The translations under genes were made by a program, and so were the position numbers. From contig JADGEO010000010.1 of assembly GCA_016744335.1 (NCBI GenBank), forward strand, positions 1 through 64,000: a stretch of 64,000 bases of DNA, read 5' to 3'. Origin of the DNA: Anaerolineales bacterium. GTDB taxonomy: Bacteria; Chloroflexota; Anaerolineae; Anaerolineales; Villigracilaceae. The notes beneath the pieces were generated by a model. The model was not told where the DNA came from, ran no database searches, and saw only the letters and a list, made by a program, of their open reading frames with translations. Shown here one piece after another: positions 1 through 64,000 of this stretch. The first letter of the stretch is position 1, and every line of letters begins with the position of its first letter.

Positions 1-1078
1 ATTTCTTGCGGAAACTCAAAAAAGGTTGCTAAGTCTTCCCAGTTGTTTTTCCAAGAACGTACAGCTGCTGCATATTTTTTAGCCCAGGTTTCTTCTAGTT
101 TGATGAGATTGGCATCAGCTTCTTCACGGGTAGCGGCACGATAAATTTTCTTCAAATCAGCAACAAATGCTCTTCGGTCTTTCCAAACTACATATTTTAG
201 ACTGTAGCGTATCTGATGAATAATACAGCGTTGTACTTTTGTTTTAGGAAAAACTGAATGAATGGCTTCTTTGAAACCAGTCAAACCATCTATGGCGGCG
301 ATGAATATATCTTCTACGCCACGATTTTGTAAGTCAGTAATTACAGAGAGCCAAAAATTAGCGCCTTCTCCACCATCGCCTATCCAGTGTCCCAAAACTT
401 CTTTGTGACCGTCCAGGGTGATGCCTAGAACATTGTAGACCGCTACCTTAGCTACTTTGCCATCTTTTCTCAGATTAATATGGATAGCATCCAAGTAAAC
501 AATAGCGTAATGAGAAGATAAAGAGCGACTTTGCCAACTTTCCACCAATGGCCAGATCTTGTCTGTAATTCCACTGATCAATGTTGCTGAAACAGATATG
601 CCATATAGCTCTGCAAGAATGTCCTGAATATCTCGTGTTGACATGCCTTTGGCATACATTGCTATAATTTTTTCTTCAATCTCATTACTGTTTTTCTTCA
701 GCAATTCTGACTGAAACTTGCCGTTGCGGTCTCGTGGAACATTGATTTCTGCATCACCACCAGATGTACGCATTTTGCGTGTATAGTGACCATTGCGACT
801 GTTTCCTGAGTTATGCCCTTTGACTTCATGAGATTCATAGCCTAGTTTTTCCGTAAGCTCTGCCTCAAGCATTTCTTCAATCGTTCTTGAAAAGAGTTTT
901 GCAAAAATACCATCTTTGCCATAAAAATCATCGATGGATGTTGCTTCGCCCAAAGCATCTAATACTTCTTTTTCTTCGGGCATTGACTGAAATTTAGTTC
1001 TCGTTCTTTTTTTCATTTTAGGGTTCCTTTTCTAGGGTGAATAGGATAACCCATTTACACAATAAATTTTACACCCTC
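1..1078 (-). mobile_element. IS256-family insertion sequence, truncated by window start; transposase CDS ~1..1016 on minus strand
   Basis: Reverse-strand translation from ATG at 1016 reads MKKRTRTKFQSMPEEKEVLDALGEATSIDDFYGKDGIFAKLFSRTIEEMLEAELTEKLGYE...NSRNGHYTRKMRT...YLDAIHINLRKDGKVAKVAVYNVLGI..., typical IS256/mutator transposase; a terminal-repeat-like end (gagggtgtaaaatttattgtgtaaa on the reverse strand) stops near 1078. Confidence 0.93.
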
Positions 1079-1302
1079 GCAAAAAGTTCAAAAATGAGTT
1101 GAAAAAATGGAAGACAAAAGGACTCCATATCAAGTATTTGCCAACCTATTCTCCAGAGCTAAATTTGATTGAAATCGTATGGCGATTTATCAAATACAGT
1201 TGGCTTCCTTTGGCCTCTTATTTATCTTTCAAAAGCCTCAAAGACAATCTGAAAAACGTGCTGGATGGCATTGGAACAAAATACCAAATTTCTTTTGCTT
1301 AG
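1079..1302 (+). pseudogene. IS630-family transposase C-terminal remnant
   Basis: Translation ...KGLHIKYLPTYSPELNLIEIVWRFIKYSWLP... is the DDE_3 'YSPELNPIE' C-terminal motif; N-terminus missing. Confidence 0.85.
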
Positions 1303-1316
1303 GTACTTAGCAATTT

Positions 1317-2409
1317 CTCGACAGGTTGGCCTTATCTTGATCTGACCTATTTCGATCTGACCACAACGGATACCATTTCTAAAGACGAACAATACTGGGC
1401 AGACAATTATTACGTCGGCAAAACATCTGAAGGGCAATACGATGCAGCTTTTGGTGTCAACCATGCCACTGGGCATATCAAGGCTTACCCCGCATTGGTC
1501 ACAGGACGGATGGGCAAACACGTCCGTTGTGTATCTGGCGCAACCTATGGCGAAAATATCCTTGTAGACAACGGCGATGGTAGTATCAGCGATGAAGCAA
1601 CCGGGCTGATGTGGTCACAGGCTGATAGCGGTGAAGGTATGGACTGGGAAGCTGCCTTAGCCTATGCTCAAAGCCAAAACGAAGCCAACTATCTCGGCTA
1701 CAGCGATTGGCGCTTGCCAAACGTGAAAGAACTTCAAAGCATTGTAGACTATAGCTATGCCCCCGATGCACAAGACGCAGCCTACGATGGTCCAGCTCTT
1801 GACCCCATGTTCAGTGTTTCTGAGATTGTAAATGAAATAGGCGTTGCCGATTACCCCTACTACTGGACAAGCACTTCTTCTCGCTTCCAGTCTGGTGGAA
1901 ATTTCTACTACGCTTGGTATGTCGCTGCTGGTCGAGCAGTAGATGGAAATGGCAACGACACCCACGGTGCGGGCGCAGTGCGTTTTGACACCAAATATGA
2001 AGGTGGTCCCGCAGGTGAAGGCGGAGAACGCTATTACAATTACGTCCGCTTAGTACGTGGTGGAGACGTTACCGAAACGCCAAATGGTGATCCCAACGCC
2101 AACGATGTTGGACCAGAACTTGAGTTCTCAGCTGATGGTCCCGGTGCCCCGAACGGGCAGCAAGCCTCTGATGGAAATTCTCAGCCCGGGGGACAACCTG
2201 GTGGCCAGATGCCCGATTTCGCCGCCGCTGCCGCAACACTTGGAATCACCAAAGCAGAATTGCAAGCCGCGCTAGGTGATCCTCCCCCAGATTTCGTAGC
2301 CGTCGCCGCGGCACTTGGCATCACCGAAGAAGTACTCATGGAAGCCCTTGGTATGTCGGCTGATGGACCATCAAATGGCAATGGACAGCCCCCAGCAAAC
2401 CAACCATAA
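1317..2409 (+). pseudogene. DUF1566 (Lcl-like C-terminal domain) protein, 5' truncated
   Basis: Open frame begins upstream of the listed ORF (FSTGWPYLDLTYFDLTTTDTISKDEQYWADNYYVG...) and continues to GLMWSQADSGEGMDWEAALAYAQSQNEANYLGYSDWRLPNVKELQSIVDY, a DUF1566 signature; no start or signal peptide, upstream sequence is IS630 remnant. Confidence 0.8.
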
Positions 2410-2447
2410 CTTTAGCAACATACAAAAAATGTTTTCAGGAGAAAACT

Positions 2448-2613
2448 GATGTTTAGAAAAACCAAAACTACGAAGTCATCCACATCTCCAGCGGCTACCT
2501 CAATTCCATCACCAGCCAAGGTGAAAATGCCTTTAGCGCCGAGCAGATTCAAGCCATCATCGCAATAAAGATTACGGCGATCATCCGTTTTTTGGAAAGC
2601 AAGATCAATAGCT
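2448..2613 (+). pseudogene. Short gene remnant (NYEVIHISSGYLNSITSQGENAFSAEQIQAIIAIKITAIIRFLESKINS*)
   Basis: Coding-like tail without start, followed by a stem-loop terminator at 2628-2658. Confidence 0.35.
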
Positions 2614-2627
2614 AATTTAAGAAAGAA

Positions 2628-2658
2628 CACTCCCCATATCCTTTAGATATGGGGAGTG
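2628..2658. terminator. Stem-loop terminator
   Basis: Inverted repeat CACTCCCCATATC-ctttag-ATATGGGGAGTG. Confidence 0.6.
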
Positions 2659-2772
2659 CGGTATGGTCATTTATCGTTTTTTGCTTGTTCATTCCCACAA
2701 AGCAGTATCCCACAAGATTTACGAATTTTCTATCACCTAAAGCCAAATCCCCCTATATATGATGGTTAAAAA

Positions 2773-3180
2773 CTACGCAGCCACAACCAGCTTCGGCCTA
2801 AATTTATAGCCATAAACCAACATCCCCCGCTCATCACCATCTTCGCGTAATTTGCGCGTTACCATCTCGACAGGCATTCCAATAGAAACATGCTCTTCGT
2901 CTACATCGGTTAGTTGTGCGGTTATCAAAGGTCCTTCTTCTAATTGTACTAAAGCAACAGTATAAGGGATTGTATGCTCAAACCCACTTGGCGCATTATA
3001 AATTGTGGTATACGAATAAACTTCACCCGCCCCGCTAAAAGCAAACTCATCTTTTGCTTCTTTGCCACAATCAGGACAAATATCTCGGGGTGGAAAAATT
3101 TTAGAATCACAGTGAGGGCAAACTTCACCAATTAAGCCATATCGTTGCTTCTTTAAACGCCAATGACGCGGGATTTCCAT
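2773..3180 (-). CDS. Zn-ribbon/OB-fold (DUF35) acyl-CoA-associated protein
   Basis: MEIPRHWRLKKQRYGLIGEVCPHCDSKIFPPRDICPDCG..., four-Cys ribbon plus OB fold; start chosen at 3180. Confidence 0.88.
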   Translation of the reverse strand: MEIPRHWRLKKQRYGLIGEVCPHCDSKIFPPRDICPDCGKEAKDEFAFSGAGEVYSYTTIYNAPSGFEHTIPYTVALVQLEEGPLITAQLTDVDEEHVSIGMPVEMVTRKLREDGDERGMLVYGYKFRPKLVVAA

Positions 3181-3378
3181 AATCAAGCTCCTTATTTGAG
3201 TAATACGGCACAAATATAAGCAAAAGAAGCTATCAGGAACTATCAGTTTTGAGTTTTATAATTATTGCAAAGAGCCAATATCTCATCTAGCTTTGATAGA
3301 AGCAAAAAATTTGCTATAATCAAAAATGTAAACGGGTATTTTCCCGACACCACTTACGCAGAATATAGGAGAAGCTCA

Positions 3379-3747
3379 ATGGCAGATTACGGAAACAGAA
3401 GGAAAGAAGCTCGCAAAAATATAGTGGCATTTACCTTAGTACATGATCTAGAAAACAATCAATTATTAGGGTATTTGCGAGACTTAACCTTAAGTGGCGC
3501 AAGAGTAAGCGGAAAAAATTCTATAGCACCCAACACACAACTTACACTATCCATTGAACTTCCCGATAATCTGTCAGAAATAGCGGTAAAAAAGCTAGAA
3601 CTCCCTGCGTTAGTTAGGACTTCAACAAAGATTACTGGAAATCCAGCAAGCTATGAGAGCGGCTTTGAATTCACTGCCCTACAGCCAGAGCAAGCTAAAA
3701 TAATAGAAAATCTTTTAGAGCGGTATCACTTTCAGAGCAAAGAGTAA
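3379..3747 (+). CDS. PilZ domain-containing protein
   Basis: MADYGNRRKEARKNIVAFTLVHDLENNQLLGYLRDLTLSGARVSG...; 'RR' and 'D.S..G' PilZ motifs; preceded by aggag. Confidence 0.75.
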   Translation: MADYGNRRKEARKNIVAFTLVHDLENNQLLGYLRDLTLSGARVSGKNSIAPNTQLTLSIELPDNLSEIAVKKLELPALVRTSTKITGNPASYESGFEFTALQPEQAKIIENLLERYHFQSKE

Positions 3748-3750
3748 AAA

Positions 3751-3790
3751 AAAACAGGCAGATGACGAAAATCATCTGCCTGTTTTCTTT
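3751..3790 (+). terminator. Rho-independent terminator
   Basis: AAAACAGGCAGATGA-cgaaaa-TCATCTGCCTGTTTT followed by T-rich tract. Confidence 0.85.
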
Positions 3791-3876
3791 TGTTTACCTT
3801 TTACGCTTTAACAACCAATTCACAAACTCTAGCAATAAGAAGCGTAAGTGTAAGTCTTTTTTATCAAAAACTGACC

Positions 3877-5472
3877 CTAATCGAGCAAGAAATTCCCGTC
3901 TTCCAATACCCCATCTAAAATCACATTCATAGCGGGAGAGTTCTCAGGTGCCAAACGTGCTAAATCAAAATCTTTTAACAAGGCATGGGATGTTCGCACG
4001 CCTGTTTCCAAATACTCACCAAAAGGCAACGAAGAGAAATAGAGTTGATAATATAAAAATCGGCGGGCATTACGCTTGAACTCAGCTGGCACATCAATCT
4101 TTTCAGCGTTCAACATTTCTGCAAGTTTTTCTCGGTATGCCCCCACACTCTGTGGGAAGAAAACGGTGGGATATTGCGTAAAGCGCGCCTTGCCTGCACA
4201 GAGTACCGGCATTCCCATAATAGAGGCTTCCATCCCAATAGTCGAGTTATAAATCATCACAAATTTCGAGCGTTGGATTAGCTCATAGGAACTCAGCGTC
4301 TCATGCGGCGGCACAAAAAGCACATTTGGCTCATCATCCGCACGGCGGTCGGCAACCCAATTCGCCACCGTCTCAAGGCTGGCCTTTCGCAGGCGCATCT
4401 CGTCTGGGTGGGCGCGGATAACGAATAAAGTTAGCGGATTTTCTCGAATGACTTCCAACACAACATCGAGCCAAGTGAACATATCTTCAAAAACGGTGTT
4501 GGCGTGCGGCTGGCTGGTATCAAAAATGACATTGGTAAAAATGGGGATAATCTGCTCAAATTCTGCGGCTTTTGTCAGAAATGCTTCGTCCAACCCCTTC
4601 ATATCTGCCCAAAACTTCATCCCCGCCATCGTGAAATCGCCTTGAAAACGTTTCGAGAGATATTCATCTAAACGCGCATTTTGCGCGTCATCTAATTTAA
4701 AATCTTCTGGGATATGAAGAGGGTACGCGGTTGCCTCTCCATCGGTGAAAAAAGCTGTTTGGGGACGTAGACCAACTTCGTGCGTAATCGCGCGTAGTTT
4801 ATGCTTGCGTGCCACAAAAAGCGCAGTTGCTTCGGGATACATCTGCCCGTTAAAAACGACCACTGCTTGCGGCTTTTCCCGCTCAATCAGCATCTCAAAT
4901 TCTCTAGCCACATTCCACGCCGAGCGGATATATTCTCGCAACAGATACCGAGTTGGCTCGTCATCATTGAGATGATGACGCCGCAGAATCCAGCGTAAGC
5001 CGGGAAGAGAAAGCGCACCGAGCGGTATCCCGTTGAATTCAAATTGCTGTAAATCGGCAAGTGGCAAGTTGCCCAACGCGTGATCCAGTTCTTCATCCCC
5101 CTTAAAAGAAAACCAATTTACATCTGCTCCCGTGTAGAGCGTTTTTGATTGATAAATGCACGATTTGCAAGGCGGTTTTTGGGTGACTACCTCACGATTA
5201 GTGCCGAGAACGCAGTGCGTCATCCCGCTTTTGCAGGCAAAAAACCGAACAGGGATGCCGCGCAAACGAAATGCCCACGATGTGAGCAAATGAAATGCGG
5301 CGTTCCACGAGAGATCGTCCACACCAGAGGAGGCTTTGAAGAAAATGACAGGCGCGCCCTCAGCAGGATGAACTGTTTTGGCAACGCGGCGTGCCATCTT
5401 CCAGATTTGAAGGTTGTTTAGGTGGCGTGTAAGCCGCCGTTGGATACGTTGGGTATAGAATTCTTTAAACAT
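3877..5472 (-). CDS. Capsule polysaccharide biosynthesis-like / surface glycan protein
   Basis: 531 aa ORF with ...VVFNGQMYPEATALFVARKHKLRAITHEVG... and ...FVMIYNSTIGMEASIMGMPVLCAGKARF..., CDP-glycerol/capsule-transferase-like fold features. Confidence 0.65.
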   Translation of the reverse strand: MFKEFYTQRIQRRLTRHLNNLQIWKMARRVAKTVHPAEGAPVIFFKASSGVDDLSWNAAFHLLTSWAFRLRGIPVRFFACKSGMTHCVLGTNREVVTQKPPCKSCIYQSKTLYTGADVNWFSFKGDEELDHALGNLPLADLQQFEFNGIPLGALSLPGLRWILRRHHLNDDEPTRYLLREYIRSAWNVAREFEMLIEREKPQAVVVFNGQMYPEATALFVARKHKLRAITHEVGLRPQTAFFTDGEATAYPLHIPEDFKLDDAQNARLDEYLSKRFQGDFTMAGMKFWADMKGLDEAFLTKAAEFEQIIPIFTNVIFDTSQPHANTVFEDMFTWLDVVLEVIRENPLTLFVIRAHPDEMRLRKASLETVANWVADRRADDEPNVLFVPPHETLSSYELIQRSKFVMIYNSTIGMEASIMGMPVLCAGKARFTQYPTVFFPQSVGAYREKLAEMLNAEKIDVPAEFKRNARRFLYYQLYFSSLPFGEYLETGVRTSHALLKDFDLARLAPENSPAMNVILDGVLEDGNFLLD

Positions 5473-5542
5473 GATATTTGATACTCAATATTCGGAAATT
5501 GGTTGCAAACAATACTCGAATATCGAGTATCGTTTTTCTCTT

Positions 5543-6397
5543 TTACCAATCATTATTTTTTTCATACCCCAATTTTATCAATAAATCCCCACTGATTTCT
5601 TTAAATATGACTTTATTCTCTTCGCTAAAATGATTTACCCATCCACCTGTCTTCCCTGAGCGGAAGGTATGACTCTTTTTTGGATTAATTGCCTCTACTA
5701 AAATCTCTAATGCCCTATCTCTCGGCATTGGAATTTCATATCCCGTTCTCTCAACTTCATCAAGCATGGCGAGGAGGGTTTCATCCCGATTATTGATCAA
5801 GTCTTCAAAGCGAATGCACATTACCTGCGGCTGTTCCAGCCACTCAAAAACGCCTTCGTAGCGCTGGCGCACGCTGACCATTTTTAAACCATCTTGGTCG
5901 ATGCCTCTAATAGCGACTTTCAACCGTGCATTAAAATCAGGCAGGGATAGGTAATAATCGTGCATTCCGTGTCCCTTGTGCATATCTGTTGCAAAGAAAA
6001 CCTGCGAAACGAGCATATCACGCGGGTCACGGTAAATGAAGTAGTTGACACGATGTGGCTGGCATAAGACAGATACATTTTGCTCGTTTGCTTCAACATA
6101 GCCCCAACCAATGGCGTGTTTTGGTTGCTCCTGCAAATCTTCGGCAACATCTTTTACTGGTCGCCGCCCACCCTCACGATTTATCGTGCGAACTGGCTCC
6201 GCAACTGTATATGCGTAAGGCATAATCTGCGTAAAACCGTTCAAAATTTGGAGTAGAAGATGCGAGCCGCTCTTGGGTTTAGAGTTGCCAAAAATAAGAG
6301 GGGCTTCATTAAAAGATAATCTCCGCCAGCGTAAAACCGCCTGAGCATATTTGCCCGGTTCGCGAAGTTTTTGGCGAAGACTATCTTTTAATTTCAT
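5543..6397 (-). CDS. Sulfotransferase domain protein
   Basis: GNSKPKSGSHLLLQIL (PAPS 5'-phosphosulfate loop type) and NYFIYRDPRDMLVSQVFF (3'-PB type) motifs. Confidence 0.85.
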   Translation of the reverse strand: MKLKDSLRQKLREPGKYAQAVLRWRRLSFNEAPLIFGNSKPKSGSHLLLQILNGFTQIMPYAYTVAEPVRTINREGGRRPVKDVAEDLQEQPKHAIGWGYVEANEQNVSVLCQPHRVNYFIYRDPRDMLVSQVFFATDMHKGHGMHDYYLSLPDFNARLKVAIRGIDQDGLKMVSVRQRYEGVFEWLEQPQVMCIRFEDLINNRDETLLAMLDEVERTGYEIPMPRDRALEILVEAINPKKSHTFRSGKTGGWVNHFSEENKVIFKEISGDLLIKLGYEKNNDW

Positions 6398-6405
6398 ATA
6401 AAAAT

Positions 6406-6434
6406 GTAGGGGCGCGTCTGAGCCCCGCCCCTAC
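6406..6434. repeat. GTAGGGGCG...CGCCCCTAC palindromic intergenic repeat
   Basis: gtaggggcgcgtctgagccccgcccctac; same family as 9436-9468. Confidence 0.75.
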
Positions 6435-6440
6435 TAATAC

Positions 6441-7316
6441 TTACTTTACGCGGCGAAGTTTTTCACGCGGTCCTTTTTCGCTTTCGTAGACCTTTTTCAC
6501 ACCATCGCCCAAGCCCTGCTCGGTGACGCGGATATATTTGACCAGTTTCCGCAATCCACCCGGTTCAACAGAAGCAGATTGATCACTGCCCCACATCGAA
6601 CGGTCAGTGGTGATATGACGCTCAACCATGCACGCGCCCAAAGCGACTGCAACAGCAGAAGGCACTAACCCAACTTCATGCCCAGAATAACCAATGGGGA
6701 TATTGGGGAATTCTTTTTTCAAAGTTTCAATCATTTTCAAATTCAATTCTTCTGGCGCACAAGGATAAGAAGAAGTCGAGTGCATGATACCCAAATTCTC
6801 TTGCCCAACAGTTTCAACACCTTTGCGAATTTCTTCCATCGTAGACATGCCTGTCGAGATAATAATAGGTCGTCCCGTTTCACGGACTTTGCGTAAAAGC
6901 GGATAATCTGTCAGCGAGGCAGAGGGCAATTTATAAGCATGGGTATCAAATTGCTCCATAAAATCTACAGAACCTTCATCCCAAACTGAGACGAACCAAT
7001 CAATCCCTTTTTCTTTGCAATAGCGGTCTATTTCGGTGTATTCTTCTACACCAAACTCAACTTTGTAGCGATAATCGAGATAAGTGATATATCCCCAAGG
7101 TGTCTGGCGCATTTTCGATTGTTGGTCTTTTGGCGTGCAAACATCGGGAGTGCGTTTCTGGAACTTAATCGCATCCGCTTTAGCGTTTACTGCCGCGTCA
7201 ATCATCTTTTTTGCGAGATCTAAATCGCCGTTATGGTTAATCCCAATTTCGCCGATGATATAGGTCTGATGCCCATCGCCCACTAATTTATTGCCAATCT
7301 TCATTTCACGTTTCAT
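6441..7316 (-). CDS. neuB: N-acetylneuraminate synthase family protein (NeuB-like, no SAF domain)
   Basis: YIIGEIGINHNGDLDLAKKMIDAAVNAKADAIKFQKR...IISTGMSTMEEI...ERHITTDRSMWGSDQSASVEP; ends soon after the TIM barrel. Confidence 0.88.
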   Translation of the reverse strand: MKREMKIGNKLVGDGHQTYIIGEIGINHNGDLDLAKKMIDAAVNAKADAIKFQKRTPDVCTPKDQQSKMRQTPWGYITYLDYRYKVEFGVEEYTEIDRYCKEKGIDWFVSVWDEGSVDFMEQFDTHAYKLPSASLTDYPLLRKVRETGRPIIISTGMSTMEEIRKGVETVGQENLGIMHSTSSYPCAPEELNLKMIETLKKEFPNIPIGYSGHEVGLVPSAVAVALGACMVERHITTDRSMWGSDQSASVEPGGLRKLVKYIRVTEQGLGDGVKKVYESEKGPREKLRRVK

Positions 7317-7428
7317 TTTTTTACTCCTGTTTTTAGATGTGCCCTGCACCTTAAAGGTGCGTTGCACATCGGCTTTTTGATAAACACAAAGTGCTACGTA
7401 TCAAAAGCAGATACAATGCACTTCTCCA

Positions 7429-8163
7429 TCATCTTTCTTTTATTGTAAATTTCTTCCTGTTTTTCTTAAAACAACTATAACAAACTGGTTTTATCATCGT
7501 TGCTTTATGTTCTTCTCCACAATTATGGCAGTGTTTCTCTTCGTAAGATGTGTTTGCGTATTGTTGCCATGTTTTAAAGCAACCAGAGCAATATGGGGCT
7601 TTTATACTCAATGGAATTTCTTTTTTACAGCGAATACAAAACCCCTTTTCCCCAGCAACAACACCTTTAGATTTTCTCTTTTCTACTTTCCCTGTTTTTA
7701 TCTCTTTCTCTTTTGTAACTTTTTCTACAGATACCCGAATCTCATCACTAATTCTAATCAACCTACGTGATGCAGTATAGATTTCTCCGTAGAGTTCAGG
7801 ATCATCTTCTTTTTTTACATATATCCCCATCTCTTCGTTATTAACTTGCGAAAACTCGTACAAATTCATCGAAGTCAAAATAGCTTCTTTTTCGTTCAGA
7901 TAACACTTTGCGTGTAAATTCTCACAAAAACTGGTGCGAATAAATTGTAAAGAACGCAACCAGTCAATTTCTTTTGGAGCTAATTCATTTTTCCCATAAA
8001 TCACACGAATATCTATTTTCATTCTATCTTTATCTTCAAGCGACTGTCTCAAACGATCGTTGATTTTCAAAAAAGGACTAATCAAAACCAAAGTTTCATC
8101 TGCGCTATCAACTAATTGTTGAAGAAAATAAGAAACGCCTGTAGTGTCTAAAAATTTTGCCAT
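7429..8163 (-). CDS. Phospholipase D-like domain protein with C-terminal zinc ribbons
   Basis: HAKCYLNEKEAILTSMNL HKD-like motif; CxxC pairs CIRCKKE...CSGC and CHNCGEE...CYSC. Confidence 0.8.
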   Translation of the reverse strand: MAKFLDTTGVSYFLQQLVDSADETLVLISPFLKINDRLRQSLEDKDRMKIDIRVIYGKNELAPKEIDWLRSLQFIRTSFCENLHAKCYLNEKEAILTSMNLYEFSQVNNEEMGIYVKKEDDPELYGEIYTASRRLIRISDEIRVSVEKVTKEKEIKTGKVEKRKSKGVVAGEKGFCIRCKKEIPLSIKAPYCSGCFKTWQQYANTSYEEKHCHNCGEEHKATMIKPVCYSCFKKNRKKFTIKER

Positions 8164-8205
8164 GATTTCTCCTTTTTTCCTTTGTGTTCTTCCTGTGCTT
8201 CGTGG

Positions 8206-9429
8206 TCAATCATTTTGTCTACTCAAAATCAAATCACACAATTCCCGTACAGCACCATGACCGCCTTTTTTGCTTAGCACAAAGTCGGCTTGGGCTAAAA
8301 CTTCTGGCATAGCATCGGATACGGCGACTCCCCAGCCCACAAGTGGGAAAGCGGGAAGATCGTTCAAATCGTTGCCAACGAAGATAGTCTGAGACGGATC
8401 AAGCTTGCGTTTGGCTTGCTCTCGTTTAAGAATCCCTTCCTTGTCGTCAACGCCTTGCACATAAGGAACATCCATCTTTTTACAGCGTGCCGCTACAACG
8501 GGATTTCTCTCTTTCGAAATGACAATCACTTCAATGCCCGCTTTCTTGAGCATCGCGATTCCAAAACCATCTCCACGACTGGCGACCACCGTTTCTTTAC
8601 CAGCTTCATCTGTCCAAACGCGGTTATCGGTGAGCACGCCGTCAAAGTCAAGAAAAAGTGCAGAAACAGGTTCAGGCATAAATCGGCGCGCGTTTCGGGG
8701 AGAGACGAAATCTAAGTCTCCGAATTTTACCAGCCATTCATAACGCGCCCAATCCGAGAGATTATCAATATCCACCGTATATTCTGGCGCAATGATGAGC
8801 GGGAAAATCTTCTCACCAGTCATAGACTTTTGCTCAAGAATTGCGCGGGGGCGGATTGCATCGATATGCCCCGTTTGCCAAAAAACAGGCGGCAAAATTT
8901 GACGAGGAGCGTTAAAAGGCTCGTCAATTCCATCCACGTTGAGCAGATTTTGCATGGCAGCATTTTCGCCATCGAGCAGTCGCCACATTTTATGCGGGTT
9001 TTGTCCCGCAGGCACAACGCCGCGCACCGAATCGGCTTCGGGGTTGTCGAGCAAAATGCGAATAGCATCATCCACGCAATCTACGGGGCGGATGGGCGAA
9101 GTAGGGCGAAGTTGGATGACCACATCGGGGTGATAATTCTCATTTTCTGCCAACCATTTGAGAGCGTGTTCAAACACGGGCAAGTCGGTGGTGTTATCTT
9201 CGGCGAATACGGATGGGCGAATAAAAGGCGTTTCTGCGCCAAATTCACGGGCAACTGCCGCTATTTCATCATCATCTGTGCTGACAATGACGCGCGTCAC
9301 GAGTTCAGATTTTAGCCCAGCCGAAATACTATACGCAATCAGCGGGTAGCCCGCAAAATTGCGGATATTTTTACGCGGGATGCCCTTAGAGCCGCCACGC
9401 GCGGGGATAATTGCTAGGATTTCAGTCAT
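8206..9429 (-). CDS. neuA: Bifunctional acylneuraminate cytidylyltransferase / KdsC-like HAD phosphatase
   Basis: N-terminus MTEILAIIPARGGSKGIPRKNIRNFAGYPLIAYSI (CMP-NeuAc synthetase); C-terminus ALFLDFDGVLTDNRVWTDEAGKETVVASRGDGFGIAMLKKAGIEVIVISKE...VGNDLNDL (HAD). Confidence 0.92.
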   Translation of the reverse strand: MTEILAIIPARGGSKGIPRKNIRNFAGYPLIAYSISAGLKSELVTRVIVSTDDDEIAAVAREFGAETPFIRPSVFAEDNTTDLPVFEHALKWLAENENYHPDVVIQLRPTSPIRPVDCVDDAIRILLDNPEADSVRGVVPAGQNPHKMWRLLDGENAAMQNLLNVDGIDEPFNAPRQILPPVFWQTGHIDAIRPRAILEQKSMTGEKIFPLIIAPEYTVDIDNLSDWARYEWLVKFGDLDFVSPRNARRFMPEPVSALFLDFDGVLTDNRVWTDEAGKETVVASRGDGFGIAMLKKAGIEVIVISKERNPVVAARCKKMDVPYVQGVDDKEGILKREQAKRKLDPSQTIFVGNDLNDLPAFPLVGWGVAVSDAMPEVLAQADFVLSKKGGHGAVRELCDLILSRQND

Positions 9430-9435
9430 AGGTTT

Positions 9436-9468
9436 TTGTAGGGGCGGGTCTGAGACCCGCCCCTACAA
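9436..9468. repeat. TTGTAGGGGCGGGTC-tga-GACCCGCCCCTACAA palindromic repeat
   Basis: 15-bp perfect inverted repeat, seen again in variant form at 6406 and 60718. Confidence 0.85.
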
Positions 9469-9476
9469 TTGTTTTT

Positions 9477-10301
9477 TTACCAAGCCGTCCAGCCACCATC
9501 AACGACCACGTTTGAGCCAGTCATATAGGAGGAGGCTTCGGAGGCTAAATAAAGGAGTGCGCCGTTCATTTCATCTAGTTTTGCCATACGTCCCATGATG
9601 GTTTTTGCGGAATAATTCTTCGTGAAAGTTTCATCATGGTCGTTATACACACCGCCAGGAGTGAGCGCATTCACGCGGATATCGGTTTCGGCATAATACG
9701 CCGCCAGATATTTTGTGAAGCCCATCACGCCTGCTTTTGTGGTCGTATAATAAACGGGTTTAAACGCAACACGTTTACCATCTTTGAGATAAATGCGTTG
9801 GTCAGGTCCGTTCAAGCCATAGGTTGAGCAGATGTTGATGATACTACCTTTTCCTGCTTCTACCATTGGTTTTACGCAAGCTTGCGTGACCAAAAACATG
9901 CCCGTTAAGTTTACGTTTAGGGCATCGTTCCATTGGTCGAGGGGATAATCTTCAAATGCGCCCGGGGCAATGCCTTTCTCTGCTGCGCTTGCGTCAAATT
10001 TGGGGTCAAGTGCGGCAGAATTGACGAGGATGTCGAGGCTGGAAAAGGTGTTTAGGGTCGTAGAAACCAGCTCAAGACAAGATTCTTGGCTGGTCACATC
10101 TAATCCAAAGCTGACTGCTGGAAACCCAGCTTGGGTCAAGGTCGTCGCGGTCTTTTCTGCATCATCCTTATTAATATCTGCTACAACGACATTTGCGCCT
10201 GCTTCGGCAAGGGTGCGCGAAAATTCCGCACCCAATAAACCTGAGCCACCTGTTACGATGGCTGTTTTTCCTGTTAAATCAAATTTTTCTTGAATGGTCA
10301 T
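9477..10301 (-). CDS. SDR-family oxidoreductase (PtmA-like)
   Basis: TGKTAIVTGGSGLLGAEFSRTLAEAGANVVVADI; YYTTTKAGVMGF; C-term SSYMTGSNVVVDGGWTAW. Confidence 0.85.
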   Translation of the reverse strand: MTIQEKFDLTGKTAIVTGGSGLLGAEFSRTLAEAGANVVVADINKDDAEKTATTLTQAGFPAVSFGLDVTSQESCLELVSTTLNTFSSLDILVNSAALDPKFDASAAEKGIAPGAFEDYPLDQWNDALNVNLTGMFLVTQACVKPMVEAGKGSIINICSTYGLNGPDQRIYLKDGKRVAFKPVYYTTTKAGVMGFTKYLAAYYAETDIRVNALTPGGVYNDHDETFTKNYSAKTIMGRMAKLDEMNGALLYLASEASSYMTGSNVVVDGGWTAW

Positions 10302-10303
10302 AA

Positions 10304-11764
10304 TTATTCCTTTAAGTTTTTAATATTATGGTACTTTCCTTGCAAAAAAAAGTAGAGGAAAGTACTCGAAAAGAAAATGGTAAGAAGTGCTGTTGAGTTT
10401 CTAGAAAGATATATTGGCTTTACTTGGTTGAATTCATAAGGGTAAAGCGTAGACCAATAGGCAAGGGAGAGCGTGATGATAAAGAGGGTATAAATCGCTT
10501 TTCTCTTGGTAGAGATGGGGCGAGGTAAATTATAAAGGAAGAGCATCATTGGAACAACAAGAATGGTAAGTTTATAATCGAAGCTCGCGGCGGGAATCAT
10601 CAATGCGCCGATGGTGGCTATCAAAAAAAGATAGGGGTTGAAGCCTTTTTGGTTTTTTTTATAAAGCTGAAAAATGATTGCAAAGATAACGCTAAGAAAT
10701 AGAAGAAGAAAAATATTTTCTATTATTCCTGCATATTTTGTGGCGATTATTTGTGCTTCTTCGCTGAGATAATAGCTAAATCCTGATATGGATAAATCCT
10801 CGTATCTGGAGCTTTGCATATTGGCTCTTTTGAAAATTTGCTCCATAAAATCATAAAAAAGTTGATAGCCTAGCACAAAAAGAAGGGAAAAATTTAAGGT
10901 AGCTAATGCTAAAAATCTCTTGAGATTATTTTTTATATCTCGCCAATCTCGCACGAGCATAACGATAAAAATAATTGGGTATAGTTTTAATTGCACCGCG
11001 ATTATAAAAAAAATATAGGCAAAATAACGGTATTTATGCTGATAATGAAAAATATAAATCGCTAAAAGTATAAAAAAGAAAGCAATCACATTAAATTGCC
11101 CGCGCTCTAATTCAAATTGAAAACTATAAGAAAAAAGCCCGACCACGCCCAAAAGCGCAAGAATACCATATTCTTTTTTACGCAAAAAAGCTAAGGGAAG
11201 CCAAAAAACAGAGACCGCATAACTCAGAATCGTAATTAGTGTCAAAACTTTATAATAAGCGGGGTAGCCCAAAATAATAAAGGGCGTAAAAAGAGCCAGC
11301 GCAAAAGGCGTATAAGGCACAACCCCATCGGCGTAGGGAGAAACGCCCTCGCTTAGCCAAGCGTTAATATGGCTTACCGTCATCTCTACATCAAACCCGA
11401 TATAGGGTGTCCACGCATTCGGAATATATTTTTGAAAATACCGAATATGGATTTCGGTAAGAAAAAGCGGGGAAATAAAAAAAAGTATATATAAAAACAA
11501 AAAACTAATCAAAAGCCAGAAAAACACAGGAAGGTCTAAGATTTTTTCTAGCACCTGCCCAATTTCTTTTTTAGATTTTTTATCTTCTTTTATTGTCTGC
11601 GCTCCCACACCAATAAGGACAAAGATAATGCCAATTTCTACGCTCAAAATTTGTGCAGCACCAAATATATTCTCATCTTGCCCTGCACCTAAAGAATCAG
11701 AAAATAAAGGGAAGAGGACAAAAAATATGCCAAGGGCTAGAAAAATGAGCGTGCTTTTCTTCAT
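10304..11764 (-). CDS. Polytopic membrane glycosyltransferase-like protein (DUF2029/GT87-like)
   Basis: Multiple hydrophobic helices; ...YADGVVPYTPFALALFTPFIILGYPAYYK... and LERGQFNVIAFFFILLAIYIF... Confidence 0.65.
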   Translation of the reverse strand: MKKSTLIFLALGIFFVLFPLFSDSLGAGQDENIFGAAQILSVEIGIIFVLIGVGAQTIKEDKKSKKEIGQVLEKILDLPVFFWLLISFLFLYILFFISPLFLTEIHIRYFQKYIPNAWTPYIGFDVEMTVSHINAWLSEGVSPYADGVVPYTPFALALFTPFIILGYPAYYKVLTLITILSYAVSVFWLPLAFLRKKEYGILALLGVVGLFSYSFQFELERGQFNVIAFFFILLAIYIFHYQHKYRYFAYIFFIIAVQLKLYPIIFIVMLVRDWRDIKNNLKRFLALATLNFSLLFVLGYQLFYDFMEQIFKRANMQSSRYEDLSISGFSYYLSEEAQIIATKYAGIIENIFLLLFLSVIFAIIFQLYKKNQKGFNPYLFLIATIGALMIPAASFDYKLTILVVPMMLFLYNLPRPISTKRKAIYTLFIITLSLAYWSTLYPYEFNQVKPIYLSRNSTALLTIFFSSTFLYFFLQGKYHNIKNLKE

Positions 11765-12010
11765 TTAAAAACCTATTTGATGGGATGAGGGGCACCGCGT
11801 CGCCGCGTACTTCGACAGGCTAAGCATACGTGTTTTGGGCTTGCGTGCTATGCCCCGAACATTCTTGGGGAGAGAAACTTTGGCGCGCACGATGATTGAA
11901 ATCATCGTCTGAAAAACAAAGTGTGATAAATCGCACTAAAAAATCGCGCGAGAACTTGTTTCAACGCATGGCAATAATATCGACAGGATTGATTTACACT
12001 GAACAAATCT

Positions 12011-13723
12011 CTACTCAACCTTGCGATACAAATTACCCAATCCCGATTTTTGGATTGGCTCTAACCCCTGTGTTATTTCAGTTAGCCATATTTGATATTT
12101 AGGTGCTTCTCTATCAGGTGGATAAAAAATGGCTAAAACGCCCTTCCCCGAACGAATAGTATCGGATTGCTCAGATCCCCAAATAGCGTAAACGGGGCGA
12201 TTGGTCCAAAAATAGACTGCGGGAGGTTGATTGGTATAGACTTCAACATCGTCTGGCAAATCACGAATTGCCTCCATCACTGTAGATTCACTCCAACGCC
12301 ACGAGGCAAATCCTAGTGCAGATTCTTGCAATTCTACTACTGTACGATTTTTGGCAATAAAAGAAGTTGTTAGCAAAAAGAGGGCGAGGCTTATAGCCAA
12401 AAGACGTGGAAGTATTTTACCCGCTTCGTAAAGTTTGTGAATAAAATAAACCAGCATTATCAGAATAGCAACATAAATGGGAGAGAGTATACGGTCGTTG
12501 AGCGGCGTGGCGGCATCGAAATAGGAAAGTGAAACCAGCAAAGAACCAAGATAACCAAATATATATAAAACCGTAGTGAAGGAGATAATTTCTGGACGTG
12601 CATTTTTTTCTGGTTTTAGAAAGTATTTTATGCCACGCGGAAGCACCCAAATAAGGAGGCTAATTAGAAAGATAAGAAGGAAAATTGCTAAAATGGAGTA
12701 TTCTGGGGTTTCAAAATAAGGGAGGATAAATTGGAACAAACTTCTTAATCCACGCCCTGCATTTGCAAGAGTAACGGGATGCCAGACAATCATGCGGTTT
12801 GTTGCTGTGCCGCCAACTATTTTGTTGCGCAACATCCATGCTAAAGTGAAGGGAAGAACGCCTGCTAGAAAATAAGCAAGAGAGATGAAGCGTTTTTTCC
12901 ATGTTGGAAATAAGATAAAGATGGCAACGATAAAAGTGGCTATTAATGAGAGTGCGGCATAGCGGGTGAGGTAGGAGATTCCAGTGATAATACCCGTAAT
13001 GATGAGCCATTTCCCCCCTTTAACTCCCCCCGAGGGGGGGAGTACTTTCTCCTTCCCCCTTCGGGGAAAGGTTGGGCGTTGTCCTGAGTTTGTCGAAGGG
13101 ATGGGGGAAAAAACTCTATAAAAAGCTAAAAATGCCAACAAGCTAATAAAAAGATAAAGCGGTTCACTCAAGGCTTGGGCATGAAGGCGGAGAAGTGAGC
13201 TGTTTAATAAGAAAAGTGTGGCTAAAAGAAGACCTGCAAGGTAAGGTTCAAACCCGAAAGGTTTTATTGATACGTTTTTTATATCTAATGGTTTTGATGA
13301 AGTCTTTTCTGGTTTTGTTGAGGCGCGTTTGAAACCTTTCGGGTTTTGTTGAGAAGATTTTGTCATCTTATAGCCGAGCAAGCCCAAAACTCCTGCGTTT
13401 ACACCAAAGATTAGGACATTTAGGACGCGCGCGCTTCTGTAAGGATCAATTTTCAGAATAGAGCTAATGATTGCTAGGCTAAATGAATAAAAGGGGGGCC
13501 AATGCGTGATTGGCTCTAATCCCGTTGCAAGCCAGATGCGCGTGAAACCTTGCCCTGCCAACAAAGCACGAGATGCCGCAATATAGGAGATGGCATCGTC
13601 TGTGAGACCGAGACCATGCGGCGTGCTAATTTCCAGCAACCAAGCTCCAGTTGCAGTGAGCAAGATCAATACAAGGGCGTACGCGGTTTTTCTATCCATA
13701 AAAAGAAAACCGCTAATCTTCAC
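12011..13723 (-). CDS. GT39-like membrane glycosyltransferase with two in-frame repeat insertions
   Basis: AISYIAASRALLAGQGFTR...PITHWPPFYSFSLAI...; TM-rich; repeat-derived segments described in findings. Confidence 0.7.
   Translation of the reverse strand: MKISGFLFMDRKTAYALVLILLTATGAWLLEISTPHGLGLTDDAISYIAASRALLAGQGFTRIWLATGLEPITHWPPFYSFSLAIISSILKIDPYRSARVLNVLIFGVNAGVLGLLGYKMTKSSQQNPKGFKRASTKPEKTSSKPLDIKNVSIKPFGFEPYLAGLLLATLFLLNSSLLRLHAQALSEPLYLFISLLAFLAFYRVFSPIPSTNSGQRPTFPRRGKEKVLPPSGGVKGGKWLIITGIITGISYLTRYAALSLIATFIVAIFILFPTWKKRFISLAYFLAGVLPFTLAWMLRNKIVGGTATNRMIVWHPVTLANAGRGLRSLFQFILPYFETPEYSILAIFLLIFLISLLIWVLPRGIKYFLKPEKNARPEIISFTTVLYIFGYLGSLLVSLSYFDAATPLNDRILSPIYVAILIMLVYFIHKLYEAGKILPRLLAISLALFLLTTSFIAKNRTVVELQESALGFASWRWSESTVMEAIRDLPDDVEVYTNQPPAVYFWTNRPVYAIWGSEQSDTIRSGKGVLAIFYPPDREAPKYQIWLTEITQGLEPIQKSGLGNLYRKVE
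13008..13111. repeat. Intergenic-type G/C-palindrome repeat inside the GT39 CDS
   Basis: cccccctttaactccccccgaggggggg...cttcggggaaagg...cctgagtttgtcgaagggatggggg, translated FSPIPSTNSGQRPTFPRRGKEKVLPPSGGVKGGKW. Confidence 0.75.
13249..13347. repeat. Inverted-repeat element (AAACCCGAAAGGTTT arms) inside the GT39 CDS
   Basis: 15-bp arms 13250-13264 and 13332-13346 are perfect reverse complements; translates NPKGFKRASTKPEKTSSKPLDIKNVSIKPFGFE. Confidence 0.85.
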
Positions 13724-13771
13724 AAATCATCACTAATTTTATTTTTGCGAAGATTTGCGAGATTAGCGGTT
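13708..13771. repeat. AACCGCTAATC...GATTAGCGGTT palindromic repeat, copy 1
   Basis: accgctaatcttcacaaatcatcacta...gaagatttgcgagattagcggtt; second copy at 28439. Confidence 0.8.
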
Positions 13772-13792
13772 AAATCGTTTCTGCTGGGGGGG

Positions 13793-15562
<1,770 letters not shown>

Positions 15563-15573
15563 TTATACACGCT

Positions 15574-17598
15574 TTACTCTTCTATACAATAGCTATCTTC
15601 TGCCAAAGTGCGCATTTCAGGGGTGATTTCCATCCCTCTCAGCGAATCACAGGCTTGTTCAAGAATATAAGGCTCATTTTTTAAGAATAATGCGATTTCT
15701 TGGACTCGCTCCGCATCCCCCAGCATCGCGGCGGCTTGAACAAAGGGGAGCCATTCAACAGCATCCTGCGGGACAAACGCGTTTTGGCTTGCTTGCCGAT
15801 CAAAAAGCGCGACCGCGTTCCAGTCGCCGATTTGGCGCGCCAAAGTCGCTTTCTGGTAGATATAACACCAATTGTGAGCGGGTTCAAGTCCAAAAACGAT
15901 TTCGGGCGGTGTGTGAAAATTTGCATCTGGCAAAATATGTTCCACTTCTGAGAATGCACCAACTTGCTTAATCCGCTCAATTTCCCATTTAGAGTATTCT
16001 GGCTGAAAGCCATCAATAATCTGAACACATGAACCCGAAGTTGGCTGTGTCAAAATCAAGATATTTCTATAGTTGGCATAAGTCTCAATTCCCCTACGAT
16101 AACCAAACTCTTGTCGTTCCTTTGCAATGATCTTTTCTACAGATTCATCATTAAGCACTACAGCATAAACACCCGGTTGAACAACCCTTTCATTAGTTCC
16201 ATTGGGGTAATAGATCTGGTTGGCAGGTCCCCATATAAAATAATCTTCTTCTGTCGCCACACGCGGATAATTCACGACCAACGTTGTTCTCTCCCCAAGG
16301 TGTGGAATTCGCCAACTCACCTGCCACCAAAATTCATTCATTGATTCAGTTTCAGTAACAAATTTTTTGGTGTTCGCTTTATGCGTTAAGATAGCGATTG
16401 TAATTAACATCGAAAAAAGAATAAGCCGAATATATTTTTCTCTAAATGTATAAAGCAACGCGACCAAAACCATCACCGCGCCTAAAGAACCTGGCAAGGT
16501 ATACCGTGAATATGTCGGAAAACTAACTTGTCGGTTAACTAAAATAATGGGGAGTTGGCAAATAACCATGCTAAAAAACCCGATCCAAAGAGCTTCTATC
16601 TGCCAAGATGTACCCTCTTTAGATGGCTTTTTTTTCTGTTTTAAAAAATAATAAAGCTGATAAATAATTGCTGTAACAACTAAGAAGATGAGAAACATCT
16701 TTGTGCCGCTTAATAATTTGAAGTCTCTTTGGTAAAGTTGTGAGAAAGGCGTTATCCACGCACCAAAAAGAACAGCAACGCTATCTTCATAAAGGTGCGA
16801 TATCCAGACAAGCGATTGAGCAAAGGGATCAGAGAGAAAGCCTGTAAGCTGTTTTCCCATATCCGTTGCGCCACGTTCACTCTCAAAGATGAAGAAACGC
16901 CAGATAATAAAAGGTACAGATATAAGTAAAAAAGCTGCACCCCGCCGAATAGCAGTCATCATTTTTGATGAAAAACTTCCCTTTTCTCGTAAGGAAAGTG
17001 CAAGAATAAGCAGTAATCTTAATGCTTCTATACCCAAATAGTATTCCATCAATCCCAAATAGAACCACCCTAAAAATATGGATAGCGCAAAAAAGATAAT
17101 CCGTGCAGATTTTTTCTCAGTAAGAATTGCCTTAAGCGTCAATGCAATCGAGAATGTCGCAGAAGCCAAACTTACAAGATGAGCCTGATAATCAATGCCA
17201 TTGGGTTGCGAGAGAAAGCCGGGGTAAATTAGAAAAAGAATTGCCATCAGCAATGTTGCGCTGCGCTCTTTTGGCCAGAAAAGGCGCAGTGCCCAGAGAA
17301 ATCCAATGCCGCTTAGAAGACGGAAAAAATATGTGCTTAGGTTGTAATAAAGAGGATTACTACCAAATGCCCAATAAGAAGGAATCATGACAAGCGCACG
17401 CAATGGACGGTCTCCGCTAAAAATATCAAAAAAAACCGATGTTCCTCTCACCTGCCCCGCGTACATTAAATACCAATCGTCGTGGCTATAACCAAGTTCA
17501 TAAATTAAAGGCAAGTATGCCATGGCAGAAAATATCCCCAAAACGAAAATTGAGGCAAATGGTTCAGAGCTAAAAAGGGCTTTAAGTTTTCTAATCAT
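15574..17598 (-). CDS. Polytopic membrane protein, glycan-cluster type, paralog A
   Basis: MRN-type N-term TM; YSHDDWYLMYAGQVRG...; extracytoplasmic C-terminal domain; closely related to 17623-19641. Confidence 0.6.
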   Translation of the reverse strand: MIRKLKALFSSEPFASIFVLGIFSAMAYLPLIYELGYSHDDWYLMYAGQVRGTSVFFDIFSGDRPLRALVMIPSYWAFGSNPLYYNLSTYFFRLLSGIGFLWALRLFWPKERSATLLMAILFLIYPGFLSQPNGIDYQAHLVSLASATFSIALTLKAILTEKKSARIIFFALSIFLGWFYLGLMEYYLGIEALRLLLILALSLREKGSFSSKMMTAIRRGAAFLLISVPFIIWRFFIFESERGATDMGKQLTGFLSDPFAQSLVWISHLYEDSVAVLFGAWITPFSQLYQRDFKLLSGTKMFLIFLVVTAIIYQLYYFLKQKKKPSKEGTSWQIEALWIGFFSMVICQLPIILVNRQVSFPTYSRYTLPGSLGAVMVLVALLYTFREKYIRLILFSMLITIAILTHKANTKKFVTETESMNEFWWQVSWRIPHLGERTTLVVNYPRVATEEDYFIWGPANQIYYPNGTNERVVQPGVYAVVLNDESVEKIIAKERQEFGYRRGIETYANYRNILILTQPTSGSCVQIIDGFQPEYSKWEIERIKQVGAFSEVEHILPDANFHTPPEIVFGLEPAHNWCYIYQKATLARQIGDWNAVALFDRQASQNAFVPQDAVEWLPFVQAAAMLGDAERVQEIALFLKNEPYILEQACDSLRGMEITPEMRTLAEDSYCIEE

Positions 17599-17622
17599 TT
17601 TCTAGTTTTTAAGTCTATTTTC

Positions 17623-19641
17623 TCATTCGTGCACACAATAAATACTTTCAGACAAAGCACGCATTTCAGGAGTGAGTTCCATTTCTAAAAGAATTTCACA
17701 GGCTTGCTGAATAACAAAATCTTCTTTTTTAATATAGGATTTGATTTCTTGGGCGCGTTCCCCATCCCCCAGCATAACAGCGGCTTGAATAAAGGGCATC
17801 CATTCGATGGGATCTTTCGGAGCGTCCCCCTGTGAGCTTGCTTGCTGATCGAGAGAGGCGACCAAGTTCCAGTCGCCAGTTTGACGCGCCAATGTCGCTT
17901 TCTGGTAGATATAACACCAATCGTGAGCAGGTTCAACACCAAAAACGATTTCGGGCGGCACGTGAGTTTCTGCATCCGTCAGAATATGTTCCACATCTGA
18001 ATAAGCACCAACTTGCATAATTCGATCATTTTCCCATTGCGAATACTCTGGTTGAGAGCCATCAATAATATGAACACATGAGTTTAATGTGGGCTGAGTC
18101 ACAATAAGGAGTTCTTGATAATCAGGAAAGATTACAGTTCCTCTTCGTCCACGCGAAGGTTGCGGTTGCTGTGCAAAGATATTCAACATAGTATCGTGCG
18201 TGAGTACCAGCGCATAAACGCCAGGGCGCACTCGGTTTTTGCTTATCCCTTCGGGATAATAAATTTGACTTGCTGGTCCCCAAACAAAATACTCTTCTTC
18301 TATTGCACTGACGGGATAATTTGCAATCAAAGTTGTTTCTTGGGCAATATGTGGAATGCGCCAACTAACTTGCCACCAAAAGTCTTGAAGACTATCTCTC
18401 TCTTGCGCAAAACTAACCGCGTTTGCATGATGTGTTAACGTAGCGATAAAAATTAGACTTGCTAGAACTGCCGTTCTTACCTTTTTGTTTGTAAAATAAT
18501 AAGCTATAGCTACGAGAATAAAGGCAACGCCAATCGAAGCTGCTAAGGTATAACGTGAATGGCTGGGAAAGATGACAGAGCGATTAACAAGTGTGATTGG
18601 AAGTAGCCCCGCTATCAATGTTAGAAAACCAAGCCATAGCGCTTCTTTTTGCCAACGATTATCTTCAATAAGGGCTTCATCTTCTTGTAGCCCACTTTTT
18701 CTTAAGAAGAAAAATACGCCTATTACAAGAGCAACAACAATAATGCCAAGAGAAAAACCAACTATGGTCTCTTTTATGCGCATCCCAAAAGCAAGTTGGG
18801 AGAGAGGAACTCCCCAAGCTAAGAATAAAGTTTTTATCGCATCATGTGCGAGGTTAATAATCCAAGTTACTCCCATAAGCAAAGGCGATTCGGCAAATCC
18901 GCTCAATTGTGCACCTATATTTGTTGCGCCACGTTCGCTATCAAAGAGAAAAAACCGCCAAAAAATAAAAGGTAGAGGCACAAGCAAAACGGGAAGGCTT
19001 TGTAAAAATCCCCACTTCACCTTTTTTAGAAAATTATCCTTTTTACGCAGAGCAAATGTAAATATGAGCAAAAATCTTAAGACTTCTATGCCAATAAAAT
19101 ACTCAACCAAGCCTAAATAAAGCCATGCCAAAAGTGCAGAGACAATTAGATAACCAGACCGTACAAAAACATTTGAGGCTAAAAGTGACTTTAAAGTTAA
19201 CGCAAGAGAAAAGGTTGCGGCGGCTAATGCGACCATTTGGGATTGATAATCGATACCATTTGGTTGAGAGAGAAAGCCAGGGTAGACGAGAAAGAGAAGA
19301 GCCATCCACAGTGTTGCTTGGCGTTGCTTTGCCCACAGGAGTTGTGTTGTCCACAAAAAACCTATGCCGCTAAGCAAGCGAAAAAAATAAGCACTTAAAT
19401 TATAAAAAAGCGCATTCTCGCCAAATAGCAAATAAGCCGGCTCTAGCACAAAGGCTCGTAAAGGGCGATCTTCGCTAAAAACTGTATGGAAAATCGAAGC
19501 TCCCTTCACCTTTGCCGCGTACATTAAATACCAATCATCGTGGGTATATCCAAAATTATTGATTAAAGGCAAATATACCAATGCCGAAATAATTGTTAAT
19601 AAGGCGATAAAACGAAAATTTTCGCTTTTTAAAACTTTCAC
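17623..19641 (-). CDS. Polytopic membrane protein, glycan-cluster type, paralog B
   Basis: YTHDDWYLMYAAKVKGAS...; aligns along entire length with the preceding ORF. Confidence 0.6.
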   Translation of the reverse strand: MKVLKSENFRFIALLTIISALVYLPLINNFGYTHDDWYLMYAAKVKGASIFHTVFSEDRPLRAFVLEPAYLLFGENALFYNLSAYFFRLLSGIGFLWTTQLLWAKQRQATLWMALLFLVYPGFLSQPNGIDYQSQMVALAAATFSLALTLKSLLASNVFVRSGYLIVSALLAWLYLGLVEYFIGIEVLRFLLIFTFALRKKDNFLKKVKWGFLQSLPVLLVPLPFIFWRFFLFDSERGATNIGAQLSGFAESPLLMGVTWIINLAHDAIKTLFLAWGVPLSQLAFGMRIKETIVGFSLGIIVVALVIGVFFFLRKSGLQEDEALIEDNRWQKEALWLGFLTLIAGLLPITLVNRSVIFPSHSRYTLAASIGVAFILVAIAYYFTNKKVRTAVLASLIFIATLTHHANAVSFAQERDSLQDFWWQVSWRIPHIAQETTLIANYPVSAIEEEYFVWGPASQIYYPEGISKNRVRPGVYALVLTHDTMLNIFAQQPQPSRGRRGTVIFPDYQELLIVTQPTLNSCVHIIDGSQPEYSQWENDRIMQVGAYSDVEHILTDAETHVPPEIVFGVEPAHDWCYIYQKATLARQTGDWNLVASLDQQASSQGDAPKDPIEWMPFIQAAVMLGDGERAQEIKSYIKKEDFVIQQACEILLEMELTPEMRALSESIYCVHE

Positions 19642-19644
19642 AAT

Positions 19645-20637
19645 CTAGCCCTTTGCCGCTAAAACTAACTCAACCGCTCGCGCGCCATCTTCTAGCGAGC
19701 AACGCGGCTCGGCATTTCCTTTAACCATTTCAATAAAATGCTTCATTTGCTCCACAAAAAGAGTGTTACGCTCAAAGTTTTTTGGCAAAGGATAATCGGT
19801 GAGGATAGGTTCATCAGGATTTTTACTCCATGTCCCAAATTCATCTGGCATATCGTAATGATGCAAAACGCCATTGGCGTTATTCCAGCGGATTGTCCCT
19901 TTTGTCCCGACAATTTCAAGACGGTGGACGGGTGGACGCTGGAAATAATTAACGTGTACCGCACCGACCGCCCCTGACTTTAGCTTGAGTGCCATTTCCC
20001 CAACATCTTCCACGCCCTTAACTTCAAGGGGGGAAAGATGCCCCGCAAAAGATTTGATTTCTTCAACCTCACCCAAAATATAGCGGATGTAATCAATGGG
20101 GTGCGTTAACGTACCAATCACGCCCCCGCCTAAATCGACGCGTGACGCGTAGCTTTCACGATAATCTTCCCACGGATGCCAGTTGGGCAAATACTCGCCC
20201 CAATGCGAGTGAAAACTTAACATCTTTCCCAATGCGCCTTCGTTGATTAAATCACGGGCTTTATTTAAGGTCGGGTGATAACGAAATTGAAAACCGACCA
20301 AGATTCGTGAGCCGCTCTTTTTAGCGATACGGCGCAATTCATCTATGCGTGTTAAATCGTCCGAAATGGGTTTTTCGAGCAAAATATGGCATCCCGCTTC
20401 TGCGGCGGGGATAGCCACATCCATGTGCAGGGATGTAGGATTAGAGATAACTACGGCACTCACGCCTAAATCAAGTGCGTCTCGCAAGTCCGTTTTTACA
20501 GGAATCCCCGCTAATTCTTCATCATCCAATGTTGATTGATGCGTTCTATATAAGACAATATCATCCTGCCCTAACTCACGCAACATATTCAAATGACGGC
20601 GACCAATTGAGCCTAGCCCAGCAATTAGAAATTTCAT
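19645..20637 (-). CDS. Gfo/Idh/MocA family oxidoreductase
   Basis: MKFLIAGLGSIGRRHLNMLRELG...CHILLEKPISDD...GFQFRYHP. Confidence 0.9.
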   Translation of the reverse strand: MKFLIAGLGSIGRRHLNMLRELGQDDIVLYRTHQSTLDDEELAGIPVKTDLRDALDLGVSAVVISNPTSLHMDVAIPAAEAGCHILLEKPISDDLTRIDELRRIAKKSGSRILVGFQFRYHPTLNKARDLINEGALGKMLSFHSHWGEYLPNWHPWEDYRESYASRVDLGGGVIGTLTHPIDYIRYILGEVEEIKSFAGHLSPLEVKGVEDVGEMALKLKSGAVGAVHVNYFQRPPVHRLEIVGTKGTIRWNNANGVLHHYDMPDEFGTWSKNPDEPILTDYPLPKNFERNTLFVEQMKHFIEMVKGNAEPRCSLEDGARAVELVLAAKG

Positions 20638-20827
20638 AAATCTCCTATTAAACATTCGTAATAGAGAAAGTATACTTGAAAACCTAAAAGTATTAATATG
20701 AGATACTTAGGAATGAGCATTAAATAACTTATCCATTTAAAGCATACCTCACTCAATTTTGCTTCATTAATGGGTAATTTATTTCTTCCTAAATCCTTAT
20801 TGACAATCAAAATCGCAGGAGTAGATT

Positions 20828-21997
20828 ATGGCAAAGAACGCTGATTATATGCACGGCCTTGGCGCAAATGAGAGAGCACTTTTAGAGCGAATTCCCCTTC
20901 TGCCTTTGAGAAAATTTGCCGCGGGGATGGTGCGAGCAAAGATGCGCGTTCAATTTACGGGATGGCTACAATATCTAATTCCCATCTTCCCCATGCTCTT
21001 ACTCTTTCTGCTCGCTGGGATTACGCACCTGTTCAAAATCTCTTTTCTTGTCTTCATCTTCTCTGCACTTGGATGCTTGCTCGGCATCATCGTAATCTTC
21101 GACTTGGTGACCGTCAAATTCCAACTCCGTTTCCCCGAAAAACTACCCCAACGCAACGATGACCTTGATCTCTTCGACCTGATGCGTGCGCGTCACTCCT
21201 GCCGTTCCTTCCAAACCCGCAAGTTGACCAAAGCTGACCACACCGAGTTGATGACCTCCATTCACACCCATCTTGACGAACCTAAAATCGGCAAAGCCCC
21301 TATTCGTCTTGAGTATATTTCTGCCCCACTCACCGTCTGGCCCGTTGTCAACGCGACCGAATTCCTCATCGCCATTGCCCCGAAAAAATATGACCGTCAC
21401 GCCGTTATAGACGTGGGACGCAGCCTGCAAAAAGTCGTCATGGATGCGACCCGTATGGGACTCGGCACCTGCTGGATCGGTCCCGGAGCAGACCATGCCA
21501 GCATTATGGCTAGTCTAGGCGAACGCTTTGACCCCGAAAAGGATCACATTATTTGTATCTCTGCTGTGGGGTATAAATCAAACTATATCCCCTTATTTAT
21601 TCGCGCCTTCAACGCCCAAGCGAGCAACAGCCGTTTACCGCTCTCAGAACTCTTTTTCGCAGACACAACCTTTACACAGCCCTTAGATGTGCACACCGCC
21701 CCCTTCAATCGTTTCGGGCGCAATTACGAGATTTGCCAATGGGCACCCTCCTCCTATAATGGGCAAACCACCCGCTGTGTTGCCGTAACAGACGAAAATG
21801 GTGAACTAAAATCCTTCGATTTCTACGCCGCCACCGCCTCCCAATACTATGCCCCTGTCGCCCTCGGGATTTGGTCCGCCAACTGGGAAATGGGTTCCGA
21901 AGCACTAGGGCTTGAAGGTCATTTCGATGTGCGCTCAGAGGATGAAGGTGAAAATTTGCCGAGAGTTGATTTAAGCTGGGTGATCGATAAAATTTAA
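20828..21997 (+). CDS. Nitroreductase-family protein with N-terminal membrane segment
   Basis: LFDLMRARHSCRSFQTRKLTKADHTELM...; TM pair LIPIFPMLLLFLLAGI / FLVFIFSALGCLLGIIVIF. Confidence 0.8.
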   Translation: MAKNADYMHGLGANERALLERIPLLPLRKFAAGMVRAKMRVQFTGWLQYLIPIFPMLLLFLLAGITHLFKISFLVFIFSALGCLLGIIVIFDLVTVKFQLRFPEKLPQRNDDLDLFDLMRARHSCRSFQTRKLTKADHTELMTSIHTHLDEPKIGKAPIRLEYISAPLTVWPVVNATEFLIAIAPKKYDRHAVIDVGRSLQKVVMDATRMGLGTCWIGPGADHASIMASLGERFDPEKDHIICISAVGYKSNYIPLFIRAFNAQASNSRLPLSELFFADTTFTQPLDVHTAPFNRFGRNYEICQWAPSSYNGQTTRCVAVTDENGELKSFDFYAATASQYYAPVALGIWSANWEMGSEALGLEGHFDVRSEDEGENLPRVDLSWVIDKI

Positions 21998-22083
21998 AGT
22001 AATTGCTCAAAATATTAGTGGTACATTGCATCTGACAGATACGTTGCACATCTAGCAAAATCATACAGCAAATACAGAAAACA

Positions 22084-22119
22084 CCTCCGAAGTCTCAGAG
22101 ACTTCAGAGGGACTTTTTT
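22084..22119 (+). terminator. Stem-loop terminator
   Basis: CCTCCGAAGTCTCAGAGACTTCAGAGG followed by ACTTTTTTAC. Confidence 0.65.
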
Positions 22120-22182
22120 ACTTTACTCCGCCGCCGAGGACGGCGACTAGAGCAAGGGAGGAGAATTTTTTTACTGAAACTG

Positions 22183-23328
22183 TCAATCCATTGCCAACAA
22201 ATGTGTGACTGCTGTGGATGCGGGACCGCCCAGCGACTGGATCAAGGCGATTTGCCCCGATTCGCTCTCGTCCCGGAGCTTGGTGACTACTTCGACAGCT
22301 TGGTACACGCCCGTAGCACCGCCGGGGAATCCGCGCGCTTTTAGTCCGCCCGCTATGGCGCAGGGGATTGAGCCATTTTTTGCAATTTCGCCATCTCTTG
22401 CCAATTCCCAGCCTTTGCCTTTTTCAGCAAATCCTGCCGCTTCTAAAGATAAGGCGGCGTAGATGGAGTAGGCATCGTGATATTCAAAGAAACTAATTTG
22501 CTCGCGCATCACACCTGTTTTTTTCAGCACACTATTTACAGAACGCCGAGCCGCATTAAATGAGAGTATATCTTTTCGATCATGCAAAGATAACGCGTCC
22601 ACAGCGGAAGCAGACCCAAGGACACGCACGGCGCGGAGTTGTTGATGAGCAGGCAAAAGCTCAGAGCGTGTAAGAATGACCGAGGCGGCACCATCTGCTG
22701 GGGGCGCGGCATCAAATAAATTTAAAGGCTCTGAAAGCATGCCAGCACGGGCGTAGGTAGAGGCTTTGATGGCGCGCCGAAACATAGCATTAGGATTATC
22801 GACCGCGTTGGCGTGCGCGGTGACGGGGAAACCCGCGAGGGCATCGGCGGGGAGATTATATTCGTGGAGATAGCGGCGCATGAGTATGGCGGCTTGGGAG
22901 GTGGGGGTGAGACCCTGCACGGCTTCAAAATCGCTATCGGTGGCGGTGGCAAGGGCATCTTCTACACCAGAATCGACCATATCGGTGAACTTCTCGACAC
23001 CGACAACGAGCGCAACATCTACCATACCACTTTTGACGGCGAGATAGCCCTGCCGAAGCGCAGATCCGCCCGATGCACCAGCCGATTCCATGCTAATCGC
23101 TTCGATGCCTATCAGCCCGCTAAAATCGGCAATTAGCGCACCGAGATGGGCTTGTTTGGAGAGATTTGGTGCGAGCATATTGCCCACAAAGAGGGCTTGC
23201 GGACGTAGACCGCCCGCATCTTTGATTGCGGCTTCGAGGGCGAAATGCGCTAATTCGCGTAGCGAAAATTGCCAATGTTCGGCGACTGTTGTTGCGCCTA
23301 TTCCTGCTATAACGATATTATCTGTCAT
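22183..23328 (-). CDS. Thiolase (acetyl-CoA acetyltransferase, archaeal-type)
   Basis: ISMESAGASGGSALRQGYLAVKSGMVDVALVVGVEKF...; partner of adjacent HMG-CoA synthase. Confidence 0.85.
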   Translation of the reverse strand: MTDNIVIAGIGATTVAEHWQFSLRELAHFALEAAIKDAGGLRPQALFVGNMLAPNLSKQAHLGALIADFSGLIGIEAISMESAGASGGSALRQGYLAVKSGMVDVALVVGVEKFTDMVDSGVEDALATATDSDFEAVQGLTPTSQAAILMRRYLHEYNLPADALAGFPVTAHANAVDNPNAMFRRAIKASTYARAGMLSEPLNLFDAAPPADGAASVILTRSELLPAHQQLRAVRVLGSASAVDALSLHDRKDILSFNAARRSVNSVLKKTGVMREQISFFEYHDAYSIYAALSLEAAGFAEKGKGWELARDGEIAKNGSIPCAIAGGLKARGFPGGATGVYQAVEVVTKLRDESESGQIALIQSLGGPASTAVTHLLAMD

Positions 23329-23347
23329 ATTATTTGCCTTAATAATG

Positions 23348-23496
23348 GAACGCGGATTCTCGCTGATTAAGCGGGTTTACGCAGTTTTTTTGAACCGCGA
23401 AGACACGAAGAGCGCGAAGAAAACAATTTAAAACTTAGCGATCTTCGCTTCTTCGCGGTTAAATCTTTGTTTTTAAATCAGCGAGAATCCGCGTTC
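23348..23496. repeat. Nested inverted repeat between thiolase and HMG-CoA synthase genes
   Basis: Outer 21-bp perfect arms GAACGCGGATTCTCGCTGATT (23348-23368) / AATCAGCGAGAATCCGCGTTC (23476-23496); inner arms aaccgcgaagacacgaag / cttcgcttcttcgcggtt. Confidence 0.85.
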
Positions 23497-23503
23497 TATC
23501 TCT

Positions 23504-24565
23504 CTACTTCATCGTAATTTTCCCACGCATCCGCGCATAAGTTGCGTAATCAATTTCTTTGCGGCGGGCGATATAATCTTGGGTTTTTAGAGCTTTGTCT
23601 CGGCGATTGAGTAGTTCGTCTGTGACGAGGATTGACATGCAATCCGCACCTGCGCCAGAACCGAAGGAGGTCATTAGGATTCTATCGCCAGGCTTGGCAA
23701 TATCGAGCGTAGCGGTGAGACCGATGATCGCCGCACCAGAGTAGGTATTGCCGATCACGGGAGCGAGTAATCCCGGCTCCCATTGTTCCTGTTTAAAACC
23801 GAGCATCTTTGCCGCCCGCGTTGGAAACTTGGCATTTGGCTGATGGAAAATCGCATAATCATAATCATCAGGCGTTGTGCCGAGTTCGCCCATCAGCGTT
23901 TCGGTGGCTTTACTGACGTGTTCAAAATAGGCTGGCTCGCCTGTAAAGCGTGAACCATGCTCGGGATATTTCTGATACGCCCGTCGCCAAAAATCGGGCG
24001 TGTCAGTGACGTAGGAGTAAGTCGCTTCGATCACTGCTAACGATTTCTCAGCAGGTCCAATCACAAAAGCCGCGCCCCCTGCGGCGGCGGTATACTCGAG
24101 GGCATCGCCGGGTTTTCCCTGCGCAGTATCCATGCCGATCGCAAGGGCGTAATCCGCCATCTCTGAGCCGACAAGACCCATCGCGGCGACCATCGCTTCT
24201 GTCCCCGCTTTGCAGGCAAATTCCCAATCCCCGGCTTGGATGTGGGGAACAACCCCAATCGCCTCCGCCACAATCGTGGACGTGGGCTTGACGGCGTAGG
24301 GGTGCGACTCCGAGCCGACCCAAACAGCGCGTAGCTGATGCGCGTGGATGCCCGCGCGTGCAATCGCGTTGCGTGCCGCTTCAATAGACATGGTTGCTAC
24401 ATCTTCATCTAGCCCAGGGACGCTTTTCTCTTTTATCGGCACCGCTCCACCGCCCTTCCAGACACGAGCAATTTCGGTAGCAGGGATTCTATATCTCGGC
24501 ACATACGCGCCGTAGCCGATGATGCCAACGGGGCGGGAGGGTTTAAGTAATAAGTTTTCGGTCAT
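23504..24565 (-). CDS. Hydroxymethylglutaryl-CoA synthase
   Basis: [24 protein letters not shown]...[25 protein letters not shown]...[10 protein letters not shown] (active-site Cys)...[20 protein letters not shown]. Confidence 0.9.
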
Positions 24566-24671
24566 TTTTTCTCCTTAATAGGATTTCGTATCTATAAGTT
24601 TACAACCCTAAGCAGTTTTTCTCAAGGGTAGCATTTCTAAATAGGGCCTTTAAATTCGGGGATTTTCTTAA

Positions 24672-25934
24672 TTATTTAGCCTTTTCTAAAGGTGGCGTTG
24701 CCCAAATACCTGCAATTGCCAAAAGAAAGAGAAGAATTGCAAACCCAGCTAAGGATATAAAGAATCCGCCGCTCATATCATAAGAAATCCCCATTAAAAA
24801 TGGACCTATACTGCTCCCGGCTACAGTGGCAGTCCAGACACTGCCTCGAATTTTGCCAAGATGTTCACGACCGAAATAACGCACCCAAACTGTATTGTCT
24901 AAGCCACTAAATAAGCCCTGAGCAACTCCTAATATAAGTGTATAAACCAGAATAACAGAGTTGTTTGGCAGATATATTAAAGCCCCAATAGCCAGCCCAT
25001 AGAGACCCATTGCGCCCAAAGACATCCAGCGAAGTTCTGTTCGGTCGGCAATTACCCCACCAAGAAACTGAAAAATAGCTGAAGCTATCATCAAAAACAT
25101 AAAACTAGCCGCAGCTTGCTCATTACTCAACCCTTTATCTGTAAATATTGGTAACAAATTAAAGGCAATGGCTGTTGCAATAGCCGCCCAAGAAGCTCGG
25201 GATAAAATTAATATCCAATAGGCTCGTGTTTTCATTGCTTCCTTGAGCGTAAATTTTTTCTCTGAAAAAGATGCATCTGTTTCTCGAATATCTGACGCAC
25301 TGTTTCCATCAATCACTTCTCCGATTTCTTCAGGTCTATTTACATAAAAAAAGTAGATAAGCGGTATCAAGATAAGGAAAACGCTCGCTCCCGATAAGAT
25401 ATAAGTTTTCCGCCAACCGACAATACCGATGAGGGCAAGAATCCCAATGGGGACTGCTCCAATCATCAGACTTACAACTACACTTTTAATACCTGAAACT
25501 GTTCCGAGCCTTTTACGAAACCACATGGGGAGCATATTAACCGAAAGAAGTTCTAAAGACCCTTGCCCTAACATCCTCAAGAAAAAGAAAGAGAGAACCA
25601 GCATTCCAAGACTGCTAACTTGTGAAATAAAAATGCACGCGAAGCTAAATAAACTTATAATTACAAAAATCGTCTTACGAATACCAAATCGGTCAGACAG
25701 TTGCCCTATATAAGTCTGAGGTAAAGAAGCGAGCATTGTGCCAAACATATAAGCTCCGGTGAGTTCTGTTAGGCTAAGGTTAAGTGTTTCTCGCAGGGAA
25801 GGGTTGAAAATTGAGACCATATAGGTTTGCCCAGGGCTGGTAAAGAAAGCCGTTAAGATAGAAATGGGCAAAATAATCCAGCCATAAAAAAAGTTTGTAT
25901 GTTTTGAAAGTCGTAAATTGATTTTTGAGTGCAT
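24672..25934 (-). CDS. MFS transporter
   Basis: 12-TM pattern; TYIGQLSDRFGIRKT cytoplasmic loop motif. Confidence 0.85.
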   Translation of the reverse strand: MHSKINLRLSKHTNFFYGWIILPISILTAFFTSPGQTYMVSIFNPSLRETLNLSLTELTGAYMFGTMLASLPQTYIGQLSDRFGIRKTIFVIISLFSFACIFISQVSSLGMLVLSFFFLRMLGQGSLELLSVNMLPMWFRKRLGTVSGIKSVVVSLMIGAVPIGILALIGIVGWRKTYILSGASVFLILIPLIYFFYVNRPEEIGEVIDGNSASDIRETDASFSEKKFTLKEAMKTRAYWILILSRASWAAIATAIAFNLLPIFTDKGLSNEQAAASFMFLMIASAIFQFLGGVIADRTELRWMSLGAMGLYGLAIGALIYLPNNSVILVYTLILGVAQGLFSGLDNTVWVRYFGREHLGKIRGSVWTATVAGSSIGPFLMGISYDMSGGFFISLAGFAILLFLLAIAGIWATPPLEKAK

Positions 25935-26061
25935 CTTGGGTGTTTTTCCTTTCTAGTACATAAATATAGGTATTTCGGTATCTCTATTAAAATTGGCTCT
26001 TTGGTTTCAGATAGGCAAATATAGACAAAAAAGTTCTAATTGCTCACGCCTTCCTTAGCAT

Positions 26062-26113
26062 AAAACCAACGAAAACAGGGACTCCGTGCGAAGTCCCTGT
26101 TTTCGTTGGTTTT
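26062..26113. terminator. Strong bidirectional-type hairpin
   Basis: 22-bp perfect stem AAAACCAACGAAAACAGGGACT / AGTCCCTGTTTTCGTTGGTTTT. Confidence 0.85.
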
Positions 26114-26414
26114 CACAAAAACACTGGGCAATTTAGGGAAAAAGCGAATGCTTATTCCTGCTTCTTACCCTCCCCCCTTCAACTTTTACCCTACGCTATC
26201 ACGTCATTTGGTATTTTTAGCATTTCTCAAATTAAGGTGTATAGAATTGCCTCTGATATCGCCGATGGCGTGCGTAACCATAATGGCGTTTTTTGCGAGC
26301 CAGTCAAATGCGAAATATCTCTGTCCACACCCATTCGCGGGTGAGGGCATCGAGCAAAGAAAAAGTTAAAACTTTCTCAGATTTTATCGCGGTTATTTTG
26401 CACCTTTAAAGCGG

Positions 26415-26609
26415 CTATACCTTCTCTCCTGGTCTCAATAAAATCACCAGAAAAGGACCCAGAGCGGGCAAGATCAACGCCAAAAGCCCCCAGAGTGTAT
26501 ACGCCCCAAAACTGAGATTTCGATTTCTCAAATAGAAAATAGATAAGAGAAAACTGGCAATAAGGTAAGCCGACAAAAGAGTGCGTAAGGTTTCACTATT
26601 CATGGTCAT
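26415..26609 (-). CDS. Small two-TM membrane protein
   Basis: MTMNSETLRTLLSAYLIASFLLSIFYLRNRNLSFGAYTLWGLLALILPALGPFLVILLRPGEKV; PLDc_N-like layout. Confidence 0.5.
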   Translation of the reverse strand: MTMNSETLRTLLSAYLIASFLLSIFYLRNRNLSFGAYTLWGLLALILPALGPFLVILLRPGEKV

Positions 26610-26758
26610 ATTGTATAGGGTTTGGGGTTTAAAATCAAGAAAAAATGTTCTATTTATAATTCGGAGTAAAAGGTCATATTTAGAAATGATTTTTTACACT
26701 AGGACAATTTAGGGGATTAAAGTATTATTGACAAAATTTATCTTTATTAGGAGAAAAA

Positions 26759-27160
26759 ATGCAAATCACAAAACAAGCCGATTACGCAGTGCGCGCCGTT
26801 TTATATCTCGCTCGCTTGGGTATAGGCAATCGCGCCGCAACCAGCACAATAGCAAAAGACCAACATATTCCGCCTTCTTTTTTGGCTAAAATTATTTCAC
26901 AGCTTTCAATTGCCGGGTTACTACAAACATCACGTGGAGCACATGGCGGTGTTACTTTAGCCAAAAAATGTGAAGAAATCACCCTCCTCGAGGTCGTAGA
27001 AGCCATCGATGGACCCATTCGGCTCAATGAATGTGCCCACTCTAGCGGCATGTGCGCTTATGCAGACGATTGCCCCCTCGTTACAATTTGGCAAGATGCC
27101 CAGCATGACCTTGTAAATCGTCTAGGTGGTGCAACTTTTGACCAGTTTGTTAATAAATAA
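26759..27160 (+). CDS. Rrf2-family transcriptional regulator
   Basis: MQITKQADYAVRAVLYLARL...IPPSFLAKIISQLSIAGLLQTSRGAHGGVTLAK; Cys-containing loop CAHSSGMCAYADDCPL. Confidence 0.92.
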   Translation: MQITKQADYAVRAVLYLARLGIGNRAATSTIAKDQHIPPSFLAKIISQLSIAGLLQTSRGAHGGVTLAKKCEEITLLEVVEAIDGPIRLNECAHSSGMCAYADDCPLVTIWQDAQHDLVNRLGGATFDQFVNK

Positions 27161-27274
27161 TTTTTCTGGGATGTGGGACAGCAGCGCGCGTGAACTTAGG
27201 CTTGCCCTCGTTAAATAAACTTCAGCGTAGCGTTGAGACGCTTTCGTTAAAATGCGAACAACTCACTTTAGTGC

Positions 27275-27303
27275 AAAACTCCGAGCATAATGCGCGGAGT
27301 TTT
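27275..27303 (+). terminator. Stem-loop terminator
   Basis: AAAACTCCG-agcataatgcg-CGGAGTTTT. Confidence 0.6.
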
Positions 27304-27388
27304 CATTTTAAACGCGTATAATTGAGCCGCCCCGTTCTATCAAAGGGAACGGGGGCAGCTCAACTACTTCCACCCTCTTGGAGACAAT

Positions 27389-28270
27389 ATGCTCATAAAG
27401 AAAAACATCACCCCTATCTCAGCCGTCTTTAAATTCATCTCGTTATTTGCCTTCACAACAATCGCCTGCTCAACTTCAGCCATCTCCTTTTCAGGCTCTT
27501 CATCAGAAACAGACCCAAACGAGCTCGAAACCATGATCGCAATCTCCCTTGCCGAAAAAGTATCTCAAACTTTAGAGGCAATGCCCCCAACAGATGCACC
27601 AACCGAGACACCAACTCCCTCACCGACCAAGACAGAACCTCCACCAAGTGCAACCGCCACAAAAGCCGATTATCCCGAAATGGGGAGTGACCTAATAGAA
27701 AACGCCGATGGCTCACTTATTTTTTTTGATTACCTGGCTAAATACTCACTTACCCCGCCCATAGAGTGGATGGCTATTCGCCCCGATTCCCCTGAATATC
27801 GTGAAATGTGGATTACAGAAGCCGCCGACCCAGTAATTATTAACATCCTTGAAAATATAGAGGGGATTGACCCCAAAACTCAGCGTTTGTATATAATAGA
27901 TCTCAAAAAATGGCATTATGTAAACGGGTTTATCACCTATACCAACCTTGTCTTAGAAAACCAAAGTAACCAAAGACTTGAAGAAAGTTTTGCCGATTTT
28001 GTCCTTAACCTTCCTGATTATTACAACGATGTAAATGTTATTTCTTCGGATATTAGCGAAACATCTTCGGGCATTCCTTTCGGCGTTATTGAATTAGAAT
28101 GGACCCCAGAAGGCTATGAAGAAGGCCTACGTGCTTATGATAAAGTTGCTATTTTTTCAGTTGAAAAAGACCACACTTTATTTATCTTCTTTAGCACCAC
28201 AGTAACACTCAAAGATGAAACTTTGCCCATCTTCGATGGGATGATAGATTCTTTTACGTATTTAGAGTAA
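27389..28270 (+). CDS. Lipoprotein, uncharacterised, Pro/Thr-rich linker
   Basis: N-terminal hydrophobic segment ending in FTTIACS lipobox; PTDAPTETPTPSPTKTEPPPSATATK linker. Confidence 0.65.
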   Translation: MLIKKNITPISAVFKFISLFAFTTIACSTSAISFSGSSSETDPNELETMIAISLAEKVSQTLEAMPPTDAPTETPTPSPTKTEPPPSATATKADYPEMGSDLIENADGSLIFFDYLAKYSLTPPIEWMAIRPDSPEYREMWITEAADPVIINILENIEGIDPKTQRLYIIDLKKWHYVNGFITYTNLVLENQSNQRLEESFADFVLNLPDYYNDVNVISSDISETSSGIPFGVIELEWTPEGYEEGLRAYDKVAIFSVEKDHTLFIFFSTTVTLKDETLPIFDGMIDSFTYLE

Positions 28271-28438
28271 AGGAAGCGCAACAGATGCTCATGCACTTTA
28301 TCTGCTCTTTTGAAAACAGCAAATCACCTAATGCGTTTATCCACCATAACTTTGTCTTTTTGTCGTCTTAACAATGACATTCACTCTATACCAGACTCAA
28401 TCGGAAATATTTTTTTGGCTAAAACTCTCAAAATTTAG

Positions 28439-28501
28439 AACCGCTAATCTTCACCAATCATCACTATTTTTTTAACGAAGATTTGCGGGGAATTAGCGGT
28501 T
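28439..28501. repeat. AACCGCTAAT...ATTAGCGGTT palindromic repeat, copy 2
   Basis: aaccgctaatcttcaccaatcatcacta...aacgaagatttgcggggaattagcggtt; matches 13708-13771. Confidence 0.8.
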
Positions 28502-28632
28502 AAGAATTTTATTCCCCATAGCGTCTACCGTATTTCTCCGCGCACGCTGTGGTGAGCGAGGGAGTGGAGGCATTTGAAGGTTCCTTTTGTGTTTTTTCAA
28601 GGCTATCTTTAACTCTCTGGTATACCCAAAAA

Positions 28633-29304
28633 TCACTCTGCTACAGCAGTATAAATAAGAAAAAAGGGCACAACAGGATATAAAGTAGCGAGATTTCTTG
28701 GCGTCATATTTTTTGGTGTTGCGCGCCGAATATCGTAGATGTTCCGGACATGATAATGACCAGAATAGCTTGGTCCTGCCAGAAAACGCCCGATTTTATA
28801 AAGGAAATTCTCGGTAGGTCCCGAAACAATAAGCTCTCCATCCGAAGCAAGAAGGGATGCAAATTTTTCTAATTCCTTGTCTAAATTATCTACATGTTCA
28901 AGAACATCTAGAGCAATAATTAGCTCAAGTGATTTCTCTGGAACTTCTTCGTAAGTCTCTTGAAAACTGACATTTTTGGGGAAATTTATATATTGCTCAA
29001 TCTTTTTTAAAGGCTCTAAATCTATATCTACGCCGATTACTTCTTCTGTTTCCTTAGCAAGAAAGGGAAGCATTACACCACTTCCACAGCCAAAATCTAA
29101 GACTCTTTCTAAAGCCCCTTTTGGCTCAATATAGTTCATCACACGATAAATTCGCTCCCAAAACAAAAAGTTCATCAATGGGTTTGGATTGCTATAAGCG
29201 GGAAACGCGGCTTCATCCAAATTTTCTGAGTGTTCGATGTCTAAAATTTTCTTTGTTGCTTCAACAAAATCTTTTTTATAGGTGTTAAATTCTTTTCTTT
29301 TCAC
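28633..29304 (-). CDS. Class I SAM-dependent methyltransferase
   Basis: RVLDFGCGSGVMLPFLAKETEEVIGVDIDLEPL...LIIALDVLEHVDNLDKELEKFASLLASDGELIVSGP. Confidence 0.85.
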   Translation of the reverse strand: MKRKEFNTYKKDFVEATKKILDIEHSENLDEAAFPAYSNPNPLMNFLFWERIYRVMNYIEPKGALERVLDFGCGSGVMLPFLAKETEEVIGVDIDLEPLKKIEQYINFPKNVSFQETYEEVPEKSLELIIALDVLEHVDNLDKELEKFASLLASDGELIVSGPTENFLYKIGRFLAGPSYSGHYHVRNIYDIRRATPKNMTPRNLATLYPVVPFFLIYTAVAE

Positions 29305-29558
29305 GATGGTGTTTTCTCCAAGTTTTTGATTGGTGTCTTTAGGTATTGCATTGTAGATGATATAAGCAATTGTACTTCTTTTAGGACATTTTTTCTCCCG
29401 CTTTACAAAAAATTTACGCTTGCCCTATGCTATTGTAGATATTATCCCCAAACTTCATACAAAATTGTCAATAATGTGCAGTTTTTAGAGTAAAATATAG
29501 CAACCTAGCAACGCCGTGCGAATGCGGCGTTCACAAACTCTCTTAAAGGAGCTTTTAT

Positions 29559-30014
29559 ATGTACCAAAAAATAACAATTGTAGGTAATTTAGGACGTGAC
29601 CCAGAAATGCGCTATACTCCCAGTGGGCAGGCGGTAACAAATTTGAACGTTGCGACCAATCGACAATATACATCAAACAGTGGTGAGACTATCAAAGAAA
29701 CGACTTGGTTTCGTGTTTCTGTTTGGGGTAAACAAGCAGAAGCTTCTAACCAATATCTAAAATCAGGCTCAAAAGTTTTAGTCGAAGGGCGTATGAATCA
29801 AGATAAAGAAACTGGCGGTCCTCGTGTTTGGACTAGAAATGACGGCTCACCTGGGGCATCATTTGAAATTACGGCACAAACAGTACGCTTCTTATCCTCC
29901 CGTCAAGAAGACCAAGCCGCCGCGGCAAGCGGAGGCGGCGTCAACAGTGGTGGAGCGAACTACGGCGCAGGCAATGCCATGGAACCTCCGCAAGAAGATG
30001 AAATTCCTTTTTAG
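29559..30014 (+). CDS. ssb: Single-stranded DNA-binding protein
   Basis: MYQKITIVGNLGRDPEMRYTPSGQAVTNLNVATNRQY...; acidic tip EDEIPF. Confidence 0.95.
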   Translation: MYQKITIVGNLGRDPEMRYTPSGQAVTNLNVATNRQYTSNSGETIKETTWFRVSVWGKQAEASNQYLKSGSKVLVEGRMNQDKETGGPRVWTRNDGSPGASFEITAQTVRFLSSRQEDQAAAASGGGVNSGGANYGAGNAMEPPQEDEIPF

Positions 30015-30021
30015 ATAATTA

Positions 30022-30056
30022 AAGCCTTGTGAGAATGTCGAATTCTCACAAGGCTT
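30022..30056 (+). terminator. Rho-independent terminator after ssb
   Basis: 15-bp stem AAGCCTTGTGAGAAT / ATTCTCACAAGGCTT plus T run. Confidence 0.85.
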
Positions 30057-30075
30057 TTTAAAAGCAGAGAAAATA

Positions 30076-30414
30076 ATGACAGATCCCAAACAGCCCCTTC
30101 ATCCTAAAAAAATAATAATGGAAATCTCACCAGAGCTTTCTACAACTTATGCCAACTTAGCGAGGATTGCGCACTCCCCCGCTGATATTGTCTTAGAATT
30201 TGCACATCTACTCCCTGGTTCACAAAAAGCCAAAGTCGGGACACGAGTGGTGATGACGCCCGTTAGTGCAAAGCTATTGCTTAAAGCCCTCAATGACAAT
30301 TTGGCGCGCTACGAAAATGCCTTTGGCGAAATCACCATGCCCAAAGTCAATTCCCTAGCGGATAATCTCTTTCGTCCCTTTTTAAAACCCGAAGCAGATG
30401 AGGGAGAAGAATAA
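30076..30414 (+). CDS. DUF3467 domain protein
   Basis: PELSTTYANLARIAHSPADIVLEFAHLLPGSQKAKVGTRVVMTPVSAKLLLKALNDNLARYENAFGEI. Confidence 0.82.
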   Translation: MTDPKQPLHPKKIIMEISPELSTTYANLARIAHSPADIVLEFAHLLPGSQKAKVGTRVVMTPVSAKLLLKALNDNLARYENAFGEITMPKVNSLADNLFRPFLKPEADEGEE

Positions 30415-31055
30415 TGGAAAAGCTAGAACTTATAGCCGAGCAGATTCGTGAAAAATTTGATGCACAAACCGAAGCGCGTGATAAAGCCCTCTCAACCTCG
30501 CGCACTTTAATTCAGCATTGCTCAAAAGCCATCCGTGCCGTACACCGAGACGATGACGAGGGCATGAACGAACATTTAGCGCAAGCCACGCTATTGGCAA
30601 AAACCTTCAAAGACGATCTCCTCCCCGAGCATCCTGACATCTATCATACTGGGTATACCCAAGATGCACTCAAAGAATTTGTTGAAGCCGAAGTAACCTG
30701 TGCCTTAATCAAAGAAAAACCCCTCGTTACACTCGATCAACTTGACGTGCCCCACGCAACTTACCTCAAAGGACTTTCCGAAGTTGTTGGCGAGCTTCGC
30801 CGCAGAACACTTGACGAACTCCGTAGCGGGTACTCGCAAGAAGCCGAACGTCTCCTAACTCAAATGGACGAAATCTACTCTGTTTTAGTTACAATGGATT
30901 ATCCCAACGCCATTACGCATGGTCTACGCAGACAAACCGATATTGCTCGTAGTATCATCGAACGTACGCGCGGCGACATCACCTTTAGCTTGCGTGGTGA
31001 GCATCTCGAAAAAAAGATAGATGCCCTAAGAGAAGAACTTGGTGTAAAAGAATAA
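30414..31055 (+). CDS. Translin-family protein
   Basis: IREKFDAQTEARDKALSTSRTLIQHCSKAIRAVHRDD...YTQDALKEFVEAEVTCALI...LGDVVGELRR-type segment; all-helical translin/COG2178 layout. Confidence 0.75.
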   Translation: MEKLELIAEQIREKFDAQTEARDKALSTSRTLIQHCSKAIRAVHRDDDEGMNEHLAQATLLAKTFKDDLLPEHPDIYHTGYTQDALKEFVEAEVTCALIKEKPLVTLDQLDVPHATYLKGLSEVVGELRRRTLDELRSGYSQEAERLLTQMDEIYSVLVTMDYPNAITHGLRRQTDIARSIIERTRGDITFSLRGEHLEKKIDALREELGVKE

Positions 31056-31067
31056 AAGGAACAGAAA

Positions 31068-31682
31068 ATGGCAAAAGCAGGCAAAAAACACCGTCTTTTA
31101 ATATACGACTATACCCTCAGCCGTTGGTATCCCGCTACGCTTTTACTCAGTATTCTCCTCTTTGTCCTCTGGTGGTTTCTCCCCAATATATATCCTGAAA
31201 AAAGCTGGAAAGACACCCTCATACTTTTTTCTGCCGGATTCGCTTTGCTAGTAACCATCTTCCTATTACTGGCGCGTAAAGCCGCGTATGTGCGCCCTTA
31301 CCCAAAATACCTACGTTTAGCTACCCCGTTTTTTAGGCTCAACATATCCTATAAACGCATCATACAAACACGATCGAATGAGATGTTTCGGCTTTTTCCC
31401 CCATCCGAACTCTCCGATTGGCAACGCGATTCAATGAAATCGCTACTCAAAAAAACAGCCATTGTCATTGACCTGAAATCCTACCCTACCTCACGAAAAT
31501 TTCTGCGTTTCTTCCTCTCACCCTTTTTTTTCAAAGACAAAACCCCTCACTTTGTTATTCTAGTTGATGATTGGATGCGCCTAAGCGTAGAACTGGAAAG
31601 CCTCCGCTCAGGTGGCGATATTATTAAAAAAGAAGAAGACCCTGCCAGATCAATTCTTAGCTCTATCTCTGAAAACAAATGA
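31068..31682 (+). CDS. Hypothetical protein with two N-terminal TM segments
   Basis: ATLLLSILLFVLWWFLPNIYP and ILFSAGFALLVTIFLLLARK helices; tightly spaced downstream of translin-like gene. Confidence 0.6.
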   Translation: MAKAGKKHRLLIYDYTLSRWYPATLLLSILLFVLWWFLPNIYPEKSWKDTLILFSAGFALLVTIFLLLARKAAYVRPYPKYLRLATPFFRLNISYKRIIQTRSNEMFRLFPPSELSDWQRDSMKSLLKKTAIVIDLKSYPTSRKFLRFFLSPFFFKDKTPHFVILVDDWMRLSVELESLRSGGDIIKKEEDPARSILSSISENK

Positions 31683-32107
31683 AAATATATTTTGCCTGTT
31701 CTATCACAGAGGGGCGTGAATATGAAAAAAAATATCAAGCCATTACCCAATTTTTATTAGATGGAGGACACGAAGTCCCGACCGCGCATTTGGCTGAATC
31801 AAATACCCTCGAACATGAGCATGCCATTATCCCCGAAGACATTTACGCGCGTGACGTAAACTGGATACTGTCCAGCGACATCCTGCTGGCGGAAGTCAGT
31901 GTTCCCTCACACGGGGTCGGTTATGAAATTGGCTATGCGCTAAACACAGGAAAGCACGTCCTCTGCCTCCATCACGAGAGCAGGGCAGCCTCTAAGATGA
32001 TTACGGGCAATCCTCACCCTTTATTAACCATAAACGCCTATGAGAATATCTCGCAGGCGTTCAAGAAAACCCACTCATTTGTGAATAAAGTCACCATCAA
32101 GTCGTGA
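31679..32107 (+). CDS. Nucleoside 2-deoxyribosyltransferase-like protein
   Basis: MKIYFACSITEGREYEKKYQAI...YARDVNWILSSDILLAEVSVPSHGVGYEIGYAL. Confidence 0.8.
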   Translation: MKIYFACSITEGREYEKKYQAITQFLLDGGHEVPTAHLAESNTLEHEHAIIPEDIYARDVNWILSSDILLAEVSVPSHGVGYEIGYALNTGKHVLCLHHESRAASKMITGNPHPLLTINAYENISQAFKKTHSFVNKVTIKS

Positions 32108-32194
32108 CCTTTAGCTTTGTACCTTATTGCACAATGAAGTAAGATTTCTTCGGAGACTAAAAGACATACTCCTCCGTCTCCTCCTTTGGTGAAA

Positions 32195-32227
32195 GCCTCC
32201 GCTACCGATAATTATCGTGGCGGAGGC
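32195..32227. terminator. Stem-loop
   Basis: GCCTCCGCtaccgataattatcgtgGCGGAGGC. Confidence 0.55.
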
Positions 32228-32366
32228 GTTGTGTTTAAAGTGGGAAATTTGCGTAAGTGCCCCCCAAAAAGACGCTTGAGAGTAGCGATTAGCGCATGGA
32301 GCACAGGAAGACTAATTTATGAAGATATAAGGAGCAAACGAAAAACTGAATGTCTTTTTATTTTCA

Positions 32367-33263
32367 TCACACCAAAAAGAGCAAAGCAACACCAGCCATA
32401 GCGAGAAAAGTCCCGGCTATGCTACCCCAGCCAAACTTTTCTTTGAAGAAGAAGTAGCTAATTGGGAGCAAAAAGATAGGGGGCAAAGAAGTTAATGTGC
32501 TGGCAACACCTACCTCGATATGCTGAATAGCAAAAAGAGAGAGGGTGACCCCCAAAAAAGGTCCAAAAAACGCACCTGTCCCTGCAAGAAGAACGCCTTT
32601 TTTGTCTTTGTTTAAGGTTTGAAAAGTGCTTTTAATTTGGCGTTGTAAAAGAGTGAGTAACCACAAAACGATCATTGCGCTGAGCATCCGAATCAAGTTG
32701 GCAGAGATGGGGGAGAAATCACCTCCGAAGCCTTTTTTCGCGAGCACAAGCCCAGAAGCCTGCCCAACTGCCGCACCCAAGCCGAAGATAATGCCACGTT
32801 TATAATCACGCGCGCCGCCGTTCATTTTCTTCCCATCCACCACGACCCACATAATCCCCATTAGAGTGATCAAAATGCCTAGAACTTGTCCACTTCTTAG
32901 AGATTCTCCTAGAAATGCCCATGCTTGTAGCGCGGCAATGATAGGGGCGAGACTCATCATGAGCATTGCGATGCGTGGACCAACGAGAACAAAAGATTGA
33001 AAGAGAAAAATATCGCCAATGACCAGCCCTACGATGCCAGAAAGACCGAACCAAAACCAGCGTTCTGGGGCAACGTTGAAGGGAATAAGTGAGCCGAGCA
33101 CAACCCAGTGTGTAAGGCTGAGAAAAATTACGGCAAAAACAAGGCGGATACGGTTGACGACAAGTGAGCCGATACGCCTTCCGGCGATGGTAAATGCGCT
33201 TGAGCCAAAAGAAAAACTGAGTGATGTTGCGAGGGCGGCGAGTTCGCCAAGATAGGCTTCCAA
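32367..33263 (-). CDS. EamA/DMT-family transporter
   Basis: 10-TM; two EamA repeats, RIAMLMMSLAPIIAALQAWAFLGESL and GVASTLTSLPPIFLLPISYFFFKEKF. Confidence 0.88.
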   Translation of the reverse strand: MEAYLGELAALATSLSFSFGSSAFTIAGRRIGSLVVNRIRLVFAVIFLSLTHWVVLGSLIPFNVAPERWFWFGLSGIVGLVIGDIFLFQSFVLVGPRIAMLMMSLAPIIAALQAWAFLGESLRSGQVLGILITLMGIMWVVVDGKKMNGGARDYKRGIIFGLGAAVGQASGLVLAKKGFGGDFSPISANLIRMLSAMIVLWLLTLLQRQIKSTFQTLNKDKKGVLLAGTGAFFGPFLGVTLSLFAIQHIEVGVASTLTSLPPIFLLPISYFFFKEKFGWGSIAGTFLAMAGVALLFLV

Positions 33264-33373
33264 GAAGTTCTCCTAAGTGCTTTAAGAATATGTATTGAAT
33301 TTTACAATTTTAAGCACTTGGAAGTATTGCAGGAATCGTTCAGAAAAATGGTTTTTCGTCTATAATCAATTTA

Positions 33374-34219
33374 ATGAAAAAAGAAGAGCACTTTGCGATT
33401 TGGCGTGAAGCCTTTGGTGAAACCTTTACCCTTAACTCGATTCTTGCCGCGGCGGGAACGGCGTATTTTGCGTTTTTTTCTTTTTTCCCTCTTATGTTGC
33501 TCATTGTTGCCATTGCAAGCCGCTGGTTTGACCCCCTTTGGGTTGAAAATGAGATTATCACGCAATTAGAATTTATTATGCCCGGAATTACCGGCCTAGT
33601 AGGGGATAATATCGAAAACATTGTGCAATCGCGTGGTTCAATGACCACTACAGCTTTGTTGATTTTGGTCTGGTCTGGCTCAACACTTTTTAGCATTCTT
33701 GCACGGGTAATGGATAGTATTTGGGAGGGGAGAGACACACGTTCTCCGCTTCGCTATAGAGGGCTTGCTTTGCTTTTTGTCATTGGCTTGAGCGCTATTA
33801 TTTTGCCCCTTCTTTTTCTTGGCACATGGATTACGCCTATGGCAGAGAATTGGCTCCCAAATATCCCTTCTTTTTTGCTTTCAGGCTCAACTTTCATTAT
33901 TTCGGCATTTATTAGCATTATGCTTTTTGGCTTACTTTACCGTTTTATGCCACATAATAGCCCCGCGTGGCACGATGTTTGGATAGCGGCTATTGCGGCG
34001 GGTTTTTTATGGGAGCTTGCAAAGCGTTTTTTTGTTAATTATATTGCCAGTTTTCTGACCAGTTCTAATCTTGTTTATGGTTCTTTTTCTACCATCATTG
34101 CATTTTTGGCATGGGTACATTTAAGCGGGCTGATATTTTTCTTTGGCGCATATTTAGGGAAAGGATATAGAGGTGATGGAAAGCAAGATCGAAGAAAAAA
34201 AAGAAGAAGGTGGGATTGA
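33374..34219 (+). CDS. YihY/BrkB family membrane protein
   Basis: AAGTAYFAFFSFFPLMLLIVAIAS...VWIAAIAAGFLWELAKRFFVNYIASF...YGSFSTIIAFLAWVHLSG. Confidence 0.88.
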   Translation: MKKEEHFAIWREAFGETFTLNSILAAAGTAYFAFFSFFPLMLLIVAIASRWFDPLWVENEIITQLEFIMPGITGLVGDNIENIVQSRGSMTTTALLILVWSGSTLFSILARVMDSIWEGRDTRSPLRYRGLALLFVIGLSAIILPLLFLGTWITPMAENWLPNIPSFLLSGSTFIISAFISIMLFGLLYRFMPHNSPAWHDVWIAAIAAGFLWELAKRFFVNYIASFLTSSNLVYGSFSTIIAFLAWVHLSGLIFFFGAYLGKGYRGDGKQDRRKKRRRWD

Positions 34220-34298
34220 CTGCAATTTGGTTTTCTCTAGTTATTCAGCAGAGTTCAAGCATAAACTTATCTGAATTTCTAAGACCTCCTGACACCTC

Positions 34299-35534
34299 AT
34301 GAACCTAAAAAACGACTCTATGTTCCCCCGTTTTGCCGCTTATGGTTTTCTTAAGAACCTGCGCTTTTTCGACCCTTTTATTATTCTTATTTTCCGTGAG
34401 GCGGGGTTGAGCTTCTTGCAAATTGGGCTACTCTACGCCATCCGTGATATAGCAACGAATATCCTTGAAATCCCCACCGGTGTATTTGCCGATTCCTTTG
34501 GCAGACGCAAGTCTATGGTGATGGCCTTCATCTCTTATCTGATTTCATTTTTCGTTTTTTATTTTTTCGCCACTTTTCACATTTATGCGCTGGCTATGGT
34601 TCTCTTCGCATTCGGCGAGGCTTTCCGCTCTGGCACGCACAAAGCTCTCATTCTCGAACATCTCAAAATGACGGGCAGAGAAGATATCAAAGTTGCCTAT
34701 TACGGCAGAACGCGCTCATTTTCTCAGCTTGGCTCAGCAGTTAATGCCCTCATCGCGGCAGGATTGGTCTTCTACACGGGTAAATATCGCATCATGTTTC
34801 TTGCATCCACAATTCCTTATTCTTTGGATTTGTTGAACTTGCTTGCCTACCCCAAAGCTTTGGATGGTGACCTAAAGTCCGTGCCCTTTAAAAACATCTG
34901 GAGCCAGACGAAAAGCACCCTACGCGACTTTAGCGGGATATTCACCAATAAACTTGCTTTACGATCCCTGCTCAATAGTTCGGTAAATGGCGGTTCCTTC
35001 AAAGCCACAAAAGACTACCTTCAGCCTATTTTAGAGAGTTTTGCACTTGCTGTCCCTTTTCTTATATCCGCTAGTGAGATGCAACGTGGTGCGACGATGA
35101 TTGGCGTGGTTTATTTTGTTATTTATCTTTTTACCAGCTACGCTTCTCGTAATGCAGCAAATTTCAGCGAGCGTTTTTCTTCGTTAGGACGCGCTATTAA
35201 TATCAGCTTCTTGCTTGGTGCGGGGCTACTTTTTGTCGCTGGGGTGGCAACTTGGGCAAATATCATTGGGTTATCTATCATCACTTTCTTGGCTTTTTAT
35301 GTTCTCCGCTCCTTGCGCCGTCCAATGGATGTGGGCTATATCAGCGACCAAATTGAGAGCAAAATCATGGCATCTGGGCTTTCGGCTGAGGCGCAATTAA
35401 CCACTATTCTCACCGCCATTTTTGCGCCACTTTTGGGCTACCTCACTGATTCTTTCGGTGTTGGCATCGCACTTACGGTGCTGGGGGCAGGTATGATAGG
35501 AGGCTATTCTTTTGTGAAGGTAGATGAAAGCTAA
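34299..35534 (+). CDS. MFS transporter
   Basis: FREAGLSFLQIGLLYAIRDIATNILEIPTGVFADSFGRRKSMV. Confidence 0.85.
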   Translation: MNLKNDSMFPRFAAYGFLKNLRFFDPFIILIFREAGLSFLQIGLLYAIRDIATNILEIPTGVFADSFGRRKSMVMAFISYLISFFVFYFFATFHIYALAMVLFAFGEAFRSGTHKALILEHLKMTGREDIKVAYYGRTRSFSQLGSAVNALIAAGLVFYTGKYRIMFLASTIPYSLDLLNLLAYPKALDGDLKSVPFKNIWSQTKSTLRDFSGIFTNKLALRSLLNSSVNGGSFKATKDYLQPILESFALAVPFLISASEMQRGATMIGVVYFVIYLFTSYASRNAANFSERFSSLGRAINISFLLGAGLLFVAGVATWANIIGLSIITFLAFYVLRSLRRPMDVGYISDQIESKIMASGLSAEAQLTTILTAIFAPLLGYLTDSFGVGIALTVLGAGMIGGYSFVKVDES

Positions 35535-35557
35535 AAAACAGGAGCATAAGTAAACCT

Positions 35558-36066
35558 CTAGCTACACATCACTTTTAGAAATAGAATAAAAAACGTACGG
35601 GAATAGGCTTGTTTAGTCGAAAACAATGCTCTATCCAATCTACACCAATCCGAAAATAGCTTTTATCTCGCCGACTTTTGACATCAACATAGTGCCGATA
35701 GCCTCGTTTGACCACCCAGCTTCCAAGCGAGATGAGCCAGACGAAGGCGATAAATACTGCCAAAGTGAGCCTATCGATGCGGTCTGCATTTTTGAGATGG
35801 GTTGCTTCCAAATCAAAACCATTTCCCTTCACATCGCCGAATAATTCTTCAATCCACATAGAGCCGTTACAAGAAGGGCCATATTACGAATGCGAGTAAT
35901 CCGTTCTTCTGGCATCCATTGGAGAAACTGCTTTTTTAGCTTATGATAGATGGGAAGGTGGTTTGACATTGATGTCTCCTGTACTTATGGTTTGTTGGTT
36001 ACTTACCAAGTGTACACGCTCAATGCGCCACCTTCATTTCGTTTTGTTAAAGTGATGTGTAGCTAG
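35558..36066 (-). mobile_element. Internally deleted IS4-like element with intact 18-bp terminal inverted repeats
   Basis: TIRs CTAGCTACACATCACTTT (35558-35575) and AAAGTGATGTGTAGCTAG (36049-36066); minus-strand transposase C-terminus MWIEELFGDVKGNGFDLEATHLKNADRIDRLTLAV plus N-terminal stub MSNHLPIYHKLKKQFLQWMPEERITRIRNMALLVTAL. Confidence 0.88.
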
Positions 36067-36149
36067 ATGATTACTTAGATATACCTTCAAGATTATTCTC
36101 CTACTCTTCATTAAGCATGAAAAAAGCGGTCTATTGTGTTCATCTCTAG

Positions 36150-36641
36150 CCTTGCGGCTACGCAGGCGACCCCGTCCGCGCCTGCACTTGTTCTCACTCC
36201 ACTGTGACGCGTTACCCAAATCGAATTTCAGGTACTATGCTTGACCGCATAGATATTCACATCGAAGTCCCGCTCGTAGATTTCGAGAAATTATCTGACA
36301 AATGCAGGGGAGAAAGTTCCGAAGATATTCGTGCTAGAGTAGAAAAAGCGCGTCAAATACAAAGAGATAGATTCACCGAACTTAAAAATGGTGTAATGAC
36401 CAACACCGATATGCGCGGCGCATATTTGCGCGTGGCAGAAGTCCGTCAGTTTTGTGAGTTAGATGATGCGGGGCAAGCACTCATTAAAACAGTGATGGCA
36501 CAATTGCAACTCTCCGCACGAGCCTATCATCGCATTTTGAAATTATCACGCACAAGTACTGATTTGGCGGGGGATGAGAATATAGTGTCCACGCATTTGG
36601 CAGAGGCTTTACAGTATAGCCCTAAGGGGATGATGGTTTAG
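36150..36641 (+). pseudogene. comM/yifB (Mg-chelatase-like) C-terminal fragment, copy 1
   Basis: PCGYAGDPVRACTCSHSTVTRYPNRISGTMLDRIDIHIEVPLVDFEKLSD...[21 protein letters not shown]...HLAEALQY; ATPase N-terminus absent. Confidence 0.88.
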
Positions 36642-36729
36642 TTTATCAAGAAAACTGAAACTCTATTCTTTTGCGCTAAAAAACATCTTTTTGAAAAAGA
36701 TCTTGCTCGAGCGCATCTAAAATCTAGAG

Positions 36730-37010
36730 ATTAAATGCCCATAAATTTTCATGCTCATTATATACCTTAATTTCTTTTGATACCGCGTCAACGCTTCACC
36801 TTCTAGCCCCAATTTTTCAAAAAACGCCCAACCAACACGCTTAGGATAGGGCTCTGGCAAGACATTATTTTAGCTGTCAATTTTGTGAATTAGTTCAGAA
36901 TAGATACGAAAGACATCCTGCTCACTTTTTTTACCCCATATTTTTCTGCGGCATCGCGCAAAAAGGCATATTTGGGAAGACGAGCGTCCCGCCTGCGTTG
37001 AAGAGGAGAT
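36730..37010 (-). pseudogene. Decayed gene remnant of unknown function
   Basis: Minus strand reads coding-like blocks in shifted frames (PKYAFLRDAAEKYGVKK; PYPKRVGWAFFEKLGLEGEALTRYQKK) separated by stops. Confidence 0.4.
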
Positions 37011-37029
37011 AAGGTTTTTTGATGTGGAT

Positions 37030-38646
37030 TTAAGAGACGATTCCTGCGGAGGGAATCATGCGATCATAATGAATAAGGGGCTGACCGCGCCGCTCACCAG
37101 GGATAATTGCTCTGCCGCCTAAATAGTAGACTTGTGCCGAACCGCCGCCATCCAAGTTGATTGCGTGCCGTGCGCCCGTGTCTCTGAGCAGATGTGCCAA
37201 CTCGACCAAGGATGCCCCTTGGCTCTCTTGGTCGGTGATCCCAATCCCCTTGCTGACACCTGCTACTGCTACGAGAATCATCTGTCCATCTCGACTGATG
37301 CCTAACCCAACTCGCGCATGGCGGTTATGAACATTGCTATCGTAATCGGTGGGGACTGCGCCCATTTGAAATTTGCCATTTTCAAGAGTGCGACTTGCCC
37401 AAAATTCTTCTTCTTTCTCTGAGTCATAATCTTCAATGCGTGCGATGCCATCTTTTACAAGTAGGGGACCTGTTTGGATGGCTTCAGTTATTTTTTGATT
37501 TTCGGAGTCTGCAAATTGATAACTCACTTCTATATTTTCTTCGAGTGCATCAAGTAGGGCTTTGTGTTCTTTTGCAGAAAGGACATCTTCCGAAAAGGAG
37601 AGGACGAATCCATTTTGGGGAATGTCTAAGCCGCCGCCAATTTTCCAGCCGCCAACACGGCGGGCTACAATTGTTAACTCAAAACGGTTTGGAGCAAGGG
37701 GCGTTTTGCCGAGAGCGTGTCCACGCGAAAAAACGCCAAAATAACGGGTGTAGACAGAGATGGGTTTTGGTTTACTAGGGTTGAGGACGAAGAGATGTTT
37801 GCAAGCGGTACCAAGCTGATGCAAAGGGCGGATCCGCAGAGAAGATGGGATGGTGATTTCGATGTCGTCGAGGCCGAAGAAGCCTAAATCCCAGATTCCC
37901 TCTGCATCCCCAAAAAGTGTAGCTCGTTTGTAGAGGGGCGGGCGTTGGATGATGCCATCGCCAACCCAGAGATTGAAGCCCTCGCCTAGCCCAGAGTGAT
38001 GGCTGAAATAATCGTGAGTTTCGAGCAGAAAAAAAGTGGTGTTGAATGCGAGGCGGGGCGTGCGGTTATAAACAAGGTCGCTAAGTGTGCCGCAATTGGC
38101 AATGGGAACAAGGTTTTGAGCGGTGTCAAGATGAGTTTGGGCAAAATTGATTTCTGTGGGAGCTTCTTTGCCATAGCCCACTTCGAGATGGATGCGGTTT
38201 TCGTCAGAGAGTTTTTTCAAAATGATTTTGGCACGCTTTTTTTCTTTGGGGTGTGTAGCAGGAGCTTGCTCTAACCAATCTCCATTTTTGTATTTAATCC
38301 AACCTTCTCTAAAAATTTGACGCATGGTGTAGGTGATGAGCGAATTTGCGCTGGTGAGTGTTTCGCCTGTCTCTGTTTTGGCGTGGATATTTGGGAAAAG
38401 CTGTGTGCTTGGTTGGTCTTTTTCAAGGAGCAGAAAAGAGATAACTAGCGGATCGTTTTCGCCGCGCGTGTGCGCTTTGAAGTGTGAAAAATGGCTAATA
38501 TCGCGCAATTTCACTTGCGGGTTGCTTTGGTTGATGTCGTTAAAGCGGAGTAAATTAGCAGGGAATTGGATTGTGATGTAATCTGAGAAAGTGCCGTCAG
38601 GGTGTTGAAGGCGACCTTCATTTTTGGAGAATGTAGGTGAGGTCAT
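37030..38646 (-). CDS. Phosphodiester glycosidase (NAGPA/DUF2233-like) family protein
   Basis: C-terminus RVGLGISRDGQMILVAVAGVSKGIGITDQESQGASLVELAHLLRDTGARHAINLDGGGSAQVYYLGG. Confidence 0.85.
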   Translation of the reverse strand: MTSPTFSKNEGRLQHPDGTFSDYITIQFPANLLRFNDINQSNPQVKLRDISHFSHFKAHTRGENDPLVISFLLLEKDQPSTQLFPNIHAKTETGETLTSANSLITYTMRQIFREGWIKYKNGDWLEQAPATHPKEKKRAKIILKKLSDENRIHLEVGYGKEAPTEINFAQTHLDTAQNLVPIANCGTLSDLVYNRTPRLAFNTTFFLLETHDYFSHHSGLGEGFNLWVGDGIIQRPPLYKRATLFGDAEGIWDLGFFGLDDIEITIPSSLRIRPLHQLGTACKHLFVLNPSKPKPISVYTRYFGVFSRGHALGKTPLAPNRFELTIVARRVGGWKIGGGLDIPQNGFVLSFSEDVLSAKEHKALLDALEENIEVSYQFADSENQKITEAIQTGPLLVKDGIARIEDYDSEKEEEFWASRTLENGKFQMGAVPTDYDSNVHNRHARVGLGISRDGQMILVAVAGVSKGIGITDQESQGASLVELAHLLRDTGARHAINLDGGGSAQVYYLGGRAIIPGERRGQPLIHYDRMIPSAGIVS

Positions 38647-38782
38647 AGTTTTATTGGTTGTTTTAGTTATTGAGTTGCTTTGTGTTTCGTACAGAATTAA
38701 GAAAGAGATTTAACAAAAGAAGAAAGAAGAAAGAGGAAAGAAATACGGTACTCTTTCTTCTTTCGCTCTACCTTTCACACTT

Positions 38783-39397
38783 TCAAGCCCCACAAACTAC
38801 CTTACCCAAATCAATCAACTCTTGGGCTTTTTTTGGGATATGCGACCGCTCCGCGCGCGTGTGGAGTTGGTTCAGCCCAAAAAACAATTCCTTAGCCCGA
38901 ATCAGGTATGCGCCCAAATTCAACTCCCGAATGGTACGGATATTCCCAGAGGCTTCGGCATCTTCGATAATATCTACAATTTGTCCTTGTGCATCTCGGA
39001 TGATGCGTCCATAGGGGAGAGATTCAGAAGATGTAGCGGTGAAGAGAGTTAGGTCGGCAGATTTAAGTTGATGTCGAGTTAATAGTCCTCGAAGTGAAGC
39101 AAGTCGAAATAAGGACGTGTCTCCGTAGAGAATGAGGAGGTCGCTGTTAAAGCCTGTTAAGGCATCTGTTGCTAAACGAATGGCATCGCCAGTCCCGTAT
39201 GCATCTTCTTGGTAAAGAATTTTGTATCCTTTCTCAAGATTTTTGGCAAAACTCTGCTGGCTTTCATCCAAAACAAGGTAGATATTTTGGGGCGGAGCAA
39301 TTTTCTCGGCAAGTTCTAAAACGTGGAAAACAATCTCTTTTTCACCGAGCATCTTCTTGGGCTTAAAAGCTGCCAAAATAATGATTTTTAATGACAT
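38783..39397 (-). CDS. GlmU-N-terminal-like nucleotidyltransferase homolog with altered signature loop
   Basis: MSLKIIILAAFKPKKMLGEKEIVFHVLELAEKI...YQEDAYGTGDAIRLATDAL...LLILYGDTSLFRLASLRGLL...EDAEASGNIRTIRELNLGAYLI. Confidence 0.75.
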   Translation of the reverse strand: MSLKIIILAAFKPKKMLGEKEIVFHVLELAEKIAPPQNIYLVLDESQQSFAKNLEKGYKILYQEDAYGTGDAIRLATDALTGFNSDLLILYGDTSLFRLASLRGLLTRHQLKSADLTLFTATSSESLPYGRIIRDAQGQIVDIIEDAEASGNIRTIRELNLGAYLIRAKELFFGLNQLHTRAERSHIPKKAQELIDLGKVVCGA

Positions 39398-40251
39398 TAT
39401 TTTAGTCCTGTGGTTGCGATTCCTTCTACGATATAGCGTTGGGCGAGGATGTAGACGATGAGGAGGGGCAAAATGGAGATGACTGCGCCAGCGAGGAGGA
39501 GATTCCATTGTGCTCCGAATTCATTTTGAAAGGAGGTTAGCCCGATGGTGATGGTGCGAAGATTTGAGGAGGAAATATAGAGAACGGGGCGGAGAAGCTC
39601 ATTCCAATTGTGGATGAAGCCGATGAGGAAGAGGGTGGTCATGGCGGGCATGGAAAGGGGAATGAAGATTTTACGGTAAATCTGGAAGGTGGATGCGCCA
39701 TCGAGGTGGGCTGCTTCGACCAACTCTTCGGGGATGCTCATGAAAAACTCACGTAACATAAAAGTTCCGAATGTGCCGACAAGAAATGATGGCACGATGA
39801 GCGGGAGATAAGTATCGAGCCAATCGAGTTTTGCCATGAGGAGAAATTCTGGAATGATGATTACTTCGGTAGGGATCATGGTTGTAGAGAGGAGCAAGCC
39901 AAAAAACAATCCTTTCCCTTTGAATTCCATGCGAGCAAACGCGAAGCCAGCTAAAGAAGCGGTAAGCAATTGTCCGGTTGCCGCCATCCCAGCTACGAAG
40001 AGACTATTCCCCGCATAACGCAGAAAACTATATTTTGTGAGCACAGCGATGTAGGAATCCCACATTTCGGGTTTGAAGAGTAAATCGGGCATCATTGTTG
40101 GGGGCAAAGAGAAAATTGCGCCGCGCGATTTGAAGGTAGTGATTATCATCCAAAGGAAAGGAAAAATTGTTGTAAAGGCAAAGATGCTCAAGACAACATA
40201 AGAAAAAATGTTGCGGACTGAGCGTGGGATTTTAAAATTTAACATATTCAT
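39397..40251 (-). CDS. Carbohydrate ABC transporter permease (MalG-type)
   Basis: EELVEAAHLDGASTFQIYRKIFIPLSMPAMTTLFLIGFIHNWNE EAA motif. Confidence 0.92.
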   Translation of the reverse strand: MNMLNFKIPRSVRNIFSYVVLSIFAFTTIFPFLWMIITTFKSRGAIFSLPPTMMPDLLFKPEMWDSYIAVLTKYSFLRYAGNSLFVAGMAATGQLLTASLAGFAFARMEFKGKGLFFGLLLSTTMIPTEVIIIPEFLLMAKLDWLDTYLPLIVPSFLVGTFGTFMLREFFMSIPEELVEAAHLDGASTFQIYRKIFIPLSMPAMTTLFLIGFIHNWNELLRPVLYISSSNLRTITIGLTSFQNEFGAQWNLLLAGAVISILPLLIVYILAQRYIVEGIATTGLK

Positions 40252-40266
40252 TGCTATATCCTTTCG

Positions 40267-41142
40267 TTAAAGATCGTAGGAAACCCAGCGTTCTTTCACT
40301 TTAAAAGAAACCAAGGTTGTGATACCAACAAAAATGAGCAGGAAGAAGGCTAGTGAGGCAGCGTATCCCATCCTAGAATAAATAAAGGCGTTTTGATAGA
40401 TGAAATATGCCAGCGTAGTAGATGCGTAATTGGGTCCGCCACCTGTCATTGCAAAGGTGACATCGAAGGTTTTGAATGCGTCAATGACGGTGATGATAAA
40501 AACAAAAAAAGTAACAGGGGAAAGCAAAGGAACGGTGATGTGGAGAAATTGGGCGAGTTTGGATGCTCCATCAATTTCTGCGGCTTCGTAGAGAGATTTC
40601 GGAATCCCCTGCAAGCCAGCAAGAAAAACCATCATCTGAAAGCCAGCCGCTTTCCAGATGGCAACAATAGCGAGGGCAACTAATGCCCAAGTCTTCTCGG
40701 CAAGCCAAGCCGGAGGGCTACTTATATGCAAAAAATTTCTCAATATATGATTTAGGATACCAAAACGCGTGGCGAATATCCAATTCCAGACCATTGCGAC
40801 TGCGACCATCGCGGTAATATAAGGCATGAAGTAAAGACCACGAAAAAAGGCGATCCCCTTGAGTTTCTGATTGATCATCATTGCCATCAAAAGAGCTAAA
40901 ATCATCACGCCGGGGACGAAGAGGGCTGTAAAGAAAAGGGTGTTTTTGGTAACCAGCCAAAAAGTTTCAGAACCAATGGCTTCTACATAATTGGCTAATC
41001 CTAAAAATTTTGGCGGGGCTTGGACATTCCAGCGGGTGAAACTTGCACCAATCGCAACAGCAACGGGACCCAGTCGAAAGACAAATAAACCAACCAGCAT
41101 GGGGAAGATAAAGATATAAGGGGTTATTTTTCCATGTTTCAT
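40267..41142 (-). CDS. Sugar ABC transporter permease (MalF-type)
   Basis: KSLYEAAEIDGASKLAQFLHITVPLLSPVTFF EAA motif. Confidence 0.92.
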   Translation of the reverse strand: MKHGKITPYIFIFPMLVGLFVFRLGPVAVAIGASFTRWNVQAPPKFLGLANYVEAIGSETFWLVTKNTLFFTALFVPGVMILALLMAMMINQKLKGIAFFRGLYFMPYITAMVAVAMVWNWIFATRFGILNHILRNFLHISSPPAWLAEKTWALVALAIVAIWKAAGFQMMVFLAGLQGIPKSLYEAAEIDGASKLAQFLHITVPLLSPVTFFVFIITVIDAFKTFDVTFAMTGGGPNYASTTLAYFIYQNAFIYSRMGYAASLAFFLLIFVGITTLVSFKVKERWVSYDL

Positions 41143-41226
41143 AATCTTTTCCTTCTGAAAAAAGGGGGAGGGAACAAAAATTGCTAAATTAAAAATTTAG
41201 AGAAGACCCGAAAGGTTTCAAAAAAA

Positions 41227-41254
41227 GTCTGAGGGAGATAATTCTCCCTCAGAC
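41227..41254 (-). terminator. Stem-loop downstream of binding-protein gene
   Basis: GTCTGAGGGAG-ataatt-CTCCCTCAGAC. Confidence 0.75.
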
Positions 41255-41274
41255 AACGAACTAAAACTTAAAGC

Positions 41275-42690
41275 TTAGGGATAGTAGCGTACCAAAACGG
41301 TGTTAGCTAATTCGGTCACATTTTTCATGGCAGAGTCAAGATCAGTTACGCCATTGAAAACATCACCAAGCTGTCCTTCTAAGCCTGCGCCGTCAGCATA
41401 TCCACGCCATTCTCCCCAGCCGGGGGTAAAGCTGGTAGGACCAGTGTAGTCTGCCCATTCGAGCAAGAAATCTTTGTTAGCAGGTTGTTGGTCAGTTTCA
41501 AGGAATTCTTCAGAGAGTGCAACAGGTTTATAAATTGGCACTTTGCCACCAAAGGTCAAGTCGATGGTGCGTTCAGGACCGGTCATAAATTCAACGAACT
41601 GCCAAGCCTCGTCGGGATGCGCACAATTAGCGGCAACTGCAACACTGTCGGGCCAACCATAAGCTTTATCTGTTTCAGCTTGCGGGCCACGGGGCAATGG
41701 AGCAATGCCCCAGTTGAAGCTATCGCCGATATTTTCACGGTTGCCATTGATATTCCAAGCACCATCTACCCACATGGCGGCCATACCCAAGGGGAAGACA
41801 TCTTGCTGGCGAACACCTTCCATTTCTTTAGGTTCAGGAGCAACACCATATTCATGGATTAAGCTATCAAGGAAGCCAAGGGCTTCAAGAGCATTTGCAT
41901 CAGCTTCAAAGCGAGTTTTATTCTCGTTTAAGAGATTACCATTATTTTGGTAAATCCAAGATTCGATATGAGCATAACGACCGTAGAACCAGAAACCATA
42001 TTGGTCAACAACGCCGTCGCTTTCATTATCTACAGTTGTAGCCTGGGCAGCTGCAAGGAAATCATCCCATGTCCAGCCGGCTTCGGGGTAAGCAACGCCA
42101 GCGGCATCAAAAGCATCTTTATTGTAGAACATAACGGTTTCAACAAAGGCGAAGGGGAAAGCGTGCATGTCGCCGGTGTTTTTATCACGAGCTACATCGA
42201 AAACACCAGTGTAATACTCATCGGGGTTGATACCTTCATCTACATAGTCTTGGATGTTATAAAGCAAGCCATCCATAATCCATTGGTCAACATAGCCTGC
42301 GCTCATATTGAAGACACATGGCAAATCATCAGCGGCAGAAAGTGCCCCAAGTTTTGTCCAATAATCGGGAGTGCCAACAGTTTCAAAATCAATGGTGATA
42401 TTGGGGTTAGCAGCCATAAATTTATCAATCATGACTTGCTCTTTCTCTTCAAAAGAAGGGTCCCACATGAAGTAACGCAATGTAATTTCTTTGTCAGCTT
42501 CTTCGGCTGGTGCTTCTTCCTCAGCGGCAGGGGCTTCTTCTTCTGCGGCAGCGGGTTCTTCAGCAGCAGATTCTTCAGCAGCAGATTCTTCTGCAACGGG
42601 GGCTTTTTCTGCAGGAGCAGCACAAGCACCCAAAAGCATCGTCAAGACGATGATAAAGCTTAAAAAGGTGAATAGTTTTTGAGATTTCAT
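41275..42690 (-). CDS. Sugar ABC transporter substrate-binding lipoprotein
   Basis: MKSQKLFTFLSFIIVLTMLLGACAAP lipobox; E/A-rich linker; SBP_bac_1-type domain. Confidence 0.92.
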   Translation of the reverse strand: MKSQKLFTFLSFIIVLTMLLGACAAPAEKAPVAEESAAEESAAEEPAAAEEEAPAAEEEAPAEEADKEITLRYFMWDPSFEEKEQVMIDKFMAANPNITIDFETVGTPDYWTKLGALSAADDLPCVFNMSAGYVDQWIMDGLLYNIQDYVDEGINPDEYYTGVFDVARDKNTGDMHAFPFAFVETVMFYNKDAFDAAGVAYPEAGWTWDDFLAAAQATTVDNESDGVVDQYGFWFYGRYAHIESWIYQNNGNLLNENKTRFEADANALEALGFLDSLIHEYGVAPEPKEMEGVRQQDVFPLGMAAMWVDGAWNINGNRENIGDSFNWGIAPLPRGPQAETDKAYGWPDSVAVAANCAHPDEAWQFVEFMTGPERTIDLTFGGKVPIYKPVALSEEFLETDQQPANKDFLLEWADYTGPTSFTPGWGEWRGYADGAGLEGQLGDVFNGVTDLDSAMKNVTELANTVLVRYYP

Positions 42691-42738
42691 TAATATTTCT
42701 CCTAATAGGTTTGAATTTTCAACAAAATTATAAAACAC

Positions 42739-42771
42739 TTACTCTTTCTGAGAGGGCATCACCTCCTTAAA
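42739..42771 (-). promoter_or_regulatory. Putative leader: near-perfect anti-SD match plus 6-codon ORF upstream of binding-protein gene
   Basis: Minus strand TTTAAGGAGGTGATGCCCTCTCAGAAAGAGTAA (ORF M-P-S-Q-K-E-stop at 42739-42759). Confidence 0.4.
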
Positions 42772-42824
42772 TATAGGTACTATTTTTGGGATATTTCACA
42801 AAACATAAAAAATAGGATGAAGAG

Positions 42825-42945
42825 CCGCTCGTGACCTTATCTTGCGTGCCCTTGGTCAACACTTTCTTGGCGTAGGCATCTTTCAACTCAGGCTGAGAAG
42901 ATGCTTGGACGCGGCACCCAAGCCCAAATCATGTGTGAATTACAT
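42825..42945. repeat. Dispersed intergenic repeat, copy 1
   Basis: gatgaagagccgctcgtgac...cttgcgtgcccttggtcaacactttcttggcgta...ggcacccaagcccaaatcatgt; similar to 56330-56456. Confidence 0.75.
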
Positions 42946-43039
42946 CCGTTTAACAAATGCTCTTATTTAACTAATCTTACGCATTTTCCCATAAATGCGA
43001 TTGAAACAGGTGCATGAATAAACAACCCTAGAACTGTAC

Positions 43040-43580
43040 ACAGATTATCTGTTGAGCACATTTTCTTATGCAATGGCGACTGGTTTATCACAAATGATGG
43101 ACGGCGAAATCAGCCACGATAAAACCACTCGTTTCCTAAGCGAAGGTTACTACACATCAAAAGATTTGTGGTCGCAAGTTAAGCCCACGGTGCCAAAAGT
43201 AGAGAGTGACGAAGGTGTCGTGATTTTCGATGATACGGTGCAAGAAAATCCTTATACAGACGAAAATGAAGTCATGTGTTGGCATTATGATCATAGCAAA
43301 GGACATAGTGTGCAGGGTTTCAGTTTGCTTAACTGCCTCTACCATGTAGACGATATTTCTATTCCTGTCGCCTTTGAACTCATCAAAAAGCAGTGCAGTA
43401 TAGTGACCTGAAGACCAAAAAGTGTAAACGCAAAAGCTTGGTCACAAGAAACGAGTTGATGCGTCAAATGCTAGCAGTTTGTATCAAAAACAAACTCAAG
43501 CTTCGCTTTGCGTTCTAAAATATATCTTAAAGCCTTGAAAAGTGCCTATAAGGAATTGCAGGTGCTCAAGGCTGCGTAAC
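43040..43580 (+). pseudogene. DDE transposase remnant (IS4/IS701-like), internally deleted
   Basis: MSTFSYAMATGLSQMMDGEISHDKTTRFLSEGYYTSKDLWSQVKP...VIFDDTVQENPYTDENEVMCWHYDHSKGHSVQGFSLLNCLY, then frame-disrupted NELMRQMLAVCIKNKLK and a C-terminal LKALKSAYKELQVLKAA tail. Confidence 0.8.
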
Positions 43581-43813
43581 ATCGGGTATTTTAGCTAAAG
43601 TGAGTTTCTTGCCTATAAATAGAAGCTCACTTTTAGGATGGAAATTTTCCTCTAATACTTTTTTACACGCTTAACAGTATTTGCGCCATTTACTAAAATA
43701 GAAGCAAGCGTTTAGATTTCAGATTTGCCGAAAACAACTAACTTGTGAAACTTTTTTGGCAGTTAAATACGGTGATACAATTGTATTATGTTTGGGGAAT
43801 TTGTGCTTGGGTA

Positions 43814-44773
43814 TCAATATGTTGTTTTTACTACTCTCCCGCGTGGATGCACGCATATTCCCCAGAGTTTTCTTGGGTAAAAACCTTCTTCTACAAGACC
43901 GGCGATATATTTTTTCACAGAGTCTTTGTCTTTTTGATAAGTGACCCCTGCCCAGCGTGCCTGTGTTCGAATTACTTTAACTTGGGCTAACTCCCTTTTT
44001 AATAAAGCGTTAACGACTTCAGGCAAAAAGAATTCAGCTTTGGTTGGGGGCAAAGATTTTTCTAGGAATTTCTCAAAATGTTTTTCTAACTCTTCAAAAA
44101 TACTGGGGGTAAATGCCCACATATTCATAGATACTGTGCTGTCAAGAGATAGATCAATCCAAGTTTTACCTTTATCTTCAGAATACTTAGCTCTTTCTTC
44201 AAACATCTCAATATGCGTACGCTCATAAATCTCAGAGAGGTATCCATCATCATCTATAGAGCAAATTCCGCGTGCTACGTACCCATGTTCTGTGATTGTG
44301 TTCTTGAGTAAATAGCCAATCATTGAGTAATCATAAAGCCCCCCTTTGTCTTTTGCTCCATTCAAATGACTGCAAAGGGCTTCAAAAGAAGTTGCACCAT
44401 AAAAATCATCTGCGTTAATGACCGCAAAATTCCCAGCCACAGTGTTTTTACATAGCAAGATGGCATGCCCTGTACCCCAGGGTTTCTCGCGCCCTTTGGG
44501 CACAGTAAATCCCTTTGGGACCATATCAACATCTTGGAAAACATAGTCTACATCACATTGTATTTCAATTCTTTTGCCAATTCTTTCCCTAAAATCTTTT
44601 GCTATAGATTTTTTAATTACAAAAACGACCTTAGAAAATCCTGCTTGTAAGGCATCGTAAACTGAGTAATCAATAATTAGTTCACCGTCTGGACCAAAAG
44701 CATCTATCTGCTTAAGACCACCATATCGGCTACCCATACCAGCTGCCATAATTACTAATGTTGGCTTTACCAT
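43814..44773 (-). CDS. Sugar-phosphate nucleotidyltransferase family protein
   Basis: MVKPTLVIMAAGMGSRYGGLKQIDAFGPDGELIIDYSVYDALQAGF...NADDFYG. Confidence 0.88.
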   Translation of the reverse strand: MVKPTLVIMAAGMGSRYGGLKQIDAFGPDGELIIDYSVYDALQAGFSKVVFVIKKSIAKDFRERIGKRIEIQCDVDYVFQDVDMVPKGFTVPKGREKPWGTGHAILLCKNTVAGNFAVINADDFYGATSFEALCSHLNGAKDKGGLYDYSMIGYLLKNTITEHGYVARGICSIDDDGYLSEIYERTHIEMFEERAKYSEDKGKTWIDLSLDSTVSMNMWAFTPSIFEELEKHFEKFLEKSLPPTKAEFFLPEVVNALLKRELAQVKVIRTQARWAGVTYQKDKDSVKKYIAGLVEEGFYPRKLWGICVHPRGRVVKTTY

Positions 44774-44844
44774 AATTCTTCCTGAGCTTTCTGTTATTTG
44801 CACAAATTACCTGACCTGAGAATAATACCTTATGAGAGGCTGTT

Positions 44845-45263
44845 TTGGAATCAGTTCACCCCACTGTGACGCGCTACCCAAAGCGAATTTCAGGTATTAT
44901 GCTTGACCGCATAGATATTCACATCGAAGTACCGCGTGTGGATTGCGAGAAATTATCTGATAAACGAAGAGAGGAAAGCTCAAAAGATATTCGTGCTAGA
45001 GTAGAAAAAGCGCGTCAAATACAAAGAGAAAGATTTAGCGAACTTAAAAATGGCGTGATTACCAATGCCGATATGCGCGGCGCATATTTGCGCGTAGCAG
45101 AAGTTCGTCAGTTTTGTAAATTAGATGATGTGGGGCAGTAGCTCATTAAGGCGGCGATGACGCAATTTCAACTCTCCGTGCGAGCCTATCATCGTATTTT
45201 GAAACTCTCACGTACGATTGCGGATTTAGCTGGAGAGGGTGTCGCGCAGGTAAAAAGTATATA
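44845..45263 (+). pseudogene. comM/yifB C-terminal fragment, copy 2
   Basis: HPTVTRYPKRISGIMLDRIDIHIEVPRVDCEKLSDKRREESSKDIRARVEKARQIQRERFSELKNGVITNADMRGAYLRVAEVRQFCKLDDVGQ* then [23 protein letters not shown] after an internal stop. Confidence 0.88.
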
Positions 45264-45337
45264 GCTGTAAGGCGTTCTTAATTGGGGAATAGAAAAACTT
45301 GCTTTTTCTCTTCTCCTAAGGCAAAATATACGCAGAT

Positions 45338-45967
45338 ATGAAAATCCTGACCGTTAGTGACCAAGTTGTCGACAGACTTTATGGCCTCGCCGCAAATCAT
45401 CATTTTGACGATGTAGATTTGCTTCTGGGCTGTGGCGATTTGCCTTACGAATACTTGGAATATCTTCTCACTATTACTCGTCTACCGCTCTACTATGTGC
45501 CTGGAAACCACGACCCAAAATATCAGGAATTTGTGAGTGATTCAAAAGCTGAAGGGGGGATAAATCTGGATCAGAAAACAGCCCGAGTTGGGAATATATT
45601 ATTAGCCGGACTTGGTGGCAGTATCCGTTATCGACCAGATGGTGTCAACCAGTATACGCAAGCCCAAATGTACGCGCGTACCCTTAAACTTCTCCCCGCT
45701 TTATTACTCAATCGACTACGCTATGGACGAGCATTAGATATTCTTATCACCCATTCTCCTGCCTTTGGCATTCACGATGATGATTCTACGGCGCATCAGG
45801 GACTAAAAGCCATTAACCTTTTAATCCGATTGGCAAAACCGCGTTATCTTTTTCATGGGCATACCCATTTTTATCAACAAAATTTAGAACCTTCGGTCAC
45901 TCAATGTGACGAAACACAAATTATGAATATATTTCCTTATAAAATAATTGAGATTGACCATGTCTGA
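45338..45967 (+). CDS. Metallophosphoesterase
   Basis: LLGCGDLPYEYLEYLL...YYVPGNHDPKYQEF...ILITHSPAFGIHDDDSTAHQG...YLFHGHTHF. Confidence 0.92.
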   Translation: MKILTVSDQVVDRLYGLAANHHFDDVDLLLGCGDLPYEYLEYLLTITRLPLYYVPGNHDPKYQEFVSDSKAEGGINLDQKTARVGNILLAGLGGSIRYRPDGVNQYTQAQMYARTLKLLPALLLNRLRYGRALDILITHSPAFGIHDDDSTAHQGLKAINLLIRLAKPRYLFHGHTHFYQQNLEPSVTQCDETQIMNIFPYKIIEIDHV

Positions 45968-46811
45968 TTACGTCTCGACGCGTTCAAGTTCTGACTTCAA
46001 GCGGGTGCGCTTTAAATCTTTTTTAAATAACATCCGTTCTGTACTCTTGGGGAGACCTACCACATTGCTGTCTTACGATGAAGTCAGAGAGAAACTTTCT
46101 ATTGGTGGGCCTATCTATCGTGGTATAAAAACAGTTGAGATAAAAAAAATAGCAGGCAGTCTCAACCGATACCATGAATTTGACCGCGCATTTCTCCCCA
46201 AACAAGATAATACATCTCAGCGCTGGCGACGTGTCAATAATGCCTTCTACAAAGAGATTAGCCTGCCCGCAGTCGTGCTATATAAGGTTGGGGATGTTTA
46301 TTTTGTCGTTGATGGGCATCACCGCGTCTCTGTGGCACGAGAGCAAGGGCAGCTATATATTGACGCAATTATCCGTGAATGTTCCACAAAAGTTTCGATT
46401 ACCGTCAATCTGCGTCCTGAAGATTTGGAAATACTCGGTCAAAAAGTCAATTTTCTAAAACGCACCGAATTAGACCAAATCCGCCCACAAGCTAATATTA
46501 AGCTGAATATCCCCGATGGGTTTTCGCGTATGCTAGAGCATATCGCTGTCCATCGCTATTTTATGGGGTTAGATCTAAAGCGTGATATTCCTGAAGATGA
46601 AGCAGTTGCTCATTGGTACGATACGGTTTATTTGCCCATCGTAAAAGTCATTCACGAGCGTGATATTCTCAAAAATTTCCCTAAGAAAACAGAAGGCGAT
46701 CTTTACCTGTGGGTACTTGACCGCCAGCATTATCTAGCCCGAGAAAAAAGTCACCCCTTACTTCCACCAGATGCCGCCGCACACGATTTTATAGAAAATA
46801 AGGATGATTGA
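45960..46811 (+). CDS. ParB N-terminal-domain-like protein
   Basis: GGPIYRGIKTVEIKKIAGSLNRYHEFDRAFLP...LPAVVLYKVGDVYFVVDGHHRVSVAREQG. Confidence 0.75.
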   Translation: MSDYVSTRSSSDFKRVRFKSFLNNIRSVLLGRPTTLLSYDEVREKLSIGGPIYRGIKTVEIKKIAGSLNRYHEFDRAFLPKQDNTSQRWRRVNNAFYKEISLPAVVLYKVGDVYFVVDGHHRVSVAREQGQLYIDAIIRECSTKVSITVNLRPEDLEILGQKVNFLKRTELDQIRPQANIKLNIPDGFSRMLEHIAVHRYFMGLDLKRDIPEDEAVAHWYDTVYLPIVKVIHERDILKNFPKKTEGDLYLWVLDRQHYLAREKSHPLLPPDAAAHDFIENKDD

Positions 46812-46934
46812 TAGATTCGCGCGGCTACATACATCTATTTGCTCAAAAAGCATCTCCTCTTCCTAAGCATTTCCCAATCGGATTTTTTTTCTTGACTCTC
46901 GGCTTGCTACCTTTAAAGAAAAACGCCTTTCACC

Positions 46935-48404
46935 TTAAACTCTATAAATAGCTTCATCTCCTTCGTTATTTATATAGCTAATTGAAGATTTCATATCTTT
47001 AAAACCAACTCTCAATGTACAGATTTTCTCTCCTTTTTCCCATGAGAGCTTTACTTCATCATTAGCTGAATCTAAAACCTGAAATACTCCATCAAAGGCG
47101 GGATACTTATTTCTAAAGTGAATCAGCTTCAAGAGCCGTTGCACGGCATCTTTTTTGACTTCTTTCTCAATCTCGTTGAGGCTATAGTTGTGACGGTTGA
47201 TGTCTCGTCCATCCCCACCTTTTTCAAGGATAGCCAAGTCATTTTCTCCTGCCAGTAAGCCTACGTAATAAATTTGCGGCACGCCTGGCGTAAAGAACTG
47301 AATTGCTCTAGCCGCCAGATAAGCATCATCATCCGCTCCGAGCATGGAGTAATAAGTGCCGCGAATCTGATGAACATCGAACCCGTTCTGGTCACGGTAT
47401 TTTGGGGCTTTGATCAAGCTGAGGTTGGAATCGCGCTCGAGACAAGTATCTACTATTTTTCTCGCGGTCGTCCCGTCGTAGAGGTCATCCAAATCGGGTT
47501 TGATTGGTACGCCGTCATGACAATCTAGCATGGTGAATTGTTTTTCGGGTCGCTCTTTAAGATAGGCAATTAACCGTGTGCTGTTCTTGGTAAGCAGCGT
47601 TTCCAAAATGCGATAGGGCAGAATAAAATCGTAAATCCAATGCCCCTGCTCGGCGAGTTTATTCTGGATACTGTAATGAGCGTGGACTTCTGGAAGCAGC
47701 TCAATATCAAGTGAATGTGCCAATTCTGTAATCCAATCTAAAAACTGATGAATTTCTGGCTCAACAAAGAAGAAGCTACTACCGGGCTTTTTAGTGATAT
47801 AGCCAACCGCGTCTAAGCGCACAATTTTCACGCCTTTTTTGCTGAAGTTTTCTAGAAATTGGGTCAGGAGTTGGCGAGTAAGTAGCGCGTTGATATCTAA
47901 ATCAATCTGCTCAGAGGGGGTAGTTTTTCCAAAAGTTGTCCAAACACGTTCCGTTGCGCCGCTTTCTTCGATAGTAAAATCGGAATAAGGTTCGGTACGG
48001 CGTAAAAATATCTTCTCAAAGTCATCTCTGGGGATTTTGCCATTCGCCCAAATTTTATCAATCGTCAAAAACAAATCGGCATATTGAGATTTGCGTCCCT
48101 GTTTGAGGAAGTCTTGAAAATAAAGGGAGTGCGCCGAGATATGATTAACCATTAGGTCGAGCAAAATATCATATTTCTTGCCGAGTTTTTGAATATCCTC
48201 CCAAGTGCCAAAAGATGGCTCGATTTCAAGATAGGTTAATGGTGCAAAACCACGATCTCCCGATGACGGGAAGGGGGGCAAAATGTGAATTCCACCCTGA
48301 AAAACATTGGGGAAATGGGTTTCAAGAACAGCGTGCAGTGTTTTTAAGTCACCGCCGAGGGAGTTTGGATAGGTGATAAGTTGTACTTTATTTTTGACTG
48401 CCAT
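46935..48404 (-). CDS. GH13 sucrose phosphorylase-type enzyme
   Basis: NKVQLITYPNSLGGDLKTLHAVLETHFPNVFQGGIHILPPFPSSGDRGFAPLTYLEIEPSFGTWEDI...IVRLDAVGYITKKPGSSFFFVEPE...MLDCHDGVPIKPDL. Confidence 0.85.
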   Translation of the reverse strand: MAVKNKVQLITYPNSLGGDLKTLHAVLETHFPNVFQGGIHILPPFPSSGDRGFAPLTYLEIEPSFGTWEDIQKLGKKYDILLDLMVNHISAHSLYFQDFLKQGRKSQYADLFLTIDKIWANGKIPRDDFEKIFLRRTEPYSDFTIEESGATERVWTTFGKTTPSEQIDLDINALLTRQLLTQFLENFSKKGVKIVRLDAVGYITKKPGSSFFFVEPEIHQFLDWITELAHSLDIELLPEVHAHYSIQNKLAEQGHWIYDFILPYRILETLLTKNSTRLIAYLKERPEKQFTMLDCHDGVPIKPDLDDLYDGTTARKIVDTCLERDSNLSLIKAPKYRDQNGFDVHQIRGTYYSMLGADDDAYLAARAIQFFTPGVPQIYYVGLLAGENDLAILEKGGDGRDINRHNYSLNEIEKEVKKDAVQRLLKLIHFRNKYPAFDGVFQVLDSANDEVKLSWEKGEKICTLRVGFKDMKSSISYINNEGDEAIYRV

Positions 48405-48412
48405 TTTCTTTC

Positions 48413-49066
48413 CTATTCGACCACAATCACTTCATATTCTTTTGTAATTATAAAATCAGCTAACTGCTGATGCCCAGCGATAATTTTATGCTCTGTTTTC
48501 AGCACATTTTCGATAAAGGGATCCCCAACTTCATTGCCACGATTGCGTTTTTTGCGGTGTTCTAATGTATCCAGCCGATTTCTCGCAATAAAAATCTTCG
48601 TATCTACATTTTTAAGCAAAGAAGTATAAGTCCCCTCGGCAATAACCACTTTCACGCCTTCTAAATTCACCTTCTCTTCTTCAATGGCGTTGGCGTTGTA
48701 GTCTATCAGCGGCTTCGTGATTTTAGGTTGTCCATTAATTGCATCTTTCAGGTTGCCTTCTAAAATATCCAGCCGAACCTCAATGTGGGGTCCTAGCCAT
48801 TCGGGGTTTTCACGCCGTTTGACATCGTTTGATTTTGGTGGCAAGACAAAGTAATCATCCTGCCCTAGTAGCACAGCTTTGATGCCCGCCTTCGCCAACT
48901 CATCCGCAATCGCCTTGCCCGTCTCCGATTTTCCGCTGCCAGATTCCCCTGCAACGGTGATTATATATCTTGCCACTTTTACTTTGATTTCTTCCAAAAT
49001 CTCAGGGACGATTTTTTGTGCGGCTTTAATATGATGCTTTTCTAAAACGATGATGTCGCCTTTCAT
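48413..49066 (-). CDS. Uridine-kinase-like P-loop kinase, paralog 2
   Basis: YIITVAGESGSGKSETGKAIADELAKAGIKAVLLGQDDYFVLPPKSNDVKRRENPEWLGPHIEVRLDIL. Confidence 0.8.
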   Translation of the reverse strand: MKGDIIVLEKHHIKAAQKIVPEILEEIKVKVARYIITVAGESGSGKSETGKAIADELAKAGIKAVLLGQDDYFVLPPKSNDVKRRENPEWLGPHIEVRLDILEGNLKDAINGQPKITKPLIDYNANAIEEEKVNLEGVKVVIAEGTYTSLLKNVDTKIFIARNRLDTLEHRKKRNRGNEVGDPFIENVLKTEHKIIAGHQQLADFIITKEYEVIVVE

Positions 49067-49134
49067 TTTTTCTCCAAAATATATGTGGGCATACCCTCGT
49101 GGTTGCCCAAATGTGCAGGTGCAAGGCACCGCCT

Positions 49135-50100
49135 TTACGAAATTATGGCTCTTTCAGCCAAAAGAAATGCGCCCAGAATCCCAGCTTTCCCCTCCAGCGC
49201 AACGGGGACAATATACTCATCAATTGGCGGCAATTGGATATAGCCATTTAGCTCTTCTAATGTTTTTTGACGGATAAGCGGAAAAAGTTGGGATTGCTCC
49301 ATCACGCCTCCACCGAGAACAATTCTTTGTGGAGAGAAGGTGCAGATGAAACTTTGCAACGCCCGTGCAATTAGGCTGGCTTCTGCTTCCCAAGCGGGAT
49401 GCTCGGCATCCAGCACCTCTGCCTTTAGACCCCACCTTTTCTCTATTGCAGGACCGGAAGCCAGCCCCTCGAAGCAATCATCATGGAAGGGGCAAACGCT
49501 GATTGGAGACCCAAAAGGTTTCTTTAGAGCGTCTTTTTTATCAGAAGATATTGAGGGTTTAGAACCTGGTTTTATTGCAAAGTTAGGAATGCTTTCGGAT
49601 CTCATAGATATTGGAATATGTCCCATTTCAGGGTGCAATAATCCATGCAATAATTTGCCATTGACCATTGCACCGCCGCCGATTCCTGTACCGATGGTCA
49701 GGTAAATGAAATTGTCTAATTCTTGCGCCGCGCCCCAACGCCACTCGCCGAGTGCTGCCCCATTAACATCCGTATCGAAGCCAACGGGCACATCAAAAGC
49801 CTCTTGAAAAGGAAGAATGACGTTGGCGTTAGACCAGCTCTCTTTTGGGGTGGAGAGAATGTGCCCGTATTTAGCGGAAGCAAGCCTAGGGTCAAGTGGG
49901 CCAAACGATGCAATGCCAATCGCTGAGATATTGCCAAAGATAAGTCTTTGCTCCTCGAAGAAATCCACACAGTTCGCAAGTGTCTCATCTGGAGAAGTTG
50001 TTGAGATGCGAGTCTCTGCCAAAATTTCGCCCGCACTTGTTCCTATCCCGCAGATAAACTTTGTGCCGCCAGCTTCGATCCCACCAAAGAGTTTAGTCAT
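49135..50100 (-). CDS. ROK-family sugar kinase (fructokinase-like)
   Basis: FGGIEAGGTKFICGIGT...LTIGTGIGGGAMVNGKLLHGLLHPEMGHI...VCPFHDDCFEGLASGPAI; carries an in-frame insertion. Confidence 0.9.
   Translation of the reverse strand: MTKLFGGIEAGGTKFICGIGTSAGEILAETRISTTSPDETLANCVDFFEEQRLIFGNISAIGIASFGPLDPRLASAKYGHILSTPKESWSNANVILPFQEAFDVPVGFDTDVNGAALGEWRWGAAQELDNFIYLTIGTGIGGGAMVNGKLLHGLLHPEMGHIPISMRSESIPNFAIKPGSKPSISSDKKDALKKPFGSPISVCPFHDDCFEGLASGPAIEKRWGLKAEVLDAEHPAWEAEASLIARALQSFICTFSPQRIVLGGGVMEQSQLFPLIRQKTLEELNGYIQLPPIDEYIVPVALEGKAGILGAFLLAERAIIS
49505..49576. repeat. Repeat-like insertion within ROK kinase CDS
   Basis: gagacccaaaaggtttctttagagcgtcttttttatcagaag...gggtttagaacctggttttattg resembles the 13249 element; translates NFAIKPGSKPSISSDKKDALKKPFGSPIS. 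Confidence 0.7.
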
Positions 50101-50728
50101 TTTTTATCACATCAAATTGGGTCGTAACGATCAGGTCGGCTTTGGGGCGCAGGGATTGAACGACCTGATGCTCCTGTTCGAGAACTTGCAAGCGCCACTC
50201 ATTCATTTTTTCTTTACCGCGCAAGAGCTGTGCCTTTTTTGTTTCGTGGTAGGTTAACTCGATGAAAATGCGTAAATCGGCTTCAGCGTGGATGGAGTAG
50301 AGACCCTCGATGACCATATAGCGTATCCCTTTGAAGCTGGTTTTTAGCAGGTCTTCTTGGTCAGTCAATAGGTCAATGCAAGGCATGGTAACATCATCAG
50401 CATTGGCTCTGAACTCAGCGAGATTGTGATTGATGGCATCCCAATCGTATTCTTTGTAGCCAATACTTTTTAGACCATGTGCCTTGCGCCAGGAGGTGCG
50501 TTCTACAGGTGATGTTTTGTAATAGTTATCAATATGCATCACTTTGGCAGGTGTTCCCTGTGCCTTTAATAGGTGGGCGATCTCATGCCCGATTGCTGAT
50601 TTTCCTGAGCCTGATTCCCCACTTACAGCAACAATCACCTTTGTATCGGCAAGTTTTTTGATATATTCCACAATAGCATTAGCCGCTTTTTTGTGTTGTG
50701 GAGCAATACATAAGACTTCACCAAGCAT
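50093..50728 (-). CDS. Uridine-kinase-like P-loop kinase, paralog 1
   Basis: KVIVAVSGESGSGKSAIGHEIAHLLKAQGTPAKVMHIDNYYKTSPVERTSWRKAHGLKSIGYKEYDWDAIN. Confidence 0.8.
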   Translation of the reverse strand: MLGEVLCIAPQHKKAANAIVEYIKKLADTKVIVAVSGESGSGKSAIGHEIAHLLKAQGTPAKVMHIDNYYKTSPVERTSWRKAHGLKSIGYKEYDWDAINHNLAEFRANADDVTMPCIDLLTDQEDLLKTSFKGIRYMVIEGLYSIHAEADLRIFIELTYHETKKAQLLRGKEKMNEWRLQVLEQEHQVVQSLRPKADLIVTTQFDVIKND

Positions 50729-50731
50729 GGT

Positions 50732-53700
50732 TTAGGATTCCTTTTTATGAAGTTGTTTTTCTTCTTTTTGTATACGAGAAGGCGTTATCTCAAGATGATA
50801 ACGGTGCCCTTTAAAGCCGATGTTGAAGCGAAGTTCTCGCCAGTGGGCAGGTAAACTGGGTGAGACAGATAGCTTCTCCTTACTTGTGTCGATTCCTGCG
50901 AAAGCACGCAGAGCAAAGAAGACGGTCCCCGTCATCACGCCAAGATGGATGCCTTCTTTCGTTGTGCCGCCTTGAATATCTACAAAGTCACTTTCAAGGG
51001 CTTCAGCGTAGAGTTGCCAACTTAACTGTTTATCGCCGAGCAAGTCTGCTAGATAAGCGTGAACAAGCCGACTTAAGGTTGAGCCGTGCGATGTTCGGGG
51101 CAGGTAATAGTCAAAATTTAGGCGCAAAAAATCATCGGGCGGGGCGTAGCCTAAATCACCCAAAATGCTTTTAACTTTCTCTTCGCCAAGTACATAAAAT
51201 ATCATCAATGCGTCAGCTTGTTTCGCGACCTTATAATCGTCTGGCGATTTGCCCTCAGCTTTCAGGATGCGATCCATACGATGGATATTGCCATATTTTT
51301 CGCGGTAATGTGCCCAATCGAGTTCTTTTAGAGCAAAATAGCCTTCAAATTGCTCAAGAACGCCCTCGTTATTAATCGGAATCGTGAGACGCTTAGAAAT
51401 ATCTTGCCAGCGCGTGAGTTCGTCATCCGAGAGTTGCAGTTTTTCAAGCAGGGTAGTTTTTGCTTTTTTGCTCATTTTATTGAGTAAATCAAAAGATCGC
51501 CGTAGCGACCATGCCACCAAGATATTGGTATAGCTATTATTTTTCAGCTCGCCTTCGTTGGTATTGGGATATTTCTCGTGGAACTCGTCTGGTCCCATCA
51601 CGCCAACGATGGAATAACGCCCGCTTTTTTCGTCAAAATTGGCTTTTTTAGCCCAAAATCGGCAAATTTCTAAAAAGACTTCTGCGCCGTAATTCTCTAG
51701 AAAATCCTGATCTTCGTTGCCCCATAAATAATCCCAGATATTGTAGGCAACCGCTAAGCTCACATGCCTTTGTAAAATACTGTAATCTTCACCCCATTTT
51801 CCCGAAAGCGGGTTTAGGTGCAAGGTTTGTGTCTCTTCATCGCCGCTACTGCCGCTTTGCCAGGGGAAAATTGCCCCATCAAAACCATTTTCCTTAGCAT
51901 ATTGTCGTGCTGCATCCAAACGGCGATAACGATACATTAATGCCGAGCGAGCGATTTCAGGAAAATGAAAATTAAGAAATGGCTGAATATATAATTCGTC
52001 CCAGAAGATATGCCCGCGGTACGCTTCTCCATGCAAGCCGCGTGCGGGCAACCCTGCATCAAAATCCTTATTATGGGGCGATGCTGACAGCATTGTGTGA
52101 TAAAGATGTAAACGGATTAATTTCTGTGCTTTTCTATCGCCCACTATTTCTATGTCAATTTTCTTCCAGATTTTTGTCCAAGCGGCTTCACTTTTTTTGC
52201 GAATTCCATCAAAACTTCTTTTTTGAGATAGCGCATCTTGCGCCGCTTCATTCATGCTTTGGATCGGCTCAGCAACCGTGTTTTCAACTTGCTCCTGGTT
52301 GGACGCGTAAACTGCCACCAATTTATCTACCGTTAAAGGAATGCCTTCTTTTACATCTACCGTGAAAAAGGTCTTTACCTTGGCTGGAGCGTGGATTTGC
52401 TCAAAATTTGGCACAATTTTCTGCCCATCAACAGTGATAAATAAATGCGCTTCTTCCGCAATTAAAATCTTAGATTGATTGGTCTTCACGAGCAAAGAGC
52501 TACGATTGCCCTTCCCATCGACTTTAATCCCTTCGAGGTGCTTGCTATTCAAATCTTTATAACGAGCCACGCCTGCGTTGATAATCTCTCCATCCAAGAT
52601 TGAGCGGACACTGATTTTCTTAGTGTAATTTAGTGGGGTAATTTCATAGCGTAACGCCGCCAAATGCGGATTATCCATACTTGCCAATCGTTGCGAAATA
52701 ATTTTTGTTTGATTTCCTTCAGCATCTTCAACGATTAATTCACGGCGTAAAATTCCAGTCCGAAAATCAAGACAACGGGAGATTTTCTTTATGTCGCCCC
52801 TCTCTAACTCATCCCTGATGGGGGAAGTGCCCGACAAGGCTGAGGGGGAGGGCGAAAACCATTCCCCGTCTTCAACCTTGAATGTGATTGGCAACCAATT
52901 GGGCGTATTAACCATGTCTTCGTTGCTGATGATACGTCCGCTAACTTCAGATTCCAAACGATTATAGAGACCGGTAATATAGGTGCCGGGATAATTTTCT
53001 TTGCCCGCAAAACTTTCTTCGAGTGCGCCACGTGTGGCGAAAAAACCATTCCCGATGCTGAGAAGGGTTTCTCGTGTTCCTTCCAGCTCAGGACGATAAT
53101 CATGATAAGAAATTGACCAGAGGTCATCTTCTAGCCCTTTTGCAAACCATTGATCGATTTTTTCTATATCAATTTCAGCAAGGTCTTCTACGACTATATC
53201 TGCGCCATTGATGCGAAGAGCCTGAGCGTTATTGTCGCGCGCTACGCCGATCGTTAAGCCAAACCCGCCTTTTTGACCCGCCTGCACGCCAGAAACGGCA
53301 TCTTCAACGATGACGGTACGATCATAGTGAACGCCTAAATTGTCGCAGGCGGTTGTGAAAATATCCGCTTGGGGTTTGCCCATCAAGCCTAATTTGGCGG
53401 AAGCAACTCCATCCACGCGCGTCTCGATCAGATCCAATAAGCCAACAGTTTCCAAGACAACTTTCGCATTCTTGCTTGAAGAAGCCACGCCTATCCGAAT
53501 TCCGGCATCTCGTAATTGGTGCATAAAATTGACCGTGCTTTGATAAACACGCACATTTCCCGCCTGAATGCTTTTGTTGAAAAGGGTATTTTTACGATTT
53601 CCCAACCCGCAAATAGTTTTTTCTTTGGGCGCATCATTGGGGTCGCCAAAAGGTAGCTCAATGTCGCGCGCTTTTAGAAAAGAATCTACGCCCTGATAGC

Positions 53701-53893
53701 GCGGTTTTCCATCAACATAGGGGAGATAATCTTGCTCGTGAGTAAACTCGCGGAAGGGAGTGTTCGTTTTCTCAGCATGAGTGCGCAAAAAATCATCGAA
53801 CATTTTCTTCCAGGCAGTGCTATGCGTGGAAGCGGTGTCAGTGATGACCCCGTCGAGGTCGAAGATAACTGCGTCAAAATAATGTTTTTTCAT
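50732..53893 (-). CDS. HAD beta-phosphoglucomutase-like domain fused to GH65 disaccharide phosphorylase
   Basis: N-terminus FDAVIFDLDGVITDTASTHSTAWKKMFDDFL...VIVEDAVSGVQAGQKGGF; C-terminus GH65: FWDELYIQPFLNFHFPEIARSALMYRYRRLDAARQYAKENGFDGAIFPWQSGSSGDEET...GVMGPDEFHEKYPNTNEGELKNNSYTN. Confidence 0.92.
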   Translation of the reverse strand: MKKHYFDAVIFDLDGVITDTASTHSTAWKKMFDDFLRTHAEKTNTPFREFTHEQDYLPYVDGKPRYQGVDSFLKARDIELPFGDPNDAPKEKTICGLGNRKNTLFNKSIQAGNVRVYQSTVNFMHQLRDAGIRIGVASSSKNAKVVLETVGLLDLIETRVDGVASAKLGLMGKPQADIFTTACDNLGVHYDRTVIVEDAVSGVQAGQKGGFGLTIGVARDNNAQALRINGADIVVEDLAEIDIEKIDQWFAKGLEDDLWSISYHDYRPELEGTRETLLSIGNGFFATRGALEESFAGKENYPGTYITGLYNRLESEVSGRIISNEDMVNTPNWLPITFKVEDGEWFSPSPSALSGTSPIRDELERGDIKKISRCLDFRTGILRRELIVEDAEGNQTKIISQRLASMDNPHLAALRYEITPLNYTKKISVRSILDGEIINAGVARYKDLNSKHLEGIKVDGKGNRSSLLVKTNQSKILIAEEAHLFITVDGQKIVPNFEQIHAPAKVKTFFTVDVKEGIPLTVDKLVAVYASNQEQVENTVAEPIQSMNEAAQDALSQKRSFDGIRKKSEAAWTKIWKKIDIEIVGDRKAQKLIRLHLYHTMLSASPHNKDFDAGLPARGLHGEAYRGHIFWDELYIQPFLNFHFPEIARSALMYRYRRLDAARQYAKENGFDGAIFPWQSGSSGDEETQTLHLNPLSGKWGEDYSILQRHVSLAVAYNIWDYLWGNEDQDFLENYGAEVFLEICRFWAKKANFDEKSGRYSIVGVMGPDEFHEKYPNTNEGELKNNSYTNILVAWSLRRSFDLLNKMSKKAKTTLLEKLQLSDDELTRWQDISKRLTIPINNEGVLEQFEGYFALKELDWAHYREKYGNIHRMDRILKAEGKSPDDYKVAKQADALMIFYVLGEEKVKSILGDLGYAPPDDFLRLNFDYYLPRTSHGSTLSRLVHAYLADLLGDKQLSWQLYAEALESDFVDIQGGTTKEGIHLGVMTGTVFFALRAFAGIDTSKEKLSVSPSLPAHWRELRFNIGFKGHRYHLEITPSRIQKEEKQLHKKES
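52796..52856. repeat. Intergenic-type repeat inside GH65 CDS
   Basis: cctctctaactcatccctgatgggggaagtgcccgacaaggctgagggggagggcg, translated FSPSPSALSGTSPIRDELERG. Confidence 0.65.
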
Positions 53894-53966
53894 AGAGTAG
53901 ATTTTTGCATCAAACTTATTCAATAATGCGAGAGAAAAAGCTAGGTTGGGGCTAGATTTTAATAAA

Positions 53967-53996
53967 AAACTCCCCAACCTCATGGCTGGGGAGTTT
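53967..53996 (-). terminator. Rho-independent terminator after ABC permease gene
   Basis: AAACTCCCCAACC-tcat-GGCTGGGGAGTTT; on the minus strand followed by T run. Confidence 0.85.
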
Positions 53997-54008
53997 CGGG
54001 TAGAAGAT

Positions 54009-55112
54009 TTAACCTTTTACGGAACCAGCCAACATACCCCGTACAAAATATCTTTGCAGGGCAAAAAATACAGCTAGTGGCAGGAGCATGGATATAAATG
54101 CTCCAGAAGTGAGTAGGTGCCAGTCCTGTCCTTTTTCACCGACAATAGATGCGAGGGCGTAAGTGATAACGCGCGTTTTCTCGCCCAAAAAGACGAGAGA
54201 AACGAGATAGTCGTTCCAAACCCAGAGGAATTGGAAGATGGCAAAGGATGCCAGTGCAGGAACTGAGAGGGGCAATATCAGACGAATGAAAATAGTGAAA
54301 TTTGATGCACCGTCAATATAAGCCGCTTCGAGTAACTCTCGGGGGAGAGTGCTAATATAGTTAAAAAGCAGATACGTGGCGAGCGGCAAGCCAAATCCCG
54401 TATGCGCTAGCCAAATTCCAAGAAAGGTACCATTTAAGTCTAATTTTGTGTAATCTTGCAAAATTGGGACTAAAGAAATTTGTAATGGAACAACGAGAAT
54501 TGCCACAATCATTGTGAAGAATAGGTCCCTGCCCGGAAATTTGAGCCAAGAAAACCCAAATGCAGCAAATGCAGCAATCAAAATCGGAATGACCGTGGCG
54601 GGAACAGCCACCGCAATAGAGTTGAGAAATGCACCGCCTAAATTGTTGCCTTTGCGGATGATTTCATTTCCTCCAGCGTCGGTAAAAGAGATTTCTTTTC
54701 CAGTGATGACATCTTTATAGTTGTCGAGGGTCAAATTTGAAGCAAATCCTACCCAGCCTTCTTCGCTGATAGTTATTTTTCGACTGCGTTTATTGCCGTA
54801 CCAAGTCAGTTTTCTGCCATCGGGTAAGACTACGCCTTCACGCCATTCTTCAAAAGTGGCAGAAGTGCCTTCGATAATAATTTGTCCGTCTACATCAATA
54901 TCATCTTCAAGAATTAGTTCGCCTATATCGCCATCTGCTTTATGGGGGAAAACGGCCCACCAGCCAGAATTAAAAATATCCTGGCTATCTCTAAATGAAG
55001 TGATAAAAACACCCAAGGTTGGCGTAAGCCATATCAGACAGATTAAGATTAAAACCCCATTGATAATAAGAGATGATCTTTTTTTCTGACCTTTTAAACT
55101 GCTAGTAGCCAT
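54009..55112 (-). CDS. Carbohydrate ABC transporter permease (MalG-type) with extracytoplasmic insert
   Basis: ELLEAAYIDGASNFTIFIRLILPLSVPALASFAIFQFLWVWNDYL; long N-terminal loop before LNSIAVAVPATVIPILIAAFAAF. Confidence 0.9.
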   Translation of the reverse strand: MATSSLKGQKKRSSLIINGVLILICLIWLTPTLGVFITSFRDSQDIFNSGWWAVFPHKADGDIGELILEDDIDVDGQIIIEGTSATFEEWREGVVLPDGRKLTWYGNKRSRKITISEEGWVGFASNLTLDNYKDVITGKEISFTDAGGNEIIRKGNNLGGAFLNSIAVAVPATVIPILIAAFAAFGFSWLKFPGRDLFFTMIVAILVVPLQISLVPILQDYTKLDLNGTFLGIWLAHTGFGLPLATYLLFNYISTLPRELLEAAYIDGASNFTIFIRLILPLSVPALASFAIFQFLWVWNDYLVSLVFLGEKTRVITYALASIVGEKGQDWHLLTSGAFISMLLPLAVFFALQRYFVRGMLAGSVKG

Positions 55113-56227
55113 TAGAAAGCCCTCCTGTCTTTATTGAATTCACGTAAATTATAGACAATGACTGGAACAACAGCAATTAAGAGAATAATCGCAATTGCAG
55201 AAGCACGCCCTGTATTGCCATAGGTAAAGCGTTGCAAATAAAACTCATTGGCGATAACGTTTGTGCCGTTATTGCCACCTGTCATCACTCGAACAATGTC
55301 GAATAATTTCAAGCTAAAAATAACGATAGTTGTCGTGACTGTCAGTAAGGTGCCTTTGATGTAGGGAACGGTAATGCCAAAGAAGGCTTGTACCTCAGTA
55401 GCGCCATCTATACGGGCAGACTCTAGTAATTCGTCTGGGATGCCCTTAATTGCAGAGGAGATAATGACCATCGCAAATCCTGTTTGGAGCCAAACCATGA
55501 TAATGATGAGGAAGAAATTATTCCACGGGGGTAAACTAAGCCAAGGCTGTGATTCCCAGCCTAGCGCAATAACAATTGCATTGAGTAAACCGATTTCCTG
55601 AATACCAACGCCAACGCCTCTGTAGGTATATACAAATTTCCAAATTACGCCTGCGCCCACAAACGAGATTGCCATTGGCATAAAAATAATCGCTTTATAG
55701 ATAGGCTCAAATTTGCTACGGTCTGCCAGTACAGCAACCAGCAAGCCAAAGCTCACACTAAGCGCTGTGCCAAAAACCATCCATAGCAAATTGTTACGAA
55801 AAGTTTCAAGCATAATGCGGTCTGTGAAGGCAAATTTATAGTTGTTGAAAATCGCCCAACCTGTTCCAATCCATTCTTGCCCCAACGGTCCCTTGAAACT
55901 TAAAATCAATGTACGGAAAACGGGAATGATAAGATACCACGCCATAATCGCAACAGCCGGACCGATAAATACGAAGGGTTGTAATTTTCGTCCCCATTCT
56001 CCCGGCAATTGTTCTACAAACCAATTTAGGACAACGAAAAGGAGGGCTACGCCACCCACTCCCCAAAGGATGGCAACCAAAATGATAACAAGTTGTGGGG
56101 CATCGCTGTCTCGTAAGAAGAGAAATACTTGCCATAATCCCCAAAATGTAGCTATAGAGACTAAAAAGGAAAGAAGTATTCTTCCAAGAGTTGTTAAAGC
56201 AGACGAGTCTTTTTGAGGTGTTTCCAT
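55112..56227 (-). CDS. Sugar ABC transporter permease (MalF-type)
   Basis: DELLESARIDGATEVQAFFGITVPYIKGTLLTV EAA motif. Confidence 0.9.
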   Translation of the reverse strand: METPQKDSSALTTLGRILLSFLVSIATFWGLWQVFLFLRDSDAPQLVIILVAILWGVGGVALLFVVLNWFVEQLPGEWGRKLQPFVFIGPAVAIMAWYLIIPVFRTLILSFKGPLGQEWIGTGWAIFNNYKFAFTDRIMLETFRNNLLWMVFGTALSVSFGLLVAVLADRSKFEPIYKAIIFMPMAISFVGAGVIWKFVYTYRGVGVGIQEIGLLNAIVIALGWESQPWLSLPPWNNFFLIIIMVWLQTGFAMVIISSAIKGIPDELLESARIDGATEVQAFFGITVPYIKGTLLTVTTTIVIFSLKLFDIVRVMTGGNNGTNVIANEFYLQRFTYGNTGRASAIAIILLIAVVPVIVYNLREFNKDRRAF

Positions 56228-56329
56228 AGACTTTACCTCCTAAAAAATAATTGGGATTGCTCGTAAAGCGAGATTTATCTCGCTTTAGTTTATAAGTGAA
56301 AGATAGATCTTAGATTACAAATAATTGGG

Positions 56330-56456
56330 ACGAAGAGCGGTGCATCGCTCTTGATTTCAACTTGCGTGCTTTTGGTCAACATTTCCTTGGCGTATAGTGT
56401 GGTGACGTTCACGCCGAGAAAATGCTAGGGATTTGGCACCCCAGCTCAAATCATGT
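56330..56456. repeat. Dispersed intergenic repeat, copy 2
   Basis: gacgaagagcggtgcatcgctc...cttgcgtgcttttggtcaacatttccttggcgta...ggcaccccagctcaaatcatgt; similar to 42825-42945. Confidence 0.75.
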
Positions 56457-56488
56457 TCGATACGGCTTTATATCTAAAAGATGAAGTT

Positions 56489-56520
56489 TAGAAGGACGGG
56501 ATATACTTCCCGTCCTTCTA
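56489..56520 (-). terminator. Stem-loop between binding-protein and permease genes
   Basis: AGAAGGACGGGA-tatac-TTCCCGTCCTTCT. Confidence 0.75.
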
Positions 56521-56555
56521 TTCTACATTAAGACCTGATAGGTCTAATATCTAAC

Positions 56556-59243
56556 TTATTCGGTGGGCCAAGAGTCGTCAATTTGTTGCAATGCGCCTTC
56601 CATTTCTACAGTGCCGCTTACGTAATCGGTCATGTATTTCCAGAAAGTGCCTGCGCCAACGGAGCCGGGCATAAGGTCAGAGGCATCGAAGCGGAAAGAA
56701 TCTGCATTCAAGATGATCTCAGCAACGTCACGGGTGACGGAGTCTGCGTACCAATCTAAATCGGAGTCATTATGCGGTGAAATTGCGCCGCCAGCTTCGA
56801 CCCAACCTTTGACAGAGTCGCCGGTGGAGAAGTATTGAATGGTTGCGCGAACTTCGGGGCGGTCGTTGAACATAGCGTAAATATCGCCTGCGCCGAGGAC
56901 GGGCTTGCCGTATTGTTCATCAATTGGGGGTAGATAGAAGAAATCGTAATCTACGCCAGCTTCTTTGCCTTCTGGGAAGAAGGAAGTGATGAAGTTGCCT
57001 TGACGGTGCAACCAGCATTTGGGGGGTGAATCAAACATGGGGGGGGGGGCATCACCAAAGAAAGTGGTGGGGATGGAAGCTTGCCCGCCATAAACGTAAG
57101 CATCGTTGAACCAAATGTCGGTAACATAACCGAGTGCATTTTGTACTTCGGGGGAGTTGAAGGCTAATTCGCCAGCAACCCATTTGTCGTAATTTTCAAG
57201 GGAAGTGGTGCGGAGCATGGTGTCTTCGAGCCAGTCGGTCATTGCCCAACCAGTTGCGGCACCAGATTCGATTCCTATACACCAAGGGGTATCACCGTCA
57301 GAGGCGATGGTTTCGGTGAGGGTCATCATTTCAGCCCAGGTTTCAGGAACTTCGTAGCCAGCGGCATCAAATTCGGCTTTCGGGTAGAAAACCAAAGATT
57401 TACCATTTGCACGTCCCCAAACACCAGCCATCATTGCGCCATCGGGACCTTCCATTGTGCCCATATCGAGCCAGGATTGGATGTAATTCTCATTCAGCCA
57501 ATCTTCATCAATGACACCATTGAGGTCAACAACTTGACCTTTGGCAACCATCGTGGACAAAAGACCAGGTTGTGGGAAGTCAACAATGTCGGGGGCATCG
57601 CCACCGTCTACACGGATGGTGATGGAGGCTTCAAATTCTTTGGAGCCTTCATATTGAATATCAATGCCGGTTGCTTCTTCATAAGCGGCAACTGATGCGT
57701 CAAATTTGACAGCATCTGCATCGGTGAAAGGACCAGACATGGTAACAACTGTGCCATCATACTCACCATCGTAAGCGGCGGCGAGTTCATCACCTGGAGC
57801 AACATCAGATGCGGCAGGAGTTTCTGCACCATCAGAGGCGGGCCAAGAATCGTCAATTTGTTGGAGTGCGTCTTCCATTTCTACTGTACCGCTTACGTAA
57901 TCGGTCATGTATTTCCAGAAGGTACCAGCACCAACAGCACCGGGCATAAGGTCAGAGGCATCGAAGCGGAAGGAATCTGCATTCAGGATGATCTCAGCAA
58001 CGTCACGGGTGACGGAGTCTGCATACCAATCTAAGTTGGAGTCGTTATGCGGTGAAATTGCGCCGCCAGCTTCAACCCAACCTTTGACAGAGTCGCCAGT
58101 GGAGAAGTATTGAATTGCAGCACGAACTTCGGGGCGGTCGTTGAACATAGCATAAATATCGCCTGCGCCGAGGACGGGTTTGCCGTATTGTTCGTCAATT
58201 GGGGGCAGATAGAAGAAATCGTAATCTACGCCAGCTTCTTTGCCTTCTGGGAAGAAGGAAGTGATGAAGTTGCCTTGACGGTGCAACCAGCATTTGGGGG
58301 GTGAATCAAACATAGGGGTGGGGGCATCACCAAAGAAAGTGGTGGGGATGGAAGCTTGCCCGCCATAAACGTAAGCATCGTTGAACCAAATGTCGGTAAC
58401 ATAACCGAGTGCATTTTGTACTTCAGGGGAGTTGAAGGCTAATTCGCCAGCAACCCATTTGTCGTAATTTTCAAGGGAAGTAGTGCGGAGCATGGTGTCT
58501 TCGAGCCAGTCGGTCATTGCCCAACCAGTTGCGGCACCAGATTCGATTCCTATACACCAAGGGGTATCACCGTCAGAGGCGATGGTTTCGGTGAGGGTCA
58601 TCATTTCAGCCCAGGTTTCAGGAACTTCGTAGCCAGCGGCATCAAATTCGGCTTTCGGGTAGAAAACCAAAGATTTACCATTTGCACGTGCCCAAACACC
58701 AGCCATCATAGGACCATCGGGACCTTCCATTGTGCCCATATCGAGCCAGGATTGGATGTAATTCTCATTCAGCCAAGCTTCATCAATGACACCATTTAGG
58801 TCAACAACTTGACCTTTGGCAACCATAGTGGACAAAAGACCAGGTTGTGGGAAGTCAACAATGTCGGGGGCATCGCCACCGTCTACACGGATGGTGATGG
58901 AGGCTTCAAATTCTTTGGAGCCTTCGTATTGGATATCAATGCCAGTTGCTTCTTCGAAAGCAACAACAGAATTGTCAAATTTGACGGCATCTGCATCGGT
59001 GAAAGGACCAGACATGGTAACAACTGTGCCATCATATTCACCAGCGTAAGCCGCGGCAAGTTCGTCACCTGCAGGGGCGACATCAACAGCAGCGTGTTCT
59101 TCTGCCATAGACTCATCTTCCATAGACTCTTCTGCTGTTTCGGGTTCTTCTACAACAGGTTCTTCAGGTTCAGGAGCGCAAGCTGAGATAATCATACTTG
59201 AAACCATCAGCAACACAAAAAGGGTGAGAAGTATTTTCTTCAT
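56556..59243 (-). CDS. Sugar ABC transporter substrate-binding lipoprotein with two tandem near-identical full-length domains
   Basis: MKKILLTLFVLLMVSSMIISACAPEPEEP lipobox; DELAAAY.GEYDGTVVTMSGPFTDADAVKFD...DDSWP occurs twice with ~1275-bp period. Confidence 0.93.
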   Translation of the reverse strand: MKKILLTLFVLLMVSSMIISACAPEPEEPVVEEPETAEESMEDESMAEEHAAVDVAPAGDELAAAYAGEYDGTVVTMSGPFTDADAVKFDNSVVAFEEATGIDIQYEGSKEFEASITIRVDGGDAPDIVDFPQPGLLSTMVAKGQVVDLNGVIDEAWLNENYIQSWLDMGTMEGPDGPMMAGVWARANGKSLVFYPKAEFDAAGYEVPETWAEMMTLTETIASDGDTPWCIGIESGAATGWAMTDWLEDTMLRTTSLENYDKWVAGELAFNSPEVQNALGYVTDIWFNDAYVYGGQASIPTTFFGDAPTPMFDSPPKCWLHRQGNFITSFFPEGKEAGVDYDFFYLPPIDEQYGKPVLGAGDIYAMFNDRPEVRAAIQYFSTGDSVKGWVEAGGAISPHNDSNLDWYADSVTRDVAEIILNADSFRFDASDLMPGAVGAGTFWKYMTDYVSGTVEMEDALQQIDDSWPASDGAETPAASDVAPGDELAAAYDGEYDGTVVTMSGPFTDADAVKFDASVAAYEEATGIDIQYEGSKEFEASITIRVDGGDAPDIVDFPQPGLLSTMVAKGQVVDLNGVIDEDWLNENYIQSWLDMGTMEGPDGAMMAGVWGRANGKSLVFYPKAEFDAAGYEVPETWAEMMTLTETIASDGDTPWCIGIESGAATGWAMTDWLEDTMLRTTSLENYDKWVAGELAFNSPEVQNALGYVTDIWFNDAYVYGGQASIPTTFFGDAPPPMFDSPPKCWLHRQGNFITSFFPEGKEAGVDYDFFYLPPIDEQYGKPVLGAGDIYAMFNDRPEVRATIQYFSTGDSVKGWVEAGGAISPHNDSDLDWYADSVTRDVAEIILNADSFRFDASDLMPGSVGAGTFWKYMTDYVSGTVEMEGALQQIDDSWPTE

Positions 59244-59303
59244 TATTTTATATTCCTCCGAATATAGGGGTCTTATAGGTTTTTGAAATTCTCAATAAAA
59301 TAT

Positions 59304-59337
59304 TTAATCTAAATTCGAGCGCACCACCTCCTTAAAA
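59304..59337 (-). promoter_or_regulatory. Putative leader: SD-like element plus 6-codon ORF upstream of binding-protein gene
   Basis: Minus strand TTTAAGGAGGTGGTGCGCTCGAATTTAGATTAA (ORF GTG CGC TCG AAT TTA GAT TAA at 59304-59324). Confidence 0.4.
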
Positions 59338-59350
59338 AAACTTCATTTAA

Positions 59351-60379
59351 TTAATGCTCGCAACACGATTTTCGTATAACGAGCTGAGTATCTAAGACCA
59401 GATTTCGTTTTTCTGGTATATGTCCTTTCATTAAATCTAATAGGAGCAAGCATGCTTCAGATGCCAAATCTTGAGCAGGCAATCGAACAGTCGTTAGCGG
59501 AGGGTCTGAATACTTAGACCAAGGAACATCATCAAATCCAACAATTGAAATATCATCAGGAATACGTAAACCAGCTTTTCGCAATGCTGCCTTTGCACCC
59601 ATTGCAACATTGTCACTAGCAACAAAGACAGCTGAAAATTCTTCCCCTGAAGAGAGTAAAGCATTCATACTCTCAAAGCCACTTTGGGGACTAAAATCAG
59701 CATATCCAATAAGACTATCTTTGAGCGGTATCCCAGCTTTAGAGAGTGCGTCTTGATAGCCAAAAATACGATCTGGAACAGCGCTATAGGAAAGGCGTGC
59801 ATTAGAAATGCATGCAATTTTCGAATGTCCTAGATCAATTAGATACTGCGTCGCTTGTTCAGCCGCTGAACGGTTATCAACATCAACGGAGCAAAGATTG
59901 GAATCTTGTAAATTCCCCATCAAAACAGCCGGAACACCAACTTCGCCCAACTTTTTTAAACCTTTATCATCTATGCGTGGGGTAAGCAAAATCATGCCAT
60001 CAATATGTTTTGCATGTGCAAGCTCTAAATAGACACGTTCTTGCCGCTCTTCTTCAATGGATTCAATTAAAAGACGAAAATTGTTCCGTTTGGCAACATC
60101 TAAAAGCCCCCCAAGTATTTGTGGTAAAAAAGTGTCTGATGCAATATGATGGGGGCTTCGCGTCATAACCAATCCGATTGCTTGTGCGCGTTGGGTAGCC
60201 AGAGCCTGAGCTGTTGCGTTTGGCACGTAGCCAAGGTTTTTTGCAGCGTCATAAACTCGTTGACGTGTTGGCACAGGTATATTTACCCCCTTTACATCAT
60301 TTAAAACAAGCGAAACGGTGGTGCGAGATACACCAGCTAAATTTGCTACGTCCTGACTTGTAGACCGCTTTTTCATCAC
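59351..60379 (-). CDS. LacI-family transcriptional regulator
   Basis: STSQDVANLAGVSRTTVSLVLNDVKGVNIPVPTRQRVYDAAKNLGYVPNATAQALATQRAQAIGLV. Confidence 0.95.
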   Translation of the reverse strand: MMKKRSTSQDVANLAGVSRTTVSLVLNDVKGVNIPVPTRQRVYDAAKNLGYVPNATAQALATQRAQAIGLVMTRSPHHIASDTFLPQILGGLLDVAKRNNFRLLIESIEEERQERVYLELAHAKHIDGMILLTPRIDDKGLKKLGEVGVPAVLMGNLQDSNLCSVDVDNRSAAEQATQYLIDLGHSKIACISNARLSYSAVPDRIFGYQDALSKAGIPLKDSLIGYADFSPQSGFESMNALLSSGEEFSAVFVASDNVAMGAKAALRKAGLRIPDDISIVGFDDVPWSKYSDPPLTTVRLPAQDLASEACLLLLDLMKGHIPEKRNLVLDTQLVIRKSCCEH

Positions 60380-60394
60380 TAATCGTCCTTAGTT

Positions 60395-60423
60395 GGTAAC
60401 GCGTGTTACTAACGCGTGTTACC
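60395..60423. promoter_or_regulatory. Tandem LacI-type operator
   Basis: GGTAACGCGTGTTACTAACGCGTGTTACC; the 12-mer TAACGCGTGTTA occurs twice at 13-bp spacing, 18 nt upstream of the LacI start. Confidence 0.75.
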
Positions 60424-60717
60424 AGTGTAGCAAAAAGAAATAACTTTGTCAAATTTTCTTTTGTGGACAATACTTTGATGGTCAATCAGGTTACCTTCTA
60501 GTTTCATTATCATCATAAATATATATGAAAAGAAACAGAAATTCTTTCTTGCTTGATAAGCATCCTAGCATCGGAGCCAAAGACGAGTTGGTCTTGGATA
60601 TTTTTTTTCTGCGAGGAGATATGGTTGGAGTTTTGGGGTTTTTGTTACCTGTGGCGACCGCACGGCGGTAAACCGACCGTGCTAATTATACGAAGCCCTT
60701 GCCGGTTGTTTTTGACG

Positions 60718-60749
60718 TTGTAGGGGCACAGAATACTGTGCTCCTACAA
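60718..60749. repeat. TTGTAGGGGCACAG...CTGTGCTCCTACAA palindromic repeat
   Basis: Variant of the GTAGGGGC family at 6406 and 9436. Confidence 0.75.
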
Positions 60750-60756
60750 GGTCTGA

Positions 60757-62568
60757 TTACCTGATCACTGCCCCCTGTCCCTCAATATACGCTAAACTCT
60801 GATGCCTGAAATAAGTATTATACAACTCCGCGTAATGCCCCTCTTGTGCGAGCAGGTTGTCGTGGTTTCCCTCCTCAATGATGCCGCCGTTTTCCATCAC
60901 CAAAATCTTATCCGCAGACTTGATGGTTGAAAGGCGATGGGCAATCAGGATGCTGGTTGTGTTTTCTAAAATCAAATTCAATGCCTGCTGAATTTGCCAC
61001 TCGGTAAAGGGGTCAATGCTGGCAGTCGCTTCGTCCAAGATGAAAATAGCGGGGTTTTGGATAAGGACGCGCATTAATGCTACAAGTTGCCGCTGTCCCA
61101 TCGAAAGGCGTGCACCGCGCTCGCCGACTTTGCTATCCAAGCCATCTGGCAGGGTATCTAGCCACTCACCATCACCAATTTTGCGCGCCATTTTCAAAAT
61201 CTCGGTCTCGGTTGCTTCGGGGCGGGCGTAGCGGATATTTTCTGCCACTGTGCCAGAAAATAAGAAGGGGACTTGTGAAACAATGCCCAGTTGACGGCGG
61301 TAGGATGGAAGGTTAAACGATCGGATGTCGCGCCCGTCCACGTGGATTTCTCCTTCTTGGAATTCGTAAAATCGAGCAATTAATTTGGCGATAGACGATT
61401 TCCCTGCGCCGGTGTGCCCGACTAAGGCAAGATTCTGTCCGGGTGGAATGAGCAAGTTGAAACGCGTCAGAAGCGGTTCCGAAGCTGTGTACGCGAAGTG
61501 GACATTTTTGAATCGTACTTGACCTTGCGCGTGCGTGACCTCTTCATCATCTTCTTGTAAAACATTCGGGTCGGCGTCTATTAGCCCGTAAACCCGTTCT
61601 GCGGCAGAGAGTCCTTGCTGAATCTGCGCCCAAAAAGCGGAGAGATTCATCATGGGGAAGAGAAAATGGTTGAGGCTGAGAATAAAAAGATACCAAGCCG
61701 CCACAGTGACCCCGCCGCGCATCACGCTCCAGCCGCCAACATAAACCATGATGGCGGTTGCAATGCCGCCAAGCGTATTGAGAACGGGAAAAATGAGCGC
61801 AAGAACAAATCCACGCCGCACATTAACGCGATAAGAATCTTGATTGGCGATGTCAAAGGTCTCGAAGATGCTTATCTCCTGACGGAAATTTTTGGCAACA
61901 GAAATGCCGCTAACGGTTTCTTTGATAGTCGCGTTTACATCTGCCATTGCGCGCATCCCATTACGAGTTACTGTGCGCGCTGCTTTACGAAACTGTGAGG
62001 TGACAATGAAAATAATGGGAAGATAGAGAACGATGAGCAGGGTTAACTGCCACGAGATGCTAAAAAGGACGATTGCCAAAATGCTCGCCTGAATCAGCTG
62101 TGCGCTGATGTCGGTGGCTATGGTGACGAGTTGCCCAAAATCTTTGGTGTCAGAGGTGATTCGTGAAACAATTTTGCCCGATGAAAACTTATCGTAAAAA
62201 GACAGGTCATGTTCTGCCGTCGCTCGAAAAGCGGAGGTGCGGAGGTTGAGCACCACATCGCCAATGGCTCGGGCGGTGAGGGCGCGGCGCATCCAGTTGA
62301 TGCCCCAGTTGAGTACGCCGATGAGGAAAACGCCGCCACCAATAAGGAGTATCGCATCCATTGTGGGGCGCGTTTCTAGCTCTTTGAGACTTCGGCTGAT
62401 AATCATTGGCGTTGAGGCGGAGATTAACGCCACGATTAGCACCAAGAAGGAGATTTGCATCATCCGCTTGCGCTGAGGGGAGAAGTTGCCCGCAATTCGT
62501 GAGAGCAATTCTTTATCTGTATATTCTCGGTCGTATTTTTCGGCATCTAAGCCGGCGAAGAAACTCAT
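60757..62568 (-). CDS. ABC transporter, fused permease/ATPase (MsbA-type exporter)
   Basis: Walker A LVGHTGAGKSSIAKLI; signature RLSMGQRQLVALMRVLIQNPAIFILDEATASID. Confidence 0.95.
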   Translation of the reverse strand: MSFFAGLDAEKYDREYTDKELLSRIAGNFSPQRKRMMQISFLVLIVALISASTPMIISRSLKELETRPTMDAILLIGGGVFLIGVLNWGINWMRRALTARAIGDVVLNLRTSAFRATAEHDLSFYDKFSSGKIVSRITSDTKDFGQLVTIATDISAQLIQASILAIVLFSISWQLTLLIVLYLPIIFIVTSQFRKAARTVTRNGMRAMADVNATIKETVSGISVAKNFRQEISIFETFDIANQDSYRVNVRRGFVLALIFPVLNTLGGIATAIMVYVGGWSVMRGGVTVAAWYLFILSLNHFLFPMMNLSAFWAQIQQGLSAAERVYGLIDADPNVLQEDDEEVTHAQGQVRFKNVHFAYTASEPLLTRFNLLIPPGQNLALVGHTGAGKSSIAKLIARFYEFQEGEIHVDGRDIRSFNLPSYRRQLGIVSQVPFLFSGTVAENIRYARPEATETEILKMARKIGDGEWLDTLPDGLDSKVGERGARLSMGQRQLVALMRVLIQNPAIFILDEATASIDPFTEWQIQQALNLILENTTSILIAHRLSTIKSADKILVMENGGIIEEGNHDNLLAQEGHYAELYNTYFRHQSLAYIEGQGAVIR

Positions 62569-62819
62569 GGGGTAGGTACCAGTGGTATGAGAGATTGGGT
62601 GGGTTAGTTTTTAACGCGAATCTCGCGAATGGGCGAATTACGCGAATTTTCTTTTGGAAGGGCGATTTATCGCTCTTTGGCTTTGAGCTTGTCCCGTTTA
62701 CGGGCAGGCGGGGTTGGATAAATTTAGACCGCCTGTGGGTAAACCCGACAGGCTCAATGCGGAAGCCCCGTTGGGGCTGTTTGGTGGTCGGTTTTCAGTT
62801 TTCAGTAGCGCATTTTTCT

Positions 62820-62865
62820 TTGTAGTAACCGCTTCAGCGGTTAAGGGCTGAAGCCCTTACTACAA
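62820..62865. repeat. TTGTAGTAA...TTACTACAA palindromic repeat
   Basis: ttgtagtaaccgcttcagcggttaagggctgaagcccttactacaa, with two internal hairpins. Confidence 0.8.
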
Positions 62866-62888
62866 GGGCGGCAGGATTTTCCTAATTC

Positions 62889-63527
62889 TTAGCTCGGGCT
62901 TTCAGTGAGCGCCAGCCGCACGGCTAAGCCAACTAGCACGGTTCCTAAGACACGGTCAAGCCATACGGAAAATCTGCGGTTTTGTCGGAAAAAGGTAGTA
63001 GTTTTGGATGCGGTTAGGACAATCGTAAATTCAATCGGGATTGCCATTAAGACGACTAATGCACCAAGCCCGATAATTTGAAGAGGCGTGCTTCCGTGAC
63101 CGGGGCGAATAAATTGGGGCAAAAATGCCATAAAGAAAATCGCCACTTTGGGGTTGAGAATATCTATCATTACGCCCTGCCTAAAGGCTTGCCAAGGGGT
63201 GGATATGCTCCCGCTTTTCTCTGCTTTCTCAAAGGTAGTTCCGTTGGAGAAAAAAGATTTTATGCCCAAATAAAGCAAGTAGGCGGCGCCTGCATATTTT
63301 ACGATACTAAAGGCAATCGCAGATGTGGCGAGAATTGCCGAAAGCCCCAGCGCGGCGGCGAAGACGTGAAATAACGCCCCGGCAGAAACGCCAAGCGAGG
63401 AGGCAAATCCGATTTTGCGACCTTGGGTAATAGTTTTGGAGACGATATAAACGATATCTGGTCCAGGGGAGATGTTAATCGCGAAGGCAGCGGAGAGGAA
63501 TAGTAGCCAGTATGAGGATGGGGGCAT
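62889..63527 (-). CDS. LysE/RhtB-family translocator
   Basis: FAINISPGPDIVYIVSKTITQGRKIGFASSLGVSAGALFHVFAAALGLSAIL. Confidence 0.93.
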   Translation of the reverse strand: MPPSSYWLLFLSAAFAINISPGPDIVYIVSKTITQGRKIGFASSLGVSAGALFHVFAAALGLSAILATSAIAFSIVKYAGAAYLLYLGIKSFFSNGTTFEKAEKSGSISTPWQAFRQGVMIDILNPKVAIFFMAFLPQFIRPGHGSTPLQIIGLGALVVLMAIPIEFTIVLTASKTTTFFRQNRRFSVWLDRVLGTVLVGLAVRLALTESPS

Positions 63528-63830
63528 GAGTTGGGTTCCTTAAATCAGCAGATTAGATATTAATTTAGTTAGATGTCAGTTTCAAAATTCTGTGACTTTA
63601 TCTTACGCAAAGCCACAAAAACGCAAAGTTTTTAAGTTCTGCTTGCATATTAAAGATTAATTAAAACATTTTTTCGTAAATATATTTATAAATACAAAAA
63701 ACATCAGTTTTTCTTGACGACTTTATGTTTTTGCGTGAACTTTGAAAGGTTTCTTTTCAAAGTTTATGTTGCTAGGTAATAATTAGAGATTAGCCAATTA
63801 GGTGCTTGTTAGGGAGATGATTGCTCCAAC

Positions 63831-64000
63831 TTACCAACGAGCGTTGTGTTCCTCTGCGAAGCCAATTAGGTCACGGATTTCTAAACGATCGCCATTGTCC
63901 AGAATGACGTGACCATTATAACGACCAAAGAGTTGATGCACTTCGCTAAAAATAATTCCTAAGTTTGTACGCGCAGTACGATCTTTAAAGGGGGTGAACG
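63831..64000 (-). CDS. DUF2804-like protein, C-terminal part only (runs off window end)
   Basis: Minus-strand frame FTPFKDRTARTNLGIIFSEVHQLFGRYNGHVILDNGDRLEIRDLIGFAEEHNARW*. Confidence 0.75.
   Translation of the reverse strand, partial: FTPFKDRTARTNLGIIFSEVHQLFGRYNGHVILDNGDRLEIRDLIGFAEEHNARW

Follow-up and report, generated by a model that had tools for sequence, protein, structure and literature searches.

A 97-bp palindromic element lies in frame in a membrane protein gene of Candidatus Desulfolinea, a genus of marine, uncultured Chloroflexota, and is one of about 20 copies of a repeat family in the same genome. The family is very probably a REPIN- or MITE-like non-autonomous palindromic doublet that behaves like the Rickettsia palindromic elements (RPEs), its in-frame copies being survivors of selection. 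The direct observations behind this reading are that the element is multi-copy, that its gene sites are empty in relatives, that its gene copies are in frame, that its two arms covary and are more conserved than the spacer, and that the frame of its intergenic copies is neutral.

The element and its host gene

The window, that is, the whole 64,000-nt stretch of DNA analyzed here, comes from a draft genome of 3.62 Mb. The features that concern the element and its host gene are as follows.

12011–13723, minus strand: host gene, polytopic membrane protein of 570 aa; orthologues in 8/8 genus mates; no Pfam or NCBIfam family
13250–13346, minus strand: palindromic element of 97 bp, in frame in the host gene; inverted repeat, ~20 genome copies, missing from orthologues
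13250–13264, no strand assigned: arm of 15 bp, mini-hairpin AAACC-CGAAA-GGTTT, free of stop codons in six frames
13332–13346, no strand assigned: arm of 15 bp, exact reverse complement of the arm at 13250–13264
13010–13105, minus strand: second, unrelated in-frame repeat insert of the host gene, peptide PIPSTNSGQRPTFPRRGKEKVLPPSGGVKGGK; orthologues have other inserts or none here
41204–41218, plus strand: solo arm (half-element), intergenic, 1 mismatch

A preliminary description of this DNA had reported two 15-bp arms, each a mini-hairpin, enclosing a segment that stays open in the coding frame. The positions of the arms (AAACCCGAAAGGTTT at 13250–13264 and AAACCTTTCGGGTTT at 13332–13346) were right, and the inverted repeats are perfect, with 100% complementarity over 15 nt each and a gap of 67 nt. 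Both arms have the mini-hairpin form, and the element is open throughout the minus-strand ORF, in which it encodes the peptide NPKGFKRASTKPEKTSSKPLDIKNVSIKPFGF, corresponding to host residues 127–158 (32 aa). The half-element that had been suspected near 41203 is real as well. The label “GT39-like” given to the host gene could not be confirmed, as profile searches returned nothing in Pfam at E ≤ 5 and nothing in NCBIfam at E ≤ 1. A structured RNA family was rejected as the identity of the 97-bp element after an Rfam search without a match.

The insert at 13010–13105, which had been overlooked, is itself a repeat found elsewhere in its own genome. The matching loop in relatives contains other repeat-like inserts, for example, VIANEVKQSPRR...FLAMTK (G003/G007) and QPTSVGF...VAR (G004/G005). 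At 13700–13780, an intergenic inverted repeat (ccgctaatcttc...gaagatttgcgagattagcgg) adjoins a sulfate adenylyltransferase/APS kinase gene and is possibly another dispersed repeat.

Copy number and distribution

A 13-mer of the arm, allowing at most 1 mismatch, occurs 43 times in the 3.62-Mb genome versus 6 times for the reversed control (approximately sevenfold), and arms in pairs were found at 5 places versus 0 in the control. Of the 43 arms, we counted about 34 in pairs, and single arms are near background, which indicates that the doublet is the unit. Copies were collected by similarity search and with a covariance model built from 16 copies. This yielded 20 copies in the genome of the window (G000), 27 in G008, 17 in G002, 9 in G003, and 7 in G007; thus, four of the other eight members of the genus carry many copies. 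G005 has one copy and G006 one weak match, and the same search detected no 97-bp element in G001 and G004. As the preliminary description had predicted, the element is present in many copies, some between genes and others in frame within them.

Searching 85,462 species genomes with the exact-arm pattern gave matches in metagenome-assembled genomes of Anaerolineae only, including Candidatus Desulfolinea nitratireducens (G005), and indicated no other genus, the record of isolate BS150m-G17 not being placed to genus. The exact pattern was not found in a viral contig collection, and a phage vehicle for the element was rejected on this ground.

Elements of the same length (94–97 bp) with other arms (AGACCTGACAGGTTT, AGACATGACATGTCT, and AGACCCTAAAGGTTT) are present in further genera of the family and order, and the similarity of their spacers to the 97-bp consensus reaches z values of 1 to 5 over shuffles. 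This similarity suggests that these elements and the 97-bp element may form one superfamily in which both arms change together. Shorter forms were also seen. One of 63 bp, with AGACCCGAAGGGTTT arms, is situated in frame within a YjeF-like gene (LVGTGNNGG) of another family of the order (locus L137, 1501–1563), and in-frame insertion may therefore extend beyond Candidatus Desulfolinea. Minimal forms of 33 to 34 bp, consisting of two arms and almost free of spacer, start at position 1501 of loci L142, L144, and L145, and 48- and 65-bp forms are present in the genus, spacer length seemingly falling into discrete classes.

Insertion sites and empty alleles

The 32-aa segment is missing from 12/12 aligned orthologues of the window gene, which shows that the peptide is an insertion; its absence from most orthologues had been anticipated in the preliminary description. 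Empty alleles were also found for the RlmI-like and helicase (MrfA-type) genes and, using chimeric queries of joined flanks, for 10 further hosts: Mfd, a ROK kinase, a GT4-like glycosyltransferase, a HAD-GH65 fusion, a helicase-associated protein, AroKB, L-lactate permease, a DUF2298-like membrane protein, a second polytopic membrane protein, and an HpnE-like oxidoreductase. Host names other than Pfam matches were read from sequence motifs by us. Two further sites are N-terminal (G000 C51 and G008 C144a), and the real start codon could be downstream there. The net inserted length differs among sites, from 87 to 111 nt, so that the exact boundaries of the element are not fixed. With regard to the solvent-exposed position expected of an RPE insert, the inserts in the ROK kinase (1xc3) and in RlmI (3c0k), placed by sequence on solved homologues, fall between conserved blocks.

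The window contains a second full copy, which the preliminary description had missed:

49135–50100, minus strand: ROK family kinase gene carrying the copy
49507–49602, minus strand: second copy of the element family, in frame (in a different phase) in the ROK family sugar kinase gene; common to two genus mates, missing in five

In G008 (L160, C144), one ROK kinase gene has two copies in different frames (contig positions 6388–6483 and 6970–7066), one directly after the start codon and the other mid-gene.

Relatives that lack the 97-bp element often have a different palindromic repeat in its place, likewise in frame. This was seen for Mfd in G000, G005, and G006, for the GT4-like gene in six genomes, for the GH65 fusion in G002 and G000, for DUF2298 in G000, G006, and G005, and for the helicase in G007 and G005. 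One such insert lies in the window:

52793–52852, minus strand: unrelated G/C-rich insert, in frame in the fused HAD hydrolase/GH65 gene; site of the 97-bp family in G008 and G007

Most simply, 30 additional residues are tolerated by few loops, and all repeat families therefore accumulate in these; targeting of the shared loops by the repeats is also conceivable.

Reading frame

At all 15 independent gene sites (in Mfd, the MrfA-type helicase, the RlmI-like protein, AroKB, the ROK kinase, and others), the host frame runs through the copy without a stop. Eleven of the 15 use the D/NPKGF...KPFGS frame, which is the only frame open in the consensus; under equal use of the six frames, P would be about 2e-6. 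Survival of open insertions alone would be expected to produce such a bias. The arms are free of stop codons in every frame, as are 29% of random 15-mers from the window. Among intergenic copies, 11 of 22 are open in the same frame versus about 10 by neutral simulation, and the frame is therefore not maintained outside genes.

On this reading, the element is a 97-bp doublet of two inverted, REP-like 15-bp mini-hairpins around a spacer of ~67 bp, which has multiplied as a unit within one Chloroflexota genus, in intergenic DNA and in genes, and was presumably mobilized in trans by some enzyme. With arms free of stop codons and a spacer open in one of six frames, insertions that are open in frame would survive in tolerant loops, and those that are not open, or not in a tolerant loop, would be lost. 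The host protein would gain ~32 hydrophilic residues, a change that is probably near-neutral for it.

Conservation of arms and spacer

At sites common to species, identity is 92% in the arms, 66% in the spacer, and 75% in the flanking host codons, the value for the arms being in part a matter of ascertainment, as copies with intact arms score better in the search model. The arms also covary, as the match within copies exceeds that between copies (0/2000 permutations). At the site in the helicase-associated gene, which was found by gene homology alone, the arms have decayed in G002 and G000, and the insert is shortened or expanded. It is possible, and we put this forward tentatively, that selection at the nucleotide level, or homogenization, acts on the 15-bp arms even in genes, while the same loops accept many unrelated palindromic families. 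The arms might then be a protein-binding site, an RNA hairpin, or a mobility signal that is kept despite coding, and the proteins of this genus would carry maintained DNA or RNA elements in their loops.

Relationship to known elements and alternative explanations

We found no earlier description of such elements in this lineage in the searchable literature. RPEs, with counterparts in Wolbachia (WPE), are palindromic repeats of ~100 to 150 bp that lie between genes as well as, in frame, within unrelated protein genes (PMC3767692, PMC10969869). The present family resembles them as a dispersed, multi-copy palindromic repeat, slightly under RPE length at 97 bp and with ~20 copies, and in its in-frame insertion in unrelated genes that are empty in orthologues, here at 15 independent sites. 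It differs in belonging to another phylum with marine uncultured hosts, and in that several unrelated repeat families occupy the same loops. Shared descent and occurrence in Rickettsiales are likewise not indicated, since among the 85,462 species genomes the exact-arm pattern matched Anaerolineae records only. The CGTC end tag is a feature of the RPEs of Rickettsia conorii (PMC3733652); in the 97-bp family, the end tetranucleotide is CGTC in 2/80 and GTAG in 5/80, and a GTAG/CGTC-tagged repeat was rejected as its identity on these counts. The likeness to RPEs drawn in the preliminary description thus stands as an analogy but not as membership by descent, the exact arms having been found only in Candidatus Desulfolinea and the CGTC tag lacking.

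Intragenic GTAG/CGTC REP dimers, such as the one in uvrA of Opitutus terrae, code for 20 to 30 residues, and many lie in replication and repair genes (PMC3733652). Hosts of the repair type, namely Mfd and the MrfA-type helicase, occur here as well, but the GTAG/CGTC end tetranucleotide of those dimers was not found on the 97-bp family. PARCELs are tandem palindromic coding repeats of 25 residues that form whole domains (PMC2996958); the 97-bp inserts share with them the palindromic coding repeat but are single and dispersed. We do not file the family as RPE, REPIN, or MITE, because at least one defining feature of each was looked for and not found.

REPINs of Pseudomonas have inverted conserved ends, a less conserved spacer, and one hairpin, and are described in extragenic space (PMC3116915). 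The 97-bp element fits this description in its conserved inverted ends, less conserved spacer, and hairpin, and in both cases the doublet is the unit. It could accordingly be a true REPIN, that is, a REP doublet mobilized by a REP-associated tyrosine transposase (RAYT), and Y1-type transposases are indeed present in the genus. We nevertheless regard this as doubtful. All nine genus members, element-free ones included, have Y1-type transposases, whose presence is not correlated with copies; none of the eight Y1 loci examined has the arms flanking the transposase gene. Given this distribution and these eight loci, a RAYT/Y1 transposase was rejected as the mover. Moreover, the GTAG tag is missing (5/80), and the 97-bp element is often intragenic, genes holding 29 to 41% of the copies in several genomes.

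A different concern is that the “shared” sites could be independent insertions into a hotspot, which would account for arms that are identical beside spacers that diverge. The same loops do receive different repeat families, and the spacer identity of the Mfd pair and of two of the three helicase pairs is no higher than that of random pairs. For the GT4-like, ROK, and GH65 pairs and one helicase pair, however, spacer identity is above 96 to 100% of random pairs, and at least these are therefore inherited, which makes the hotspot reading unlikely as an account of the shared sites.

The family could also consist of ordinary MITEs moved by the DDE transposase of an insertion sequence with the same ends, which would agree with its terminal inverted repeats, short length, many copies, and lack of a transposase gene. 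Target-site duplications gave no signal in 79 copies (lengths 2 to 10, offsets 0 to 3, best z 2.0), and no longer, transposase-sized element enclosed by the same arms was found in its own genome, which is a draft, and draft assemblies drop repeats. That the family consists of ordinary MITEs is quite unlikely. QMITE1 and QMITE2 of Coxiella burnetii are short non-autonomous repeats that are sometimes in frame in ORFs (PMC5896051), but they have direct repeats (2–3 or 7–11 nt), of which none was found for the 97-bp element.

Finally, that the inserted peptide has been recruited for protein function and is selected as a coding module is highly improbable: the frame is kept across species divergence at shared sites, but third-position changes are not in excess, the spacer is less conserved than the host codons, the hosts are many and unrelated, and the corresponding spot in relatives is empty or holds other repeats. 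With no extra variability at codon position 3 in the CDS copies and intergenic openness neutral, selection on the peptide is unsupported; judged from these sequence comparisons, the peptide shows no constraint.

Significance

In-frame palindromic inserts are best known from Rickettsia. Their counterparts here occur in an unrelated lineage, an uncultured marine Chloroflexota genus, at no fewer than 15 sites (≥15), in hosts that include proteins as basic as Mfd and AroKB, and in loops whose repeat families vary from species to species. The genus thus lends itself to comparison, with empty, filled, shortened, and expanded alleles available next to one another, and two questions become testable: by what route such elements move and whether their hosts merely tolerate them. 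On the practical side, such peptides will pass for lineage-specific protein domains.
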